The position numbers and the translations under genes were made by a program. Below the pieces are notes generated by a model. It made no database searches, had not been told where the DNA came from, and saw only the letters and a list, made by a program, of their open reading frames with translations. 64,000 bases of DNA from Spirochaeta thermophila DSM 6192 (lineage in GTDB: Bacteria > Spirochaetota > Spirochaetia > Winmispirales > Winmispiraceae), in the NCBI RefSeq assembly GCF_000147075.1, contig NC_014484.1, forward strand, positions 823,501 through 887,500, written 5' to 3'. This document shows, in pieces, positions 1 through 64,000 of this stretch. Positions within the stretch are counted from its first letter, which is position 1, and each line of letters opens with the position of its first letter.

Positions 1-743
1 CGGTGAAGGACGACGTGCTCTACGTGCTCGAGGTGAACCCCAGGGCCTCCCGGACCGTACCCTATCTCTCCAAGGCCTCGGGGGTGAACATGGTGAAGGC
101 CGCGGTGAGGGTGTGGGAAGGGGAGGACCTCAAGACCCAGGGGCTTGTCGGAGAGGACGGTGTGGGCGAAGGACGGTGTGTGGTGGGCTGGGCGGTGAAA
201 GAGGCCATGTTTTCGTTCGACCGATTCCGCACCGTGGACCCCATACTCGGGCCTGAGATGAAGTCCACCGGCGAGGTGATAGGGATAGGCCGCACCTTCG
301 GAGAGGCCTTCGCCAAGGCCCAGCTGGCGGCGGGAAACACCCTTCCCACGAAGGGACGGGTGTTCGTCTCGGTCCACGATGCCGACAAGGCGACGATCCT
401 GCCTATCGTGAAGGAACTCGTGGAGCTCGGGTTCGAGATCGCAGCCACGAGAGGGACCGCCGACTTCCTCTATCGACACGGTATCTTTTCGGAGGTCCTC
501 CTCAAGCTCCACGAGGGGCATCCGAATGTCGTCGATCACATGAGGAGGGGCCGGATCCATCTGGTCATCAACACCCCCCTCGGTCGATTCTCCCAGCGGG
601 GGGACGAACACATCCGCATAGAGGCCTTGAGGAGGAAGATCCCCTATACCACCACCACGTCCGCGGCCAAGGCGGCGGTGGAGGGGATAAAGTATCTCCT
701 CTCCGGTGAAGTCCGGGTGCAGGAGGTGACGAAATTCGAGTGA
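1..743 (+). CDS. carB: Carbamoyl-phosphate synthase large subunit, C-terminal part (partial)
   Basis: The reading frame enters the window already open, so only the last ~247 residues are visible. The first residues include VLEVNPRASRTVPY, the end of the second ATP-grasp domain, where the N and R help bind nucleotide and Mg. From about residue 118 (GRVFVSVHDADKATILP) the methylglyoxal-synthase-like allosteric domain follows, with HLVINTP and TTTTSAAKAAVEGI near the end. CarB combines bicarbonate, two ATP and ammonia (delivered by CarA) into carbamoyl phosphate for pyrimidines and arginine. The C-terminal domain is where UMP, IMP or ornithine act in characterised enzymes. The stop is followed after about 20 bases by the rRNA promoter, with no convincing terminator between. 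Confidence 0.95.
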   Translation, partial: VKDDVLYVLEVNPRASRTVPYLSKASGVNMVKAAVRVWEGEDLKTQGLVGEDGVGEGRCVVGWAVKEAMFSFDRFRTVDPILGPEMKSTGEVIGIGRTFGEAFAKAQLAAGNTLPTKGRVFVSVHDADKATILPIVKELVELGFEIAATRGTADFLYRHGIFSEVLLKLHEGHPNVVDHMRRGRIHLVINTPLGRFSQRGDEHIRIEALRRKIPYTTTTSAAKAAVEGIKYLLSGEVRVQEVTKFE

Positions 744-762
744 GTTTTTTGCGCCGGAGGTG

Positions 763-791
763 TTGACAAAAAAGAGGGAGTCGGGTATAGT
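763..791 (+). promoter_or_regulatory. rRNA operon promoter P1
   Basis: TTGACA (763-768), a 17-base spacer and TATAGT (786-791): 11 of 12 sigma-70 consensus positions. It lies just after carB and about 240 bases before the 16S gene, as expected for an rRNA P1. Confidence 0.85.
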
Positions 792-829
792 CACCCTCGC
801 ATTCGCAAGAGCGAGCGGATGTAACCCGC

Positions 830-858
830 TTGACAAAGTGAATGAAAAGGCGCATACT
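830..858 (+). promoter_or_regulatory. rRNA operon promoter P2
   Basis: TTGACA (830-835), a 17-base spacer and CATACT (853-858), overlapping a weaker TACTAT (855-860). A second promoter downstream of a stronger one is the usual rRNA arrangement. Confidence 0.65.
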
Positions 859-880
859 ATAAAACTGCGCTGTGGAATTG

Positions 881-893
881 TGTTCTTTGGCAG
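881..893 (+). promoter_or_regulatory. boxA-like antitermination site of the 16S leader
   Basis: TGTTCTTTGGCAG at 881-893 resembles the rRNA boxA (E. coli TGCTCTTTAACAA), which is bound by NusB/NusE in transcribed RNA. The identical 13 bases recur at 2745-2757 before the 23S gene, the two places where rRNA operons carry boxA. Confidence 0.7.
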
Positions 894-904
894 AAGGTAG
901 CGAA

Positions 905-925
905 GGGGAGGTTGAGTAAGGGTGT
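905..925 (+). promoter_or_regulatory. 16S precursor processing stem, 5' arm
   Basis: GGGAGGT (906-912) can pair with ACCTCCC (2601-2607), and AGGGTGT (919-925) with ACACCCT (2589-2595). The two blocks bring the ends of the 16S precursor together, as in RNase III processing stalks. The rest of the 744-1030 leader holds the promoters, boxA and a hairpin; no gene is seen in it. Confidence 0.65.
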
Positions 926-1000
926 GATGGAGACGAAGTGGTCGTACTGCTGCGTTGGGTAGTGGTACGGCATGAGGTAAGGTTTGAGCTAGAGAAGGAG

Positions 1001-1024
1001 AACCGCACTCTTCGGAGTGTGGTT
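1001..1024 (+). promoter_or_regulatory. UUCG hairpin just before 16S
   Basis: AACCGCACTC (1001-1010), loop TTCG, GAGTGTGGTT (1015-1024): a 10-bp stem with one G-U pair closed by a C(UUCG)G tetraloop. It ends 6 bases before the predicted 16S 5' end and probably helps fold or process the precursor. Confidence 0.6.
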
Positions 1025-1030
1025 AAGAGA

Positions 1031-2579
<1,549 letters not shown>

Positions 2580-2633
2580 GAGAGAAAGACACCCTGAAAG
2601 ACCTCCCTTCGCTTTTTCTCGTGGAACGAGTGT

Positions 2634-2707
<74 letters not shown>

Positions 2708-2744
2708 CTGTGGATAAGCGTGGCAGCGTGTGCTGCACGCATTC

Positions 2745-2757
2745 TGTTCTTTGGCAG
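2745..2757 (+). promoter_or_regulatory. boxA-like site and 5' arm of the 23S processing stem
   Basis: This is the same TGTTCTTTGGCAG as at 881-893. TTTGGCAGAGG (2750-2760), which overlaps it, is perfectly complementary to CCTCTGCCAAA (5803-5813) just beyond 23S. The boxA here is therefore also part of the predicted RNase III stalk that folds the 23S precursor. Confidence 0.7.
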
Positions 2758-2785
2758 AGGGTAGAGAAGGGGGGAGGGGAGATAT

Positions 2786-5784
<2,999 letters not shown>

Positions 5785-5826
5785 ATCTTCCTGATCCCCT
5801 TTCCTCTGCCAAATAATGGAATCCAT

Positions 5827-5944
<118 letters not shown>

Positions 5945-5967
5945 CTTTTTTTGCTGGAATACGACGT

Positions 5968-5992
5968 GCCCCACCTCTCGGTGGGGCTTTTT
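5968..5992 (+). terminator. rRNA operon terminator
   Basis: GCCCCACC (5968-5975), loop TCTC, GGTGGGGC (5980-5987), then TTTTT: an 8-bp GC-rich stem and T run directly after 5S. Confidence 0.9.
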
Positions 5993-5996
5993 CCAT

Positions 5997-6030
5997 AAAA
6001 AAACGGCATGCTCCCTCCGGAAGCATGCCG
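5997..6030 (-). terminator. Terminator of the minus-strand DUF115 gene
   Basis: On the minus strand a 9-bp stem (CGGCATGCT/AGCATGCCG, 9-base loop) is followed by seven T. It stands back to back with the rRNA terminator and closes the convergent transcription unit. Confidence 0.85.
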
Positions 6031-6094
6031 TGCCCCTCCAGGGGGTCACTGATCATAAACCACACTTCTCTTTTCGGTCCGTTTCCCCCTGAGT

Positions 6095-7903
6095 TTAGAG
6101 TTTTTTCGCCATTTCACGAGCTCGTTCTATTTCAGTGCGATGGAGGACGACACCTTCTCTGATCTTCTGATAGATGATCCTGGAGTTGCCGAGCACGTGT
6201 TCCAGCGCCGGTTCGTCGGAGAGCCTGTCCACGATATCCTGGAGCAGGAATCCCACGAGGTCTCTCAGGGGATGGGTATAGATCCGGCCGTCCACCCCCT
6301 CCAGGGATGAGAAGATCTCCTGGGCATGCTGGGGGGTACCGTCCCAGGTGTCGAGCGTTTTGAGCCCCTGTTCGAGGAGGAAATCGAGATCGGAAAGACC
6401 TTCGAGGAGGTGGTCATAGATCGCGCAGGCCATCTCCCCCGTCTTCGTGTCCGGAGTGTGAGGGGGAAGATCGACGGAGAGGACCTCTCGTATGCGCGCG
6501 TCGACCTGTTCTCGAACAGGGGGGAGTCCCAGGATGTCCTCGGGGGGAAATTGTTCCATTCCATCGATCGGGAGGCCAGGCCCGGTGATACGCGCGCTCT
6601 TCACCGTGCTCTCGGGGAGGTGGAGCGAAAACCAGGATGCGTAGAGCTTCATCCTCGCATTGGTGATGAGTGGAGAAGCTCCCTCGGTCTTGACGATGTC
6701 GGCTCTCGCCTCCCAGAGTCCGAGCGTCTCCTCCTGAATGGGTTGATTGAGCCTCCAGGAGGTCGAGTGGCGGAGCCTCTCGTAGAGCGAGCCGCGGTAA
6801 TAGGTCCTCCCCCCGGGAAAGGCGAGGTCGAGGCCGGCGCAGAAGATCCTGTTGCTCCCGATGTATCGGCAGAAGTCCCATGCCGTGGTGGAGACCGAGC
6901 CTCCTGCGCCGAGTCGGGCGCGGAACGGGATCCACCGGGAGAGATAGGCGGCGAGGGGGGAAGGGGATGCGGTGAAGAGGCTCCGGGATGCGTGCCTCCT
7001 GATCAGGGAGGGGTAGACCGCAGGGTCCATGATAAAGAGGGAGGTTCCCCGGTCCATGTGATCGAGGTGCCGGATGTTCCAGTACTGAGGGTCCACGATG
7101 ACGACGAAATCGGGTTCCACCCCGTGTGCCACGGCCCATCCGAAGGCGGTGTCCGTGGTCACCACGATGCAGCGCCTCGCGAGCTCGGGAAGGAGGGAGC
7201 CGATCTGATCCAGGGTGGGTCCCGCTGCCAGGAGGAGGGTGGGGTAGGGGAGTTCGTTCTGGAGGAGTTCGATCCCCCTCCCGTAGAGGAGCCAGGGAAG
7301 GTTCACGAGGAGGTTGCGGATCCACCTCCTCCCGAAGCGTTCGATGGTGAAACGGTTGATTCTCCTCGTCTCCCGGATGCGGTTCACGAGTGAGGCGAGA
7401 CGGGCGGCTTCGTCCGGGAAGGCATGGGCATAGGCCGGGAGGGAGTGAAAAAAGATCTTCTCCGATCCTTTCCCCAGGAGGTCGTGATAGAGACGGTGTG
7501 GCACATCGGGGGAGGGGAGGAGGATCTTCACGCGATCGGAGGAGAGGATACGGGTGAGGGATCTCACCCGCGCGGCATGGAGGAGCACCTCCGGGGCGGG
7601 TTCCAGCACCCAGGCCTCGCCGTAGTGGTTCTTTTCCAGGAAGGCCTCCAGGTGGTAGCCGAGTCCGAATCCGAGGAAGACCACGACCTGGGCATGGCGG
7701 AGTTCGGGCCGATGCTCGAAGAGCCGAGCGGCTTCCTTCTCGGGCGCTCTGCTGCTGTGTACCACACGGCCCGCGAGTAGGAGGGTGGGGATGGCTCCCT
7801 CCTGGAGCTCCACAGGGACGGAACCGGATCGTTCGAGCAGGGACAGGTGTTCCCGGGGAAGGAGGCGTTTGAGTGCCTCAAGATTGGCCGTGAAGGTGTC
7901 CAT
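6095..7903 (-). CDS. Motility-associated factor (Maf/DUF115) family protein
   Basis: The protein has about 602 residues. The central region carries the DUF115/MptE-like signature: AAGPTLDQIGSLLPELARR, then TDTAFGWAVAHGVEPDFVV, then GAGGSVSTTAWDF and IFCAGLDLAFPGGRTYYRG. Family members include the Maf proteins that transfer nonulosonic acids such as pseudaminic acid onto flagellin, so a glycosyltransferase role in flagellar filament modification is likely. The substrate cannot be read from sequence. An in-frame ATG lies 78 bases upstream, but it falls inside the preceding gene. The ATG at 7903 follows the upstream stop by two bases (TAGGAATG) with GGAG overlapping, so that start is preferred. 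It is probably cotranscribed with the PBP gene. Confidence 0.8.
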   Translation of the reverse strand: MDTFTANLEALKRLLPREHLSLLERSGSVPVELQEGAIPTLLLAGRVVHSSRAPEKEAARLFEHRPELRHAQVVVFLGFGLGYHLEAFLEKNHYGEAWVLEPAPEVLLHAARVRSLTRILSSDRVKILLPSPDVPHRLYHDLLGKGSEKIFFHSLPAYAHAFPDEAARLASLVNRIRETRRINRFTIERFGRRWIRNLLVNLPWLLYGRGIELLQNELPYPTLLLAAGPTLDQIGSLLPELARRCIVVTTDTAFGWAVAHGVEPDFVVIVDPQYWNIRHLDHMDRGTSLFIMDPAVYPSLIRRHASRSLFTASPSPLAAYLSRWIPFRARLGAGGSVSTTAWDFCRYIGSNRIFCAGLDLAFPGGRTYYRGSLYERLRHSTSWRLNQPIQEETLGLWEARADIVKTEGASPLITNARMKLYASWFSLHLPESTVKSARITGPGLPIDGMEQFPPEDILGLPPVREQVDARIREVLSVDLPPHTPDTKTGEMACAIYDHLLEGLSDLDFLLEQGLKTLDTWDGTPQHAQEIFSSLEGVDGRIYTHPLRDLVGFLLQDIVDRLSDEPALEHVLGNSRIIYQKIREGVVLHRTEIERAREMAKKL

Positions 7904-7905
7904 TC

Positions 7906-9765
7906 CTACTCCAGTTCGAGGATGAGCCGCATACCGGGGCTGTAGGGTGTACCCGGCGGGGGGTCCTGTCGGGTCACCCATCCAGAGCCCCTGATGATCA
8001 CTTCGATATCCTCTCTCAGGAGGAGAGGGATGAGGTCCCTTTTGGAGAGGCCTGTGAAGTCGGGGATCTCATCTCCGATCTCGGGGAGTCTCTGCAAGAG
8101 GGGGGTCACGTGGCCGGTACCGACGAGCGTGGTCCGATTCCCCGTGGGAAGGGGGAGGTAGTCCCGGAGAAAGGCGGCGATCTCCCGTACCACCGGGGCC
8201 GCGATCCTTCCACCGTAGTAGCTGTCCCCATGCGGGGTGTCGATCACCACATAGACGATGACCCGCGGGTCGTCGGCAGGGAGGAGGGCCAGGGTGGAGG
8301 CCACGAAAGCGGTCGCGGAGTAGCGCCCGGTCTCGGGGTCCACCTTCTGGGCGGTACCTGTCTTGGCCGCGATGGGAAGCTGCTCCAGGGCGGCTCGTCT
8401 CGCGGTGCCCCGCTCCACGGCTTCTCTCATGCCTTCCAGTATAAGGGCCGCGGTGCCGGCCGAGAAGATCCGGCCTGCGGGTTCGGGTCCCATCTCCTCG
8501 ATCACGCTTCCGTCGGACGAGAGGACCTTCTTCACGATACGGGGTCTGAGCATCACGCCGCCGTTCGCAAGAGCGGTGGCCGCCTGGATCATCTGGATCG
8601 CCGTCACCCCTATCTCCTGCCCGATCGCGATGGTGGGTTTGGATCTGAGTGACCAGAGACGCGGCGGCTGCAGGACCCCTGCACTCTCCCCGTTGAGTCT
8701 GATCCCTGTCCTGGAACCGAATCCGAGCCTCGTGAGCATCTCATAGAATCGCTGGCGATCCACGGTGTCCGAGGCATAGGCAGCTCCGGCGTTGCAGGAG
8801 TTCGCGAGGATGTCCTGTATGGTCTCGGTCCCGTGGACCCCGAGGCATCTGATACGGATGGGGGGAGAGACCGAGGCGTTTTCGTAGAAGCCGTTGCAGA
8901 AGAAGGTGCTCTCCCGGGAAGCTCCTCCCAGTTCCACGATGCTGGCGAGGCTGAAGATCTTGAACACGGAACCGGGCTCGTACACCGCCGAGACAGGGTA
9001 ATTGAAGCGTTCCTTGTCCGTTGCCTCGGGATAGTGGTTGGGATCGAAGTCGGGTAGCGCGGTGTAGGCGAGAATCTCGCCTGTGAGGGCGTCCGCCACC
9101 AGGATCATCACCGAGTCAGCCTGTTCCTCCTCCTGTATCCGGCGGGCGATCTGGTCGGTCTTGTGCTGGATGTTCACGTCGATGGTGAGGACCACCTGAT
9201 TGCCCGATGCTGCGGGGCTCTCGAGGGGGGATGACATGAGGGTCCTGTCCATGGTGTATTCTATGCCGTCGAGTCCCCTGCTGTCGGTACCGGCGAAACC
9301 TACGGCGTGTGAAGCGAGTCGCTTGAAAGGATAGATCCGTACGAATTCGGGCTGGAGGGAAAAGCCGGGAAGGGATCCGGCTTCCAGGAGTCCCTTGATC
9401 TCCTGCTCCTCAGAGGGGGAGATCCGACGTTTCACGTAGAAGAACCCCGGGTATCGCTGGATGAGGGAGAGGAGCTCTTCCTCACTCGTCTCCAGTATGG
9501 GCGAGAGGAGACGGGCCGCCTCTTCCGGTCGAGTGATCGAAGGTTTCCATGCGGTGAGAGCAGCCAGACGTGTCTGCATGGCGAGGATCTCCCCATTCCT
9601 GTCGAGGATGGGGCCTCGTATGATGGAGCGGGAAGGAGCCGATTCCTGGGGGGAACCTGAGAGCATGAGGTGGGCGTAGCGACCCACGAGAAGCACGCCC
9701 CAGATGCCGATGAGGGTGAACACCAGGATGTCGCGCCAGCCAAGTCTGGAACCGATCATTGCCAT
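7906..9765 (-). CDS. FtsI/PBP2-type peptidoglycan transpeptidase with PASTA-like tail
   Basis: This is a class B penicillin-binding protein of 619 residues. A single N-terminal membrane segment (about 12-35) anchors a periplasmic enzyme. The dimerisation module starts at RGPILDRNGEILA (50-62). The active-site motifs are SVFK (Ser266, Lys269), SCN (323-325) and KTG in AAKTGTAQ (about 450). The last ~65 residues (IPDFTGLSKRDLIPLLL and following) look like a PASTA domain. It cross-links peptidoglycan stem peptides and is the beta-lactam target. The family covers septal FtsI and elongation PBP2; the C-terminal PASTA and the lack of dcw neighbours leave the exact role open. An alternative start is the ATG two codons downstream. 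Confidence 0.9.
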   Translation of the reverse strand: MAMIGSRLGWRDILVFTLIGIWGVLLVGRYAHLMLSGSPQESAPSRSIIRGPILDRNGEILAMQTRLAALTAWKPSITRPEEAARLLSPILETSEEELLSLIQRYPGFFYVKRRISPSEEQEIKGLLEAGSLPGFSLQPEFVRIYPFKRLASHAVGFAGTDSRGLDGIEYTMDRTLMSSPLESPAASGNQVVLTIDVNIQHKTDQIARRIQEEEQADSVMILVADALTGEILAYTALPDFDPNHYPEATDKERFNYPVSAVYEPGSVFKIFSLASIVELGGASRESTFFCNGFYENASVSPPIRIRCLGVHGTETIQDILANSCNAGAAYASDTVDRQRFYEMLTRLGFGSRTGIRLNGESAGVLQPPRLWSLRSKPTIAIGQEIGVTAIQMIQAATALANGGVMLRPRIVKKVLSSDGSVIEEMGPEPAGRIFSAGTAALILEGMREAVERGTARRAALEQLPIAAKTGTAQKVDPETGRYSATAFVASTLALLPADDPRVIVYVVIDTPHGDSYYGGRIAAPVVREIAAFLRDYLPLPTGNRTTLVGTGHVTPLLQRLPEIGDEIPDFTGLSKRDLIPLLLREDIEVIIRGSGWVTRQDPPPGTPYSPGMRLILELE

Positions 9766-9777
9766 CCTACCCTAGCA

Positions 9778-9801
9778 CGATTGAGCTGTCCGTCTCAATC
9801 G
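9778..9801. repeat. Inverted repeat between divergent envelope genes
   Basis: CGATTGAG (9778-9785) and CTCAATCG (9794-9801) form an 8-bp inverted repeat in the 102-base gap between the PBP gene and the divergent LysM peptidase gene. It could be a shared operator or a small hairpin; there is no further support. Confidence 0.4.
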
Positions 9802-9867
9802 ATATGGATGGATCTCCGTGTAAGGTAACGATCCCTCCCTGTCGATATCAGAGAGAGGAGGGGATCG

Positions 9868-10989
9868 ATGCAACGAACGTCGTTCTACATGGAAAGCACC
9901 TATGTGAAGCCGGGTCTCCCCCGGAAGAGGCGTGTCCCTGATCGCATCCCGGGGTCCCGGATCAGGATGGTGGGCCACCTCCCTTCCGTGGAGAGGCGTA
10001 CTCGTCCGGGGCGGGTCCTGTTGCATCGGGTGTGGGAGCGCATCACCTCCTCTGACCTCTGCAGGAGGGGGGCGCTCTCGGTGATGACCGTGTCGTTGGC
10101 GCTCAGTCTTTTCTTCTTCATCGCTCCTTCCCTCTCCTCCGTGACCGTGTCGATTCCCGTGGCAGAATCACACGAGGATATCTCGGAGATCCTCCGTTCG
10201 TACGTACGAAGGGAGGAGCATCCTCCCGCCGATATCCTCGAACCCGTCGATCCTTCCCTCTTCTCGAGACTCTCCATCCGTAGTTATACGATACAAGAGG
10301 GGGACACGCTCTACGATGTGGCGAGGCGTTTCGGGTTGCGAATGGACACCCTCGTGAGTTTCAATACCATAGACGATGTGAGGCGTATCCCCGTGGGGGC
10401 GCAGATCCAGGTGCCGGATAGGGACGGCCTCCTCTATACCGTGCGGCGGGGGGATACGCTCGAAGGGTTGAGCGGACGATTCGGGGTCTCACTCGCACGG
10501 ATCCTCGATGCGAACGATCTCGACTCCGACGTGCTCACGCCAGGACAGAAGCTCTTCATCCCCGGTGCCCGCATGACTTCCTTCGAGCTCAAGAAGGCTC
10601 TGGGAGAGCTCTTCATCTTTCCCCTGCGGGGGAGGATCTCATCGGGGTTCGGTATACGCCCGGATCCGTTCACCGGGGTGCCGAAGTTCCACAATGGGAT
10701 CGATATCCCCGGTGATGTGGGGACTCCTGTGTATGCAGCACTCGGGGGGAGGGTGGTGCAGACGGGGACGCATCCGATCTATGGGAAGTACGTGATCCTC
10801 TCTCATCCCGATGGGTTTCAGACCCTCTATGCCCATCTCTCGCGGATCAGGGTCGAGAAGGGAGCCTACGTCTCCCAGGGGGGAAGGGTCGGTGATGTCG
10901 GAAACACGGGGTACAGTACGGGACCCCACCTCCACTTCTCGATATTCAAGTATGGAAAGGCGGTAGACCCGCTTCGATATCTTCATTAA
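9868..10989 (+). CDS. LysM-M23 family peptidoglycan endopeptidase
   Basis: The protein has 373 residues. After a basic N-terminus (about 67 residues), a membrane segment at 70-90 exports or anchors it. Two LysM domains follow (YTIQEGDTLYDVARRFG at 140, YTVRRGDTLEGLSGRFG at 190). A C-terminal M23 domain (about 250-373) has the zinc ligands H275 and D279 in HNGID, catalytic H323 in YAHLS and ligand H356 in HLHF. Such proteins bind and cut cell-wall peptide cross-links during growth or division, or activate amidases if inactive; here all catalytic residues are present. AGGAGGGG before the ATG fixes the start. It is transcribed divergently from the PBP gene, which suggests a shared envelope function. 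Confidence 0.9.
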   Translation: MQRTSFYMESTYVKPGLPRKRRVPDRIPGSRIRMVGHLPSVERRTRPGRVLLHRVWERITSSDLCRRGALSVMTVSLALSLFFFIAPSLSSVTVSIPVAESHEDISEILRSYVRREEHPPADILEPVDPSLFSRLSIRSYTIQEGDTLYDVARRFGLRMDTLVSFNTIDDVRRIPVGAQIQVPDRDGLLYTVRRGDTLEGLSGRFGVSLARILDANDLDSDVLTPGQKLFIPGARMTSFELKKALGELFIFPLRGRISSGFGIRPDPFTGVPKFHNGIDIPGDVGTPVYAALGGRVVQTGTHPIYGKYVILSHPDGFQTLYAHLSRIRVEKGAYVSQGGRVGDVGNTGYSTGPHLHFSIFKYGKAVDPLRYLH

Positions 10990-11018
10990 AATAGGACGAC
11001 GATTCGAGGAGGGATGGA

Positions 11019-11153
11019 ATGCGACGACTGGCCATCGTACTCGTAGTGTTGTTCGCCGTGGTGACGTTGGTGAACGTGTATACGAGTGAGCTCTCCCGTA
11101 CTGCCCATAGCGAAGAGCCCGCTCAGGCGGCCGCCAGTGTGGTGGACGGCTGA
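11019..11153 (+). CDS. Small membrane protein, 44 residues
   Basis: ATG at 11019 follows GAGGAGGG at a good distance. The translation begins MRRLAIVLVVLFAVVTLVNV, a single hydrophobic segment after two arginines, and then a short hydrophilic tail rich in A, S and E. It lies 29 bases after the LysM peptidase gene and converges on secA, so it may be cotranscribed with the peptidase. No family is recognised. The ribosome binding site, the positive-inside helix and the clean fit between two genes argue for a real gene; the small size limits confidence. Confidence 0.55.
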   Translation: MRRLAIVLVVLFAVVTLVNVYTSELSRTAHSEEPAQAAASVVDG

Positions 11154-11185
11154 GGCGGGCTTCCTCGGCACCCGGTGGTTCCCTC

Positions 11186-13903
11186 CTATCTCCCGCAGCA
11201 GTGCTTGTACTTCTTTCCGCTCCCGCAGGGGCAGGGCTCGTTCCTTCCGATCTTCCGCCCGGTCCGGCGTACGGTCGCCTGGGCCGGTTGGGCCGCGCGG
11301 GGAGGGGTGCTCATGCGTTGGCGCGTGGGTGCCCCCGCCGGCTGGAGTACGCTGAAGTCCTGGTGTACGGCCTGGATGCGTTGAGGTCGGCGCGCGCCGG
11401 TCCCCACCGGAGGGCGTTCCTCGATACGGAGGAGGAGGAGCTTCCGCGCAATGCCGGCCCTGATCCGATAGATCATCTTTTCGAAGATCTCGGATCCTTC
11501 GAGCTTGTATTCGAGGAGAGGGTTCTTCTGCCCGTACACGCGTAGGTACACCGCTTCCCGGAGCGCTTCCATCTGCTCGAGGTGTTCCTGCCATCCCTGG
11601 TCGATGTTCCTGAGGTACTCGAATCTGAGGAAGAGGTTGAGGGCCTCTTTGCCCGCCTTTTCTTCCTTCTCTCTCAGCTCCCTATCGATGAGGGTGAGCA
11701 GGTGATCACGGAGGGCTTCCTGTGTGAAGGGGATGTCGTCCGGAATGGGGGGGGCGTAATAGAGGTGTTCCTGGAGCGTACGGAGCAGGAGGTCCGGCGA
11801 GGGGTGCGGGTCTCGGAATACGTGTTCCAGGGCTTCGTCCACGAGGTCTTCGATGGCCGTGCGGACCCGGTCGAGGAGGTGGGTGTCCGTGAGGATGTCG
11901 TCCCTCTGGGCATAGATGAACTTTCGCTGTTCGTTGAGTACGTCGTCGTATTCGAGGAGGTGTTTCCGGATTTCGAAGTTGCGCTCCTCGACCTTCTGTT
12001 GGGCCCGCTCGATGCTCCGGTTGATGAGGGGATGATTGATGGGTTCGCCGGGCTGCATGCCCACCCGGACCATCATCTGCTTGAGATTGCCGCCGCCGAA
12101 GAGGCGCATGAGGGAGTCGTCCATGGAGATGAAGAACCTGGAGCGACCGGGGTCCCCTTGCCTCCCGGAGCGTCCGCGCAACTGGTTGTCGATGCGGCGC
12201 GACTCGTGACGCTCGGTACCGATGACGTAGAGTCCTCCCAGGGCCTTGACCTCTTCGTAATCGCGCTCCCATCGCTTGAGCTCTTCCTCGTAGGCGGCGA
12301 GGTAGTCCTCCGGGGCGGCGTCCGTGCCGCATCGTTTGCGGGCGCGGAACTCGGGGCTCCCTCCGAGTTTGATGTCGGTACCACGGCCGGCCATGTTGGT
12401 GGCGATGGTGACGGCGCCTTTCGCTCCCGCCTCCGCGATGATGAGGGCCTCACGGGCGTGGTTTTTCGCGTTGAGGACTTCATGGGGGACGCCGCGTCGT
12501 TTGAGCATGGTCGACAGTGTCTCGGATTTCTCTATGGAGATGGTGCCCACCAGGATGGGCTGGCCTTTCCTGTGGACCTCCACGATCTCGTCGCAGATGG
12601 CGTTGAGTTTCTCCTCCTCGTTGAGGAAGACGAGGTCGTCGTCGTCGATCCGTCGCACGGGTCGGTTGGTGGGGATGACCACGACCTCGAGGCCGTAGAT
12701 CTTGGCGAACTCTTTGGCCTCGGTTTCCGCGGTGCCGGTCATGCCGGCGAGTTTCTCGTACATGCGGAAGTAGTTCTGGAAGGTGATGGTGGCGAGGGTC
12801 CGGTTGCGCTCGGCCACGCGGATGCCTTCCTTTGCCTCGAGGGCCTGGTGGAGTCCGTCGGAGTAGCGGCGTCCATGGAGGATGCGGCCCGTGAATTCGT
12901 CGACGATCTGCACCTGTCCCTCTTTGACCACGTAGTCGACATCCTTGTGGAAGAGGAAGTGCGCCCTGCACGCCTGGGTGACATAGTGGATGTATTCGAA
13001 GTTCTCCTCGGAGAAGAGCGATCCCTGGATGACCTTGTGTCGCAGGAGGAGTTCCTCTATGCGTTCGAGACCGCGGGTGGTGAACATGACCCGCTTGCCT
13101 TTCTCGTCGATCTTGTAGTCTCCTGTCTCCTCGAGGTATTCGCCGGTCTCGGGATCCTTCTCGCACTCCTGGAGGAAAGGGACGATCCGGTTGGCGTCGA
13201 GGAATTTGCGGCGGTCGTCTTCAGCCGGGCCTGAGATGATGAGGGGGGTACGGGCCTCGTCGATGAGGATGGAGTCTATCTCGTCCACGATACAGTAGAC
13301 GTGCCCGCGCTGGACCTTTTGAGAGATGTCGTAGCACATGTTGTCACGCAGGTAGTCGAAGCCGAATTCGTTGTTGGTCCCGTAGGTGATGTCCTTGGCA
13401 TAGGCCTCTTTCCGTGCGGCGGTGTCCATCTGCGAGAGGATGGCGCCCACCGAGACGCCGAGGAGGTCGTAGACGGGTTTCATCCAGTTGGCATCGCGTT
13501 CGGCGAGGTAGTCGTTCACCGTGACGATGTGGACGCCTCTTCCTGTGAGGGAGTTGAGATAGGCGGCCGGGACGCTCGCGAGGGTCTTCCCCTCACCGGT
13601 CTTCATCTCGGTGATCTTGCCCTGGTGGAGGACGATGGCACCGAGGATCTGTACGTCGTAGAGGCGTTCGCCGAGCTTCCGTCTGGCGGCCTCACGTACG
13701 AGGGCGAAGGCTTCGGGGAGTATGTCGTCGAGGGTGCGGCCTGCCTGGATCTGCTGTTTGAACTCCCGGGTCTTCTCGGCAAAGGCGTGATCGGGAAGCG
13801 ATGTCGCCCATGACTCGCGTCTGTTCACCTCGTGAAGGAGGGGGAGGAGGGCCTTCACGTCGCGTTCCCGTTTGGTTCCGAAGAGGCGTTCGAGTATGCT
13901 CAT
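11186..13903 (-). CDS. secA: Preprotein translocase ATPase SecA
   Basis: SecA has 905 residues, a normal length. Walker A MKTGEGKT lies at about 100-107 and the DEAD-like VDEIDSILIDEARTPLIISG at about 205-224. The second helicase half includes NMAGRGTDIKLGG and QLRGRSGRQGDPG. The C-terminal zinc motif is CPCGSGKKYKHCC, which binds SecB or ribosomes in other bacteria. SecA drives unfolded proteins through SecYEG. The ATG has no visible Shine-Dalgarno. On the minus strand TTGACC (13938-13933), 17 bases and a weak TAGCTT (13915-13910) end six bases before the ATG, so a leaderless transcript is possible. It is divergent from a lipoprotein gene whose promoter abuts this one. Confidence 0.97.
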   Translation of the reverse strand: MSILERLFGTKRERDVKALLPLLHEVNRRESWATSLPDHAFAEKTREFKQQIQAGRTLDDILPEAFALVREAARRKLGERLYDVQILGAIVLHQGKITEMKTGEGKTLASVPAAYLNSLTGRGVHIVTVNDYLAERDANWMKPVYDLLGVSVGAILSQMDTAARKEAYAKDITYGTNNEFGFDYLRDNMCYDISQKVQRGHVYCIVDEIDSILIDEARTPLIISGPAEDDRRKFLDANRIVPFLQECEKDPETGEYLEETGDYKIDEKGKRVMFTTRGLERIEELLLRHKVIQGSLFSEENFEYIHYVTQACRAHFLFHKDVDYVVKEGQVQIVDEFTGRILHGRRYSDGLHQALEAKEGIRVAERNRTLATITFQNYFRMYEKLAGMTGTAETEAKEFAKIYGLEVVVIPTNRPVRRIDDDDLVFLNEEEKLNAICDEIVEVHRKGQPILVGTISIEKSETLSTMLKRRGVPHEVLNAKNHAREALIIAEAGAKGAVTIATNMAGRGTDIKLGGSPEFRARKRCGTDAAPEDYLAAYEEELKRWERDYEEVKALGGLYVIGTERHESRRIDNQLRGRSGRQGDPGRSRFFISMDDSLMRLFGGGNLKQMMVRVGMQPGEPINHPLINRSIERAQQKVEERNFEIRKHLLEYDDVLNEQRKFIYAQRDDILTDTHLLDRVRTAIEDLVDEALEHVFRDPHPSPDLLLRTLQEHLYYAPPIPDDIPFTQEALRDHLLTLIDRELREKEEKAGKEALNLFLRFEYLRNIDQGWQEHLEQMEALREAVYLRVYGQKNPLLEYKLEGSEIFEKMIYRIRAGIARKLLLLRIEERPPVGTGARRPQRIQAVHQDFSVLQPAGAPTRQRMSTPPRAAQPAQATVRRTGRKIGRNEPCPCGSGKKYKHCCGR

Positions 13904-13940
13904 GGTTTTAAGCTATCGCTTTGAGGGGATAAGGTCAAGA

Positions 13941-13969
13941 TTGACAGGGAGATAGGCCACGGTTAGTAT
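13941..13969 (+). promoter_or_regulatory. Promoter of the 13979 lipoprotein gene
   Basis: TTGACA (13941-13946), 17 bases, TAGTAT (13964-13969). The expected transcription start (about 13976) is only about three bases before the ATG at 13979. Confidence 0.65.
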
Positions 13970-13978
13970 AAGCTGGTA

Positions 13979-15208
13979 ATGAAATTGTCATGGTTCTACA
14001 GGGCGGCGGCGGGGGGGGTCTTCCTCCTCGTGATGGCATGCGGGAGAACGCAGGTGGTGGAGCTCCCGATGGAGAACGTGATCCACCTCCCGTTCGGTCG
14101 GCTCGAGGACGAGGTGAGTTTTTTCCCCTTCGCCGGGGACGTGGCGGCGAACGATGTGAATCTCGCGGTCCGGGAGGGGAGGTTCTTCGTGGGTAATGCG
14201 AGTGCCGCCAAGGTGATGGAGTTTTCGTCGTACGGTGAGCTCCTGCGGTTGTGGTACAATCCGGCCAAGAATCCCCCGCCGGGGATGCTCTCGCAGGTGG
14301 GGGACAGGTCGAGCCCCAGGAAGGCCTTTCCCTACGGTTTCGTGCAGAACGAGAGTCTGGCCGTGACGTCGCGGATGGAGCTCCTGGTTGAGGATGCCCT
14401 TCCGCCTGAGCGGGTGGAGCGCGACGAGGAGCGGGGGATGGTCTTCAATCAGGTGGTGGTGCGGTTCGCCGAGGACGGGTCGTACCGCGATTATCTCGGG
14501 AGGGAGGGTGTCACAGGGGCTCCGTTCCCCTACGTCGAGGGGGTGTACGTGGTGAAGGGGGACGAGGTGGTGGTGGTGTGTCGGGTGGGGGCTTCCTGGG
14601 AGGTCTACTGGTACGACAGGGAGGGGAAGCGGCGGTGGTACCGCTCGTTCGGTCTGGACAGGTTGCCCCTGCCGTCGGGGGTCCCCGTGGAACGGGTGGT
14701 GCCGTCCATCGCCGGGGTGGTGCCCGATATGGATGGGGAGGGGGTGTTCGTGAAGCTGGATTACTTCATCGAGGGGGTGGACGAGGAGACGGGTACGGTG
14801 TGGGGGATCGAACGGTACGTGAGCAGGGTGTACTGGTACAGTTTCTCGGAAGGGCGCTACCTCTCGTTCTACGAGCTTCCGGAGGAACGGCTTTTTTCGG
14901 AGGAGCGTGTGTTCGCGAGGAGGGATCAGGCGGTGCCGGTGCCGTACGATTTCGTGGGGGTGGGGCCTGGTCAGCACTTGTTCTTCGTGAAGAGGGAGGA
15001 GGGGGAGGAGGGACTCTCCCTCAGGGTGGTGGATGCGGTGACTCTCGTGGCGAGGGACTTCCGGCTGGAGATGCCTCGGGCCGAGCCGGTGTACGTGCGT
15101 TTCACCGTGACGCCGGAGGGGATGCTCGCGGCGTTGGTGGTGTCGGCGGGGGGGGTCGATTTGTTCTGGTGGAGGACGGATCGTTACCTCGTGTCGGGGG
15201 GTGGATGA
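13979..15208 (+). CDS. Predicted lipoprotein of unknown function
   Basis: The protein has 409 residues. The N-terminus is a lipoprotein signal: a short basic start, a hydrophobic stretch and the lipobox VMAC, so the mature protein begins at Cys about residue 21. The rest alternates short hydrophobic and aromatic strands with polar loops (for example VVVVCRVGASWEVYWYDREG), which suggests a beta-propeller-like extracytoplasmic domain. No catalytic motif is recognised. There is no Shine-Dalgarno before the ATG and the promoter -10 ends nine bases upstream. It overlaps nnr by ATGA, so the two are translationally coupled. The base composition becomes strikingly G-rich on this strand towards the 3' end. 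Confidence 0.75.
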   Translation: MKLSWFYRAAAGGVFLLVMACGRTQVVELPMENVIHLPFGRLEDEVSFFPFAGDVAANDVNLAVREGRFFVGNASAAKVMEFSSYGELLRLWYNPAKNPPPGMLSQVGDRSSPRKAFPYGFVQNESLAVTSRMELLVEDALPPERVERDEERGMVFNQVVVRFAEDGSYRDYLGREGVTGAPFPYVEGVYVVKGDEVVVVCRVGASWEVYWYDREGKRRWYRSFGLDRLPLPSGVPVERVVPSIAGVVPDMDGEGVFVKLDYFIEGVDEETGTVWGIERYVSRVYWYSFSEGRYLSFYELPEERLFSEERVFARRDQAVPVPYDFVGVGPGQHLFFVKREEGEEGLSLRVVDAVTLVARDFRLEMPRAEPVYVRFTVTPEGMLAALVVSAGGVDLFWWRTDRYLVSGGG

Positions 15209-16681
15209 TGAGGCCGCTCGTCTCCGTGGAGGGTGCCCGGCGGGTGGATGCCCGGACCCGGGAGGAGTATGGGGTGCCTGAGCTGGTGCTCATGGAGCAG
15301 GCGGGGATGCGGCTCCATGAGGTGTTCCGGGAGGTGGCGGGGGAGGATGGGCCTGTGGTGTATGTGTGCGGGTCGGGGAACAATGGGGGGGATGCGATGG
15401 TGATGGCGCGGTGGGCGTGGTTGGAGGGAAGGCGGGATGTGCGGCTGGTCCTCAGGGCGCGGCGGTTCTCGGAGGCGGGGAGGGTCCAGGCGAGGGTGCT
15501 CGAGCGGTTGGGTGTGCCCGTGCTGGTGTGGGAGGAGGAGAGGGAGGAGGTGAGGCGGGTGTGCAGGGAGGCGGGGTGGGTAGTGGAGGGGGTGTTGGGG
15601 GTGGGGGCGAGGGGGGGGGCTCGCGGAGGATGTGGTGGAGTTGTTCAGGGTGGTGGGGGAGGGTGGGGCGAGGGTGTTTTCGGTGGATGTGCCCGGCGGG
15701 GTGGGTTGTGAGGGGGGGGTGAGGGCGGATGTGACGGCGATGGTGGGGGTGGGGAAGTGGGAGGTGTTGGTGCCGGCGTGGCGGGAGCGGGCGGGGGAGC
15801 TCCGGGTGGTGCCGATAGGGTTTCCTCCGGAGGTGGTGAGGGAGGAGGCCGAGGGATGGTGGCTCGAGCCGGGGGATGTGGGGGGTCTGGTGGGGAGGGT
15901 GCGGGCGGCGTCGCACAAGGGGGAGAGGGGGCGTGTGGGGGTGTGGGCGGGGAGCAGGGGTCTGGCGGGTGCGGCGTTGCTCTCGGCGAGGGCTGCGGCG
16001 AGGACGCCCGCAGGACTGGTCTACCTCTGTTGCGACGAGGAGGTGTACGGGCTTCTGGGGGGGCTGGGGGGTGGGGTGGTGGTGCGGCCGGGCGATGAGG
16101 GGGTGCGGGTGGATGCGGCGGTGGTGGGGCCGGGGTGGGGAAGGGGGGAGGAACGGGTGGGGCAGCTGGCCGCGATCCTCGGGCGCTGCGGGAGGGGGGT
16201 GATCGATGCGGATGGGCTCGAGGCCCTCGCCCGGTTGCGGGACGGGGAGGGCCGGCTCGATCTGGGGGGGAGGTGGGTCCTCACGCCGCATCCCGGAGAG
16301 TGCGCGCGTCTTGCAGGGTGTACGGTGGAGGAGGTGCTCGACGCGCCTGGGCGGGTGTGCGGGGAGCTCGCGCGGGGGTTGGGTGCGGTGGTGGTCCTGA
16401 AGGCGCACACCACGTGGGTGGTGGGGCCTTCGGGAAGGGTGTGGGTGTACGACGGGATGTGCGCGCCGTTGGGGACGGGAGGGGCGGGGGATGTGCTGGC
16501 CGGGGTGATAGGGGGGCTGTTGGCGCATGGGGTGGGGGTGGAGGAGGCAGCGTGTGCGGGGGTGGTGGCGCATGGGGAGGCGGGGAGGCGCTTGTTCGCG
16601 CGCAGGGGATGGTTCGGAGCGGAGGACGTGGTGGGGGAGGTGGGGAGCATCTTGAAGGATCTGGGGGTCGACTATGGCTGA
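15205..16681 (+). pseudogene. nnr: Bifunctional NAD(P)HX epimerase/dehydratase (Nnr), frameshifted at a G9 tract
   Basis: The two halves of Nnr lie in different frames. 15205 to about 15619 encodes the YjeF epimerase domain (ELVLMEQAGMRLHE, YVCGSGNNGGDAMVMAR). From 15620 the frame that continues the protein starts GLAEDVVELFRVVG, completes the epimerase (FSVDVPGGVGCEGG) and encodes the ADP-dependent dehydratase (GRVGVWAGSRGLAGAAL, VIDADGLEALA, LTPHPGECARL, GTGGAGDVLAG). The break is at nine consecutive G (15611-15619). With eight G the product would be about 491 residues, close to the usual ~500. Nnr repairs hydrated NADH and NADPH. The cause may be a sequencing error, slipped-strand variation or real loss. 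An ATG at 15632 could start a dehydratase-only protein. Confidence 0.8.
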
Positions 16682-17228
16682 CCGGGAAGGAAAGGATCTT
16701 CCCCCCTCCCTCCCCCACGAGGAGGAGCTCACCTTCCGCTACAGTCGGGAGGAACGCCTCTCCATGGCTCCCCCCCGCGATGGATCCCGTATCGACTCCC
16801 GTCCCTTCTGGAGGAACACCTCGCTCATGATCCTCCTCCTCGACGTGGTGGTGATCGTCATCATGGCCCTCATCTACCATTTCTTCCTCGCTCCCAGAGA
16901 CTGGGAGGTCATCGCCTCGGGATACGTGTGGAGGCTCGAGGCCGTCTCCTATCAGGGCCGGATCCTGGGCAGTGTGAAGGTGAGGCGGGATGATGAGAGG
17001 GTCGTGCCGGTGCAGGTCTTGGGATATGCTGGATTCCAGAAGGAGGAGCTGTCCTCTTCGGGGGAGCCTCTCTTTTCGGGAATCGCGGGAGAGGGTGAGG
17101 GGCCCTGGGTGTTCACCTTTTCGCTTCCGCTTCCCGAATCGGATAGCCAGAGTCCAACGATTTATGTATTATTACAGGTGGGACAGGAGACCTTCCTCCT
17201 CTCCCGGGAGCCTAGAAGGATAGACTAG
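16674..17228 (+). CDS. Single-pass membrane protein of unknown function
   Basis: The protein has 184 residues. A charged cytoplasmic N-terminus (about 1-48, rich in E, R, P) precedes one strong membrane helix (SLMILLLDVVVIVIMALIYH, about 50-70). The remaining ~110 residues are predicted outside the membrane, with alternating beta-like strands (WEVIASGYVWRLEAVSY, GPWVFTFSLPL, TIYVLLQV). No family is recognised. The ATG overlaps the end of nnr by eight bases, so it belongs to the same transcription unit (lipoprotein-nnr-this gene). The start is fixed by that overlap and the GGGGG upstream. Confidence 0.7.
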   Translation: MADREGKDLPPSLPHEEELTFRYSREERLSMAPPRDGSRIDSRPFWRNTSLMILLLDVVVIVIMALIYHFFLAPRDWEVIASGYVWRLEAVSYQGRILGSVKVRRDDERVVPVQVLGYAGFQKEELSSSGEPLFSGIAGEGEGPWVFTFSLPLPESDSQSPTIYVLLQVGQETFLLSREPRRID

Positions 17229-17240
17229 CGAAGGAGGTCC

Positions 17241-17675
17241 ATGATGTTGCAATTCTACGCGCTTTCCGTGCTCACGAACTTCATGAGCGGGATCATCCTG
17301 GCCCAGGAGACGTTCTCGGAGCGTACGGGTATCACCGCGTTGTTCAATCCCGAGGTGCTGAGGAGCAAGACGTTCCTCCTCGTGTGGGGAATCCTCACTG
17401 CGGTGACGGGGGTCTTCAAGATCCTTTCGGTCACCGAAGGGGACGTCATCATCGTAGGGGATCTCCTCCCGGCCATCGCCGGTCTCGCATCCGGTATCGC
17501 CCTTCTCCTCATGTTCTACCGGGAACGGCGGACCCCGAGTGAAGGCGCCGAGGTGGGAAGCGATGCGGTGGATAGGATCGACGCCCTTCTCTCGCAGAAC
17601 AAGACCCTGGTGGGCGTGCTCTCGGTGGTGGCCGCGCTCCTCCACTTCCTCTTCCCGAGGGTGCTCTTCCTCTGA
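17241..17675 (+). CDS. Four-helix integral membrane protein of unknown function
   Basis: The protein has 144 residues with four likely membrane segments: FYALSVLTNFMSGIILAQ (5-22), TFLLVWGILTAVTGVFKIL (44-62), VIIVGDLLPAIAGLASGIAL (69-88) and TLVGVLSVVAALLHFLFP (121-138). A charged loop of about 30 residues (RERRTPSEGAEVGSDAVDR) separates the third and fourth. AAGGAGGTCC before the ATG is a strong ribosome binding site. Its stop shares bases with the start of the Nudix gene (TGATG), so the two are coupled. The family is not recognised. Confidence 0.75.
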   Translation: MMLQFYALSVLTNFMSGIILAQETFSERTGITALFNPEVLRSKTFLLVWGILTAVTGVFKILSVTEGDVIIVGDLLPAIAGLASGIALLLMFYRERRTPSEGAEVGSDAVDRIDALLSQNKTLVGVLSVVAALLHFLFPRVLFL

Positions 17676-18070
17676 TGGAGGAGCGGCTCACCACTGCTGG
17701 CGTCCTGCTGAGGGGAGGGAAGGTCCTCCTCGCCCTCCGGAGGGAGGGGGGATCGGTGGGTGGGTTGTGGGAGTTCCCCGGAGGCAAGGTGCGCCGCGGG
17801 GAGGCTCCGGAGGAAGCGCTTGCCAGGGAACTGCGTGAGGAGCTGGGCCTCGAGGTGGAGGTGAGGGAGTGCATCTATACGGGAAGCTTCAGAAACGGCG
17901 AGGTGAGGTATACGCTCCTGGGTTTCCTCGTCGAGGCGGAAGGGGAGCCCCGGCTCAACGACATGCATGCCGAGCTCCGGTGGTGGGATCTGGTCTCGGT
18001 GAGGGAAGAGCTCCTCGTCCCCTCTGACAGGCCGCTCCTCGAGGCCCTCCTCTACAGGTCGAAGGAATGA
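17675..18070 (+). CDS. MutT-type Nudix hydrolase
   Basis: The protein has 131 residues, the length of MutT. The Nudix box is complete: GGKVRRGEAPEEALARELRE followed by ELGL (about 33-56), matching GX5EX7REUXEEXGU. LWEFPGGK just before it is typical of MutT/8-oxo-dGTPases. Such enzymes hydrolyse oxidised dGTP to the monophosphate and prevent A:T to C:G changes. Other substrates are possible, and a second Nudix gene lies at 49057-49755. The start overlaps the preceding stop (TGATG). The stop is one base away from the stop of the convergent glgC. Confidence 0.85.
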   Translation: MEERLTTAGVLLRGGKVLLALRREGGSVGGLWEFPGGKVRRGEAPEEALARELREELGLEVEVRECIYTGSFRNGEVRYTLLGFLVEAEGEPRLNDMHAELRWWDLVSVREELLVPSDRPLLEALLYRSKE

Positions 18071-18071
18071 C

Positions 18072-19346
18072 CTAGATCACGGTGCCGGACGGGATGACCT
18101 GGTTCTTGGTGATCACGATGATGTTGTCACGGATGTGGTAGCTCCCGTAGTCGCCGTTCCTGCGTTCCTTTGGATCCACCCCTATCCTGCAGTTGTCTCC
18201 GATGCGGGTGTTCTTGTCGATGATGGCGTTCTTTATGTGACAGTTCCGCCCTATTCCGATATGGGGGATCCCTTTCCGTACATTTTCCTCTTTCTGGGCG
18301 GGTGTCTCGTAGAGATCGGCCCCCATGCACACCACTCCTTCGAGTACCGAGTGGTCTCGTATCACGGTCCTTATCCCGATGACCGAACGGCTGATCGAGG
18401 CGTTCTTAATGATGCACCCTTCGCCTACCAGCGAGGTGTCGATCTTCGTATTGAGAAACTTGCAGGGGGGGAGGTGTCTCATCCGGGTGTAGATGGGGGA
18501 GGTCTCGTCGTAGAGGTCGAACTCCGGATACTCGGTGGCAAGGGCGAGGTGTGTCTCGTAGAACGATCGTATGGTCCCGATATCGACCCAGAACCCGGTG
18601 AAGACGTGGGAGTAGACCGCATATTCCCTCACCGCAGCCGGGATGAGTTCCTTCCCGAAGTCGGTGTAGGGGCCCTCCATCATCTTCTCGAGCACTTCCG
18701 CCTTGAAGAGGTAGATGCCCATGGAGGCGAGGTAGTGTTTCCCCTGTTCCCTGTGGGAAGGCGGCACGATCTGTGAGCTCTTGAGATGTTCGGTCTCTCC
18801 CCTCGGATCGGGCTTCTCTTCGAAGGCCTTCACCCTGTAGGACTCGTTGCTCACGATGATGCCGTAGCGCCCGATGTCTTCCCTCCGGACCGGGGTCACG
18901 GCGAGAGTGATGTCGGCGTCGCGCTCCACATGGAATCTGAAGAACTCCCTCAGGTCCATCCGGTAGAGCTGGTCGCCGGAGAGGATGAGGTAGTGGGAGG
19001 GGTTTTGCGTCCTAAAGTGGTGGAGGTTCTTCCGTACCGCGTCGGCGGTGCCCTCATACCAGCCTGCGTGGGAAAAGCCCTGTTCCGCGGCGAGGATCTC
19101 CACGAAGCCCCTGCTGAAGCTGTCGAACTGATAGGCCTGGGCGAGGTGGAGGTGCAGTGATGCGGAGTTGAACTGGGTGAGGACGTACACCTTCCTGAAG
19201 CCGGAATTGATGCTGTTGGAGAGGGGGATGTCCACGATACGATACCGCGCTGCGAAGGGCACGGCGGGTTTCGAACGCTCCTTGGTGAGGGGGTACAGGC
19301 GCGTCCCCTTCCCCCCCCCGAGGATGATGGTGAGCACGTTTTCCAA
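18072..19346 (-). CDS. glgC: Glucose-1-phosphate adenylyltransferase
   Basis: The protein has 424 residues. The nucleotidyltransferase N-terminus has GGGKGTRLYPLTKERSKPAV (about 10-29) and VDIPLSNSINSGF; WYEGTADAVR lies near 100. The C-terminal third is a left-handed beta-helix with many I/V-rich hexapeptide-like turns (IKNASISRSVIGIRTVIRDH). It converts glucose-1-phosphate and ATP to ADP-glucose, the committed step of glycogen synthesis. The sequence style is closer to plant/cyanobacterial AGPases than to the E. coli enzyme. It starts with TTG after GGAGGAGAGG. It follows glgA by 48 bases and is the last gene of the trxB-GH3-GNAT-glgA-glgC series. Confidence 0.93.
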   Translation of the reverse strand: MENVLTIILGGGKGTRLYPLTKERSKPAVPFAARYRIVDIPLSNSINSGFRKVYVLTQFNSASLHLHLAQAYQFDSFSRGFVEILAAEQGFSHAGWYEGTADAVRKNLHHFRTQNPSHYLILSGDQLYRMDLREFFRFHVERDADITLAVTPVRREDIGRYGIIVSNESYRVKAFEEKPDPRGETEHLKSSQIVPPSHREQGKHYLASMGIYLFKAEVLEKMMEGPYTDFGKELIPAAVREYAVYSHVFTGFWVDIGTIRSFYETHLALATEYPEFDLYDETSPIYTRMRHLPPCKFLNTKIDTSLVGEGCIIKNASISRSVIGIRTVIRDHSVLEGVVCMGADLYETPAQKEENVRKGIPHIGIGRNCHIKNAIIDKNTRIGDNCRIGVDPKERRNGDYGSYHIRDNIIVITKNQVIPSGTVI

Positions 19347-19394
19347 TGCCTCTCCTCCCTTCCTGCTGAAAGATACCTTCCCTGGGATGGAGCG

Positions 19395-20834
19395 TCAATC
19401 GGATGATCCCCGCACTTCCCGGTAGCATGAGAGGTACGACCGGGCGGCGTCTTCCCAGAGGAAGCGTCTTCGCATGCCGTTCTCTCGTATGGTGCGGATC
19501 AGATCCGGGGATGTGAGGTAGAGCTCACAGATCCGTCTCATGGTCTCCACGATACCGTGGGGTGTGAGCGGATCGATGAAGAATCCGGTGCCGCTCCCCT
19601 TCCGGATGTCCACTTCTTCCACCGTGTCCACGAGCCCGCCGCGCCGACTCACCACCGGGATGGTGCCGTAGGCGAGGGAGTACATCTGGTTGAGACCGCA
19701 TGGTTCATAGAGGCTCGGCATGAGGAAGAAGTCCGCTCCCCCTTCTATGAGGTGGGCGAGGTGTTCGTCGAAGGTGATGTGCACCGAGAGATTGGGGTAC
19801 TGGGAGGCGAGGGTTCTGAGGTATTCCTCGAACCTCCGTTCCCCCGTGCCCAGAACGATCATGGTGAGGGGGAGCCGGAGCAACTGGGGAAGGGCGGGGT
19901 CGGAGGGACCACAGAGGATGCCGAGTCCCTTCTGGTGCACCAGTCGGGTCACCATGCCGACGAGGGGACGTCCTCGGTCCGGAAGACCGGCGAGGGAGAG
20001 GAGGTGCCTCTTCACTTCTTCCTTTCTTTCCAGCGTTTCGACGGTGTAGTGCACAGGAAGATGGGGATCCGTCTCCGGGTTCCAGAGATCGTAGTCCATC
20101 CCGTTGAGGATGCCCCGGAGTTTTTCCCCTCTCTCCCTGAGTATCGTTTCCAACCCGTATCCGAATTCGGGGGTCTTGATCTCCTCGGCATAGGTGGGCG
20201 AGACGGTCGTGAGTAGGTCTGCGTTGACCACTGCCCCGCGAAGGAGGTTGATGGCCTCTCCGGTGACGATGTCCAGTCTCTCCGCTTCCTCCCTGGTGAT
20301 GCCCATGGTGGGGAGCTGGTGGAGGGGAAAGACCCCCTGGTAGCCCAGGTTGTGTATGGTGAAGACCGTCGGCGGATCTCCACCGGCGCGGGCGCTGTAG
20401 AGGACGGCGGGAGCCGTCGGCCAGTCGTGACAATGGAGCACCTCGGGCCGCCATGTGCCGCGGCGGGCGAGGGCATAGGCCGCAGCGGAGAGAAAGGAGA
20501 ACCTGAAGAGGTTGTCGGGAAAGTCCCTGTGATCCGTGGTGGTGTAGATACCCTTCCGCGATCCGAAGAGGAGGGGATGTTCCAGGAGCAAGACCGGAAC
20601 CCGATCCACTTCCACGTGCAGGATTCGGGCCCACATGGTGTGTGAGCCCATCGTGATGTTGAGCTCTTCCACCCTTGGGGACTCGGGGACTTCCATCCCC
20701 TGGTACCTGGGAAGGAGTACTCTCGCGTCCACACCCTGTGTTCGGAGTGCGCCTGCGAGGGCGGCTACTGCATCACCCAATCCCCCTGCCTTGGCGAGGG
20801 GGGTGAACTCACTCGTGACCAGAAGGACTCGCAC
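19395..20834 (-). CDS. glgA: Glycogen synthase (ADP-glucose, GT5)
   Basis: The protein has 479 residues, the standard GlgA length. The ADP-glucose contact KAGGLGDAV lies at about 16-24, and TIHNLGYQG at about 160. The C-terminal GT-B half has LVGMVTRLVHQKG and LMPSLYEPCGLNQMYSLAYG, the latter with the catalytic E. It extends alpha-1,4-glucan chains from ADP-glucose. It starts with GTG after GGGAG. It is directly upstream of glgC, so substrate and polymer synthesis are coexpressed; no branching enzyme is in the window. Confidence 0.95.
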   Translation of the reverse strand: MRVLLVTSEFTPLAKAGGLGDAVAALAGALRTQGVDARVLLPRYQGMEVPESPRVEELNITMGSHTMWARILHVEVDRVPVLLLEHPLLFGSRKGIYTTTDHRDFPDNLFRFSFLSAAAYALARRGTWRPEVLHCHDWPTAPAVLYSARAGGDPPTVFTIHNLGYQGVFPLHQLPTMGITREEAERLDIVTGEAINLLRGAVVNADLLTTVSPTYAEEIKTPEFGYGLETILRERGEKLRGILNGMDYDLWNPETDPHLPVHYTVETLERKEEVKRHLLSLAGLPDRGRPLVGMVTRLVHQKGLGILCGPSDPALPQLLRLPLTMIVLGTGERRFEEYLRTLASQYPNLSVHITFDEHLAHLIEGGADFFLMPSLYEPCGLNQMYSLAYGTIPVVSRRGGLVDTVEEVDIRKGSGTGFFIDPLTPHGIVETMRRICELYLTSPDLIRTIRENGMRRRFLWEDAARSYLSCYREVRGSSD

Positions 20835-20855
20835 CTCTTGGACTCCCGCTCGATT

Positions 20856-21689
20856 CTAGAAGTATGCGATACCAAATTCGCCTACCACCTCGAATCCCAC
20901 CTTTTCATAGGCGTGCCGGGCGATGGTATGCCCCTTTCGAACAAATAAACACACTTTTTTCCCTAAAGTTTCACTCGTCCGCGAAATGGTGTGAACCAAT
21001 GCCTGGGCTATCCGCTTTCCCCGCCATGCGGGAAGGGTGTAGACCCCTCCTACCTGGTCCACGGTGAGTCCTCGGGCATTGGTGCCGGCCTTGGCCACGA
21101 TGGTGTCTCCTGTACAGGCCAGGTAGAGGAGCTGATCCCGCAGGAGGTGGCGTATGGTGGCGAAACAGTGGAGCGGGGAGAAGAGACGGGGATCGTAGAG
21201 GACTTCCTCTTTCTCGTATCCTTCTTGGAGCTGGTAGAGGGCGGGTATGTCGGAGGCGAGAGCCGGTCGTATGACGAGAGGGACGGCGGGTTCCGGAGGA
21301 GGCGATGTGCGGGTTCGAAGCATGAGGTCGTATTCCCTGAGCACCTCGGGAGGAGAGGCGAAGAGCGGAAGCAGCTTCTCTACTTCGGAGAGGAGGCCGA
21401 GACAGCGGTTCCCCTCTCGCCGGATGTGGCTTCGGAGTGCGGCCTCCTCCTCCGGCTCGAGGCACTCGACCTCCGGCAGGTAGGGAAAGAGGCTTCCGTG
21501 ATCGAGGAGAATGACACCTCCGAGCCTCCTTCCTCGGAAGATGCCCCAGAGGCGGCGTCCTGGGGTCGCTTCGGCCTCGACGAGGGTGCGGGAGGATAGG
21601 TACACACACTCCCACTCCCGTTGGGTGAGGATGTCCGTGACCCATCGTCTGAGCGTCTCGTCCCTGAGATCCAGTGGAACGACGGACAT
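20856..21689 (-). CDS. GNAT-family acetyltransferase
   Basis: The protein has 277 residues. The C-terminal half is a GNAT domain: RPALASDIPALYQLQEGYEKE, then GGVYTLPAWRGKRIAQALVHTISRTSE, where R-G-K-R-I-A is the acetyl-CoA pyrophosphate loop, and the final ARHAYEKVGFEVVGEFGIAYF, the usual GNAT C-terminal strand. The N-terminal ~130 residues may be a second, degenerate GNAT fold. The substrate is unknown. The ATG at 21689 overlaps the GH3 stop as TGATG; the open frame continues upstream into that gene but the coupled start is preferred. It is the middle gene of a five-gene operon. Confidence 0.8.
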   Translation of the reverse strand: MSVVPLDLRDETLRRWVTDILTQREWECVYLSSRTLVEAEATPGRRLWGIFRGRRLGGVILLDHGSLFPYLPEVECLEPEEEAALRSHIRREGNRCLGLLSEVEKLLPLFASPPEVLREYDLMLRTRTSPPPEPAVPLVIRPALASDIPALYQLQEGYEKEEVLYDPRLFSPLHCFATIRHLLRDQLLYLACTGDTIVAKAGTNARGLTVDQVGGVYTLPAWRGKRIAQALVHTISRTSETLGKKVCLFVRKGHTIARHAYEKVGFEVVGEFGIAYF

Positions 21690-23371
21690 CAGGGAGGTGC
21701 TCCGGAGGGGGGGGTGAGGGAGATGGGGAGTGTCCCGGCGGGGGTGAGTTTGCCCATGAGGGCGAGGAAGCCACCCCGGTAACACTCCTCGCTCGTGCCG
21801 TATATGGCCACCGCTGTGTCCACCCAGGGGACCTCGGCGAGGTACACCGGTGTGAGGGTGGAGAGCACCGCGATTCGTGGCGCCCATTCTTCGAGCGAGG
21901 CGAGGACCTCGAGACTGTTGGGGTTCATGAGACAGTAGATGACCAGATCATACTGCTGGACGAGACGGGAGAGTCGAGTCTTCACCTGTTCGGAGGCAAA
22001 ATAGAAGGGGAGATAGGAAAACTGGAAGGTGTCCGCGCGGGGGAAGTATTCCTTCCCGATGGAGAGGAACCTGGTGTGTTGCCCCACGAGGAGTACGCGT
22101 GCATCGCCTCCAGGGGAGAGCGGCACCTTCCCGTTTCGTATCATGGTGACGGCCCTGAGGGCCTGTTCCCCGAACGCCTCCGCGGTTTCCTCGTCGGGGA
22201 AGACCTCCCGCAGGGTCTCCTCGGAGGGGATGAGGCCTTTTGGCCCCATGGCCTTCAGATATCGGATCTTGAGCGTGATGATCCTCCTCACGGAGGTCTG
22301 TATTCGTTTCCTGAACTCGGGATCGTTCCGATATCTCGACAGCACGGCCTCCCAGACCGGGTCTCCCGGATGGGGAGGCCTCGACAAGAGGACCATGTCG
22401 TTGCCGGCCGAGAGAGCCTCTACCACGATATGTGGGATGTCCTCCCCCGCGACGCGGGCCCCCATCATGTAGAGGTCGTCCGTGATGACGAGTCCCTGGA
22501 AGCCGAGTTTCTCCCTGAGGAGAGAGATCACGCGGGGGGAGAGGGTGGCGGGCAGGTCGTTTTTGGAGAGAAGAGGAAAGTTGAGGTGTCCTACCATGAC
22601 GGCGGGCAACCCCTCCCTGATGAGGATCCGATAGGGGAGCCAGTCCCTCTCCCAGAGGGTGGCCAGGTCGTCTTCCACCACGGGGAGCTCGCCGTGGGAG
22701 TCCCCGCGGGCGTTCCCGTGTCCCGGGAAGTGTTTGGCCACCGGGATCACCCCGGCGTCCAGGCTCCCATGGTAGAAGGAGAGCGCAAGCGTGGCGACCA
22801 GCCGGGGATCCGATCCAAAGGATCTGGGCCCTATCACGTGGGCTTCGGGATTGACGTACACGTCCACCGTGGGGGCGAAGTTCATGGTGATCCCCAGGGC
22901 CCTCAATTCCTTTCCGATGAGGAGGCCGGTCTGATAGGCCTCGTAGGGGAGGCGGGTCGCGCCGATGGCCATGTTCCCGGGAGTCTCTACGGTCTCCCCC
23001 TTTATGTGGCGGACCCATCCGCCCTCCTGGTCGGTGGCGACGAGGAGGGGGATGCCGGAACGGTGAGCGAGCGCCTTTTCCTGGTAGGCCGCCACACTCC
23101 TCACCACCGGGAGGAGGCGCTCGGCGTTCCTCCCGAAGATCTTGATGCCGCCCAGGTTGTAGCGCTCGATCCACTGCAGGATCCGGGGGTCGGGGGTCTC
23201 GCCCTCGTACCCTATGAGGAAGACCTGGCTGATCGTCTCCTCGTCGGACATGGCTTCGAGGAAGGAAGGGATCTCCTCCTCCGTGAGGTCCCAGAACGAA
23301 GCGGGACCGGCCGGCAGCATCCATGGGAGGAGGAGAAGGGAAAGTAGGGGGGCGTGTCCCCCTCTACTCAT
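21689..23371 (-). CDS. Exported GH3 beta-N-acetylhexosaminidase (NagZ-like)
   Basis: The protein has 560 residues. From ATG 23371 the N-terminus is a signal peptide (APLLSLLLLPWMLPAGPA). The GH3 domain carries PLLVATDQEGGWVRHI (about 125), the KHFPGHG motif with the downstream D and H of the catalytic dyad (GDSHGELP), and LVITDDLYMMGA with the likely nucleophile D. A second domain of about 180 residues at the C-terminus resembles the GH3 C-terminal alpha/beta domain. The likely activity is removal of GlcNAc from muropeptides or chitin-like glycans in the periplasm. A longer frame starts 105 bases upstream inside trxB; the signal peptide and the 8-base overlap favour the shorter one. Confidence 0.85.
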   Translation of the reverse strand: MSRGGHAPLLSLLLLPWMLPAGPASFWDLTEEEIPSFLEAMSDEETISQVFLIGYEGETPDPRILQWIERYNLGGIKIFGRNAERLLPVVRSVAAYQEKALAHRSGIPLLVATDQEGGWVRHIKGETVETPGNMAIGATRLPYEAYQTGLLIGKELRALGITMNFAPTVDVYVNPEAHVIGPRSFGSDPRLVATLALSFYHGSLDAGVIPVAKHFPGHGNARGDSHGELPVVEDDLATLWERDWLPYRILIREGLPAVMVGHLNFPLLSKNDLPATLSPRVISLLREKLGFQGLVITDDLYMMGARVAGEDIPHIVVEALSAGNDMVLLSRPPHPGDPVWEAVLSRYRNDPEFRKRIQTSVRRIITLKIRYLKAMGPKGLIPSEETLREVFPDEETAEAFGEQALRAVTMIRNGKVPLSPGGDARVLLVGQHTRFLSIGKEYFPRADTFQFSYLPFYFASEQVKTRLSRLVQQYDLVIYCLMNPNSLEVLASLEEWAPRIAVLSTLTPVYLAEVPWVDTAVAIYGTSEECYRGGFLALMGKLTPAGTLPISLTPPSGAPP

Positions 23372-24314
23372 AGGCTTCCCCTTTGAGTTCGTCGATGTAC
23401 TTCGCTGCACAGTGGGCTGCGACCGCCCCTTCCCCCGCACCCACCACGATCTGACGGAAGGGGGTGTTGCGGACATCGCCGGCCGCGAAGAGACCGGGAA
23501 TGGAGCTCATCATCTCCTGATTCGTGATGATGTATCCGGATTCGTCCTTCTCCACTCCCTCGACGAAGCCGGTCTGGGGATCGGAGCCGATGAAGATGAA
23601 GACCGCATCGATGGGTTCCTCGTATGTCTCTCCCGTATCCACGCGTTTGAGGAGCACGGAGGAGACCTTCTTCACCCCGTTCACTTCCTCACCCCTTATC
23701 TCCACCGCCACGGTATTGAACCGCACCTCGATGTGAGGATTGTTGAGCACCCTCTGTGCCAAGGCCTTCTGCGCTCTGAACCGATCGCGTCTGTGGATGT
23801 GGACGATCTTGTCCGTGAGCTTGGAGAGGTACATCGCCTCGTCGCACGCGGCGTCTCCTCCTCCGACCACGAGCATCCGCTTCCCCTTGAAGAAGGGACC
23901 GTCGCAGGTGGCGCAGTAGGAGACCCCTCGACCGGTATACTCCTTTTCTCCCGGGATCCCCAGCTTCCTATGTGCGGCTCCCGAGGCGAGGATCACCGCG
24001 TAGGAGGTGAGCACCCCCTTCGTCGTCTCGACCTCGAACACCTTCTCCTTTTTGGAGATTCGTTTCACCGTGGCGTTGAGGAAGGAAGCGCCGAAGTTCC
24101 TCGCCTGGGTCTCGAAACGTTGGGCGAGCTCGAAGCCCGAGATGGGTTCCGGGAATCCTGGATAGTTCTCCAGGGTGTCGATGATGAGCGCCTGCCCGCC
24201 TGGTGCCATCTGCTCTATCACCAGGGTATCGAGGGCTGCACGGGCGGCGTACTGAGCTGCGGCAAGCCCTGCGGGACCTGCGCCTACGATGATCACATCG
24301 CGGTCGGGTGTCAT
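23364..24314 (-). CDS. trxB: Thioredoxin reductase
   Basis: The protein has 316 residues. FAD-binding VGAGPAGLAAAQYAARA lies at about 11-27, the redox pair in YCATCDG (about 135), NADPH-binding VVGGGDAACDEAMYL (about 152) and the C-terminal FAD motif GLFAAGDV (about 275). It reduces thioredoxin with NADPH and supplies electrons for disulfide reduction and oxidative stress defence. TATGGAGGAATC precedes the ATG. It is the first gene of the operon that continues into the GH3, GNAT, glgA and glgC genes. Confidence 0.96.
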   Translation of the reverse strand: MTPDRDVIIVGAGPAGLAAAQYAARAALDTLVIEQMAPGGQALIIDTLENYPGFPEPISGFELAQRFETQARNFGASFLNATVKRISKKEKVFEVETTKGVLTSYAVILASGAAHRKLGIPGEKEYTGRGVSYCATCDGPFFKGKRMLVVGGGDAACDEAMYLSKLTDKIVHIHRRDRFRAQKALAQRVLNNPHIEVRFNTVAVEIRGEEVNGVKKVSSVLLKRVDTGETYEEPIDAVFIFIGSDPQTGFVEGVEKDESGYIITNQEMMSSIPGLFAAGDVRNTPFRQIVVGAGEGAVAAHCAAKYIDELKGEAYE

Positions 24315-24344
24315 GATTCCTCCATAAAAAATTTCATATATATT

Positions 24345-24373
24345 AAGATATAGATACTATCGTATCCCGTCAA
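24345..24373 (-). promoter_or_regulatory. trxB operon promoter
   Basis: On the minus strand TTGACG (24373-24368), 17 bases, TATCTT (24350-24345). It lies in an AT-rich gap upstream of trxB and about 50 bases from the divergent flagellar promoter. Confidence 0.55.
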
Positions 24374-24421
24374 TCTTACTCTACCACAGTCTCCCGCAGT
24401 GGGCAACCGAAGGGTGATATT

Positions 24422-24429
24422 TCCGATAA
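24422..24429 (+). promoter_or_regulatory. Sigma-28-like -10 box of the flgN-flgK operon
   Basis: TCCGATAA matches seven of eight bases of the FliA-type -10 GCCGATAA. Fifteen bases upstream the -35 position holds GCAA (24403-24406), a weak match to TAAA. The position before a late flagellar operon supports the call. Confidence 0.6.
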
Positions 24430-24486
24430 TCATTTCCAGAGGGTCATCCGATGATTAAGAGGGAGACCTTCCCAAAGGAGCCGCGT

Positions 24487-24978
24487 ATGGTAGTCCTGGC
24501 CCATATCATGGAGCGGACGCTCGAGCAGATGGTGAGAGTGTTGGATGAGATGCCCCATCTACAGGAGGAGCTGAGGAATGCACTCTTCGAGAGGGAGTGG
24601 GTCGGGGTTGAAGAAAAGGTAACGGCGCTCGTCCAGAAGAGCCAGGCCCTCCAGATGCTCGAAGAGGACAGGATGCGTGTCTATGCGGAGCTCCTCAGCG
24701 AGCTCGAACTCGCGCCCGACACGCCCCTCCGGACGGCCCTCAGATACATCGATCCGCCTGTGGCGCAGGGCATAGCGGATGTGGCCGGGCGTCTGCGGGA
24801 ACGATTGCTCAGGGTACGCGGCCTTGGTGAGGTGATCGCCAGGTATGCCGAAGCCTCCTATGCAACGGTGTACGCCTGCCTCAGGGAGCTCTTTCCCGAC
24901 CGGTTCCTGGGGGGATACGGCAAGGACGGGAGGAGGTCCCAGGGCGAGTCCTCTCTCCTCATAGATACGCGGCTTTAG
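24487..24978 (+). CDS. flgN: FlgN-like export chaperone for hook-associated proteins
   Basis: The protein has 163 residues, almost entirely helical and charged (for example MERTLEQMVRVLDEMPHLQEEL, VEEKVTALVQKSQALQMLEE), the style of FlgN. It lies directly before flgK, as flgN often does. FlgN binds the C-termini of FlgK and FlgL and keeps them export-competent. The sequence alone would not prove it; the location does most of the work. ATG 24487 is chosen because AAAGGAG stands six bases before it. An upstream in-frame ATG at 24451 would add 12 residues. Confidence 0.7.
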   Translation: MVVLAHIMERTLEQMVRVLDEMPHLQEELRNALFEREWVGVEEKVTALVQKSQALQMLEEDRMRVYAELLSELELAPDTPLRTALRYIDPPVAQGIADVAGRLRERLLRVRGLGEVIARYAEASYATVYACLRELFPDRFLGGYGKDGRRSQGESSLLIDTRL

Positions 24979-24988
24979 GAGGAAGGAA

Positions 24989-26863
24989 ATGCACTCTACG
25001 TTCATGAGCATAGAGATAGGGAAGCGTGGGCTCCTCGCGCACACACAGGGGCTCGCTACCGTGGGTCACAACATGAGCAATGCCTCCGTGGAAGGCTATT
25101 CGAGACAGCGGGTGAACCTCGAGGCCATGGATCCCCTCTACATGCCCGGACTCAATCGGGAGGAGACACCGGGACAGATAGGGCAGGGGGTTTCCATACA
25201 GTCGATCGAACGCATACGGGATGAAATACTCGAAGGCCGTATCGTGGCCCAGACCAATGTGGGCGGGTACTGGGAGACGAGGAACTCCTACCTCCTCATG
25301 GTGGAGAAGACCTACAACGAGCCTTCCGATGTCTCGGTACGGAGTCTCCTCGACGCCTTCTGGGATGCGTGGCAGGAACTCTCGATCCATCCGGACGAGA
25401 TGGCGGCCCGGCACGCCGTGATAGAGAATGCGAAGGCCCTGGTGGACGGAATACACGAACGGTATCGCGCACTCTCGAGCATACGAAAGATGATCGAAGA
25501 GGACGTACAGGCGACGGTGAAGGAGGTGAACGACTACATCGCCCGGATCGCCCACCTCAACGAACAGATCGTGAAGGTGAAGGCCATGGGTGACAATCCC
25601 AACGATCTCATGGATCGGAGGGACCTCTTGGTGGAGAAGCTCGCGAAGCTCATCAACGTCACCGTGGACACACGTGATCCGGACGAGTTCACCATCCATG
25701 TGGGGGGACGACATCTCGTCCAGGGGAAGGTGTATCATCCCTTCGCCCTCGACCCCAGGCCCCAGAACGAGGGATTCAGTGCCGTGCTCTGGGAGGGGAG
25801 TACGGAAGAGGTCCGCCTCGAAGGGGGCAAGCTCGCCGCCCTCCTCGAGCTCCGGGACGGTGACGTGAGGGGGGAGATACAGAAGCTCGATACCATGACC
25901 GTGAATCTGGTGAACCTCGTGAACGAGGTCCACAGGAACGCATATGGGCTCAACGGACAGACTGGAGTCGATTTCTTCGTGGAGCATCCGGCCGTCCTCA
26001 ACGCGGTGGGGAACTACGATCGCAACGGCGATGGAGAGTTCGACTCCACCTATCTCTTCCGTATCCACGGCACGAACCCACTCGATCCCAACGCCCAGGT
26101 GGGTATAGAGGGGGTCATCACCCTCTCGGGGGCCGAGGAGGATGTCCAGATCGCCTATTATCCCACTGATACGGTCCAGGATATCGTGAACCGCATCAAT
26201 ACCTCGGGAGCAGAGGTGAGCGCCTCGTTCGATCGTCTGGGGAGGCTCGTCCTCAAGGCAACCCCGAGTGAAGATGTGGCGTTCCCCGATTTCGTGATAC
26301 GCCACGTGGAGGATTCCGGACAGTTCCTTTCCGGCTATGCGGGGATCCTCGCGGGCAGCGGTCCCGAGAACGCCTACGATTGGGAGACCGTGGACGGGGT
26401 GCTCACCCTGAGGGGCGGTGCGGAGTACGGGGTGGCGCCTTTCGCACATCCTTCGGGCTGGGTGGTACTCAACCCGGAGGTGGAGCGGGATCCGGCGAGT
26501 GTGGCGGCGGGCTTCGGACAGGAGGGGAGGCCCGCGCCTCCGGGTGATGGATCGGCCGCCCTCGCCGTCGCGAACCTCAGGACCGAACCGGTGATGATAG
26601 GCAGACTCATGACCTTCGACGACTACTTCGCAGAGGCCGTCTCGGAGATAGGCCTCAAAGGACAGCAGGCCCAGATAGCGGACGAGACCCAGAAGCTCAT
26701 CATGAAAGATCTCAAGGATCTCAGGGAGAGTATCTCGGGAGTGAACATAGACGAGGAGCTCGCCCAGATGATCAAGTTCCAGCACGGATACGCGGCGAGT
26801 GCGCGTTTCATCACCACGTTCAATTCGATGCTGGATCTGCTCATCAACAGGATGGCGGTGTGA
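24989..26863 (+). CDS. flgK: Flagellar hook-associated protein FlgK
   Basis: The protein has 624 residues. The N-terminal rod/hook-type D0 segment is GLLAHTQGLATVGHNMSNAS followed by VEGYSRQRV (the ANxxTxGYxRQ motif). The C-terminal D0 segment is SGVNIDEELAQMIKFQHGY followed by AASARFITTFNSMLDLLINRM. FlgK forms the first junction ring between hook and filament. In spirochaetes this is in the periplasm. AGGAGGAAGGAA precedes the ATG. flgL follows after 10 bases. Confidence 0.97.
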   Translation: MHSTFMSIEIGKRGLLAHTQGLATVGHNMSNASVEGYSRQRVNLEAMDPLYMPGLNREETPGQIGQGVSIQSIERIRDEILEGRIVAQTNVGGYWETRNSYLLMVEKTYNEPSDVSVRSLLDAFWDAWQELSIHPDEMAARHAVIENAKALVDGIHERYRALSSIRKMIEEDVQATVKEVNDYIARIAHLNEQIVKVKAMGDNPNDLMDRRDLLVEKLAKLINVTVDTRDPDEFTIHVGGRHLVQGKVYHPFALDPRPQNEGFSAVLWEGSTEEVRLEGGKLAALLELRDGDVRGEIQKLDTMTVNLVNLVNEVHRNAYGLNGQTGVDFFVEHPAVLNAVGNYDRNGDGEFDSTYLFRIHGTNPLDPNAQVGIEGVITLSGAEEDVQIAYYPTDTVQDIVNRINTSGAEVSASFDRLGRLVLKATPSEDVAFPDFVIRHVEDSGQFLSGYAGILAGSGPENAYDWETVDGVLTLRGGAEYGVAPFAHPSGWVVLNPEVERDPASVAAGFGQEGRPAPPGDGSAALAVANLRTEPVMIGRLMTFDDYFAEAVSEIGLKGQQAQIADETQKLIMKDLKDLRESISGVNIDEELAQMIKFQHGYAASARFITTFNSMLDLLINRMAV

Positions 26864-26873
26864 GGAGGCGTAG

Positions 26874-28121
26874 ATGAATCGGATCAGTACCAACATGCCC
26901 AATGACGACATGGTCTACCACCTCCAGAAGCGGGAACGGGCCCTCTACAGGGTACAGAACCGTATGTCCTCCCAGACGAGGATCCAGGACCTGAGGGACG
27001 ACCCCGTGGGGGCGGCCCACGCGGTGCGTTATGACTCCTTCCTCACGCGCCTCACACGTTACGGGGAGAACATAGCGTACGTGCAGGACTACTACAATGT
27101 GGTGGAAGGCCATCTCAAGGAAGGGGTGGAGATCGTCCAGCGGATCAGGGAGCTCACGGTACAGGCGGCACACGGGACCTACACCCCAGAGGACCTCAAG
27201 GCCATGGGGAAGGAAGTCGATGAACTCCTCGAGCAGCTCGTCCAGATCGCGAATGCCCGTGGCCCCGAAGGGCGGTTCCTCTTCGGAGGGGCGCGGACGA
27301 GGGGGGAGCCGTTCCGGGTGGTACGCGGGAACGTCCCCGGGGCCGACGATCTGCTCATCACGGGTGTCGAATACATCGGGGATATCACGGAAAAGCAGAC
27401 AGAGATCGCGGAGGGTGCCTTCATCACCACCGGTTTCTCGGGAAACTTCGTATTCGGGGCCCAGCAACAGCAGGTGTATGCCACCATCGACGCGCTTGAC
27501 TACAGGGTGGGAGAAGCCGGATATTTTTCTATAGATGGAGTGCGTATCGACGTGACCGAAGGTGATACCCTCTATTCCATCGTGCAGAAGATAAACGATT
27601 CAGCCGCTCCCGTGAGGGCGAGGATAGATCCGGTGAACCACTCCCTCATCCTGGAGACGACGGTACCTCACCAGTTGTGGATGGAAGACGGGGAAGGGAG
27701 CGTACTCCAGGATCTCGGGATCATCGCTCCTCCGGATGTTCACCGTCCGCCCGGCAACATTGCGGCCTCCGCTGTCCACGGAGGTGGTTCCCTCTTCGAC
27801 GTGGTGATGCGTGTGAGGGATGCCATGATGGTGGGCGATCAGGAGGCCTTGGGAGGAAGGGGACTCGGTATGATCGATGAGGCCCTCTCCGCCCTCGTGG
27901 GGAAGATGGGTGAGATAGGCGCGCGGGGGACGAGGCTCAGATTCGCCTATGCTCACAATCAGGAGGAGATCCCGGATGTGACGGAACTCTATGCGAAGCG
28001 GGTGGATCTCGATGTTTCCGAGGCCATCATCGAGCTCAAGCGACTGGAATACACGCACAAGGCGGCCCTCTCGACGGCTGCGCGTATTCTACCGCCTACA
28101 CTTCTCGATTTTCTGAGGTGA
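26874..28121 (+). CDS. flgL: Flagellar hook-associated protein FlgL
   Basis: The protein has 415 residues. It has flagellin-like termini: an N-terminal NRISTNMPNDDMVYHLQKRE and QTRIQDLRDDPVGAAHAVRY, and a C-terminal ELYAKRVDLDVSEAIIELKR followed by LEYTHKAALSTAARIL. The middle, with TGFSGNFVFGAQQQQVYATIDA, is a variable surface domain. It forms the second junction ring, on which the FlaB filament starts. AGGAGGCGTAG precedes the ATG. Its stop overlaps the start region of fliW. Confidence 0.95.
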   Translation: MNRISTNMPNDDMVYHLQKRERALYRVQNRMSSQTRIQDLRDDPVGAAHAVRYDSFLTRLTRYGENIAYVQDYYNVVEGHLKEGVEIVQRIRELTVQAAHGTYTPEDLKAMGKEVDELLEQLVQIANARGPEGRFLFGGARTRGEPFRVVRGNVPGADDLLITGVEYIGDITEKQTEIAEGAFITTGFSGNFVFGAQQQQVYATIDALDYRVGEAGYFSIDGVRIDVTEGDTLYSIVQKINDSAAPVRARIDPVNHSLILETTVPHQLWMEDGEGSVLQDLGIIAPPDVHRPPGNIAASAVHGGGSLFDVVMRVRDAMMVGDQEALGGRGLGMIDEALSALVGKMGEIGARGTRLRFAYAHNQEEIPDVTELYAKRVDLDVSEAIIELKRLEYTHKAALSTAARILPPTLLDFLR

Positions 28122-28123
28122 CG

Positions 28124-28576
28124 ATGGGGACGGTGACGATTGACACGCGCCCATATGGGCCACTGACCGTTGACGAACGACAGATCCTCACCTTTGTGAA
28201 CGGGCTCTTCGGGTTCGAGCACCTCACCCGGTACGCCCTTCTCGACTCGCATCAGCCTCCCTTCTACTGGCTTCAGTCTCTCGAGGACCCCCAGGTGGCC
28301 TTCGTGGTGATAGATCCTCGCGTCTTCAGACCCGATTACGATCCTGCACCCCTTCCTTCCGATCTCGAGGCGCTTGGGCTGGAACGGCAGGAGGACCTCC
28401 TGATCTTCGCGATCGTCACGATTCCCGAGAACCAGAGGGAGATGACGGCCAACCTGCAAGGCCCCCTGCTCGTCAACAGGAAGACGCGTCGGGCCGCTCA
28501 GGTGATCAGTACCGACGACAGGTGGCATGTCAAACACAGGATCCTGGAAGAGCTTGCGGCCCTGAGGAAGAGATAA
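28124..28576 (+). CDS. fliW: Flagellar assembly factor FliW
   Basis: The protein has about 150 residues. The family pattern is clear: [44 protein letters not shown]-like [20 protein letters not shown] and [14 protein letters not shown]. FliW binds free flagellin and, when released from it, sequesters CsrA, so that flagellin synthesis follows secretion. The ATG at 28124 has GAGGTG three bases upstream; a GTG at 28118 overlapping the flgL stop is an alternative. csrA begins one base inside its stop (TAATG), the usual fliW-csrA pairing. Confidence 0.95.
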
Positions 28577-28809
28577 TGCTGGTCTTGAGCAGGAAGAAGA
28601 ACGAGAGCATCATCATCGCAGACAATATAGAGGTCCGCGTGGTGGATATCCGCGGAGACCAGGTGAAGATCGGGATCTCCGCCCCACCTCAGATCAAGAT
28701 CTACCGGGAAGAGGTGTATCGTGCCATCCAGGAGGAGAACCGTTCGGCTCTGAGCGTCTCCAGGGAGATTCCCTCCCTCGATGATCTCCTGGGCGACGAC
28801 GCGCCTTAA
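28576..28809 (+). CDS. csrA: Carbon storage regulator CsrA
   Basis: The protein has 77 residues. It begins [14 protein letters not shown] with the conserved R6 region, then [20 protein letters not shown] and [14 protein letters not shown], the standard CsrA fold. CsrA dimers bind GGA motifs in mRNA leaders and block translation; in Bacillus subtilis and Borrelia flagellin mRNA is a target. The start overlaps the fliW stop. The stop shares TTAA (28806-28809) with the stop of the convergent tsaB. Both flagellin leaders nearby carry candidate binding sites. Confidence 0.97.
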
Positions 28810-29480
28810 TCTGCTCTTCGCGTGATCCCTATCTCCGCCTCACTGAGCCGGAGATAGAGAGGTTGAGCAGAAGGAGGAGCACCTCCCTGCTCCTCATAGA
28901 TCGATCGGGCGAGGGAGAGGGCCTCTCCGTCGAGGGCTTCCCGGAACCGAGGTGCGACCTGCACCTTCTGGTCCTCGGGGAACCAGGCGGCCTTGCATCT
29001 CTGTGCGTGAGGTCCGGCCAAGGAGACTCTGGGGTAAGGGGCGATGAGTTCGGAGAGTTCCCCGAGGGTGAGGTCGAGATATTCCGTCCTGCGTGTACCC
29101 TCGAGGTAGAGGGCGGTGTAGTAGCGCTGTTTCCTCCCATCGATCACCGGGAGCACCGGATACTCCTCTCCCCGGTAGGGGAGGGCGTATGCGTCGAGGG
29201 TGGGCACGAGTACGAAGGGGATCCCGAGGCTCACGGAGAGGCCCTTCATGGTGGCCAGGCCGATGCGCAGTCCGGTGAACGAGCCTGGTCCTGCACAGCA
29301 GGCGAGGAGATCCATCCTGCTCAGCGACGTGTGGAGAAGCGTGCACACCCTGTGGATAGTGAGGAGCAACTGTTCGGCATGTACCAATCCCCGATCCACG
29401 TGGAGAGAGATGTGGGCTTTGCCAGAGGATGCCACGACCGAGAGCAGTTCCGTGGAGGTGTCTATGCAGAGGATGTTCAT
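28806..29480 (-). CDS. tsaB: tRNA threonylcarbamoyladenosine protein TsaB
   Basis: The protein has 224 residues. The ASKHA start [20 protein letters not shown] is followed by [12 protein letters not shown], and [20 protein letters not shown] is the hallmark of TsaB/YeaZ. TsaB is the non-catalytic partner of TsaD in forming t6A37 on ANN-reading tRNAs. The ATG overlaps the tsaE stop (ATGA), so the two are coupled. It is the last gene of the long flagellin-fliD operon. Confidence 0.92.
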
Positions 29481-29899
29481 CGCCCTTCTTCCTTCACGGT
29501 GATCTTCCTTCTGGATGCGTCCACTACCTCTATGGTGATCGAGACGTGTCGTTCGGGGAGAAGGGTCTTCACCTTCTCGGCCCACTCGATCACGGCGATA
29601 CCATCCCCGTAGAGGATGTCTTCCAGCCCCAGGTAGATGAGATCCTCCTCGGAGGCGATCCGGTACGCATCGATGTGATAGATGGGGACCTCACCCTCGT
29701 AGACCGTGACTATGGTATAGCTCGGGCTTGTCACGGGGCCGTCGTATCCCCACCCGCGGGCCAGACCTCTCATGAGTGTCGTCTTGCCCCCTCCCAGGGG
29801 CGCATAGAGCGCCACCACCACCGGAGCAGTGATGCGTGAAGCGATCCTCCGCCCCACCGCCTCGGTTTCCTCCGGTCCGCGAGAGAGGTATTCGTTCAG
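29477..29899 (-). CDS. tsaE: tRNA t6A biosynthesis ATPase TsaE, probable CTG start
   Basis: Walker A YAPLGGGKTTLMRGLARGWG, then TSPSYTIVTVYEG and YHIDAYRI, identify TsaE, the ATPase that activates the TsaB-TsaD complex. The first ATG/GTG-type start in frame is GTG 29857, which gives 126 residues and removes part of the conserved N-terminal helix. The frame upstream reads NEYLSRGPEETEAVGRRIA, which matches the family's SxEET..LG..LA region. CTG at 29899 has AAGGAG exactly seven bases upstream and overlaps the preceding stop as CTGA, like the ATGA junctions nearby. A CTG start giving 140 residues is therefore preferred. Confidence 0.8.
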   Translation of the reverse strand: MNEYLSRGPEETEAVGRRIASRITAPVVVALYAPLGGGKTTLMRGLARGWGYDGPVTSPSYTIVTVYEGEVPIYHIDAYRIASEEDLIYLGLEDILYGDGIAVIEWAEKVKTLLPERHVSITIEVVDASRRKITVKEEGR

Positions 29900-30162
29900 G
29901 AGAGGACTCCTTGTTCCCTCAAGGCCTTGATGTGCGACTTGAGTGCCTTCACGGCACCCAAGACTTCCCCGCTCCTCGGATGCTCATGGAGCTGTACCTC
30001 TATCCTCGGTTCTCCCAGGGGGGTGTATTCGATGTGGAACGATATCGGGATCTCTTCTTTCCCGTACACCACCGACTGGAACACCGCCCTCGCGGTGTAG
30101 GTCTTACGGTAGTCGAGTGGGTGATCCTTTTCCTTAATGTCTTCCACGGAAATGAGTTTCAT
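29896..30162 (-). CDS. Small conserved-looking protein of unknown function
   Basis: The protein has 88 residues from ATG 30162. A central beta-rich segment (ARAVFQSVVYGKEEIPISFH, IEYTPLGEPRIEVQLHE) is followed by a C-terminal helix (EVLGAVKALKSHIKALREQG). No membrane segment or signal is present. No family is recognised. It lies between the PilZ protein and tsaE in the flagellin operon. There is no good Shine-Dalgarno; a TTG at 30180 is an alternative. Its stop overlaps the CTG start of tsaE. Confidence 0.65.
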   Translation of the reverse strand: MKLISVEDIKEKDHPLDYRKTYTARAVFQSVVYGKEEIPISFHIEYTPLGEPRIEVQLHEHPRSGEVLGAVKALKSHIKALREQGVLS

Positions 30163-30193
30163 CTTGAGAGGGTAGCGCAAAAGCAGGTGGGAG

Positions 30194-31303
30194 TCAATAT
30201 CCGGGAGGAGAGATGCTGAGCCCGGGACGCATGTCGTAGATGATCTCCCGGAGTTCGTTCAGATGGTGACGAGACATGCTGGTGAACATCACATGCATGA
30301 TCGTCCCCTTCCCCCTCTCGGTGGTGACTCCCCGCACTTTCCCGTACGCGGAGATGGGTTCCCCCAGGTCGGTCCTGAAGTCGAGCCTGAGGAGGGAGCC
30401 GGGGGGGAGGGGATAGTAGGTCCTCACTCCGCAGCCGCCGGCCGAGAGGTCGATGATGGTTCCGTTGTATCGCTGTCCGGTATTGACGACCGCCTCCCGT
30501 CTCCGTCCCGTTCCCTCCACGATCTGGACCTTGTAGAAGTAGGTGGGCGCGTTGAATTCGATCCTCTTGTGTCGTCGTTTCAACACCTGTGGCACCCGGG
30601 AGAGGTGATCGATGTAGAGGATCGGGATGGAGGAGCGGGTGCTCACGTGGCGGACGGTGGCAGGGGCGGAAAACAGCTGGGTGCCGTAGCGTACGAAGCT
30701 GAGGTGGACCCGGCTTCCGGGTGGGAGTTTCACGAGCTTTCCCTGTTCGTCCAGAGGAGCTCGTATCCCCAGATAGGTGGGGGTGTTCTCCGCCACCTCG
30801 GAGAGGTAGAGCCTCCGGCTATGAGGGAGGTAGAGCTTGACCTCTTCCCCGGGTTTCAGATGTCTGGTTGACCCGAGGGTCCCCCTCCTGGGGCTATTGG
30901 CCTCGATCACCTGTTTGATGAGAAACAGATGGTGCTTCCTGAGGTCCTTCTCAGCATCGGGGAGTCTCGATTCCTCTATCTCGGCCATCTCCCGCCTGAG
31001 GATGTTGTCGAGCACGGGGCTGTTGTGGAGTACGCGTTCGGGATTGGATACACGGTACTTCTTCACCAGTCCCTCGAGAAGGCGGATATAGTGTCGGGTG
31101 AGACCGATCTTCCTGGCCGACCGCCGGAAGGAGAAGGTGCCGAGTCCCGAGAGGCTTCTCGCCCCCCCTCCGCTCCGTTGAGAGGTGAGCTTTCCCACCA
31201 CCACGGTGAGGAGTACGGCACCGATGAGGACGAGGATCATGATGAGATTCGTGGTGGGGTCGGTCTCGGTGAAGAACTGGAACTCGTAGCGAAGGAGCGG
31301 CAT
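30194..31303 (-). CDS. Membrane-anchored PilZ domain protein
   Basis: The protein has about 369 residues. A membrane segment near the N-terminus (TTNLIMILVLIGAVLLTVVV, about 17-36) is followed by a basic, helical cytoplasmic region. A beta-domain with RVHLSFVRYGTQLFSAPATV precedes the C-terminal PilZ domain. That domain has the paired arginines in RRHKRIEFNAP and DLSAGGCGVRTYYPLPPG, the RxxxR and DxSxxG c-di-GMP signatures. It resembles YcgR-type motility brakes. AGGTGAGCGAG before the ATG and the 5-base gap to the upstream gene fix the start. Confidence 0.8.
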   Translation of the reverse strand: MPLLRYEFQFFTETDPTTNLIMILVLIGAVLLTVVVGKLTSQRSGGGARSLSGLGTFSFRRSARKIGLTRHYIRLLEGLVKKYRVSNPERVLHNSPVLDNILRREMAEIEESRLPDAEKDLRKHHLFLIKQVIEANSPRRGTLGSTRHLKPGEEVKLYLPHSRRLYLSEVAENTPTYLGIRAPLDEQGKLVKLPPGSRVHLSFVRYGTQLFSAPATVRHVSTRSSIPILYIDHLSRVPQVLKRRHKRIEFNAPTYFYKVQIVEGTGRRREAVVNTGQRYNGTIIDLSAGGCGVRTYYPLPPGSLLRLDFRTDLGEPISAYGKVRGVTTERGKGTIMHVMFTSMSRHHLNELREIIYDMRPGLSISPPGY

Positions 31304-31308
31304 CTCGC

Positions 31309-32187
31309 TCACCTGTCCAGCAGGAATGTGAGAAACCGTCGCATCCTCGGTATGATCTCGTACTCGAAGAGGTCTCCCACGAGGACGTAGTCCTGATCCT
31401 CGTAGGCCTGCGTGACCTCGGTGAGGAATCCGTTTATCTCCTGGGCCAGAGCGGGAAGGCCTTCCCACTGTTCCCGGGTGTCCCTGTCGAGGTTCCCGAG
31501 CAGCCGTATGATCCTCTGGAGGTATTCGCTGAATCTCAGGACGATGTCCCGCGCCTCCACCGCCTTCCCCGTCTGGAGGAGTATGGAAACCTCGGAGAGG
31601 CGCTCGAGTTCGGAGGAGAGCGCCTGGGCCGTCTTCCTCAGGTGATCGAGGGGAGAGAGGAGTTCTTCTATCCTGTCCTCGATGAGGACGAGCAGTGCGG
31701 AGACGAGTCCGAGTATCTCCTCCTTGCTCTCGGAGGAGAGGGATGTGTTCGTGAGGAGGGAAGAGGTCTTGAGGGCCTTCTCGAGGGGGGATGGGCCTTC
31801 TGCGGGAAAGATCTCAGGGAGGAGATAGGAGAGGTGTTCCCGCAGGGAGAAGAAGTCTTCGGCGAGGAGGCGGAGGTTCGCGTAGTCCTCCTTCTCCACG
31901 AGCGATTTCATGACGAGGAGGTATTCTCTCAATGTCGAGAGGGTATAGGCCCTGAACTCCTGCGGAGTATAGGCGGTGATCTCCAGCATCTTCACCTGAT
32001 CAAGGGGAAGGCGTTCCCACTCGTTCCGCTCTTCGAGAGGGATCGCGGCCTCTCCGTTGAGTCGGGCTTCGGTGATGAAGAGACCCGCCTTGTTGAGCCA
32101 CTCCTCCACTCCTGAGAAGACTTCCCCGAGCGTTTGCTCGTGTTCGAGCGCGATGTCCACTTTCTTCTGGTTGATGACGAGCTCCAT
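31309..32187 (-). CDS. Uncharacterised helical protein of the fliD operon
   Basis: The protein has 292 residues. After ~70 residues with beta character (MELVINQKKVDIALEHEQTL, VKMLEITAYTPQEF) it is almost wholly helical, with heptad-like leucines (SSELERLSEVSILLQ, YLQRIIRLLGNLD). No signal or membrane segment is present. It sits between fliD and the PilZ protein with short gaps, so a role in filament assembly, capping or motility control is plausible but not shown. AGGGGGAACAC precedes the ATG. Confidence 0.7.
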   Translation of the reverse strand: MELVINQKKVDIALEHEQTLGEVFSGVEEWLNKAGLFITEARLNGEAAIPLEERNEWERLPLDQVKMLEITAYTPQEFRAYTLSTLREYLLVMKSLVEKEDYANLRLLAEDFFSLREHLSYLLPEIFPAEGPSPLEKALKTSSLLTNTSLSSESKEEILGLVSALLVLIEDRIEELLSPLDHLRKTAQALSSELERLSEVSILLQTGKAVEARDIVLRFSEYLQRIIRLLGNLDRDTREQWEGLPALAQEINGFLTEVTQAYEDQDYVLVGDLFEYEIIPRMRRFLTFLLDR

Positions 32188-32196
32188 GTGTTCCCC

Positions 32197-34212
32197 CTAT
32201 CTGTTCTGATTCGAAAGGGACCGGGAGAAGTTTTCGATCTCCTGGGAATTCTTTTCGAGCGTCTCCAGCATCCCCTCCATCATACCATACTTCCTTCGGA
32301 GTTCCACCTCGTAGTCCTGAAGGTATTCCTTGTAGTCTTCGATCTCTTTGTTCGTGGCGTTTATCTTTGTCTTCAAGGTGTTGAGACGTATGTCGTACAC
32401 CCCCCCCGTGCTCCCGTACTGCTTCAGGGTCTCCTCCGTGAGAAAGGCCGCTCCTGTATCGACCACGAGGTCCCCGTCGCTGTCCCTCCCGAAGAGATCC
32501 TTGATCACGAGGATGTCCTTCTCAAGGGCGGCGTCCAGGACCTTTTCGTCGATCTCGAGATAGCCCCGCAGCTTGGTGCGGTCGAACGGGCCTCCCCTCG
32601 TGGCATTGGTGGAGATTCCTATCTGGGCGAGGAGCCGGACGGAGGGATCCCTCGTCTCATACGGATTCATCATGATGGTCTGGAGCTTGTTCCTGAGCTG
32701 AGTGAGCGTCATGTCGCCCCGGAAGATCCCCAGCTTCTCCTTCGCCCCTTCCCGCTCTTCGTCGGTGAAATACCCTATCTCGGAGATCACCTGTTCGTCA
32801 CCCTGGGTGTATATGTTCAGATAGGCCATGAGCCTGTTGTATTGTCCGACGAACGAGATGATGGTGTCCTTGATGGTCTCCTTGTCGGGGCGGATGGAGA
32901 GGTTCACCGTGCGATCACTCGTGTCGTGAAGATGGAGGGTCGTCCCGGGAATCGCGTCCTCGATGTCGTTCGTGGGTCGGGTGAGGGGGATGCCGTCGAG
33001 GAGGAGCTCGGCGTCCTGGGCCTGGCTCACGGGATGTTTCGGGATGAAATCCGCCCGCACAGAGGGATCGTAGATGCGGAGGGATGAGATCGTGATCTCC
33101 TTGTGGGTGTTCCTGTTCCGCAATGCGATCGCGTCCAGACCGTCCACAAGGGACGAGAGAGGAATGGTGATCGTCTTGGGAAACGGTCCCCGGTCGAGGG
33201 GTGTGAGGGGTACCGTTCTCCCGTTCTTCATGGCGAAGAGTACCTGATCGTCGTCTACGCGGGGAGGGGTCGGAGGTGGAGTCCATTGGGGCAAGGGGAC
33301 CTCTGAAGGAGCTCCCTCCACCGAGACGCCGTCCAGTGTCACGCCTTCCGTGCCTGGGAGGGAAGGGCCGGGAGGGGGGGTGGGTTGAGGCGGTTCCTCG
33401 AGTTCCCTCACGTCCAACGTGACCTCGAGGACCATCCGGGGGGTCACCTTGACGGGAGGCGAGACGGGAAGCTGAAGCGAACTCCCCGGAGGGAGGACGA
33501 GGGTGGAGTCCACGATCCTGTGGCCGGATTCCTCCAGAGGGGTCTCCCAGGAGGCGATATGGGCCTCGTCGAATCGGGCCTCGAACGAGGTGACGGGCAC
33601 GGGCTCGATGAGGCCGAGCTCCACGGCGAGTTCCCTCGCCGCGCCTTCGAAGGCGAGCGCGGCGTCCTTGCCTGTCTTGAGCGATTCGAGGAGGAGGACC
33701 TCCTGTGTGGGGGACTGTCGTACGATGCTCGCCTTGAGGAGTCCCTCCCCCCGCCGGTTGAGACGGGCGATGAAGTCCTCGATACTGCCGCCGGAAAACG
33801 AGAAGCTGACCTCCTCCTCCCCTATGCGGAAGGTATAGGTCCCCTCCGGGACGGTGTACTCCTCGGACACGGGATCGGAGAGGAAGCGGTCCGCTGCGGC
33901 GAGACGGGTGACCTCGATCCTGTGCGTCCCCTCCAGGGCCTCTCTGGTGGTGGAGGCGGTGAGCACTCGTTCGTCGGAGCTCTCTGCAATCTTTTCCTGG
34001 AAGGGATTCTCGAATCCGTAGAGGCGCTTTGCACTTTCCCTCACCTTGGAGGTGAGGGTGGCTATTTCCTGCCAGGCTTCCTGCTGTTTCCTGTAAGAGG
34101 CGAGGGTGTCCTCCATTCGGGTGAGGGGAACCTTTTTCGCCTCGACGAGCTTGCCGACGAGTTCTTCTGTGTTGTATTTACTCGTGACACCGGGAATTGA
34201 GATGTCGGACAT
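32197..34212 (-). CDS. fliD: Flagellar filament cap protein FliD
   Basis: The protein has 671 residues, longer than the E. coli protein (~470). The FliD N-terminal domain begins SDISIPGVTSKYNTEELVGK and has SYRKQQEAWQEI; the C-terminal domain has FVGQYNRLMAYLN, MTLTQLRNKLQTIM and a coiled-coil end (YDIRLNTLKTKINATNKEIE). The extra length includes a proline-rich linker (PPQPTPPPGPSLPG and PQWTPPPTPP, about residues 275-325). FliD caps the filament and helps FlaB fold. GGAGGGGGCCTCGC precedes the ATG. flaG is 24 bases upstream. Confidence 0.93.
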   Translation of the reverse strand: MSDISIPGVTSKYNTEELVGKLVEAKKVPLTRMEDTLASYRKQQEAWQEIATLTSKVRESAKRLYGFENPFQEKIAESSDERVLTASTTREALEGTHRIEVTRLAAADRFLSDPVSEEYTVPEGTYTFRIGEEEVSFSFSGGSIEDFIARLNRRGEGLLKASIVRQSPTQEVLLLESLKTGKDAALAFEGAARELAVELGLIEPVPVTSFEARFDEAHIASWETPLEESGHRIVDSTLVLPPGSSLQLPVSPPVKVTPRMVLEVTLDVRELEEPPQPTPPPGPSLPGTEGVTLDGVSVEGAPSEVPLPQWTPPPTPPRVDDDQVLFAMKNGRTVPLTPLDRGPFPKTITIPLSSLVDGLDAIALRNRNTHKEITISSLRIYDPSVRADFIPKHPVSQAQDAELLLDGIPLTRPTNDIEDAIPGTTLHLHDTSDRTVNLSIRPDKETIKDTIISFVGQYNRLMAYLNIYTQGDEQVISEIGYFTDEEREGAKEKLGIFRGDMTLTQLRNKLQTIMMNPYETRDPSVRLLAQIGISTNATRGGPFDRTKLRGYLEIDEKVLDAALEKDILVIKDLFGRDSDGDLVVDTGAAFLTEETLKQYGSTGGVYDIRLNTLKTKINATNKEIEDYKEYLQDYEVELRRKYGMMEGMLETLEKNSQEIENFSRSLSNQNR

Positions 34213-34236
34213 GCGAGGCCCCCTCCATTCTCCCCC

Positions 34237-34566
34237 CTATACCTGCTCGTCTACCAGAAGAGCCACTGCCTCTCGTATGCGTCTGTGAAGACGCTGCAAT
34301 GCTTCTGGCGGGAGCTCCTTTATCACCTTTTCGGTTTCCCTGTCGATCACCTTTACGATTACCTGATGCACTTCTGGATCTATCATGTACTTGAGACGTC
34401 TATTGAAGAGAGAGGGGAGTCGTGTCGGGGGACTGAATGTCTCCTTTCTGAGGGCTTCCCTCGCCGTGCCGGATGTCTCGTGGGATGAGGATATATCGTT
34501 CGCCTGTCGGTGTGTCTCATAGTCCTGCTGTTGCTGGTTCCCCCCCCATACTCCGTCGATCCTCAT
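34237..34566 (-). CDS. flaG: FlaG family protein
   Basis: The protein has 109 residues. The C-terminal two thirds match FlaG: LKYMIDPEVHQVIVKVIDRE, TEKVIKELPPEALQRLHRRI. The N-terminus is glutamine- and polar-rich, as is usual. FlaG influences flagellar filament length in other bacteria. AGGAGG stands before the ATG but is buried in a predicted hairpin (34569-34592). It lies between flaB and fliD. Confidence 0.85.
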   Translation of the reverse strand: MRIDGVWGGNQQQQDYETHRQANDISSSHETSGTAREALRKETFSPPTRLPSLFNRRLKYMIDPEVHQVIVKVIDRETEKVIKELPPEALQRLHRRIREAVALLVDEQV

Positions 34567-34568
34567 GT

Positions 34569-34592
34569 GATCCTCCTAGAGGGGAGAGGATC
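34569..34592 (-). promoter_or_regulatory. Hairpin masking the flaG ribosome binding site
   Basis: On the minus strand GATCCTC pairs with GAGGATC (7 bp, 10-base loop). The 3' arm holds most of the AGGAGG Shine-Dalgarno, three bases before the ATG. Translation of flaG may therefore depend on unfolding. Confidence 0.55.
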
Positions 34593-34632
34593 GCGCGATG
34601 CGTTCCTCCCCCCTTCCTCAAAAGAGGATGCC

Positions 34633-35481
34633 TTACCCCAGCAACTGGAGCACAGACTGAGTCTTCATGTTGGCCTGAGCGAGCATCGCTGTGTTGGCCT
34701 GGGTAAGGATCTGGTTTTTCACGTACTCCACCATCTCCGATGCCATGTCCACATCGCGGATCCGGGACTCGGCCGCCTGGATGTTCTCCGCCGCCACGGA
34801 GACGCCCTTCCAGGCCATCTCGAACCTGTTCTGATACGCACCGAGGTCCGCTCTCTGTTTGGAGACGATCCTCAGGGCGGTATCGACCTGACCGATGGTC
34901 CTGTTCGCGTCCTCGGGAGTCGAGATGGAGACGAGGGCCCCTGCACCCGCGTTCTGACCGCCGAGAAGGGCTTCTGCGGTCATGGTTCCGATGTAGATCC
35001 GCTCCTGCTGATCCATGTTGGCACCCACCTGGATGGTGAGGCTCCTGGGACCGTTGGGCGCGAATCCACCGGTGAGCAGGTTCATCCCGTTGAACTGGGC
35101 GTGGGATGCGATCCTGTTGATCTCGTCCACCAGCTGGGACACCTCAACCTGGATCTGTAGCCGGTCCTCGTCGCTGTAGATCCCGTTCGCGGCCTGGACC
35201 GAGAGTTCCCTGAGCCTGTGGAGGATGTCCTGGGTCTCCTGGAGGTATCCCTCGGTGGTCTGGATGAAGGAGACTGCGTCCTGGATGTTCCGGGCCGCCT
35301 GGTTGAGACCGCGGATCTGGGAACGCATCTTCTCGGAGATGGCGAGCCCCGCTGCATCGTCGGCTGCCCGGGTGATTCTGAGACCGGAGGACAGCTTCTC
35401 GATGTTCTTGGTGATCGCCGTGTCCCGTTCGGCGAGCGTCCTGTTCGCGTACAGGGCGCTCATGTTGTGGTTTATGATCAT
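34633..35481 (-). CDS. flaB: Flagellin FlaB (first of two by position)
   Basis: The protein has 282 residues, with the short spirochaetal form (D0/D1 only). It begins [20 protein letters not shown], contains [20 protein letters not shown] and [10 protein letters not shown], and ends [16 protein letters not shown]. It has no signal peptide, since it is exported by the flagellar type III apparatus into the periplasm, where FlaB forms the filament core. GGGAGGG precedes the ATG and is overlapped by a CsrA-like site. It is about two thirds identical by eye to the neighbouring copy. It probably shares the upstream sigma-28 promoter. Confidence 0.97.
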
Positions 35482-35486
35482 GTGAC

Positions 35487-35588
35487 CCTCCCTGTATAGA
35501 GAGACTTCTGGAAAGGCGATCCCTGCCTTTCCCCCGGACGTACCGTCCGGTTATATACGTGAAGGAGTGCCCGGGTGGGATCCCGGGC
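35487..35588 (-). promoter_or_regulatory. Structured leader between the flagellin genes with CsrA-like sites
   Basis: Three stem-loops follow one another on the minus strand: 35588-35569 (7 bp, GCCCGGG/CCCGGGC), 35550-35534 (7 bp, CCGGACG/CGTCCGG) and 35532-35510 (8 bp, GGAAAGGC/GCCTTTCC with loop AGGGATC). ATACAGGGA at 35497-35489 matches the CsrA consensus RUACARGGA exactly and overlaps the Shine-Dalgarno of the next flaB. The hairpin loop supplies a second GGA. Confidence 0.65.
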
Positions 35589-35650
35589 CCCCTTGAAGAG
35601 ACATCCCCTGGAGGGTGGACTTTTCAAAGAGCTACTACAATTTTACTCCA

Positions 35651-36508
35651 TCATCCGAAAAGTTGCAACACCGATTGTGTCTTGGTGTTGGCCTGCGCGA
35701 GCATGGCGGTGGAGGCCTGGAGCAGGATCTGGTTCTTGGTGTAATCCACCATTTCGGCTGCCATGTTGAGGTCCCGGATGCGCGATTCGGCGGCCTGGAG
35801 ATTTTCGGCACCGATGTCGAGTCCCTTCATCGCATGTTCGAGCCTCGTCTGGTAGGCACCGAGATCCGCCCGCTGCTTGTTCACCTTCTTGAGGGCGAGA
35901 TCGATGACGCCGATGGCGCGGTTGGCGCTCTCGGGATCGGCGAGAGAGATCGGGGTGTTGTCGGCGTTCTTCATCTGGAGAGCCGCCGCGGTCATGGTAC
36001 CGATGTACACCCGTTCCCTCTGATCCATGTTGGCGCCGATGTGGAACCAGATGCTGGCCGTGACCACATTCTCCCCTTCCTCCCGAGCGAAGCGGCCAGT
36101 GAGCAGGTTCATCCCGTTGAACTGGGCGTGGGATGCGATCCTGTCGATCTCGTCCACGAGCTGGGAGACCTCCACCTGGATCTGCATCCTGTCCTCTTCG
36201 CTGTAGATCCCGTTGGCCGCCTGGACCGCGAGTTCCCTCAGACGCTGGAGGATGTCCTGCGTGTTCTGGAGGAATCCTTCGGCAGTCTGGATGAAGGAGA
36301 TGCCGTCCTGGGCGTTCCGGGATGCCTGCTTGAGGCCTCGTATCTGGGAACGCATCTTCTCGGAGATGGCGAGTCCCGCTGCATCGTCGGCCGCACGGGT
36401 GATCCTGAGGCCGGAGGAGAGTTTCTCCATGTTCTTGCTCAGGTCGAGATCGACGATCCCGTGTTGCCTCTGAGCGAACATGGCGCTGAGGTTGTGGTTG
36501 ATAATCAT
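35651..36508 (-). CDS. flaB: Flagellin FlaB (second by position, promoter-proximal)
   Basis: The protein has 285 residues. It begins [20 protein letters not shown] and contains [31 protein letters not shown] and a C-terminal [16 protein letters not shown]. The start at 36508 is set by the family N-terminus and GGAGGAAGG; the frame stays open upstream. It is the first gene behind the sigma-28 promoter at 36649-36676. Two copies differing mainly in the middle suggest a mixed filament core, as in other spirochaetes with several FlaB proteins. Confidence 0.97.
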
Positions 36509-36631
36509 ACCTTCCTCCATGAATGGTGTAGTGGTCCGGGCGTCCATGCCCGGAAAATTTTCGCTCATGTCGGCACGCCGGCATACCGACACTACGAATA
36601 GGAGAGCCCCTGCCTTTGACCTTCCTCCATG
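36509..36631 (-). promoter_or_regulatory. Leader of the first flaB gene: duplicated SD block and GGA-loop hairpin
   Basis: CATGGAGGAAGGT (minus strand) occurs twice, at 36631-36619 near the transcript start and at 36521-36509 over the Shine-Dalgarno. Between them are a 9-bp stem with two G-U pairs (36590-36569) and a 6-bp hairpin CCGGGC-ATGGAC-GCCCGG (36553-36536). The latter's hexaloop presents GGA as in structured CsrA sites. Confidence 0.6.
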
Positions 36632-36648
36632 GCAGAAGCCTCACTCTC

Positions 36649-36676
36649 TTATCGACGAGGAGGGGTATAACTTTTA
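36649..36676 (-). promoter_or_regulatory. Sigma-28-type promoter of the flagellin operon
   Basis: On the minus strand TAAA (36676-36673), 16 bases, GTCGATAA (36656-36649). The -10 matches seven of eight FliA-type positions. The transcript would start near 36642, about 134 bases before flaB. Confidence 0.75.
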
Positions 36677-36708
36677 GGGGGGCGCTGTTTTTTCGTGCAA
36701 TCCGAGGG

Positions 36709-37833
36709 TCACACCTCGTCTTCGAGCATCTTCAGGTACTGAAGTGCGAGAGGGTCGTCGGGAGCGAACTCGAGGACCACCTGGAAGAGCCTTCTCGCCT
36801 CCTCCACCCGGTGTTGTTTGAGGGCCACGATAGCGAGGTTGGAGATGATCTTCGTGTTCTCCGGGGCTTTACGGAGGGCTCGGTTGAGGGCCTCCTCCGC
36901 CTCTTCGATCCTCCCTTCTTCGATGAGACATATGGCGAGTTCGTTGAGCGTATCGGCATCACCGGGATGGAGGGACTCCGCCCGGCTGAAGGCCTCGAGG
37001 GCCTCCCCGTAGCGTTCCTTCCTTCTGAGCGCCCAGCCCAGAAGGAACCAGGCATTCCAGACCTCTGGGTAGACCTCCAGGAACTGGCGGATGAGATCGA
37101 TCCCCTCTTCCTCCCTGCCTCCTTTGATGGCCTCGTACGCCTGCTGGAAGAGTTCGTCGTAGAGGTGGTGCTTCTCGATCTCCTCGACTAGTGCCCGTAC
37201 TTTTCCCTTCCTGGAGGGGGACGCTTCGGGATGGTCGAGGAACCGTTTGAGGTAGGTGAGGGCGGTGGCATAGTCGTGCTGTTCAGCGTAGAAGAACCCG
37301 GCGTTGAGATACGCGGTGGGGGGAAGCCCTTCTTCCATGAGGAAGAGTCGGTTGTAGGTGAAGGCAGCGTTCTTTCGGTATTCTTCGGCCCGTTCTTCCT
37401 GTCCCAGTTTTTCGTAGTTCTTCGCCCGCTCCTCGTAGACCACGGCGAGGTTCAGGAGGTGCCCGGGGTTCTCAGGCTCGAGTCCGATCAATGCGAGGAA
37501 TATCTCCTCGGCGAGGTCGTAGTCCCCCTGCTTCGCCTTGAAGACCCCTGTCTCGGAAAGCTCTTCCGTGAGAGAAGGGCGGACCGCCTTCGCGAAGCGG
37601 CGATAGTATGCGGCATGTGGATCCCCCGGTTCGTAGGCGAGCACCTTGAGTATGCCGGAGAGGATCATCTCCCAGGAGAGCTCCTCCAGGGAAAAGGCAT
37701 CCTTTCCCGGGGGGGGTTCCACGGGAAGGGGGATGCGAGGGTCGATGGTGAAATCCTCTATGGAGAAGTCGAGATCTTCGGGGAGGGATATGAAGACGAT
37801 ATGTCGTAGGGGATCGTGTTTCTGCTCCTGCAT
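36709..37833 (-). CDS. TPR repeat protein
   Basis: The protein has 374 residues. The N-terminal ~85 residues lack repeats. Then TPR-like 34-residue units run to the end, clearest in VWNAWFLLGWALRRKERYGE, DADTLNELAICLIEEGRIEE and TKIISNLAIVALKQHRVEEA. It is a cytoplasmic scaffold type with no catalytic motif or signal. AAGGAGAAACC precedes the ATG. It lies between the flagellin promoter and a PilZ gene, so a motility role is possible but unproven. Confidence 0.8.
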   Translation of the reverse strand: MQEQKHDPLRHIVFISLPEDLDFSIEDFTIDPRIPLPVEPPPGKDAFSLEELSWEMILSGILKVLAYEPGDPHAAYYRRFAKAVRPSLTEELSETGVFKAKQGDYDLAEEIFLALIGLEPENPGHLLNLAVVYEERAKNYEKLGQEERAEEYRKNAAFTYNRLFLMEEGLPPTAYLNAGFFYAEQHDYATALTYLKRFLDHPEASPSRKGKVRALVEEIEKHHLYDELFQQAYEAIKGGREEEGIDLIRQFLEVYPEVWNAWFLLGWALRRKERYGEALEAFSRAESLHPGDADTLNELAICLIEEGRIEEAEEALNRALRKAPENTKIISNLAIVALKQHRVEEARRLFQVVLEFAPDDPLALQYLKMLEDEV

Positions 37834-37863
37834 GGTTTCTCCTTGGGGCTCAGGAATGGGTGC

Positions 37864-38688
37864 TCACTGAGGGGTGTCCGTGCTCTGTCGGGAGAGGTAC
37901 TTGAGGGCCTCGTTGAGACGGATCTTGTAGCCGTGGGGTACCTTGTCCTCGTCGAAATGGATTCCGTACGCTCCGATGTCTTTCCGTCCCTCCACCGGCT
38001 CATAGCGGATGATGCGACCGGGAATCTCGAAGGCCTCCTGGGGGTCTTCGAACTCCAGCCTGAGTCTCACTTCTTTCTTGAGGAGGAACTTCGCCACCCC
38101 CATCATGATCACCTTTGCCCCTGAGAACGAGAGGTCCCTGAGGAGGCACCTGCGGGGGACCATCTGGATGTAGACGAGGGTGTTCCGTTCGCGGAGTTTG
38201 AGTCGGCGTTGCATCTCCTCGTTGAGGAGGATGCGCTCCTCCTTCCTGTTCTTGGCGTTGATGTTGGCTTCGAGGAGGGTTCCCAGGATCTCTATGAGGT
38301 CGTCGGGAGGCCTGTGTGTATAGGAAAGGGTGAGAAAGCTCACCGAGGCATCCTGTTTCCCGTAGGGCGTGATTCCCGCCACCTTTGCCGAGACGAAGAA
38401 GGAGAGCGGTTGGTGCTTGTCCCGCTGCTGGAAACAGAAACGGAGGCTCACGAGATTCTTCGCCTCCTTCAGTTTGTCCATGAAGTTGAGCTTGTTGTTG
38501 AGGATGATCTTCGCCCCTTCCATGGAGGAGGAATAGATGATGCATGGCCACTGTTCATCGAGGCACTTCACGTACGTCTGGGTGGGTACGAGTCCTATGG
38601 CGGCGTTGATACCCTTGGTGAAGGTGACCTCGATATGCTTGAACTGGTTGTAGTATCGAGTGATCTGCTGGCTGGTGACGATGGCCAT
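37864..38688 (-). CDS. PilZ domain protein
   Basis: The protein has about 274 residues. The C-terminal domain (about 160-274) has VPRRCLLRDLSFSGAKVIMM, the paired arginines and DxSxxG of PilZ, followed by VRLRLEFEDPQEAFEIPGRI. The N-terminal ~150 residues form a separate domain (TYVKCLDEQWPCIIYSSSME, LVSLRFCFQQRDKHQPLSFF). It likely senses c-di-GMP. The ATG at 38688 is chosen because the promoter (38729-38700) leaves only about five bases before it and the frame's TTG at 38700 lies within the -10. Confidence 0.8.
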   Translation of the reverse strand: MAIVTSQQITRYYNQFKHIEVTFTKGINAAIGLVPTQTYVKCLDEQWPCIIYSSSMEGAKIILNNKLNFMDKLKEAKNLVSLRFCFQQRDKHQPLSFFVSAKVAGITPYGKQDASVSFLTLSYTHRPPDDLIEILGTLLEANINAKNRKEERILLNEEMQRRLKLRERNTLVYIQMVPRRCLLRDLSFSGAKVIMMGVAKFLLKKEVRLRLEFEDPQEAFEIPGRIIRYEPVEGRKDIGAYGIHFDEDKVPHGYKIRLNEALKYLSRQSTDTPQ

Positions 38689-38699
38689 ACCTAGTAGCA

Positions 38700-38729
38700 A
38701 CTATGGGGCATTTCATCTCTGTTTGTCAA
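38700..38729 (-). promoter_or_regulatory. Promoter of the PilZ gene
   Basis: On the minus strand TTGACA (38729-38724), 18 bases, CATAGT (38705-38700). The expected start near 38693 leaves a 5' UTR of about five bases without a Shine-Dalgarno. Confidence 0.55.
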
Positions 38730-38747
38730 CAACAGGGGGGAACCACC

Positions 38748-39032
38748 CTATTCGAGGGCTTCGTTGATCTGGAGGAGGAGCCGGGAGGTGAGACGTTCGA
38801 GTTCATCCCCATGGGGAGAGGTGCGGTCCGTCTGCTCGTGAAGCAGGTCGTCGGCGAGGACGAGTCCCGCAAGGATCGCGATCTTGAGAGGGTCCTGCAC
38901 GCCCGTTTTCTTCATGATGTCATCGACCTTTCGCGTGTACGTCGAGAGCACCCGCTCCATGTGTTGGGGGGACTGATCGGTCCTTATCGCGAATCGGGTT
39001 CCCAGGATATTGATCTCGAAGGGGTGTTCCAT
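38748..39032 (-). CDS. zapA: ZapA-like cell division protein
   Basis: The protein has 94 residues. INILGTRFAIRTDQSPQHME is the ZapA N-terminal strand-turn region. A long helix follows (KIAILAGLVLADDLLHEQTD, ERLTSRLLLQINEAL). ZapA bundles FtsZ filaments. Its partner upstream is a coiled-coil protein whose position recalls ZapB. It follows that gene by eight bases. Confidence 0.75.
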   Translation of the reverse strand: MEHPFEINILGTRFAIRTDQSPQHMERVLSTYTRKVDDIMKKTGVQDPLKIAILAGLVLADDLLHEQTDRTSPHGDELERLTSRLLLQINEALE

Positions 39033-39040
39033 CTCTCGAC

Positions 39041-39436
39041 TCAGAAGATGTCGAGTTCCGGAGGAGGGGGAGGGGAGGACTCATCCTCCTCTCCCTCTTC
39101 CTCGGAGGAGACGGGTTCATCCTCCTCTCCATCGGAAGATGCTTCCTGCGGGGAGAGGGGTTCTCCGGTGTCTGGTGGAGCGGCAGGTGCCTTCTCGGAG
39201 GAGAGAAACTCGTCTTCAAGGGCGTCGAGGTGCTTGAGCGCGGAGAGGATCCCTTCCTCGATCTCCTTCTGATCCTCACGGTACTGATGGATGAGCTGCT
39301 CCAGCTCTTCGATCCGTTCCGTGTAGCCTGCGAGCTTCTCCTTGAGGAGGGTGTTCTCCTCTTTCAGTTCTCTCACCCTCTTGACGAGCTTCTGAACCCC
39401 CTCCTCCAGGGCCCTGATCTGCTCCACGTTCACCAT
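39041..39436 (-). CDS. Coiled-coil protein with acidic tail ending in ELDIF
   Basis: The protein has 131 residues. Residues 1-75 form a continuous coiled coil (VQKLVKRVRELKEENTLLKE, ERIEELEQLIHQYREDQKEI). Residues 80-126 are disordered and rich in E, S, P and D. The final five residues, ELDIF, resemble the QL(S/D)LF beta-clamp-binding pentapeptide. The stop of rplT is immediately followed by its ATG, so it is coupled to ribosomal protein synthesis and probably precedes zapA in one transcript. It may be a ZapB-like FtsZ-ring factor; no family is firmly recognised. Confidence 0.65.
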   Translation of the reverse strand: MVNVEQIRALEEGVQKLVKRVRELKEENTLLKEKLAGYTERIEELEQLIHQYREDQKEIEEGILSALKHLDALEDEFLSSEKAPAAPPDTGEPLSPQEASSDGEEDEPVSSEEEGEEDESSPPPPPELDIF

Positions 39437-39796
39437 CTATACCTCCAGGGCCTTTTTCGCAGTGGCGACGAGCTCCTTGAAGGCCTGGGGATCCTCGATC
39501 GCCATATTCGAAAGGACCTTTCTGTTGATGGCGATATTGCTCTTTCTGAGCCCTTCGATGAAGCGGGAGTAGGTCATCCCTTCCTCCCTGCATGCGGCGG
39601 AGATACGAGCGATCCAGAGCTTCCGGAATTCACGTTTGCGATACTTCCGGTCGCGGTAGGAGTAGACGAGGGCCTTCGCCACCGCATCCTTGGCCGTCCT
39701 GAAATTGGACTTCCGTCTTCCCCAGAACCCCTTCGCGAGTTTGAGGATCTTCTTTCTCCTGTCCTTTCGTCGTGTACCGTCTATCGCTCTCGGCAT
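39437..39796 (-). CDS. rplT: Large ribosomal subunit protein bL20
   Basis: The protein has 119 residues, the normal length. The basic N-terminus MPRAIDGTRRKDRRKKILKL continues with AKGFWGRRKSNFRTAK, and LWIARISAACREEGMTYSRF is in the C-terminal half. bL20 is needed for early 50S assembly and, in E. coli, represses its own operon. GAGGAGAGAACC precedes the ATG. Order is infC-rpmI-rplT. Confidence 0.97.
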   Translation of the reverse strand: MPRAIDGTRRKDRRKKILKLAKGFWGRRKSNFRTAKDAVAKALVYSYRDRKYRKREFRKLWIARISAACREEGMTYSRFIEGLRKSNIAINRKVLSNMAIEDPQAFKELVATAKKALEV

Positions 39797-39824
39797 GGTT
39801 CTCTCCTCTCATGGTGTGGTGTGG

Positions 39825-40022
39825 TCAACCGTAGGGGAGAAGTCGTTTCACCCGCTTCTCCTCCATCTTGGGAAGATGCCCCGGTTTCCTCAGGTGGCGT
39901 TTACGCTTCTGGGCCTTTTTCGTGAGTATGTGACGGAGGTTCTGTTTCTTGTACTTCACCTTCCCACGTGCGGTGATGGAAAACCGCTTCGCGGCGCTCT
40001 TACGGGTCTTCATCTTCGGCAT
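39825..40022 (-). CDS. rpmI: Large ribosomal subunit protein bL35
   Basis: The protein has 65 residues. [20 protein letters not shown] is the family start and [20 protein letters not shown] the middle. The open frame extends upstream into infC, but AGGGGAGTCCTGT before ATG 40022 and the family length set this start. It binds 23S rRNA. Confidence 0.97.
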
Positions 40023-40035
40023 ACAGGACTCCCCT

Positions 40036-40554
40036 CTACTTCTTTGATTTCGGAGCGAGCACCATGGACATGAAGCGTCCCTCCATGCTCGGTGTCTTCT
40101 CCACTGTATAGCCGTCCTCGAGCAACTCGAGAATCTTCTCGAGGACACCTCTGCCGATCTCGGTGTGCGCGAGTTCTCTTCCTCTGAAACGGATGGTAAC
40201 CTTCACCTTGTTCCCCTCTTCGAGGAACTCGCGTATGTGGCGCGTCTTGAACTCAAGATCGTGGGAATCGATCTTGGGCTGCATCCTCACTTCTTTCAGC
40301 TTGTTCTGTTTCTGCTTCTTCTTGGTCTCCTTGAGCTTCTTTTCCTGCTCGAATTTGTATTTGCCGTAATCGAGGATTTTGCAGACCGGAGGTTTCGCCT
40401 GAGGGGCGACCTCCACAAGATCAAGTCCCTTCTCTCTGGCTCGTCGGAGGGCCTCCTGGGTGGGCACCACTCCGAGCTGCTCGCCGTTCTCGTCGATGAG
40501 ACGCACCTCACGTGCGGTGATCGCCTCGTTCGTCCTGAAATCCTTGTCAGCCAA
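40036..40554 (-). CDS. infC: Translation initiation factor IF-3, TTG start
   Basis: The protein has 172 residues. It has the family blocks [40 protein letters not shown] and [10 protein letters not shown], and the C-terminal [20 protein letters not shown] with [10 protein letters not shown]-3 keeps ribosomal subunits apart and checks start codons. The start is TTG with GAGGAGG four bases upstream. Non-AUG starts are typical of infC, because IF-3 limits its own synthesis by discriminating against them. Confidence 0.96.
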
Positions 40555-40600
40555 TCAGCCTCCTCGCATTCATGCATTGCGGATTGTTCGAGTGGAGAAA

Positions 40601-40629
40601 ACTATATCATTCTTTCCGGAAAGAGTCAA
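40601..40629 (-). promoter_or_regulatory. infC operon promoter with palindromic spacer
   Basis: On the minus strand TTGACT (40629-40624), 17 bases, TATAGT (40606-40601). The spacer is largely the perfect 14-base palindrome TCTTTCCGGAAAGA (40611-40624), a possible operator. Confidence 0.8.
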
Positions 40630-40643
40630 ACCACCCGGAGGAA

Positions 40644-41273
40644 TCAGCCTGTGAGGCCTTTCAAGAGATAGCATGCCTCGGTGCTCCTCACGTTCCGTAG
40701 GGGGCCCTTGAGGATACGGCCGCGCCTGAACGTGATCTCCTTGAGGATCGGAATCCCGAGTTCCCTGCAGAGATCCAGGAAATCGGCACGGGTGCAGAGG
40801 TGGATGTTGGGAGTATCGTACCATTTGTAGGGCAGATCCCTGGTCTCCGGCATCCTCCCGGTGAAGAGGAGCTTGAGCCGTACCCCGAGGTATCCGAAGT
40901 TGGGGAAGTTGACGATCACCCTCCTCCCCACCCGGATCATCTCCTGGAGGAGCTGTTTGGGTCTGTGCACGACCTGGAGGGTGTGGCTGAGGATCACGTA
41001 GTCGTAGCTTCCCGTCTCGTAGTCCTTGAGCCCCTCGTCGAGATCGCCTTGAAAGACGCTGATCCCTTTCTGGATGCACTGGAGGACCATCGCCTCTTCG
41101 ATGTCCACCCCCATCCCCTTCACGCCCCGCTCCCTGATGAGGCGGGAGAGGAGCGCCCCGTTCCCGCATCCCAGGTCGAGCACCCGAGACCCCGGTTCGA
41201 CCATATCCACGATCACATCGAAGATGTAGTTCTCGCTCTGATACGCCGTGGGCGAGGGGGGCATGGACCTCAT
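40644..41273 (-). CDS. metW: MetW-like methyltransferase
   Basis: The protein has 209 residues. The SAM motif [16 protein letters not shown] lies at about 32-47. It also has [40 protein letters not shown] and [20 protein letters not shown], the characteristic MetW blocks. MetW is paired with MetX in many bacteria and is thought to support homoserine acetylation or methionine synthesis; its methyl acceptor is unknown. It overlaps metX by ATGA. Confidence 0.92.
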
Positions 41274-42448
41274 GACGACCTCCTTCCCGTGGTTTCCCTG
41301 GCCACGGTCTCGAGAAAGGATGCGATGAGCGGGGTCTGCCGCTCGGTCTCTATGAGGAATGCATCGTGTCCATAGGGACAGTCGATGTTCACGTAGGAGA
41401 CGTCTTTCCCCGCCTTCATGAGGGCGAAGACGATTTCCTTCGACTGGTAGGGGGGATAGAGCCAGTCCGAGGAGAAGGAGACCACGAGCATCTTCCCCAT
41501 GACCCGTGAGAAGGCCTGGACGAGACTCCCGTATTTCTCGCTGAGATCGAAGTAGTCCATGGCCTTGGTGAGATAGATGTAGGTGTTGGCGTCGAACCGT
41601 TCGACGAACTTGTCCCCCTGGTACTCGAGGTAACTTTCCACGCTGAACTGATCTTCGAAGTCGTAGCCATAGGTCTCCCGGTTCTGGAGCCTTCGTCCGA
41701 ACTTATCCCTCATCGCCTCGTCGGAGAGGTAGGTGATGTGGCCTATCATTCGGGCGATCGCCAGGCCCCGGGCGGGGATCTCCTTTCCGTAGTAATCCCC
41801 GTTGTTCCAGCGGGGATCGGATATGATGGCGTTCCTTCCCACGGCATTGAACGCGATCCCCTGGGCGGTGAGTCGTGCGGTGGAGGCGAGGATCACCGCC
41901 GATCGTACCCGCTCGGGATGGGCCGTGACCCATTCGAGCGCCTGCATCCCTCCCATGGATCCCCCTGCAACGGCGAGGAGGCGCTCGATTCCCAGGTGTT
42001 CGATGAGTTTCACCTGGGCGTTCACCATGTCGCCGATGGTGATCACAGGGAAGCTCATGCCGTAGGGGCTTCCCGTTTCGGGGTTGATCGAAGAGGGCCC
42101 TGTGGAGCCCTGACATCCTCCCAGGACATTGGAGCAGATGACGAAGTATCGGTTCGTGTCGAAGGCCTTGCCGGGTCCCACCATCGTGTCCCACCATCCC
42201 GGGGACGGGTCGTCGGGGGAGTGGAAGCCCGCCACATGGGCGTCGCCGGAGAATGCGTGGAGGATGAGGACGGCGTTGCTCCGATCGCGGTTGAGCTCCC
42301 CGTAGGTCTCGTAGCGGATGGTGATCGGTCCGAACGACTTTCCGCTCTCGAGGATGAGCCCCTCTCCCGGTCTCCCGAAGGTGAAATCCTGGGGGGTGAC
42401 GAGCCCTATCCCCTTTCCATCGTCCCACCTGCGACGTTCCTTGCCCAT
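41270..42448 (-). CDS. metX: Homoserine O-acetyltransferase
   Basis: The protein has about 392 residues. The alpha/beta-hydrolase fold has the nucleophile Ser in [15 protein letters not shown], Asp in [10 protein letters not shown] and His in [28 protein letters not shown] is the MetX substrate loop. It transfers acetyl from acetyl-CoA to homoserine in methionine synthesis. The start at 42448 has GAGCGAGGATC upstream. It is coupled to metW. Confidence 0.94.
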
Positions 42449-42478
42449 GATCCTCGCTCCATTGCAGGAATGAGTGAA

Positions 42479-43177
42479 ATGTGCTCTAATGGGCACATGA
42501 TTTTGTTCGCCCTCGTGAGCATGCCTCTATTCCTGATTTTTCTGATAACTATACTGGGTCTCGTTCCCGAGAGTAAAGAGGGGTTGTACCGGTTCCTGAG
42601 AGGACTCGTGTGGGCCGTCCCCTTTGCAGTGCTCTATGTGCTCGTCATGCAGGGGACGGGGCCCGCATACGAGGGGCTCTGGCTCTACGTACGGGAGGGC
42701 GTCCTCGGTCTCGGACTTCCCTTCCTGGCGCTCCTCCTCGCCGGGGAGCTCTTCGGATCCCGCTGGGGTGAAGGGCTGGAGCGTCATGCTCGCTTCCTTT
42801 GGTTTTCGGGGGGGTTCCTGCTGGCCTTTCAGGTTCTCGACCTGCTCCTCCACGTGCGATGGATGGGGGCCTACACCCTCTTCTATCATCCCCTTCTCTT
42901 TTCCCTCTTCCTGTACATGGCACCACGCATGTATACGGAGTGGGGCAGGGCGGGGAAAAGGTTGCGGATATGGGGGTACTGGATCCATGGGGTGGTCGTG
43001 GTGCTCGCCACCGCCCTCGTGCCGTTCTTCTCCTACAGCAACTTTCCGCTGGTGACCCCTGTGGTAGTGGTCCTCGTAGGAGGAGCGGTGGCAGTGAGCG
43101 GGGTCTTCCTTCCCTCTCTCATCTCGTGGGTGGAACGTCGCGTAGGAGGGGGGAAAGAGGAGGCTCGCAGCGTCTGA
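42479..43177 (+). CDS. Six-helix integral membrane protein of unknown function
   Basis: The protein has about 232 residues with likely helices [20 protein letters not shown] (near the N-terminus), [74 protein letters not shown] and [20 protein letters not shown]. It ends in a basic tail ([15 protein letters not shown]). No family is recognised. ATG 42479 has AGGA nine bases before it; ATGs at 42470 and 42497 are alternatives. It diverges from metX. ATGTGC/GCACAT (42479-42498) forms a small inverted repeat over the start region. Confidence 0.7.
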
Positions 43178-43211
43178 GGGAATGCCTGAAAGGGGATGCC
43201 CCTCATCGTAA

Positions 43212-43246
43212 AAGGAGAGCCCGCCCATGGAAGGCGGGCTCTCCTT
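43212..43246 (-). terminator. Terminator of the aldolase gene (likely bidirectional)
   Basis: A perfect 14-bp stem AAGGAGAGCCCGCC (43212-43225) / GGCGGGCTCTCCTT (43233-43246) with a seven-base loop. On the minus strand it ends in TTTT. It lies between convergent genes and can serve both. Confidence 0.9.
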
Positions 43247-43274
43247 ATCCTGAGTGCCGATCTCTCGCCGGGCG

Positions 43275-44267
43275 TTATGCCTTTCCTTCCGATCCAAGCA
43301 CATTGATGATCTTGTGTTTGTAGAGTTCCTTGAGCTCCGCCCTGGCGGGACCCAGGTACTTCCGGGGGTCGAAGACCTCGGGCTGCTCGTGGAGCACCTT
43401 TCTGATCATGGCCGTCATGGCGAGTCTGCCGTCGCTGTCGATGTTGATCTTGCACACTGCGGACCGGGCCGCCTTCCTGAGCTGATCCTCAGGGATCCCC
43501 ACCGCGTCTTTCAGTTTTCCGCCATACTTGTTGATCATCTCTACGTACTGAGGAGGAACCGAAGAGGAGCCGTGGAGGACGATGGGGAAGCCTGGCAGGC
43601 GCCGTTCGATCTCCTCGAGGATGTCAAACCTGAGGGGGGGAGGTACGAGCCGTCCATCCGGGAGCCGGGTGCACTGCTCGGGCTTGAACTTGACGGCCCC
43701 GTGAGAGGTCCCGATGGCGATGGCGAGGGAATCCACGCCCGTGCGCTTCACGAAGTCCTCGACCTGGTTGGGATCGGTGTAGATGGTCTTCTCCGAGGAG
43801 ACGTGTTCCTCGATGCCGGCGAGCACTCCGAGTTCTCCCTCCACCGTGACGTCGTACTTGTGAGCATACTCCACGACCTTCCTGGTGAGTTCCACGTTCT
43901 CCTCATAGGGGAGATGGGATCCATCGATCATGACCGAGGAGAAGCCCATGTCCACGCAGGACTTGCAGAGCTCGTAGCTGTCACCGTGGTCGAGGTGGAG
44001 GACGATGGGGATCTCGTATCCGAGTTCCCTCGCGTACTCCACGGCGCCACGGGCCATGTGCCGGAGGAGGGTGGGGTTCGCATACTCCCTCGCTCCCTTG
44101 GAGACCTGGAGGATCACGGGAGAGCGGGTCTCCACGCATGCCTGGATGATGGCCTGGAGCTGCTCCATGTTGTTGAAGTTATAGGCAGGTATGGCGTACT
44201 TGCCTTCCATCGCCTTCTTGAAGAGCTCCCTTGTATTTACCAGACCGAGTTCCTTGTAGGAAATCAT
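43275..44267 (-). CDS. fba: Class II fructose-bisphosphate aldolase
   Basis: The protein has 330 residues. Zinc ligands and catalytic residues are visible: LHLDHGDSYELC with D/H, MIDGSHLPYEENVELT, VEGELGVLAG with E, AIGTSHGAVKFKP with H, and VLHGSSSVPPQY with H. It splits fructose-1,6-bisphosphate into two triose phosphates in glycolysis. AAAGGAGCAGAG precedes the ATG. It is a single-gene unit. Confidence 0.95.
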   Translation of the reverse strand: MISYKELGLVNTRELFKKAMEGKYAIPAYNFNNMEQLQAIIQACVETRSPVILQVSKGAREYANPTLLRHMARGAVEYARELGYEIPIVLHLDHGDSYELCKSCVDMGFSSVMIDGSHLPYEENVELTRKVVEYAHKYDVTVEGELGVLAGIEEHVSSEKTIYTDPNQVEDFVKRTGVDSLAIAIGTSHGAVKFKPEQCTRLPDGRLVPPPLRFDILEEIERRLPGFPIVLHGSSSVPPQYVEMINKYGGKLKDAVGIPEDQLRKAARSAVCKINIDSDGRLAMTAMIRKVLHEQPEVFDPRKYLGPARAELKELYKHKIINVLGSEGKA

Positions 44268-44278
44268 CTCTCTGCTCC

Positions 44279-44308
44279 TTTACGTGAGGGTGTGTAGTGC
44301 CATATTAT
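44279..44308 (+). promoter_or_regulatory. Promoter of the 44317 lipoprotein gene
   Basis: TTTACG (44279-44284), 18 bases, TATTAT (44303-44308). The predicted start near 44315 is only two bases before the ATG at 44317. Confidence 0.5.
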
Positions 44309-44316
44309 GGACTTAC

Positions 44317-45123
44317 ATGTGGGCTGTCAATAAGATCGGCTTCTGCTCTCCGATACCCATCCTCGCCCTCTCCCTTCTGCTCTTCGGGTGTGACTCGGGT
44401 GAGAGGCCTGTCCTGCTCCTTTCGCCCGAGGGGGTGATGTTCTGGGAGCGCGCCCTCTCCCTTCCTCTCGACGAAGTGGAGGCGCGTACCGGGTGCGAGG
44501 TGGAGGTGTTCCAGGATGATGCGGATCCGGGGGCCCTCTCCCGGAGGTCGCGCGTGCTGGTGGATCCGCTCCTCCTCGTCTCCGGACGCCTCGGACCGGA
44601 TCTGCCCCCTCCCGGGGGCGGGTGGACCACCGTGTCGTTGTTCCCTTGGAGCAGCATGGTGGTCCCCGAGGGAATCGAGGTGATCCATGCGGACATGGGG
44701 GAGGCGTATGAGGATCTTGCTGCATATATAAGGAAGATTCAAGAGAAACCGGAGCGGCCGAGGATCCTCGTGGTCTACAGGGAGGAGGACGGGATCCTTC
44801 CTTCCGTGCTGCGAGGACTGGGGGTGATCCTCATCCCCACGGACGAGGCGACATCGCTGGAGGAAGTCCGGACCCTTCTCGGGGTCGGTCAGGACGGGGG
44901 TCCTTCGCTCGTGTGCATCCTCGACCCGGTCTTCGCCGAGAGCCTTCCGCCTTCCATTCAGGGGGAGGTGCGGTGGGTAATATTACAGGATGCCCCTGCC
45001 GATACTGAACGTGAGGTGGAAGGGGTTCTCTATCCCGACCTCATGGGGATGCTCGAGGCATGGTGCAAAGGAGAGCCCTCTCCGCCCTTGCGGTGGAAGT
45101 TCATGATCGTGGAGCGAGGATGA
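44317..45123 (+). CDS. Predicted lipoprotein of unknown function
   Basis: The protein has about 268 residues. A signal segment (PIPILALSLLLFGC) ends in the lipobox LFGC. The mature part alternates strands and helices like a periplasmic substrate-binding fold (RPVLLLSPEGVMFWERALS, PRILVVYREEDGILPSVLRG, SLVCILDPVFAESLP), but no family is certain. The ATG at 44317 lacks a Shine-Dalgarno; a GTG at 44284 is possible but falls in the -35 box. The strong flaA promoter lies just downstream. Confidence 0.7.
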   Translation: MWAVNKIGFCSPIPILALSLLLFGCDSGERPVLLLSPEGVMFWERALSLPLDEVEARTGCEVEVFQDDADPGALSRRSRVLVDPLLLVSGRLGPDLPPPGGGWTTVSLFPWSSMVVPEGIEVIHADMGEAYEDLAAYIRKIQEKPERPRILVVYREEDGILPSVLRGLGVILIPTDEATSLEEVRTLLGVGQDGGPSLVCILDPVFAESLPPSIQGEVRWVILQDAPADTEREVEGVLYPDLMGMLEAWCKGEPSPPLRWKFMIVERG

Positions 45124-45158
45124 AACGAGTGCTTTCCAATTTTTTCACCGAAAACTAT

Positions 45159-45187
45159 TTGACAAAGAAAATTGATGCTCATATAAT
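45159..45187 (+). promoter_or_regulatory. Consensus sigma-70 promoter of the flaA pair
   Basis: TTGACA (45159-45164), exactly 17 bases, TATAAT (45182-45187): a full 12-of-12 match. An AT-rich stretch lies upstream (45140-45158). The transcript would start near 45194. Confidence 0.92.
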
Positions 45188-45221
45188 TCAATTAGACGAG
45201 CGCTGGCAAAAGGAGTCGAGA

Positions 45222-45995
45222 ATGAAACGAGGGATAAGCCTGTGTATAGGCATCCTCCTCCTCGTCGGGGCGGGAGGGGTGTATGCCGATGAGGTGACGG
45301 AGAACATCCAGGCGATAGTCATCGAGACCTTCGACGACCCCACTGGACAGGAGGCGAATTCGCACATCTGGATCGCGAGGGGAAGCAAGTACGCCTCCGT
45401 GATCGAAACCGATCAGGGAAGCGTTGCCTATCCTCAGTGGGCATATGTGGAATCCTATCCCGAGGCCCTCTTCCGACGTCCTCCCGAGGGCAAGACCCTC
45501 AGGGTCTTTGGCATCCACGGGAAGTTCGATCTCAAGGGCTACAACTACGTGGAGCTCTTTCCCGTGAGGGAGGAGAACGGCGAGTATGTCCCCGATCCGA
45601 TCGTGCTCCCCGGAAGGGTGAAGGAGATGGACCTGTGGGTGTGGGGCTCGAACCACAACTATACCCTGGAGGCTCACATCCAGGACTACATGGGGAGGAT
45701 CCATGTACTGGACTTCGGATCCATCAAGTTCAAGGGGTGGAAGAACCTCAGGGTGAAGTTCCCCGGGGCTATTCAGCAGGCTGTCCAGTACGTTCCTTCA
45801 CTCAAACAGCTCTCGCTGGTGAAGCTGGTCCTGTGGACCACCCCGGAGGAGAAGGTCGACGACTTCTACGTGTACATCGATCAGATCAAGGTGCTCACCG
45901 ATCTCTTTGAGACGGGATTCGACGGTGACGTCCTTGCCAACCCGGAGCAGGTACAGGATCTCTGGGCCAATGCCCCGGCACCAGGAAGAGAATAG
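45222..45995 (+). CDS. flaA: Periplasmic flagellar sheath protein FlaA
   Basis: The protein has 257 residues. A Sec signal peptide (SLCIGILLLVGAGGVYA) fits the known export of FlaA outside the flagellar type III route. The mature chain has the FlaA pattern: VIETFDDPTG, SYPEALFRRPPEG, GIHGKFDLKGYNYVELFPV, DLWVWGSNHNYTLEAHIQDY and KVLTDLFETGFDGD near the C-terminus. FlaA coats the FlaB filament and affects its stiffness. AAAGGAGTCGAGA precedes the ATG. It has its own consensus promoter. Confidence 0.95.
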   Translation: MKRGISLCIGILLLVGAGGVYADEVTENIQAIVIETFDDPTGQEANSHIWIARGSKYASVIETDQGSVAYPQWAYVESYPEALFRRPPEGKTLRVFGIHGKFDLKGYNYVELFPVREENGEYVPDPIVLPGRVKEMDLWVWGSNHNYTLEAHIQDYMGRIHVLDFGSIKFKGWKNLRVKFPGAIQQAVQYVPSLKQLSLVKLVLWTTPEEKVDDFYVYIDQIKVLTDLFETGFDGDVLANPEQVQDLWANAPAPGRE

Positions 45996-46004
45996 GAGTG
46001 AACG

Positions 46005-46709
46005 ATGAAAAGGATAGCAGGTATCATAGCGACGTCTATCATGATCCTCTTCCCAGTGATGGCTCAGAACGTGGATGAGATCGATCCCACCAAACTGGGC
46101 ACCGATACGGCACAGCAGAAGCTCCAGGAAGTCTCGGTGGACCGGTTTGAAAACCCCGGTTTCTGGACGGTGAGGATGCCGCTCGACAACGGCCTCGTCG
46201 AGTTCCGCCGGTTCGAAGGAGGGCCGAAGGACAAGGAGCCCATCCAGGCGGAGGTGGAGGCCGGTATCCAGGAAGAAGATCGGTACGTACTGGGTGTGAA
46301 GGCATCGTTCTTCCGGCGGGGGCCGGTGGAGATCCTGGTGAAACCTTCGAGGCCCATCATCGTGGAAGGCATTGTGAAGACCCTCTCCGTATGGGTCGTG
46401 GGTCGTAACTTCAACCACACCCTCAAGGTGTGGATAGAGGACGCCTTTGGGAACGAGGCGATCCTCACCATGGGCAAGCTCAACTTCACGGGCTGGAAAC
46501 GCCTCTCAGTGCCGCTTCCTACTACCCTGAAGCAGCAGGACTACCACTACGGGCAGAAGTCCGGGATACGGATCAAAGGGTTCATCATCGAGTGTGACAT
46601 GATGGAGGCCTTTGGACGCTACTACGTGTACTTCGACGATCTCCGGGCCGTCACCGACCTCTTCCCCATAGAGGTGAGGGACGAGGACGATATGGCCGAC
46701 AACTGGTGA
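46005..46709 (+). CDS. flaA2: FlaA-family flagellar sheath protein, second paralogue
   Basis: The protein has 234 residues. The signal peptide is IAGIIATSIMILFPVMAQ. The same fold is evident: VSVDRFENPGFWTVRMPLD, VKTLSVWVVGRNFNHTLKVW, NFTGWKRLSVPLP and VYFDDLRAVTDLFP near the end. It follows the first gene by nine bases with AGGAGTGAACG before the ATG, so the two are cotranscribed. Paired flaA genes are also found in Treponema. The symbol reflects position, not proven orthology. Confidence 0.88.
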   Translation: MKRIAGIIATSIMILFPVMAQNVDEIDPTKLGTDTAQQKLQEVSVDRFENPGFWTVRMPLDNGLVEFRRFEGGPKDKEPIQAEVEAGIQEEDRYVLGVKASFFRRGPVEILVKPSRPIIVEGIVKTLSVWVVGRNFNHTLKVWIEDAFGNEAILTMGKLNFTGWKRLSVPLPTTLKQQDYHYGQKSGIRIKGFIIECDMMEAFGRYYVYFDDLRAVTDLFPIEVRDEDDMADNW

Positions 46710-46737
46710 ACCGGTTGTCGCACGCGTGAAATCCTAG

Positions 46738-46763
46738 AAGGCCGCCGAATGGCGGCCTTTTTC
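46738..46763 (+). terminator. Terminator of the flaA pair
   Basis: AAGGCCGCC (46738-46746), loop GAAT, GGCGGCCTT (46751-46759), then TTT and C: a 9-bp stem with a T run about 30 bases after the stop. Confidence 0.88.
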
Positions 46764-46775
46764 GATGCTGCTTTC

Positions 46776-47579
46776 TCAATGGTGAAGGGTGGGCGGCTCG
46801 GAGGGAGGGGGGACTCGATCGAGGAACCGCTGGTAGTTGGACATGATGTGGGAGGCCGTCTCCTCGGGGGAGAGGCCCTTGAGAGAGGCGAGGGCCTCGA
46901 TGATGTGGGGGATGGTGCCGGGATGGTTGACCGTCCCCCGAACGGGCTGGGGGGCGAGGTAGGGTGAGTCGGTTTCCACCAGTATGGCCGAAAGCGGTGT
47001 GGCCCGGGCCGCATCCCTGAGATCGTGGTTCCTGGGATAGGTGAGGGTCCCTGCGAAGGAGATGTAGAAGCCTCTCTCCAGGAGGGCCTCCGCCTCCTCG
47101 GGCCCTCCCGAGAAACAGTGTGCGATCCCTCCCGGGGGAGGGGGCATCTCGTCGAGGAGGGAGATGGCCTCGCGGAAGGCCTCACGGAGGTGGAGGATGA
47201 CCGGATGGCCGGTCTCCCGTGCGAGGAGGAGTTGCGTGCGGAAGAGGGCGATCTGGGCCTCCTTCGTGCCGTAGGACCGGAAGAAGTCGAGGCCGATCTC
47301 CCCTATGGCCACGAATGCGGGGTCGGAGAGGGCTTCCTTCAGGTGTGACACCAGGAGGGAGTGGTCCTCTTCGCAGAGCGAAGGGTAGGCGCCCACGGCG
47401 AGCCGGATCCGGGGATGGAGGTCCGGATAGCGGAGGGCCTCCCTCCATCTGCGGGGATCGGTGCACACATGGATTCCTCCCCGCCATCCTTCTTCGGGGA
47501 GGGTGCGGCAGAGGGTCGCCACATCCACGCCTTTGCCTTCCATGATGTCGAGGTGAAAGTGTGAGTCTATGTACTCCAC
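46776..47579 (-). CDS. tatD: TatD-family metal-dependent deoxyribonuclease
   Basis: The protein has 267 residues. The metal ligands are H-x-H in IDSHFHLD (about 5-10), E in GEIGLDFF, H in HPVILHLREAF, H in IAHCFSGG, and D in VETDSPYLAPQ. TatD enzymes degrade DNA and are used in DNA repair or turnover. The start is GTG 47579 with AAAGGAG six bases upstream; the open frame runs further, into the IS. The IS element ends 25 bases upstream of the start codon and has replaced the native upstream region. Confidence 0.92.
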   Translation of the reverse strand: MEYIDSHFHLDIMEGKGVDVATLCRTLPEEGWRGGIHVCTDPRRWREALRYPDLHPRIRLAVGAYPSLCEEDHSLLVSHLKEALSDPAFVAIGEIGLDFFRSYGTKEAQIALFRTQLLLARETGHPVILHLREAFREAISLLDEMPPPPGGIAHCFSGGPEEAEALLERGFYISFAGTLTYPRNHDLRDAARATPLSAILVETDSPYLAPQPVRGTVNHPGTIPHIIEALASLKGLSPEETASHIMSNYQRFLDRVPPPSEPPTLHH

Positions 47580-47595
47580 TGATGCTCCTTTCTTG
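47578..47595. repeat. 18-base repeat unit beside the IS (other copy at 48931-48948)
   Basis: ACTGATGCTCCTTTCTTG occurs here and again at 48931-48948. Here it is followed by ACTGATGC (47596-47603), the target duplication. Removing the IS and one duplication leaves the two 18-base units in tandem. Confidence 0.85.
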
Positions 47596-47648
47596 ACTGA
47601 TGCGGGCCTGTAACATCGAGTGTTGAAAAACGCGGGAAAAAAAGATAA

Positions 47649-47696
47649 GGGGTATCTCCCACCACAAACACCTATTAGATAAGGAGGAGATACCCC
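47649..47696 (+). promoter_or_regulatory. Hairpin over the transposase ribosome binding site
   Basis: GGGGTATCTCC (47649-47659) and GGAGATACCCC (47686-47696) are perfect 11-bp complements with a 26-base loop. The 3' arm covers the end of AAGGAGG and runs up to the ATG. Such structures limit transposase translation from read-through transcripts in other IS elements. Confidence 0.6.
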
Positions 47697-48923
47697 ATGA
47701 AGCGCGGCAAGACACGCGCACTGACTGAGACACAGTATACCCTCTCTGGCCTCATGAAGCAAGTAGAGGCCCAGCTCCGGGAGGAGGTACGCCACACCTA
47801 CAAGACGTACCTGGAGCACCTCCTTGAGGCACTGAGAGAGGAGGCAGTAGGGCGACCGCGATATGCACGAGAGGAGGCCGGGGAGGCACCGTACTACCGG
47901 TACGGCTACAGGAAGTGGAAGAGTGTGCAGACCCCATGGGGGCCGATCGAGGAGGTACGCGTGCCCCGGATCCGCACCGGCGGGGGGAAGGAGGTGAAGT
48001 TGGTGACCTCCGAGCAGAGGCTCGTGGCCCTCACCGAGCAGCTCCTCCTTGGGTATGTGGGAGGGATGAGCGCGCGGAGATATGCCATCCTGTTACGGGA
48101 GTGAGGGATAGGCGAGGCCCACCCGCAGACGATCTTACGGATCATAAAGCGTCTTCGTGAGGAGAAGGAGCGGTGGCGGAGGCGGCCGCTTAGTGGGGTG
48201 AAGGCGCTCGTGCTGGATGGGGTGTGGGGAAAGCTGAGGGGAAAAGGGAGGAAGGGGCTGGTGATCCTGAGTGCCGTGGGGGTGAAGGAGGACGGGTCTC
48301 ATGAGCTCCTCGACTGGGTCGTTGCGGAGCGGGAGGACCGAGCGAGCTACGAGCGACTGCTTACCAGGCTCTATGAGCGGGGGCTTCATGAGGTGGAGCT
48401 GGTGGTGGCCGATGAGGCTGAGGGGATCTGGCAGGCCGTGGAGACGGTGTATCCTGAAGCGAAGAAGCAGGTATGCCTCTGGCACCTTGAGCGGACGCTC
48501 CTCAATGAACTGAGAGGTAAGGAGAAGAGGCACGTACAGGAGAGGCGGCGGGCATTTCGGGACGCCTACCGGAAGCTTTTGGCGGCACGAGAGAAGGAGG
48601 AGGCGGAGAAGGCCCTTGAGGGGTTCTGGAAGGAGTGGGGAGCCCGTGCGCCGCGGATGAGTGCCGCACTCCTGTGGCGGAAGGAGCGACTGTTCTCCTA
48701 TCTGGAGTTACCCTATGAGTGGAAGGAGAAGGTGAGGACGAACGCCCTTGTGGAGAACCTCTTTCGGCACATGAGGACATTTCTTCGACGGTATCCTGGG
48801 TATATGAGTCGAGCCCATGCGGATGAGGTGGTAGGCCTCTATGTGGTGGGCATGCAGATACACTCGCAGTGTGGGAGACGCACCCCTTATCAGCTCCAGC
48901 TCAATTTCAACACTCCTCCTTGA
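47697..48923 (+). pseudogene. IS256-family transposase interrupted by an in-frame TGA
   Basis: The frame from ATG 47697 is open for 135 codons, stops at TGA 48102-48104, and continues in the same frame to 48923; the whole would be 408 residues, normal for this family. The N-terminal part has SGLMKQVEAQLREEVRHTYK and PWGPIEEVRVPRIR. The C-terminal part keeps the DDE residues: ALVLDGVWGK (first D), LVVADEAEGIWQAVETVYPE (second D) with VCLWHLER, and NALVENLFRHMRTF (E). A single base change could explain the stop, so the element is recently inactivated, or the stop is suppressed. AAGGAGG precedes the ATG. Confidence 0.88.
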
Positions 48924-48945
48924 CAGTGCCACTGATGCTCCTTTC

Positions 48946-48975
48946 TTGACGATACCGTCGGGCTGTAGGTATAGT
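48946..48975 (+). promoter_or_regulatory. tRNA-Leu promoter
   Basis: TTGACG (48946-48951), 18 bases, TATAGT (48970-48975). The start would fall about eight bases before the tRNA. The -35 box overlaps the repeat at the IS border, so insertion left this promoter intact. Confidence 0.75.
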
Positions 48976-48989
48976 GATGAGCACGAGAT

Positions 48990-49075
48990 GCCGGAGTGGT
49001 GGAATTGGTAGACACAGGGGACTTAAAATCCCCTGGCCCTTCGGGGCCGTGCCGGTTCAAGTCCGGCCTCCGGCA
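48990..49075 (+). tRNA. tRNA-Leu (UAA anticodon)
   Basis: GCCGGAG (48990-48996) pairs with CTCCGGC (49068-49074), discriminator A49075. The anticodon arm CAGGGGA-CTTAAAA-TCCCCTG gives TAA. The long variable arm (GGCCCTTCGGGGCC) is typical of tRNA-Leu. CCA is not encoded. The last ~19 bases overlap the end of a Nudix gene on the other strand. Confidence 0.97.
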
Positions 49076-49755
49076 TCGTCCTTCCATCTGATCGACCATC
49101 CCCGTTCCATCGCCCACAGGAGTGTCGAAAGTATTTCGTTGTCGCCCGGAAGGAGAGGGAGCGCCCGTGCGTCTCCCGGAGGTACGATCGTGATCTCCTG
49201 GTGGTCTTCGAGGTGTCCGGGAGGGTGGAGGAGGGGGGCGAGGTAGCTCACGAGGAGAAGGCGTTCCTGCACGTATTCATACACATAGAAGAAGCGGAAC
49301 AAGTGGTCCGGCAGACGGAGGTGGAGCTCCTCTTCGAGTTCCCGGGAGAGGGCCTCCTTCGAGGTCTCCTGGGGGAGCGATTTCCCACCGGGAAACTCCC
49401 AGAGGCCCGCGTGTGTTCCGCGCTTCCTCTTGCCCAGGAGGATGTGGCCCTCGGTGGCCACGAGGACTGCGGCCGTCACCACGGTGTGATCCGGGAACAA
49501 GGAGGTGGGGGGGATGTGAAGCCGGTCGGCGAGGTAGAGTCTGAGGGCGGGGTGGTCTGTATCCTCCGGAGTGGGCGGTATGTCTCCGGGCTCGGCTACG
49601 CCGGGGCCTCCATGCCACGGGAGTACGTGGACGCTGAAGGTCCCGGGTCGCGTTTCCCCCCAGAGCGACTTGCCCTCCGTCTCGCCCTCCCATACGAGGC
49701 CTTTCCCCCCGAACACGGGTGCTGAGGGGCTCTCCGGATGTCCTGCGTCCCTCAT
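49057..49755 (-). CDS. Nudix hydrolase with N-terminal extension
   Basis: The protein has 232 residues. The Nudix domain occupies about 90-215, with HAGLWEFPGGKSLPQETSKE and ALSRELEEEL forming the box. The first ~85 residues (proline- and glycine-rich, SVHVLPWHGGPGVAEPGDIP) are outside the fold; their role is unknown. The substrate may be an oxidised nucleotide, as for MutT. AGGAGGCGGAT precedes the ATG. Its stop lies inside the tRNA-Leu gene on the opposite strand, so the last ~6 codons are antisense to the T arm and acceptor. Confidence 0.8.
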   Translation of the reverse strand: MRDAGHPESPSAPVFGGKGLVWEGETEGKSLWGETRPGTFSVHVLPWHGGPGVAEPGDIPPTPEDTDHPALRLYLADRLHIPPTSLFPDHTVVTAAVLVATEGHILLGKRKRGTHAGLWEFPGGKSLPQETSKEALSRELEEELHLRLPDHLFRFFYVYEYVQERLLLVSYLAPLLHPPGHLEDHQEITIVPPGDARALPLLPGDNEILSTLLWAMERGWSIRWKDDAGGRT

Positions 49756-49764
49756 ATCCGCCTC

Positions 49765-51762
<1,998 letters not shown>

Positions 51763-51769
51763 AGGTGCC

Positions 51770-52240
51770 TCACTTCACGATGAACTTGAGTGCCTCTATC
51801 CCCGTGAGCGTCACGATAAGGACGATGAGACCGGCGATCGCCACACCGAGCACCACGGCCAGGGCCGTCTTCCTGAGTGGGAGGCCGAGGATCCAAGCCC
51901 CCAGGGTCCCGGTGTAGGCTCCGGTGACGGGGAGGGGGACGGCCACGAAGACCATGAGCCCCCACATCCCGTAGCGTTCCACCTGATCGTGCACCTTTCT
52001 CCTGGCCCGCTCGAGGAGGCGCTCGGCGATGCGGCGGTAGAACGGGATGCCGAGGAGGGCCCTGTGGATGGTGTTGAGGAAGAGGTAGAGGAGGGGCGCC
52101 ACGAGGCTGTTGAGGGCCACACAGTAGAGGTAGGCGAGGATGGGGGACACGCCCTGGGCCACCGCGAAGGGGAGGGCCCCCCTGAGCTCAGATATCGGGG
52201 CGAGGGTGAGGAGTGCGGTGATGAGGAGGGTTCTCGTCAT
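51770..52240 (-). CDS. Small multidrug export (COG2426) family membrane protein
   Basis: The protein has 156 residues with four to five membrane helices. It begins TLAPISELRGALPFAVAQGV, the conserved ELRGAIP-like motif of the family, and has YGMWGLMVFVAVPLPVTGAY and TGTLGAWILGLPLRK, the P-x-P-x-T-G-A block. The family is related to DedA/SNARE-associated proteins; the name implies export but substrates are not established. GGGAGCACCC precedes the ATG. Confidence 0.85.
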   Translation of the reverse strand: MTRTLLITALLTLAPISELRGALPFAVAQGVSPILAYLYCVALNSLVAPLLYLFLNTIHRALLGIPFYRRIAERLLERARRKVHDQVERYGMWGLMVFVAVPLPVTGAYTGTLGAWILGLPLRKTALAVVLGVAIAGLIVLIVTLTGIEALKFIVK

Positions 52241-52279
52241 GGGTGCTCCCTGTGGACGATTGCTGCGCTCCGCATGGCC

Positions 52280-53566
52280 CTAGAAGTAGCGGAGGATGAT
52301 GTAGAGGGTGGAGAAGAGGAGGGATACCCCGGTGACGAGGGCCCCGTACTTCGTGAACTCGAGGAACGAGATCCGGTAGCCCGACCTCCCCGCGATGCCG
52401 GCCGAGACCACGTTCGCCGAGGCCCCCACGAGGGTGCCGTTCCCGCCGAGGCACGCCCCCAGGGCGAGGGACCACCAGAGCGGCTGGATGGCGGGGTGGC
52501 CGAGGGTCTCTCCCATGTGCTCGATGAGGGGGATCATGGTTGCCACATAGGGGATGTTGTCCACGATGGCCGAGAAGAGGCCCGAAACCCAGAGGAGGAG
52601 GAGGGAGGTGGAGCGGATGTTCCCGCCGGTGAGTGAGAGCACCGCCTGGGAGAGCCGTTCGATGGCCCCCACCTCGACGAGACCGCCTACCATGATGAAC
52701 AGCCCGATGAAGAAGAAGATGGTACCCCACTCGACCTCGTGGAAGAACTTCTCCACCTCGTGCTCACCGGAGAGGAGCATGAGGAGCGAGGCCCCGGCCA
52801 TGGCGATGGTGGCGGGCTCCAGTCCCAGGGCGCCGTGGAGGAAGAACCCCACCATCACGAGTCCGAGGACGAGGAGCGAGCGGTTGAGGAGCCGGGGGTT
52901 GGTGATGGCCTTGCGCTCGTCGATCTCCATGAGGCGGGCCCTGCGCTCGTTGCTCACCTTGAGATCCCTCCCGAAGAGCCACCAGGCGAGGAGGGCGTAC
53001 ACCCCGAGGAAGAAGAGGATGAAGGGGGTGAGGTTCACGAGGAAGTCCATGAACGAGAGCCCCGCGGCGCTCCCGATCATGATGTTGGGCGGATCGCCTA
53101 TGAGGGTGGCGGTGCCGCCGATGTTCGAGGCGAGGGCGTCGCTTATCACGAAGGGGATCGGCGAGATACCCAGCTCCACCGCGATGAGGATGGTGATGGG
53201 CGTGAGGATGAGCACGGTGGTCACGTTGTCGAGGAGGGCCGAGAACCCGGCCGTGATGAGGGCGAAGAGTATGAGGATGAGGACGGGATTCCCCCGCGTG
53301 AGCTTTGCGGTCTTGAGGGCCACGTACTGGAAGAGCCCCGATTCCTTGGTGATCCCCACGATGATCATCATGCTCACCAGGAGGAGGATCACGTTCCAGT
53401 CGATGTGTTCGAGGAACGCCACCTCCTGGGTGAGGAACTTGAGCACGAGGAAGAGCGATCCCCCCAGGAGGGCGAGGATGGTCTTGTTGATCTTCTCAAG
53501 AGAGATGAGTACATAGATGACCACGAAGAGGATGAGTGCGCCGTAGATCTGCCATCCCATGCTCAT
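52280..53566 (-). CDS. ArsB/NhaD-type ion transporter
   Basis: The protein has about 428 residues with 11-12 membrane helices. The ion-transporter superfamily signature is duplicated: SALLDNVTTVLILTPITILI followed by SNIGGTATLIGDPPNIMIGS in the first half, and SAIVDNIPYVATMIPLIEHM followed by LGGNGTLVGASANVVSAGIA in the second. Members move arsenite, Na+/H+ or dicarboxylates, and the ion here is not decided. The ATG overlaps the stop of the EIIA-CBS gene (ATGA), so the two are coupled. Confidence 0.87.
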   Translation of the reverse strand: MSMGWQIYGALILFVVIYVLISLEKINKTILALLGGSLFLVLKFLTQEVAFLEHIDWNVILLLVSMMIIVGITKESGLFQYVALKTAKLTRGNPVLILILFALITAGFSALLDNVTTVLILTPITILIAVELGISPIPFVISDALASNIGGTATLIGDPPNIMIGSAAGLSFMDFLVNLTPFILFFLGVYALLAWWLFGRDLKVSNERRARLMEIDERKAITNPRLLNRSLLVLGLVMVGFFLHGALGLEPATIAMAGASLLMLLSGEHEVEKFFHEVEWGTIFFFIGLFIMVGGLVEVGAIERLSQAVLSLTGGNIRSTSLLLLWVSGLFSAIVDNIPYVATMIPLIEHMGETLGHPAIQPLWWSLALGACLGGNGTLVGASANVVSAGIAGRSGYRISFLEFTKYGALVTGVSLLFSTLYIILRYF

Positions 53567-54456
53567 ACCCTCAGCACCTTCTCGAGAATGTCCATGAAGC
53601 TCACCACGCCTACGAGCGTCTCCCCTTCCACCACCGCAACGTGACGACGCTGGGTCCGGGTCATCTCGAAGGAGAGCTCTATCACCGTGGTCTGCGGTGT
53701 GCACACGGGGTGAGGTTGTTTCATCACCTCTTTCACCAGGATGCGGTCCTCGTTCTTGAGGAGTTCCTCGAAGGGTTCGAACGAGGAGAGGAAACTCAGG
53801 TTCCCCAGCATGGTGGTGTATTGGGGAAGTCCTATATGGAGGACGTCGAACATCCGGATCTCACCCACGAAACGCCCGGAGGCATTGATCACCGGAAGGT
53901 AGCTCGTGTGGTGCTTCACGAAAAGATCCACCACATCCTTTATCGTATCCTCGGGAGAGACGGAGATGATGGAAGGGTTCATGATATCCCTGACGAGGAG
54001 GCCCTTCTTTATCTCCACGTCGTGAGCCGCCACGATGCGGAGGAACTGCTCGGGGGTTTTCGCAGAAAGGAGGGATTCTCGAATCGCGGGATCCTTGAAG
54101 AGCAGGCCGAATCCCTTGAGGGTATTGAGGTAGGTGGAGGGCTGGGCCTTCGATGAGATGATGAGCACGAGCATCCTCACCTCTTTTCCCGCATAGGTAA
54201 AGGGCCTCTCTGGCACCGCTATGGCGATGACGTGGTCGTCGAAGTCGTCGAGCCTGAGGTGGGGAACACAGAGCCCGTGATCGAGGACCGTGGGTGCCTG
54301 CGCCTCCCTCTCCTGGACACGGGAGAAGAGGGCCTCCTCGTCCTGGTTCACGAGGCCACGAATGAGCCCCAGGAGGAGTTTCACCCCCTCTTCGAACGAG
54401 GAGATACGGGCCTTGAGTTTGATGTACTCCGGGTGGAGGTAGCTCGAGAGTTTCAT
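53563..54456 (-). CDS. PTS EIIA-like domain fused to a CBS pair
   Basis: The protein has about 297 residues. The first ~150 residues resemble type-2 EIIA (fructose/nitrogen PTS): SSYLHPEYIKLKARISSFEE and VLDHGLCVPHLRLDD, where the H in PH is at the phosphorylation site. Residues ~160-297 are two CBS motifs (VRDIMNPSIISVSPEDTIKD, VKEVMKQPHPVCTPQTTVIE), which bind adenosyl ligands. It probably controls the coupled transporter in response to PTS state or energy. The ATG at 54456 is six bases after a TATAGT -10 box with no Shine-Dalgarno; the open frame continues upstream across the tRNA-Phe but is not expected to be used. Confidence 0.8.
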   Translation of the reverse strand: MKLSSYLHPEYIKLKARISSFEEGVKLLLGLIRGLVNQDEEALFSRVQEREAQAPTVLDHGLCVPHLRLDDFDDHVIAIAVPERPFTYAGKEVRMLVLIISSKAQPSTYLNTLKGFGLLFKDPAIRESLLSAKTPEQFLRIVAAHDVEIKKGLLVRDIMNPSIISVSPEDTIKDVVDLFVKHHTSYLPVINASGRFVGEIRMFDVLHIGLPQYTTMLGNLSFLSSFEPFEELLKNEDRILVKEVMKQPHPVCTPQTTVIELSFEMTRTQRRHVAVVEGETLVGVVSFMDILEKVLRV

Positions 54457-54462
54457 GCGCTC

Positions 54463-54491
54463 ACTATAGGCGAGAGACCTCACTTTGCCAA
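54463..54491 (-). promoter_or_regulatory. Promoter of the EIIA-CBS/transporter pair
   Basis: On the minus strand TTGGCA (54491-54486), 17 bases, TATAGT (54468-54463), then six bases to the ATG. The transcript probably starts at or next to the A of the ATG. Confidence 0.75.
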
Positions 54492-54522
54492 GAGGAGAGG
54501 CCACGGTACCGCTTCGAGGCAC

Positions 54523-54545
54523 AAAAAAAACCGGCCTTTCGGCCG
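54523..54545 (-). terminator. Terminator of tRNA-Phe
   Basis: On the minus strand CGGCC-GAAA-GGCCG is followed by a G and eight T. The short stem has a stable GAAA tetraloop and lies directly after the tRNA. Confidence 0.85.
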
Positions 54546-54548
54546 ATC

Positions 54549-54621
54549 TGCCGCCGCGCAGAATCGAACTGCGGACACGGGGATTTTCAGTCCCCTGCTC
54601 TACCAACTGAGCTACAGCGGC
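54549..54621 (-). tRNA. tRNA-Phe (GAA anticodon)
   Basis: On the minus strand GCCGCTG pairs with CGGCGGC (one G-U pair). The anticodon arm GGGGA-CTGAAAA-TCCCC gives GAA. D arm TAGCTCAGTTGGTAGAGC and T arm TTCGATTC are standard. The discriminator is A; CCA is not encoded. Confidence 0.97.
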
Positions 54622-54638
54622 ATCGTTACGTTGAGGAT

Positions 54639-54667
54639 TATATACCAGAAGATCGATGACGTGTCAA
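54639..54667 (-). promoter_or_regulatory. tRNA-Phe promoter
   Basis: On the minus strand TTGACA (54667-54662), then 17 bases to TATATA (54644-54639), or 19 bases to TATAAT (54642-54637). It lies about 18 bases before the tRNA. Confidence 0.75.
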
Positions 54668-54709
54668 GTGTAAGAGGTGGCGGGCATCCTCCTTCCGGTG
54701 GTATTCATG

Positions 54710-54751
54710 TTGACACCTCATGGTGGTTTTATTACTATCTTACCACCATGA
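54710..54751 (+). promoter_or_regulatory. alaS promoter with flanking inverted repeat
   Basis: TTGACA (54710-54715), 17 bases, TACTAT (54733-54738). TCATGGTGG (54718-54726) and CCACCATGA (54743-54751) form a perfect 9-bp inverted repeat around the -10 and the start codon. Confidence 0.75.
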
Positions 54752-56559
54752 CAGGAAAAGAGCTGCGCGAGAAGTATATCCGGTTCTTCAAGGAACACGG
54801 TCATGCAGAGATCTCCGGGTTCTCCCTCATCCCGGAGAACGATCCGACGGTGTTGTTCACCACGGCGGGGATGCACCCACTCGTGCCCTACATCCTCGGA
54901 GCGGAACATCCGGCAGGCAAGCGGCTGGTCGACTACCAGCGGTGCATCCGCACCGGTGATATCGACTCGGTAGGTGATGCGAGCCATCTCACGTTCTTCG
55001 AGATGTTGGGAAACTGGTCGCTGGGGGACTACTTCAAGGAAGAGGCCATAAGGATGAGCTACGAGTTTCTCACCTCCCCCCGGTGGCTCGGGATCGATCC
55101 GGAAAAACTCTCTGTGACCGTCTTTGCAGGGGATGAGATGGTACCCCGCGATGAGGAGTCTGCGGAGATCTGGAGGAGCCTCGGGATTCCCGACGGACGC
55201 ATCCACTTCATGTCGAGGGAGCACAACTGGTGGGGGCCTGCGGGGAAGACGGGGCCGTGCGGGCCTGACACCGAGATGTTCATCGATACCGGCAAGCCTC
55301 CATGCGGGCCGGACTGTAAGCCGGGCTGCTCGTGCGGAAAGTACTTCGAGATCTGGAACGATGTCTTCATGGAGTACAACAAGAAGGCCGACGGCTCCTA
55401 CGAACGGCTCGACCGCCGGTGTGTGGACACCGGAATGGGGCTTGAGCGTACCACGGCGATCCTCCAGGGAAAGCAGTCGGTCTACGATACCGAGTTCTTC
55501 GTGCCCATCATACGGGCGATCGAGGAGTCCACGGGGGCGGTGTATGGGAAGGATCCCGAGAAGGATGTCTCGATAAGGATCATCTCTGATCATATCAAGG
55601 CGGCGACCTTCATCCTGGGAGACGAACGGGGGGTCACTCCCTCCAACGTGGGGCAGGGGTATGTGCTCCGGCGTCTCATCCGGAGGGCGATCCGGCATGC
55701 GAGGAAGCTCGGAGTCGAGGGCAATTTCGTCCACCTGCCCGCCCAGGTCGTGTTGGACATGTACAAGGAGTACTATCCTCTCCTCGCGGAAAAGCGCGAT
55801 TTCGTTCTCGAAGAACTCCGGGGGGAGGAGGATAAGTTTCTCAAGACGCTCCAGAAGGGCGAGCACGAGTTCGAGAAGATGCTTCCCAACCTGCTCAAGA
55901 ATCCCAAAAAGGTGATTCCAGGGCGGATCGCCTTCAGGCTCTACGACACCTACGGGTTTCCCATCGAGGTGACCGAAGAGCTCGCACGGGAGCATGGGCT
56001 CACCGTGGATAGAGCGGGGTTCGACGAGGAATTCGAGCGCCATAGGGAACGCTCCAAGCAAGGCGCCGACCGGGTGTTCAAGGGAGGGCTCGCCGATCAC
56101 ACCGAGGAGACGACCAAGCTCCACACCGCCACCCACCTGCTCCATCAGGCGTTGCGGATCGTACTCGGCCCCCACGTCCAGCAGAAGGGGAGCAACATCA
56201 CGCCCGAGCGCTTGAGGTTCGATTTCTCGCATCCCGAGAAGCTCACGCCCGAGCAGATACGGAAGGTGGAGGAGATCGTTAACCAGAAGATCAAAGAGGA
56301 TCTCCCTGTCACCATGGAAGTGATGACCCTGGAGGAAGCCAAGGAGAAGGGGGCGATCGCCTTCTTTACCGACCGGTACGACGAGAAGGTGAAGGTGTAC
56401 TCGGTGGGAGATTTCTCGAAAGAGGTGTGCGGCGGGCCGCATGTGGAGCGTACCGGGGTACTCGGGAGGTTCAAGATCGTGAAGGAGCAGTCTTCCTCGG
56501 CGGGTGTGCGGAGGATCAGGGCCGTGCTCCTGCCTCCCGATGGGTCTTCCGAGGAGTGA
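54748..56559 (+). CDS. alaS: Alanyl-tRNA synthetase, short form without the C-Ala domain
   Basis: The protein has 603 residues against ~870 in E. coli. The class II catalytic domain begins MTGKELREKYIRFFKEHGHA, with motif GMHPLVPYILG and DTGMGLERTTAILQGK. The editing domain has HTATHLLHQALR (zinc HxxxH) and EVCGGPHVERTG (CxxxH). The C-terminal C-Ala oligomerisation domain is absent. Treponema enzymes are similarly short. It charges tRNA-Ala and edits mischarged Ser/Gly. The ATG lacks a Shine-Dalgarno and is ten bases from the -10. The last 44 bases overlap rlmN on the other strand. Confidence 0.95.
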   Translation: MTGKELREKYIRFFKEHGHAEISGFSLIPENDPTVLFTTAGMHPLVPYILGAEHPAGKRLVDYQRCIRTGDIDSVGDASHLTFFEMLGNWSLGDYFKEEAIRMSYEFLTSPRWLGIDPEKLSVTVFAGDEMVPRDEESAEIWRSLGIPDGRIHFMSREHNWWGPAGKTGPCGPDTEMFIDTGKPPCGPDCKPGCSCGKYFEIWNDVFMEYNKKADGSYERLDRRCVDTGMGLERTTAILQGKQSVYDTEFFVPIIRAIEESTGAVYGKDPEKDVSIRIISDHIKAATFILGDERGVTPSNVGQGYVLRRLIRRAIRHARKLGVEGNFVHLPAQVVLDMYKEYYPLLAEKRDFVLEELRGEEDKFLKTLQKGEHEFEKMLPNLLKNPKKVIPGRIAFRLYDTYGFPIEVTEELAREHGLTVDRAGFDEEFERHRERSKQGADRVFKGGLADHTEETTKLHTATHLLHQALRIVLGPHVQQKGSNITPERLRFDFSHPEKLTPEQIRKVEEIVNQKIKEDLPVTMEVMTLEEAKEKGAIAFFTDRYDEKVKVYSVGDFSKEVCGGPHVERTGVLGRFKIVKEQSSSAGVRRIRAVLLPPDGSSEE

Positions 56560-57580
56560 CGACGCCGAGCTGTCCACATGCGCCATGGATGTGTTGGCCC
56601 TTGCGGTACCTGACGGTGACCGTGAGGGCCTTTTTCGTGAGGGAGGAGACGAAGGAGGAGAGGGCTGCGGGAGAGGGAGGACGGTAGGGGAGGCCGGGCA
56701 CGGGGTTCCAGGGGATCACGTTCACGAGCACCCTGAGGCCTTCGGCGAATCCTGCGATGGCCCTGCTCTCCTCGGGGGTACAGGTGAGGCCCTCTATGGC
56801 CACCACCTCGAGGGTGATGCGTTTGCCTGTCGCCGCCTGGTATCTGAGGAGCGCCTCCTTCACATGGTCGAGAGGGTGGCGTGCTTCGACGGGCATGAGC
56901 TGTTTCCTCACCTCGGGCCGGGCGCTCGTGAGTGAAAAGGCGAGGCGGACGTGCGGCCCCTCTTCCGCCAGGCTGAGGATGCCCGGGACGATACCGCAGG
57001 TGGAGACCGTGATCCTCCTGAGGCTGAGGCGGGAACCCCGCTCATGGGAGAGTATCGAGATGGCCTTCCTGAGGTTCGCGAGGTTGAGGAGCGGTTCCCC
57101 CATGCCCATGAAGACGATGTGCGAGAGGGGACCGGCCGTGTCCTGGAGGATGAGCCATTGATCCACGATCTCTCCGGGGGTGAGGTTCCTGGAGAATCCG
57201 AGTTGACCGGTGTTGCAGAAGGCGCACCCCATGGCGCACCCCGCCTGGGTGGAGAGGCAGGCGGTCTTCCGTCCCTTCCCGTCGGTGAGCACCACGGCCT
57301 CCACGATCTGCCCATCCTGCAGGCGTACCTGGGCCTTGATGGTCTCGTCTCCGGGATCCTGCAGGAGTGCGTGGAGCGAGGCGCCTCGTACGTGGTATGA
57401 AGAGGAGAGCTCCTCCCTCAGGCGGGAGGGGAGGGTCGTCATGCCGGTGAAGGAGGAGATCCGTTTCGCATGGATCCACTCGAAGATCTGGAGGGATCGG
57501 TAGCGTGGTTCCGCGGTGAGGAGTTCGGAGATATCTTCCGGAAGCAGGCCTGAAAGGGAGAATCGTTCCCTGGTTCTCAT
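56516..57580 (-). CDS. rlmN: Dual-specificity RNA methyltransferase RlmN
   Basis: The protein has 354 residues. The radical-SAM cluster motif CAMGCAFC (CxxxCxxC) lies at about 118-125, in STQAGCAMGCAFCNTGQLGF. IVFMGMGEPLLNLANLRKAI and RITVSTCGIVPGILSLAEEG are RlmN blocks, and the C-terminal GACGQLG carries the acceptor cysteine. It makes 2-methyladenosine in 23S rRNA A2503 and tRNA A37. It follows the TPR gene by eight bases without a clear Shine-Dalgarno. Its 3' end overlaps alaS convergently by 44 bases. Confidence 0.95.
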   Translation of the reverse strand: MRTRERFSLSGLLPEDISELLTAEPRYRSLQIFEWIHAKRISSFTGMTTLPSRLREELSSSYHVRGASLHALLQDPGDETIKAQVRLQDGQIVEAVVLTDGKGRKTACLSTQAGCAMGCAFCNTGQLGFSRNLTPGEIVDQWLILQDTAGPLSHIVFMGMGEPLLNLANLRKAISILSHERGSRLSLRRITVSTCGIVPGILSLAEEGPHVRLAFSLTSARPEVRKQLMPVEARHPLDHVKEALLRYQAATGKRITLEVVAIEGLTCTPEESRAIAGFAEGLRVLVNVIPWNPVPGLPYRPPSPAALSSFVSSLTKKALTVTVRYRKGQHIHGACGQLGVVTPRKTHREAGARP

Positions 57581-57588
57581 GGCGCTGT

Positions 57589-58737
57589 TCAGGTCTCGAG
57601 TCTGTCGAGGAGGTGCTGGATGTGGGTGTTCTTGAACCCCCTCCTGAAGAACTCCTTGAGCACGGATCTCGCCTCCTCCTTCTGATTGAGATGGAGGTAG
57701 CAGTCGGCGAGTTCTATGTAGATCTTGGGGTTCTCGGGATCGAGCCGGAGTATGGTGTTGAGGGATTCCGCTGCTTCGCGGTATTCCTTCCTCGCCTTGT
57801 GCACCATGGCGAGGCCGAGGATGGCGTAGCTGTCGAATTCTATGTTGAGGGCCTGGTGGTAGTACTCCTCGGCCCGCGCGAGATCCCCGAGGTGACGGTA
57901 GGCGTCACCGGTGCGGGTGAGGATGACCTTGTTGTGGGGGTCCTTCTCGAGGATACGCTCCCAATACTGGAGGGACCTGCGGTGATCGCCCACCCCTCGG
58001 TAGCAGTCGGCCAGGCCGAAGAGGGCGTAGAAGTTGTGGGGATCCTTCTCGAGAGCCTTGAGGAAGTAGGGGATGCCTCTCTCGTACTGTTTGAGCTTTC
58101 TGTGACAGTTCCCTATTGCCGTGAGCACTCTGATGTCGACACGGTCCCTGTCCCTCTCGAGTATGGCCTCCCAGTAGCTGATCGCGGTTCGGTAGTCCTT
58201 GAAGTCGTAGTGCAGGTGGCCGAGTCCGATGAGGGCGTAGGGGTTGCCCTCGTCGAGTTCGAGCACCTTGAGATAGAGTTCCTTGGATCGTTTGAAGTTT
58301 CCTGTCTTGCGATAGGCGTCGGCCACCCGGGTGAGGACCGTGACGTTGGTCTCGTCGTACTTGAGGTATTTCTCCCATATCTCGATGGCCTCGCGATAGC
58401 GTTCCTGGGCCTTGTAGCAGTCGGCCAGGCCGAAGAGGGCGTAGTTGTTGCCGGGGTAGTAACGCAGGCACTCCCTGTAGTAGGAGACGGCGCGGTCGTG
58501 CTCGCCCTTCTTCCTGTAGGCGTCTCCCAGGCCCACGAGGGCGTAGTTGTTGTGTCTGTCGAGCTCAAGGATCTTCTCGAAGCGGATGATGGCCTCTTCG
58601 GGTCTGTCCTGCTTGAGGAGGGCGTAGCCTTCTTGCGAGAGCTGGAGGATCTTTTCGTCCACCTCCTGGATGAGGTCCTTTCCCATGGGGAAGTCCTCCT
58701 CATAGGATGGTCGGTGTTCCCTGATCTCCTCATTCAT
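57589..58737 (-). CDS. TPR repeat protein with about nine repeats
   Basis: The protein has 382 residues, nearly all regular 34-residue TPR units: NYALVGLGDAYRKKGEHDRA, NYALFGLADCYKAQERYREA, PYALIGLGHLHYDFKDYRTA, FYALFGLADCYRGVGDHRRS, KVILTRTGDAYRHLGDLARA. The repeats are very alike, which suggests expansion by duplication. It is cytoplasmic, a likely protein-protein scaffold; the partner is unknown. AGAGGGGAACG precedes the ATG. It overlaps the upstream gene by 8 bases and precedes rlmN. Confidence 0.88.
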   Translation of the reverse strand: MNEEIREHRPSYEEDFPMGKDLIQEVDEKILQLSQEGYALLKQDRPEEAIIRFEKILELDRHNNYALVGLGDAYRKKGEHDRAVSYYRECLRYYPGNNYALFGLADCYKAQERYREAIEIWEKYLKYDETNVTVLTRVADAYRKTGNFKRSKELYLKVLELDEGNPYALIGLGHLHYDFKDYRTAISYWEAILERDRDRVDIRVLTAIGNCHRKLKQYERGIPYFLKALEKDPHNFYALFGLADCYRGVGDHRRSLQYWERILEKDPHNKVILTRTGDAYRHLGDLARAEEYYHQALNIEFDSYAILGLAMVHKARKEYREAAESLNTILRLDPENPKIYIELADCYLHLNQKEEARSVLKEFFRRGFKNTHIQHLLDRLET

Positions 58738-59119
58738 GACGCACGTTCCCCTCTTCGTGTAGCCAGTGTCGTATGATTCCCGCGATCTTCTGCGTGATCG
58801 ATTCGATCTTCCTCTTGTTGCCGCTGAGATAGTATAGTTTCATGGCGTCGATCGGTTTGTCGTGCTTCATATACCAGTCGCCCACCCTCACAAGACCGTC
58901 CTTGTAGTCGCAGGTGAGGAAGATCTTCCTCGCCATATCGACCTCTCCCCGGTTGAGGAGTTCGTTGCCCTTTCTGATGAGCTGTACCCTGTCGGACTGG
59001 CTGAGAGAGGGAGCTGAAGGCCGCTCGGTAAGCCTGAAGAATCCTCCAGGAGGTATGTGCGCAAGAAGCTCATCGTCTTTTTTTCTTGGGTCTCTGTCCT
59101 TTTCCACCGACTTTACCAT
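58730..59119 (-). CDS. Uncharacterised soluble protein upstream of the TPR gene
   Basis: The protein has 129 residues. The N-terminal ~40 residues are charged and probably flexible. The rest is helical: QSDRVQLIRKGNELLNRGEV, MARKIFLTCDYKDGLVRVGD, WYMKHDKPIDAMKLYYLSGN and a C-terminal helix IESITQKIAGIIRHWLHEEG. Two helix pairs look TPR-like. No family is recognised. The stop overlaps the TPR start, so the two are coupled. No Shine-Dalgarno is seen before the ATG. Confidence 0.7.
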   Translation of the reverse strand: MVKSVEKDRDPRKKDDELLAHIPPGGFFRLTERPSAPSLSQSDRVQLIRKGNELLNRGEVDMARKIFLTCDYKDGLVRVGDWYMKHDKPIDAMKLYYLSGNKRKIESITQKIAGIIRHWLHEEGNVRHE

Positions 59120-59253
59120 ATGCGTGGATGTTTTTCAACCAATTTCTACAAAACCTCTAAAATCTCCAAAAGTATCATTTATTCAAGATCGGCACGGCGT
59201 GTTGATTGTTAAGTAAAACATAGTAAAGGGAACAGGAAAATGCAAGCTTTTCC

Positions 59254-59841
59254 CTAGATGGTCCCCTTGGTGGACATGCGGGACCGTGAGGTGCCGCGCG
59301 GGGTGTACGCCTCTTCGAGGGCCTTGCCCCAGGCCTTGAAGAGGGCCTCTGCGATATGGTGTCCGTTCTCTCCGTAGAAGGCCTCGAGGTGGAGGTTGAT
59401 GCGGGCGTTGTTCACGAATCCGAGGAAGAATTCCTTGAGGAGGAAGAGGGGGAAGTCGCCGGCCTGGGCTTGGGGGAATGTCACCCTGTACACGAGATAG
59501 GGGCGCTCGCATACATCCACCACCGCCTGGCACAGGGCGTCGTCCATGGGGATGATGGCGTAGCCGTAGCGCCGGACGGCTTCCACGCGCTGGAGGTGCT
59601 CCCTGAAGGCGCTGCCCAGCACGATGCCTGTGTCCTCCACGAGATGGTGCGGATCGACCTCGATGTCGCCCTGCGCCTCGAGTTCGAGTCCGAAGCCGCC
59701 GTGGAACGAGGCGGCGTGGAGGAGGTGGGTGAAGAAGGGGAGGGGGGTGTTGAGGGAGATCCGGTCGGGATTCCCGGGGTGGAGGCTGAGGGTAATCCGG
59801 GTCTCCTTGGTGATCCGTTCGATGTGGATAGGGTTCTCCAC
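59254..59841 (-). CDS. hisB: Imidazoleglycerol-phosphate dehydratase
   Basis: The protein has 195 residues, the monofunctional form. The metal-binding motifs are EVDPHHLVEDTGIVLGSAF (HHxxED) and FYGENGHHIAEALFKAWGKA. It begins RITKETRITLSL and has FFTHLLHAASFHGGFGLELE. It dehydrates imidazole glycerol phosphate in histidine synthesis. The start is GTG 59841 with AAAGGAG six bases upstream. It is the last gene of the hisZ-hisG-hisB series; the rest of the his pathway is not in the window. Confidence 0.95.
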   Translation of the reverse strand: MENPIHIERITKETRITLSLHPGNPDRISLNTPLPFFTHLLHAASFHGGFGLELEAQGDIEVDPHHLVEDTGIVLGSAFREHLQRVEAVRRYGYAIIPMDDALCQAVVDVCERPYLVYRVTFPQAQAGDFPLFLLKEFFLGFVNNARINLHLEAFYGENGHHIAEALFKAWGKALEEAYTPRGTSRSRMSTKGTI

Positions 59842-59852
59842 GGCGTCTCCTT

Positions 59853-60491
59853 TCAGGGGGAGGGTTCTGTAGTTTCAATATCGAGCATTTCGAGGAATTC
59901 CTCAATCTCCTTGTAGTGGAGCTTGTAGTAGGCGGGGTTCGCCACGAGGTAGACCCGGATGCGGGCGAGTTCCTGGACCACGTAGAGGTTGTTCGCTTTG
60001 AGGGTGGAGCCTGTCTCCACGAGGTCGACGATGTAGGGGGCGAGGCCGAGGACCGGGGCGAGCTCCACCGAACCGGCCAGTTTGATGACCTGTACGGCCA
60101 CGCCGAGCTTGTGGTAGTAGGTCCGGGTGAAGTGGGGGAACTTGGTGGCGATGGTGAGGGGACCGGATCCTGCGGGTGGCGGGGTGTCCTTCCGGGCGGC
60201 GAGGCACATCTTGGTGGAGCCGAAGGGGAGGGGAGCGAGCTTGAGCAGGTCGGTCTGGCTCTCCGTGAGTACGTCTTCGCCGCAGATGCCGAGTCCGGCG
60301 ATCCCGTGACTCACGTAGACGGGTAGGTCGCTGTTCTTCACCAGAAAGAAGGTGAATCTGCCGGAGGTGTCTTCTATGACGAGCTTACGGTCGTCCTCGT
60401 CGGGAAAGATGATGCCGTAGCGTCCGAAGTGGTCCTGCACCTTCTTGAGGAGCCTTCCCTTGGGAAGGGCCATGGTGAGGCGGTCGCTCAT
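59853..60491 (-). CDS. hisG: ATP phosphoribosyltransferase, short form
   Basis: The protein has 212 residues, the HisG-S form that lacks the C-terminal regulatory domain and needs HisZ. It begins RLTMALPKGRLLKKVQDHFG and has DLPVYVSHGIAGLGICGEDV, IATKFPHFTRTYYHKLG and VDLVETGSTLKANNLYVVQE, the PRPP site. It catalyses the first step of histidine synthesis. The ATG overlaps the hisZ stop (ATGA), which fits stoichiometric assembly. Confidence 0.95.
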   Translation of the reverse strand: MSDRLTMALPKGRLLKKVQDHFGRYGIIFPDEDDRKLVIEDTSGRFTFFLVKNSDLPVYVSHGIAGLGICGEDVLTESQTDLLKLAPLPFGSTKMCLAARKDTPPPAGSGPLTIATKFPHFTRTYYHKLGVAVQVIKLAGSVELAPVLGLAPYIVDLVETGSTLKANNLYVVQELARIRVYLVANPAYYKLHYKEIEEFLEMLDIETTEPSP

Positions 60492-61582
60492 ATGCGCTCC
60501 TTTCGTATGCGGGCGAGGATGGAGGGGGGGATGAATCGATGCGGGTCCCTTATGAGGGGTTCGAGCTTGCGGAGCATGAGGGAGTATCCCACGGAGGGGC
60601 ACTCGAGGCCGAAGTAGGAGAGGAGGGAGTCGTAACGCCCTCCGGAGACCACGGCCGCATCGGCGCCTTCCACGTACACACGAAAGGCGATGCCGGTGTA
60701 GTAGTCCTGCCCCCCTGTCTCCGAGAGGTCGATGCGCAGGAGGGATCCGGGTACGCCCTGTGAGGTGAGGGCTTCGACGAGCGATGCGAGGGCTGCCACT
60801 TCCTCCCCGAGGGCGGTGGGGAGGTCACGGACGAGGGAGGTGAGTGTGGGGATCTCGCCGGGTTCTCCTATGAACCAGAAGAGCCGACGGTGGTTCTCTA
60901 TGTCTCTCTCGTCCCAGCCTGCCTGGGTGAGGATCCGCGTGAAGAGGCTGCGATCGCGGGTGGCGATGGCATGGGCGATGCGGGAGGAGAGTCCGTCCGG
61001 GAGGGAGGAGAAGGCGAGGGAGAAGAGGCGTTTCGATCCTATGTGGAGGGTGTGGGGGGGGAGATCGAAGAGGGAGAGGGTGTGTGCGAGGAGGGTGAGG
61101 ATCTCGAGGTCGCCTTCGGGGCCCGGGAGGCCGAGGAGCTCGACCCCCGCCTGGAAGTACTCGTCGTGGGATATGTCCTCCTGGCCTTCGTGCCGGAGGA
61201 TGGTGTCGGCGTAAAAGACACGAAGGGGGAGGTCTTCGGGGGCCACGGTGGTGCCGAGCTGTTTCGCGAGGAAGAGGGTGATGTCGGATCTGAGCATGAG
61301 GATGTCGCCTTCCCGGTCGACGAGGCGGTAGGTCTTGGCCTGGACGGCGGGGTCGAGGAGGGGACGGTAGATGTCGAAGAAGTCGAAGACCGGGGTCTGT
61401 ACCGGGAGATAGCCTTGCGAGAGGTAGAGGTCTTCCAGTGTCCGGACCACGAACCGATGGAGGAGGGCTTCCTCCTGGAGGAGCTGCTCGGTGCCCCGTG
61501 GAATCTGGAGGCGCGCCCGGGCGGTTTCCGTGGTCTGGGCGAGTGGGAGGTCGGGTCGTGCGTGGTTGTTCTTTCTCTGCAT
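60488..61582 (-). CDS. hisZ: ATP phosphoribosyltransferase regulatory subunit HisZ
   Basis: The protein has 364 residues, a HisRS-like fold without aminoacylation ability. PRGTEQLLQEEALLHRFVVR starts the paralogue domain. LRSDITLFLAKQLGTT and VFYADTILRHEGQEDISHDE are motif-2-like, and GQDYYTGIAFRVYVEGADAA and VVSGGRYDSLLSYFG the HisA/B-like motifs. It forms a hetero-octamer with short HisG and carries histidine feedback. GGAGACCGCG precedes the ATG. Pairing with hisG confirms it against true HisRS. Confidence 0.93.
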   Translation of the reverse strand: MQRKNNHARPDLPLAQTTETARARLQIPRGTEQLLQEEALLHRFVVRTLEDLYLSQGYLPVQTPVFDFFDIYRPLLDPAVQAKTYRLVDREGDILMLRSDITLFLAKQLGTTVAPEDLPLRVFYADTILRHEGQEDISHDEYFQAGVELLGLPGPEGDLEILTLLAHTLSLFDLPPHTLHIGSKRLFSLAFSSLPDGLSSRIAHAIATRDRSLFTRILTQAGWDERDIENHRRLFWFIGEPGEIPTLTSLVRDLPTALGEEVAALASLVEALTSQGVPGSLLRIDLSETGGQDYYTGIAFRVYVEGADAAVVSGGRYDSLLSYFGLECPSVGYSLMLRKLEPLIRDPHRFIPPSILARIRKERI

Positions 61583-61609
61583 CGCGGTCTCCAGTGGTCT
61601 GTGGGGGCA

Positions 61610-62152
61610 CTATAGCACAATTCGATAGAAAGATACATACGACTGACCGAAGTGTTTCTCCTTGAAGCGTTCGAGCCTCCCCGGTGTCCCGGGGAGGGGG
61701 TCCTTTGAGGGGTGGTGGATGAGGATCACGGTGGTCTCGTGCAGGAGGGCCGAGGAGGAGACGAGTTCGAGGAGGCGGTCCTTGTGGGGGTAGGCGAAGG
61801 GGGGATCGAGGTAGATCACGTCGAAGGGGGAGGTGGCGTGCCGGATGTAGTGCTCGGCGGGTTCGATGAGGATGCGGCCGTCTATCCCGAGTTCGCGCAG
61901 GTTGCGTTCGAGGACGGGTCGTTTCCTCCGATCCTTCTCCACGCACACGACAGGGGAGGCGCCGCGGGAGGCCGCCTCGATGGCCATGATGCCCGATCCC
62001 GCGAAGAGGTCGAGGAAGGATCGGCCCTCCATGTTCCCCAGGGAGGAGAAGAGGGCCTCGCGCATGCGGGCCATGGCGGGGCGGATGATGCCGGGGGGGC
62101 ATAGAACGGTGCGGCCTTTGTGGATGCCGCCGGTGATGCGCATGGGTTTCAT
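61610..62152 (-). CDS. rsmD: 16S rRNA (guanine966-N2)-methyltransferase RsmD
   Basis: The protein has 180 residues. It begins MRITGGIHKGRTVLCPPG and has RPAMARMREALFSSLG, the SAM motif FLDLFAGSGIMAIEAASRGA and the catalytic DPPF in DVIYLDPPFAYPHKDR. It methylates G966 of 16S rRNA. AGGAGGCACCC precedes the ATG. recG lies nine bases upstream, hisZ 28 bases downstream. Confidence 0.94.
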   Translation of the reverse strand: MKPMRITGGIHKGRTVLCPPGIIRPAMARMREALFSSLGNMEGRSFLDLFAGSGIMAIEAASRGASPVVCVEKDRRKRPVLERNLRELGIDGRILIEPAEHYIRHATSPFDVIYLDPPFAYPHKDRLLELVSSSALLHETTVILIHHPSKDPLPGTPGRLERFKEKHFGQSYVSFYRIVL

Positions 62153-62161
62153 GGGTGCCTC

Positions 62162-64000
62162 CTAGAGGGCGGGTTCCTTGTCGGTCCGTTCGATGAGGGT
62201 GCGGATGAGGGTGTGTTCGGGCCTGAGGAGGCCGGGGTCCCTCGCGAGGAGGGCCTCCACGTCCTTCCGCACCTCGTGCATGAGGGGGGCGTCCCGGGTG
62301 AGGTGGGCGATCCGGAGCCTGAGGTGGCCGGCCTGGATCGTGCCGTCGAGGAGGTCGCCGGGGCCGCGTATCTCCAGGTCCTTCTCGGCGATGAGGAAGC
62401 CGTCGGTGGTTTCTTTCATGGTGCGGAGTCGGGCCTTTGCCTCTTCGGTGAGGTCGGGGCTGTAGACGAGGAAGGCGTAGGATTGGCGGTCGCTTCGCCC
62501 TACTCTCCCACGAAGCTGGTGGAGGGTGGCGAGGCCGAAGCGTTCGGCGTGTTCGATGACGATGCAGGTGGCGGTGGGAACGTTCACCCCCACCTCGATG
62601 ACGCTGGTGGCCACGAGGATCCGGATCGTTCCCTGCATGAACTCCCGCATGATGCGTTCCTTCTCTTCGTCGGGGATGCGGGAGTGGATGAGGGCGACCT
62701 TCCACCGGGGGTATCGGCGGCGCAGGAACTCGACCATGGATTCGGCGTTGCGCAGCTCGAGCTTCTCGGATTCGCCGATGAGGGGGTAGACGAAGTAGGC
62801 CTGATGTCCCTTCTCGAGCTCCTTCTCGACCCAGGTGTAGACCTTTTCCTCTTTGCCGAGCACGGCGAGGTGGGTGCGGACGGGTTTTCGGCCGGGGGGC
62901 ATGGTCTTGATGGTGCTCATGTCCATGTCGCCGTAGAGGGTGAGGGCCATGGTGCGGGGGATGGGGGTGGCGGTCATGAGGAGGAGGTCGGGGTGGGAGG
63001 CCTTCTCGAGGAGTCGGGCGCGTTGTGAGACGCCGAACTTGTGCTGTTCGTCGATGATGACGAGTCGGAGGTTGCGGTAAGCCACGTCGTCGCTGAAGAG
63101 GGTGTGGGTGCCGATGACCAGGTCGACTTCGCCGCGGAGGATGGCGGAGAGGAGGGTGCGGCGGGCGGCGGGTTGGAGGGTGCCGGCGAGGAGGGCGGTG
63201 CGGATGCCGAAGGGGGAAAGGAGGGTGTGGGCGGTCTCGGCGTGCTGAAGGGCGAGGAGCTCGGTGGGGACCATGAAGGCGACCTGGTGTCCGGCTTCGA
63301 TGTAGGGGAGGGCGGCGAGGAGGGCGACGAGGGTCTTGCCGCTGCCGACGTCGCCCTGAAGGAGGCGGGCCATGGGGCGGGGGCTCGTGGTGTCGGCGTA
63401 GATCTCCTCGAGGGCCTTCTCCTGGTCAGGGGTGAGGGGGAAGGGGAGGGAGCGTCGGACGCGTTCCTGGAGGGTGCGGGGGAAGTGGACGGGGGCCTGA
63501 AGCTGGGTCTTTCGTTTCATGGCCGCGCGTACCACGATGACCTGGAGGAAGAAGAGTTCCTGGTAGATGAGGCGGGTGCGGGCGCGGGTGAGGGCGGCCC
63601 GGTCGGGGGGGAAGTGGATGGCGGCGAGGGCCTCGGGGAGGGGGGGGAGGGAGCGGGCTGCGAGGAGCGAGGGGGGGAGGGGGTCGTCGAGGAGGGGGAG
63701 GTACTGGCGGAGGGCGGCCTGCACGGCGGAGCGGAGGATGGTTTGGGGGAGGTCCTCGGTGGTGGGGTAGATGGGAAGGATCTTCCCGAACTCCTTCGGG
63801 CTCTCGGTGTAGGGTTCGATGATGAAGCGTGTGGACTGGAGCTTCCCGTAGCGCATCTCGAACTGGCCGCTCACGAAGACCTTCATCCCCGGGGAGAACT
63901 TCCGGGAGAGGAAGTTGCGGCCGAAACAGACGAGGGCGGCGAGCTCGGTCCCGTCGTTGATGAAGATGCGGAGTACGGGGTTGGAGGGCTTCCCTATGTA
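62162..64000 (-). CDS. recG: ATP-dependent DNA helicase RecG (partial, N-terminus outside the window)
   Basis: The frame is open from the window's right edge; about 612 residues are visible of the usual ~690. The visible start is in the OB/wedge domain (LRIFINDGTELAALVCFGRN, GMKVFVSGQFEMRYGKLQST). Walker A is LLQGDVGSGKTLVALLAALP, the DEAH-box variant IIDEQHKFGVSQRARLLEKA, motif III MTATPIPRTMALTLYGDMDM, and QLRGRVGRSDRQSYAFLVY is motif VI. RecG remodels stalled forks and R-loops. It is first among the recG-rsmD-hisZGB genes visible. Confidence 0.96.
   Translation of the reverse strand, partial: YIGKPSNPVLRIFINDGTELAALVCFGRNFLSRKFSPGMKVFVSGQFEMRYGKLQSTRFIIEPYTESPKEFGKILPIYPTTEDLPQTILRSAVQAALRQYLPLLDDPLPPSLLAARSLPPLPEALAAIHFPPDRAALTRARTRLIYQELFFLQVIVVRAAMKRKTQLQAPVHFPRTLQERVRRSLPFPLTPDQEKALEEIYADTTSPRPMARLLQGDVGSGKTLVALLAALPYIEAGHQVAFMVPTELLALQHAETAHTLLSPFGIRTALLAGTLQPAARRTLLSAILRGEVDLVIGTHTLFSDDVAYRNLRLVIIDEQHKFGVSQRARLLEKASHPDLLLMTATPIPRTMALTLYGDMDMSTIKTMPPGRKPVRTHLAVLGKEEKVYTWVEKELEKGHQAYFVYPLIGESEKLELRNAESMVEFLRRRYPRWKVALIHSRIPDEEKERIMREFMQGTIRILVATSVIEVGVNVPTATCIVIEHAERFGLATLHQLRGRVGRSDRQSYAFLVYSPDLTEEAKARLRTMKETTDGFLIAEKDLEIRGPGDLLDGTIQAGHLRLRIAHLTRDAPLMHEVRKDVEALLARDPGLLRPEHTLIRTLIERTDKEPAL

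Follow-up and report, generated by a model that had tools for sequence, protein, structure and literature searches.

Candidate two-site CsrA operators in the flagellin leaders of Spirochaeta thermophila and other Spirochaetota

The filaments of spirochaetes mostly contain several flagellins (PMC9481697, in the part available), and how the supply of these subunits is matched to their assembly is not well understood. The flagellar locus of Spirochaeta thermophila DSM 6192 poses this question in a concrete form: two flagellin genes lie there a few kilobases from fliW and csrA, and a preliminary description of the locus proposed that both flagellin leaders carry CsrA-type sites. Do these leaders have the makings of CsrA operators, and is the arrangement shared by their relatives?

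The flagellin locus and its two leaders

Throughout, the window denotes the entire 64,000-nucleotide stretch that was analysed, and all coordinates refer to it. Two flagellin genes, both recognised by the Pfam domains PF00669 and PF00700, are located on its minus strand, flaB-A (285 amino acids, 36508-35651) and flaB-B (282 amino acids, 35481-34633), along with flaG (34566-34237) and fliD (34212-32197), which were identified with Pfam as well. The plus strand carries the gene run flgN-flgK-flgL-fliW-csrA (24451-28809), also assigned with Pfam, where the flgN match does not reach the Pfam cut-off and the name flgL comes from flagellin-N and hook-IN domains plus the gene position. The last two genes of this run are fliW (28118-28576; PF02623, E 1e-41), encoding the presumed CsrA antagonist and flagellin partner, and csrA (28576-28809; PF02599, E 1.4e-25), encoding the presumed repressor; fliW terminates in TAATG, with a one-base overlap with the csrA start. 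The distances to the two flaB start codons are 6.7 and 7.7 kb, in agreement with the fliW-csrA operon that had been placed about 7 kb from the flagellin genes.

The whole genome contains one csrA match and three flagellin matches. The nearest solved chain for FliW is 5dmb_A, from an entry that also contains a CsrA chain, and the nearest solved chains for CsrA are 1t3o and 5dmb. The alignment of CsrA with the solved CsrA 1y00 is free of gaps over residues 1-56 and retains L4 and R44, which we take to be the RNA-binding residues, so that the genome encodes FliW together with a CsrA in which these residues are intact. Upstream of flaB-A, a sigma-28-like promoter, TAAA-N16-GTCGATAA, was detected by pattern match (36676-36649, minus strand); this is the single match to the pattern in the window, compared with 0.03 expected, which makes a leader of about 134 nt (leader A) plausible.

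The candidate upstream CsrA-type site of leader A is the hairpin TCCGGGC-ATGGAC-GCCCGGA (36554-36535, minus strand), a hexaloop ATGGAC with the loop GGA at 36545-36543. This is the GGA-presenting hexaloop hairpin previously reported at 36536-36553, and it is recovered in both the minimum-energy and the centroid folds of the entire leader. Folded alone, it has a predicted energy of -14.4 kcal/mol, equalled by one of 200 shuffles, and none of 200 shuffles is as stable as the entire leader (z -3.66). The second CsrA-type site is the Shine-Dalgarno (SD) block ATGGAGGAAGGT, in a CANGGAGG context (36520-36509, minus strand), ahead of the ATG that starts at 36508; the hairpin GGA and the SD GGA are 24 nt apart. 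Altogether, leader A has three ATGGA sites. Its predicted 5' hairpin, H1 (36602-36642, minus strand), provides one or more additional candidate CsrA sites, with a loop that contains an exact 12-base duplicate of the SD block (36630-36619, minus strand); the SD itself and the H1 loop are the only two exact copies of this block in the window. An uninterrupted frame of 28 codons, in phase with flaB-A, also runs through leader A from a GTG at 36592 (36508-36592, minus strand), with in-frame ATGs in the hexaloop and in the SD block; a start at 36508 is consistent with the flagellin family.

In leader B, the upstream candidate site is the hairpin GGAAAGGC-AGGGATC-GCCTTTCC (35532-35510, minus strand), with the heptaloop AGGGATC, as had been described; it is present within the predicted minimum-energy fold. 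Over the SD lies ATACAGGGAGGG (35497-35486, minus strand), which includes ATACAGGGA (35497-35489), and the start codon ATG follows from 35481. The two GGAs are 28 nt apart, so that each window leader combines a GGA site over the SD with a second GGA located in a predicted hairpin loop at a bridging distance. By itself, the leader B hairpin is not striking (z -1.54, with 16 of 200 shuffles as good); for the entire leader, z is -2.27, with 4 of 200 shuffles as stable. The exact match to RUACARGGA over the flaB-B SD, to which the preliminary description drew attention, is indeed present but is no evidence alone and was rejected as such, RTACARGGA occurring twice in the window compared with 0.91 expected. 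Given that this hairpin is unremarkable and that the motif is expected about once per window, the two-site CsrA claim is only suggestive when judged from the window sequence alone.

Two further hairpins, located between flaB-A and flaB-B (35569-35588 and 35534-35550, minus strand), have neither a GGA in the loop nor a U-run downstream and could be processing or attenuation elements. At the Rfam gathering score, the leaders have no match; the only sub-threshold match, to an antisense family (E 0.24), falls within the coding sequence of flaB-B.

Conservation and spread of the leader element

Relatives were drawn from the best 80 matches to FlaB-A among the matches listed, mostly metagenome bins, and 140 tblastn matches yielded 132 distinct leaders in 100 non-redundant clusters, again among the matches listed. 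Between -100 and -14, 82 of these 100 spirochaete flagellin leaders have a hairpin of 5 bp or more whose loop contains GGA, compared with means of 12.75 (maximum 18) in dinucleotide shuffles and 13.2 (maximum 19) in windows drawn at random from the same loci. For ANGGA loops, the corresponding numbers are 59 of 100 leaders, 1.2 (maximum 4) and 3.25 (maximum 6). The SD is distinctive as well: ANGGA spans it in 99 of 100 flagellin leaders compared with 20 of 89 control genes, and CANGGA in 81 of 100 compared with 4 of 89, the controls being those with a GGA near the start among 104 crude ORF calls from the same loci and the window. This excess argues that the SD region of flagellin genes is a CsrA-type site and not merely a ribosome-binding sequence.

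The upstream site was also chosen blind to structure, as a GGA 14-34 nt upstream of the SD GGA, which is present in 87 of the 100 leaders. These 87 sites have the consensus GGC-A-N-GGA-U-GCC, and 73 of them carry A at -2. Standard pairs occur at positions -5/+6, -6/+7, -7/+8 and -8/+9 in 74, 68, 63 and 58 leaders, respectively, exceeding in each case the maximum of 500 column shuffles (65, 58, 47 and 44), with five or six pair types at each (five at -7/+8). The pairs -3/+4 (58, shuffle maximum 64), -4/+5 (49, maximum 53) and -9/+10 (47, maximum 48) do not exceed the shuffles, and the covariation in these 87 leaders, selected without a structure filter, lies in one register. A smaller alignment, A1 (66 rows: 64 of 84 listed loci and the two window leaders), has a covariation of 0.445 compared with 0.188, with none of 500 shuffles as high and every slid register lower; its rows were picked by eye for the short-spaced form, so that this score, and the model derived from A1, lean towards structure. 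Both in the leaders selected by spacing and in the hand-filtered set, the structure is conserved by compensatory change.

The phylum consensus, GGCANGGAUGCC followed by CANGGAGG, fits the known binding site of CsrA. Together with the SD context, it agrees with the CsrA consensus RUACARGGAUGU (PMC8668096, in part) and with CANGGANG hexaloops, which are given as high-affinity CsrA sites in the accessible text of PMC4894983. The same text gives 18 nt as the optimal spacing for one CsrA dimer and 21 nt for Campylobacter jejuni flaA; in 52 of the 82 hairpin-bearing leaders, the two GGAs are separated by 18-24 nt, close to both values.

The closest relatives share the arrangement. Over their last 100 nt, the flaB-A and flaB-B leaders of another genome of the same genus (G002) do not differ from those of the window, and the two sets were merged. 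Only one other genus of the family was compared (G001), and its leaders have diverged from those of the window; the flaB-A leader reads TGGGC-AAGGAA-GCCCA followed by ATGGAGGATGG, and the flaB-B leader AAAAGGC-AAGGAT-GCCTTTT followed by TTCAGGGAGGG. This genome retains fliW, csrA and both layouts, and thus the loss of motifs and hairpins from close relatives that keep fliW-csrA, which had been named as grounds for giving up the proposal, is not observed. The third flagellin gene, elsewhere in the S. thermophila genome, has the same leader layout. At the position of H1, a GGA-rich segment flanked by complementary arms is visible by eye in G001. Additional distal GGA hairpins were considered as a phylum-wide trait and rejected, being present in 27 of 99 leaders compared with 26.5 in shuffles; the hairpin with the SD copy is therefore claimed for the window and, loosely, for G001 only.

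A covariance model, R1, was trained on A1, including the two window leaders, which match by construction with 44.8 (leader A) and 34.2 bits (leader B); nothing else in the window scores above 10.9. Across the three genomes of the order, the nine best R1 matches are the nine flagellin genes (34-51 bits; next best, 20.8), of which the two in the window and the three of G001 were used for training and the first two of G002 are near copies; the third S. thermophila flagellin, outside the training set, scores 38.5 bits. The best non-flagellin matches in these genomes (17.1, 18.0 and 20.8 bits) were rejected as further operators, with no GGA-loop hairpin; the genes that follow them are YggT-like, unnamed and ABC-transporter-like (names and hairpins judged by eye).

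Across 247 genomes sampled evenly from the phylum, R1 matches are found in 221, csrA in 226, fliW in 226 and flagellin in 238; the genomes in this sample and in the next may share species with A1. The placement of the element was examined in 38 genomes, each from a different family and all preselected for an R1 match, so that 36 of 38 is not a rate and only the positions of the 88 matches are informative. Of these, 80 coincide exactly with flagellin starts and so account for 80 of the 135 listed flagellins. Three more precede flagellar genes, namely flgN (L157 and L160, in G038 and G067) and a FlgL-like gene (L158, in G053), and the remaining five are located before genes for an AraC-type regulator, a piece of an oxidoreductase and FeoB, before a gene whose DUF2062 match is weak and before an ORF with no family assigned. 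An element-like match of 28.5 bits (L155:107-388) is located before a 94-amino-acid ORF without a Pfam match. In G067, flgN lies about 3.4 kb upstream of the fliW match, on the same contig and strand, which suggests CsrA feedback on the fliW-csrA operon through the flgN element in some lineages. Upstream of flgN in the S. thermophila window, no element was seen (fold z-score 0.73).

Among the 182 genomes that are at least 90% complete and at most 5% contaminated, seven lack a flagellin match (G146, G221, G224, G226, G234, G237 and G239), and all seven also lack csrA, fliW and R1 matches, which suggests that csrA is tied to flagella in Spirochaetota.

The element is not universal. No R1 match was obtained in 26 of the 247 genomes, yet just nine lack a flagellin match, and 55 of the 135 flagellins in the 38-genome set lack an R1 match. 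R1 misses a long-spaced form, where a second hairpin and, after it, GCCAAAGGAGU lie downstream of the GGCANGGAUGCC hairpin; a model of this variant, R2, built on the alignment A2 (16 of 20 long-spaced leaders), produced no match in 22 genomes and had no positive control. Leaders were also read directly at those of 17 loci with a recognised start. In six R1-negative genomes of genus g6, one of the two fetched leaders has the loop AAAGGAT ahead of CACGGAGGA or CATGGAGGA, and the other is without a GGA-loop hairpin (L142, L144, L146, L149, L151 and L153). In family f4, a hairpin with the loop ATGGAT is predicted at a longer spacing in two of three leaders (L130 and L131) and is absent from the minimum-energy fold of the third (L129), and no GGA-loop hairpin was seen in G019 and G056 (f28), where four leaders were readable.

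Conversely, csrA was not found in 12 genomes with an R1 match, four of which are at least 90% complete (G212, G025, G083 and G179). Because fliW is missing from the same 12 genomes, and because in G184, which lacks csrA only, fliW sits at a contig edge, assembly gaps are a likely, if unproven, cause. In G212, which is 99% complete, three flagellins and two matches to the element are present but neither csrA nor fliW is matched; this reflects either an assembly gap or real loss.

Two paralogue classes with different sites

The preliminary description noted that the two window flagellins differ in site architecture, and this turns out to be a conserved difference between paralogues among the relatives. 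When flagellins are classified by protein similarity, the A/C-type leaders comprise 52 with a hexaloop, five with a heptaloop and 12 without a hairpin, and the B-type leaders four, 20 and six, respectively, loops of less than 6 nt having been widened by opening the closing pairs. The SD differs in parallel: among the 69 A/C-type leaders, it is GGAGGA in 49, GGAGGG in none and another sequence in 20, compared with GGAGGA in three and GGAGGG in 27 of the 30 B-type leaders. The window leaders follow this rule, with a hexaloop in A and a heptaloop in B; the flaB-B leader of G001, with a loop readable as the hexaloop AAGGAT, breaks it.

In a protein tree of 99 flagellins (one of the 100 leaders, with a short protein, was left out), the classes correspond to one split, the SD type changes four times and the loop size nine times, compared with a mean of 21.7 loop-size changes in shuffles and none as low in 500. 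The association between loop size and flagellin class (Fisher p 8.6e-11) overstates independence, since the classes are one split and the changes on the tree are few. The difference in loop and SD therefore reads, from these sequences, as an old, retained difference between paralogues and not as the product of many independent origins.

Proposed mechanism, alternatives and known systems

Very probably, both flaB leaders are two-site CsrA operators at which CsrA blocks translation and FliW releases it, with feedback from flagellin export. The hag-like, two-site layout suggested at the outset is supported in that the sites and their arrangement match those of CsrA targets proven elsewhere. One face of a CsrA dimer would hold the GGA of the hairpin loop and the other face the GGA of the SD, and this clamp would keep ribosomes from loading, so that flagellin would not be translated. 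FliW, encoded beside csrA, would capture free CsrA and thereby release the mRNA, whereas cytoplasmic flagellin would tie up FliW. Flagellin would then probably be made only when FliW is free, and because flagellin would sequester FliW, its synthesis would follow its export into the filament.

Could these features arise without such a mechanism? The genome is rich in purines and in GC, GGA and GC-rich hairpins are common in it and most SDs contain GGA; in the window, 10 of 41 control genes have a GGA hairpin and five of 41 an ANGGA hairpin, and, as noted above, the RTACARGGA match alone is expected at random. Chance is nevertheless barely credible as an explanation, given the conservation, covariation, spacing and SD context in the relatives, and given that the excess over shuffles, same-locus windows and control genes stands. 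The hairpin might instead serve another protein or process, such as protection from RNase, ribosome standby or transcription attenuation, with no link to CsrA. Stable 5' hairpins can protect mRNA, and leaders A and B both contain additional hairpins without GGA in the loop; the conserved letters in and around the loop, however, fit a CsrA site, while the outer stem varies with compensation, so that a role unconnected with CsrA appears very unlikely. The joint absence of the element, csrA and fliW from all seven genomes without flagellin fits CsrA too, although it is expected of any flagellar gene.

The alternative with the most going for it, still an unlikely one, is that CsrA does bind the leaders but has a mostly stabilising or activating effect on the mRNA, or that flagellin mRNA chiefly serves other flagellar genes as a CsrA sponge. 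The three ATGGA sites of leader A are compatible with such a role, the C. jejuni flaA leader titrates CsrA (PMC4894983, in part), and csrA overexpression in Leptospira interrogans was accompanied by a rise in flaB transcripts, according to the part of PMC8668096 that was available. That one site coincides with the SD in 99 of 100 leaders favours, rather, a direct block of ribosome loading.

Under the repression reading, a conserved, recognisable CsrA operator offers a direct handle on flagellin mRNAs, and the paralogue-linked difference in loop and SD predicts graded repression of the FlaB subunits, whose strength may thus differ between A and B. In some lineages, the element points to targets other than flagellin, namely flgN and a FlgL-like gene; in the S. 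thermophila window, flgN and flgL share the operon with fliW and csrA. A wider scheme can be put forward tentatively, as a conjecture that has somewhat more against it than for it: much of the phylum would share a flagellin-leader CsrA operator, serving chiefly flagellin genes, in two paralogue grades (hexaloop with GGAGGA and heptaloop with GGAGGG), a single CsrA-FliW pool would set the order or ratio in which the FlaB subunits of the mixed periplasmic filament are produced, and the decoy SD copy would make leader A the strongest CsrA sink.

Control of flagellin by CsrA and FliW is of a known kind, in spirochaetes too. CsrA binds sites of this type, it represses both hag and flaA by occupying the SD, and FliW is its antagonist (PMC7652899, PMC6529632 and PMC4894983, each in part). 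In the open-access full-text literature, as far as it was available, no shared spirochaete flagellin leader element was found, and the two-site element, its covariation and its paralogue grades appear to be undescribed. The accessible portions of PMC9481697 and PMC8668096 cite CsrA as a repressor of Borrelia burgdorferi flaB, with sites that overlap the SD; the presumed Borrelia family, f4, resembles S. thermophila in the upstream loop hairpin, present in the predicted fold in two of three genomes, and differs in having one flagellin match per genome and a longer spacing. CsrA sites near the SD are described for Treponema denticola flaB1 and flaB2 (PMC9481697, in part), and the Leptospira flaB3 and flaB4 leaders were bound by CsrA in gel shifts (PMC8668096, in part). 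The likeness extends to the flgN-flgK-flgL-fliW-csrA operon; the available sections of these two reports describe SD sites but no two-site element shared across the phylum.

Bacillus subtilis hag is similar: of its two CsrA sites, one covers the SD, the genome has both fliW and csrA, and flagellin mRNA is the target (PMC7652899 and PMC6529632, in part). S. thermophila, by contrast, has three flagellins, a loop and SD linked to the paralogue and a predicted hairpin with an SD copy in leader A. The C. jejuni flaA leader shares an ANGGA hairpin loop and an ANGGA over the ribosome site, compensatory changes, FliW as the antagonist and sigma-28 transcription, according to the accessible text of PMC4894983; in that text, the leader is 45 nt long, its two sites are spaced by 21 nt and the SD itself lies in a hairpin loop, in contrast to S. 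thermophila, where leader A is about 134 nt long and contains other hairpins, and the spacings are 24 and 28 nt.
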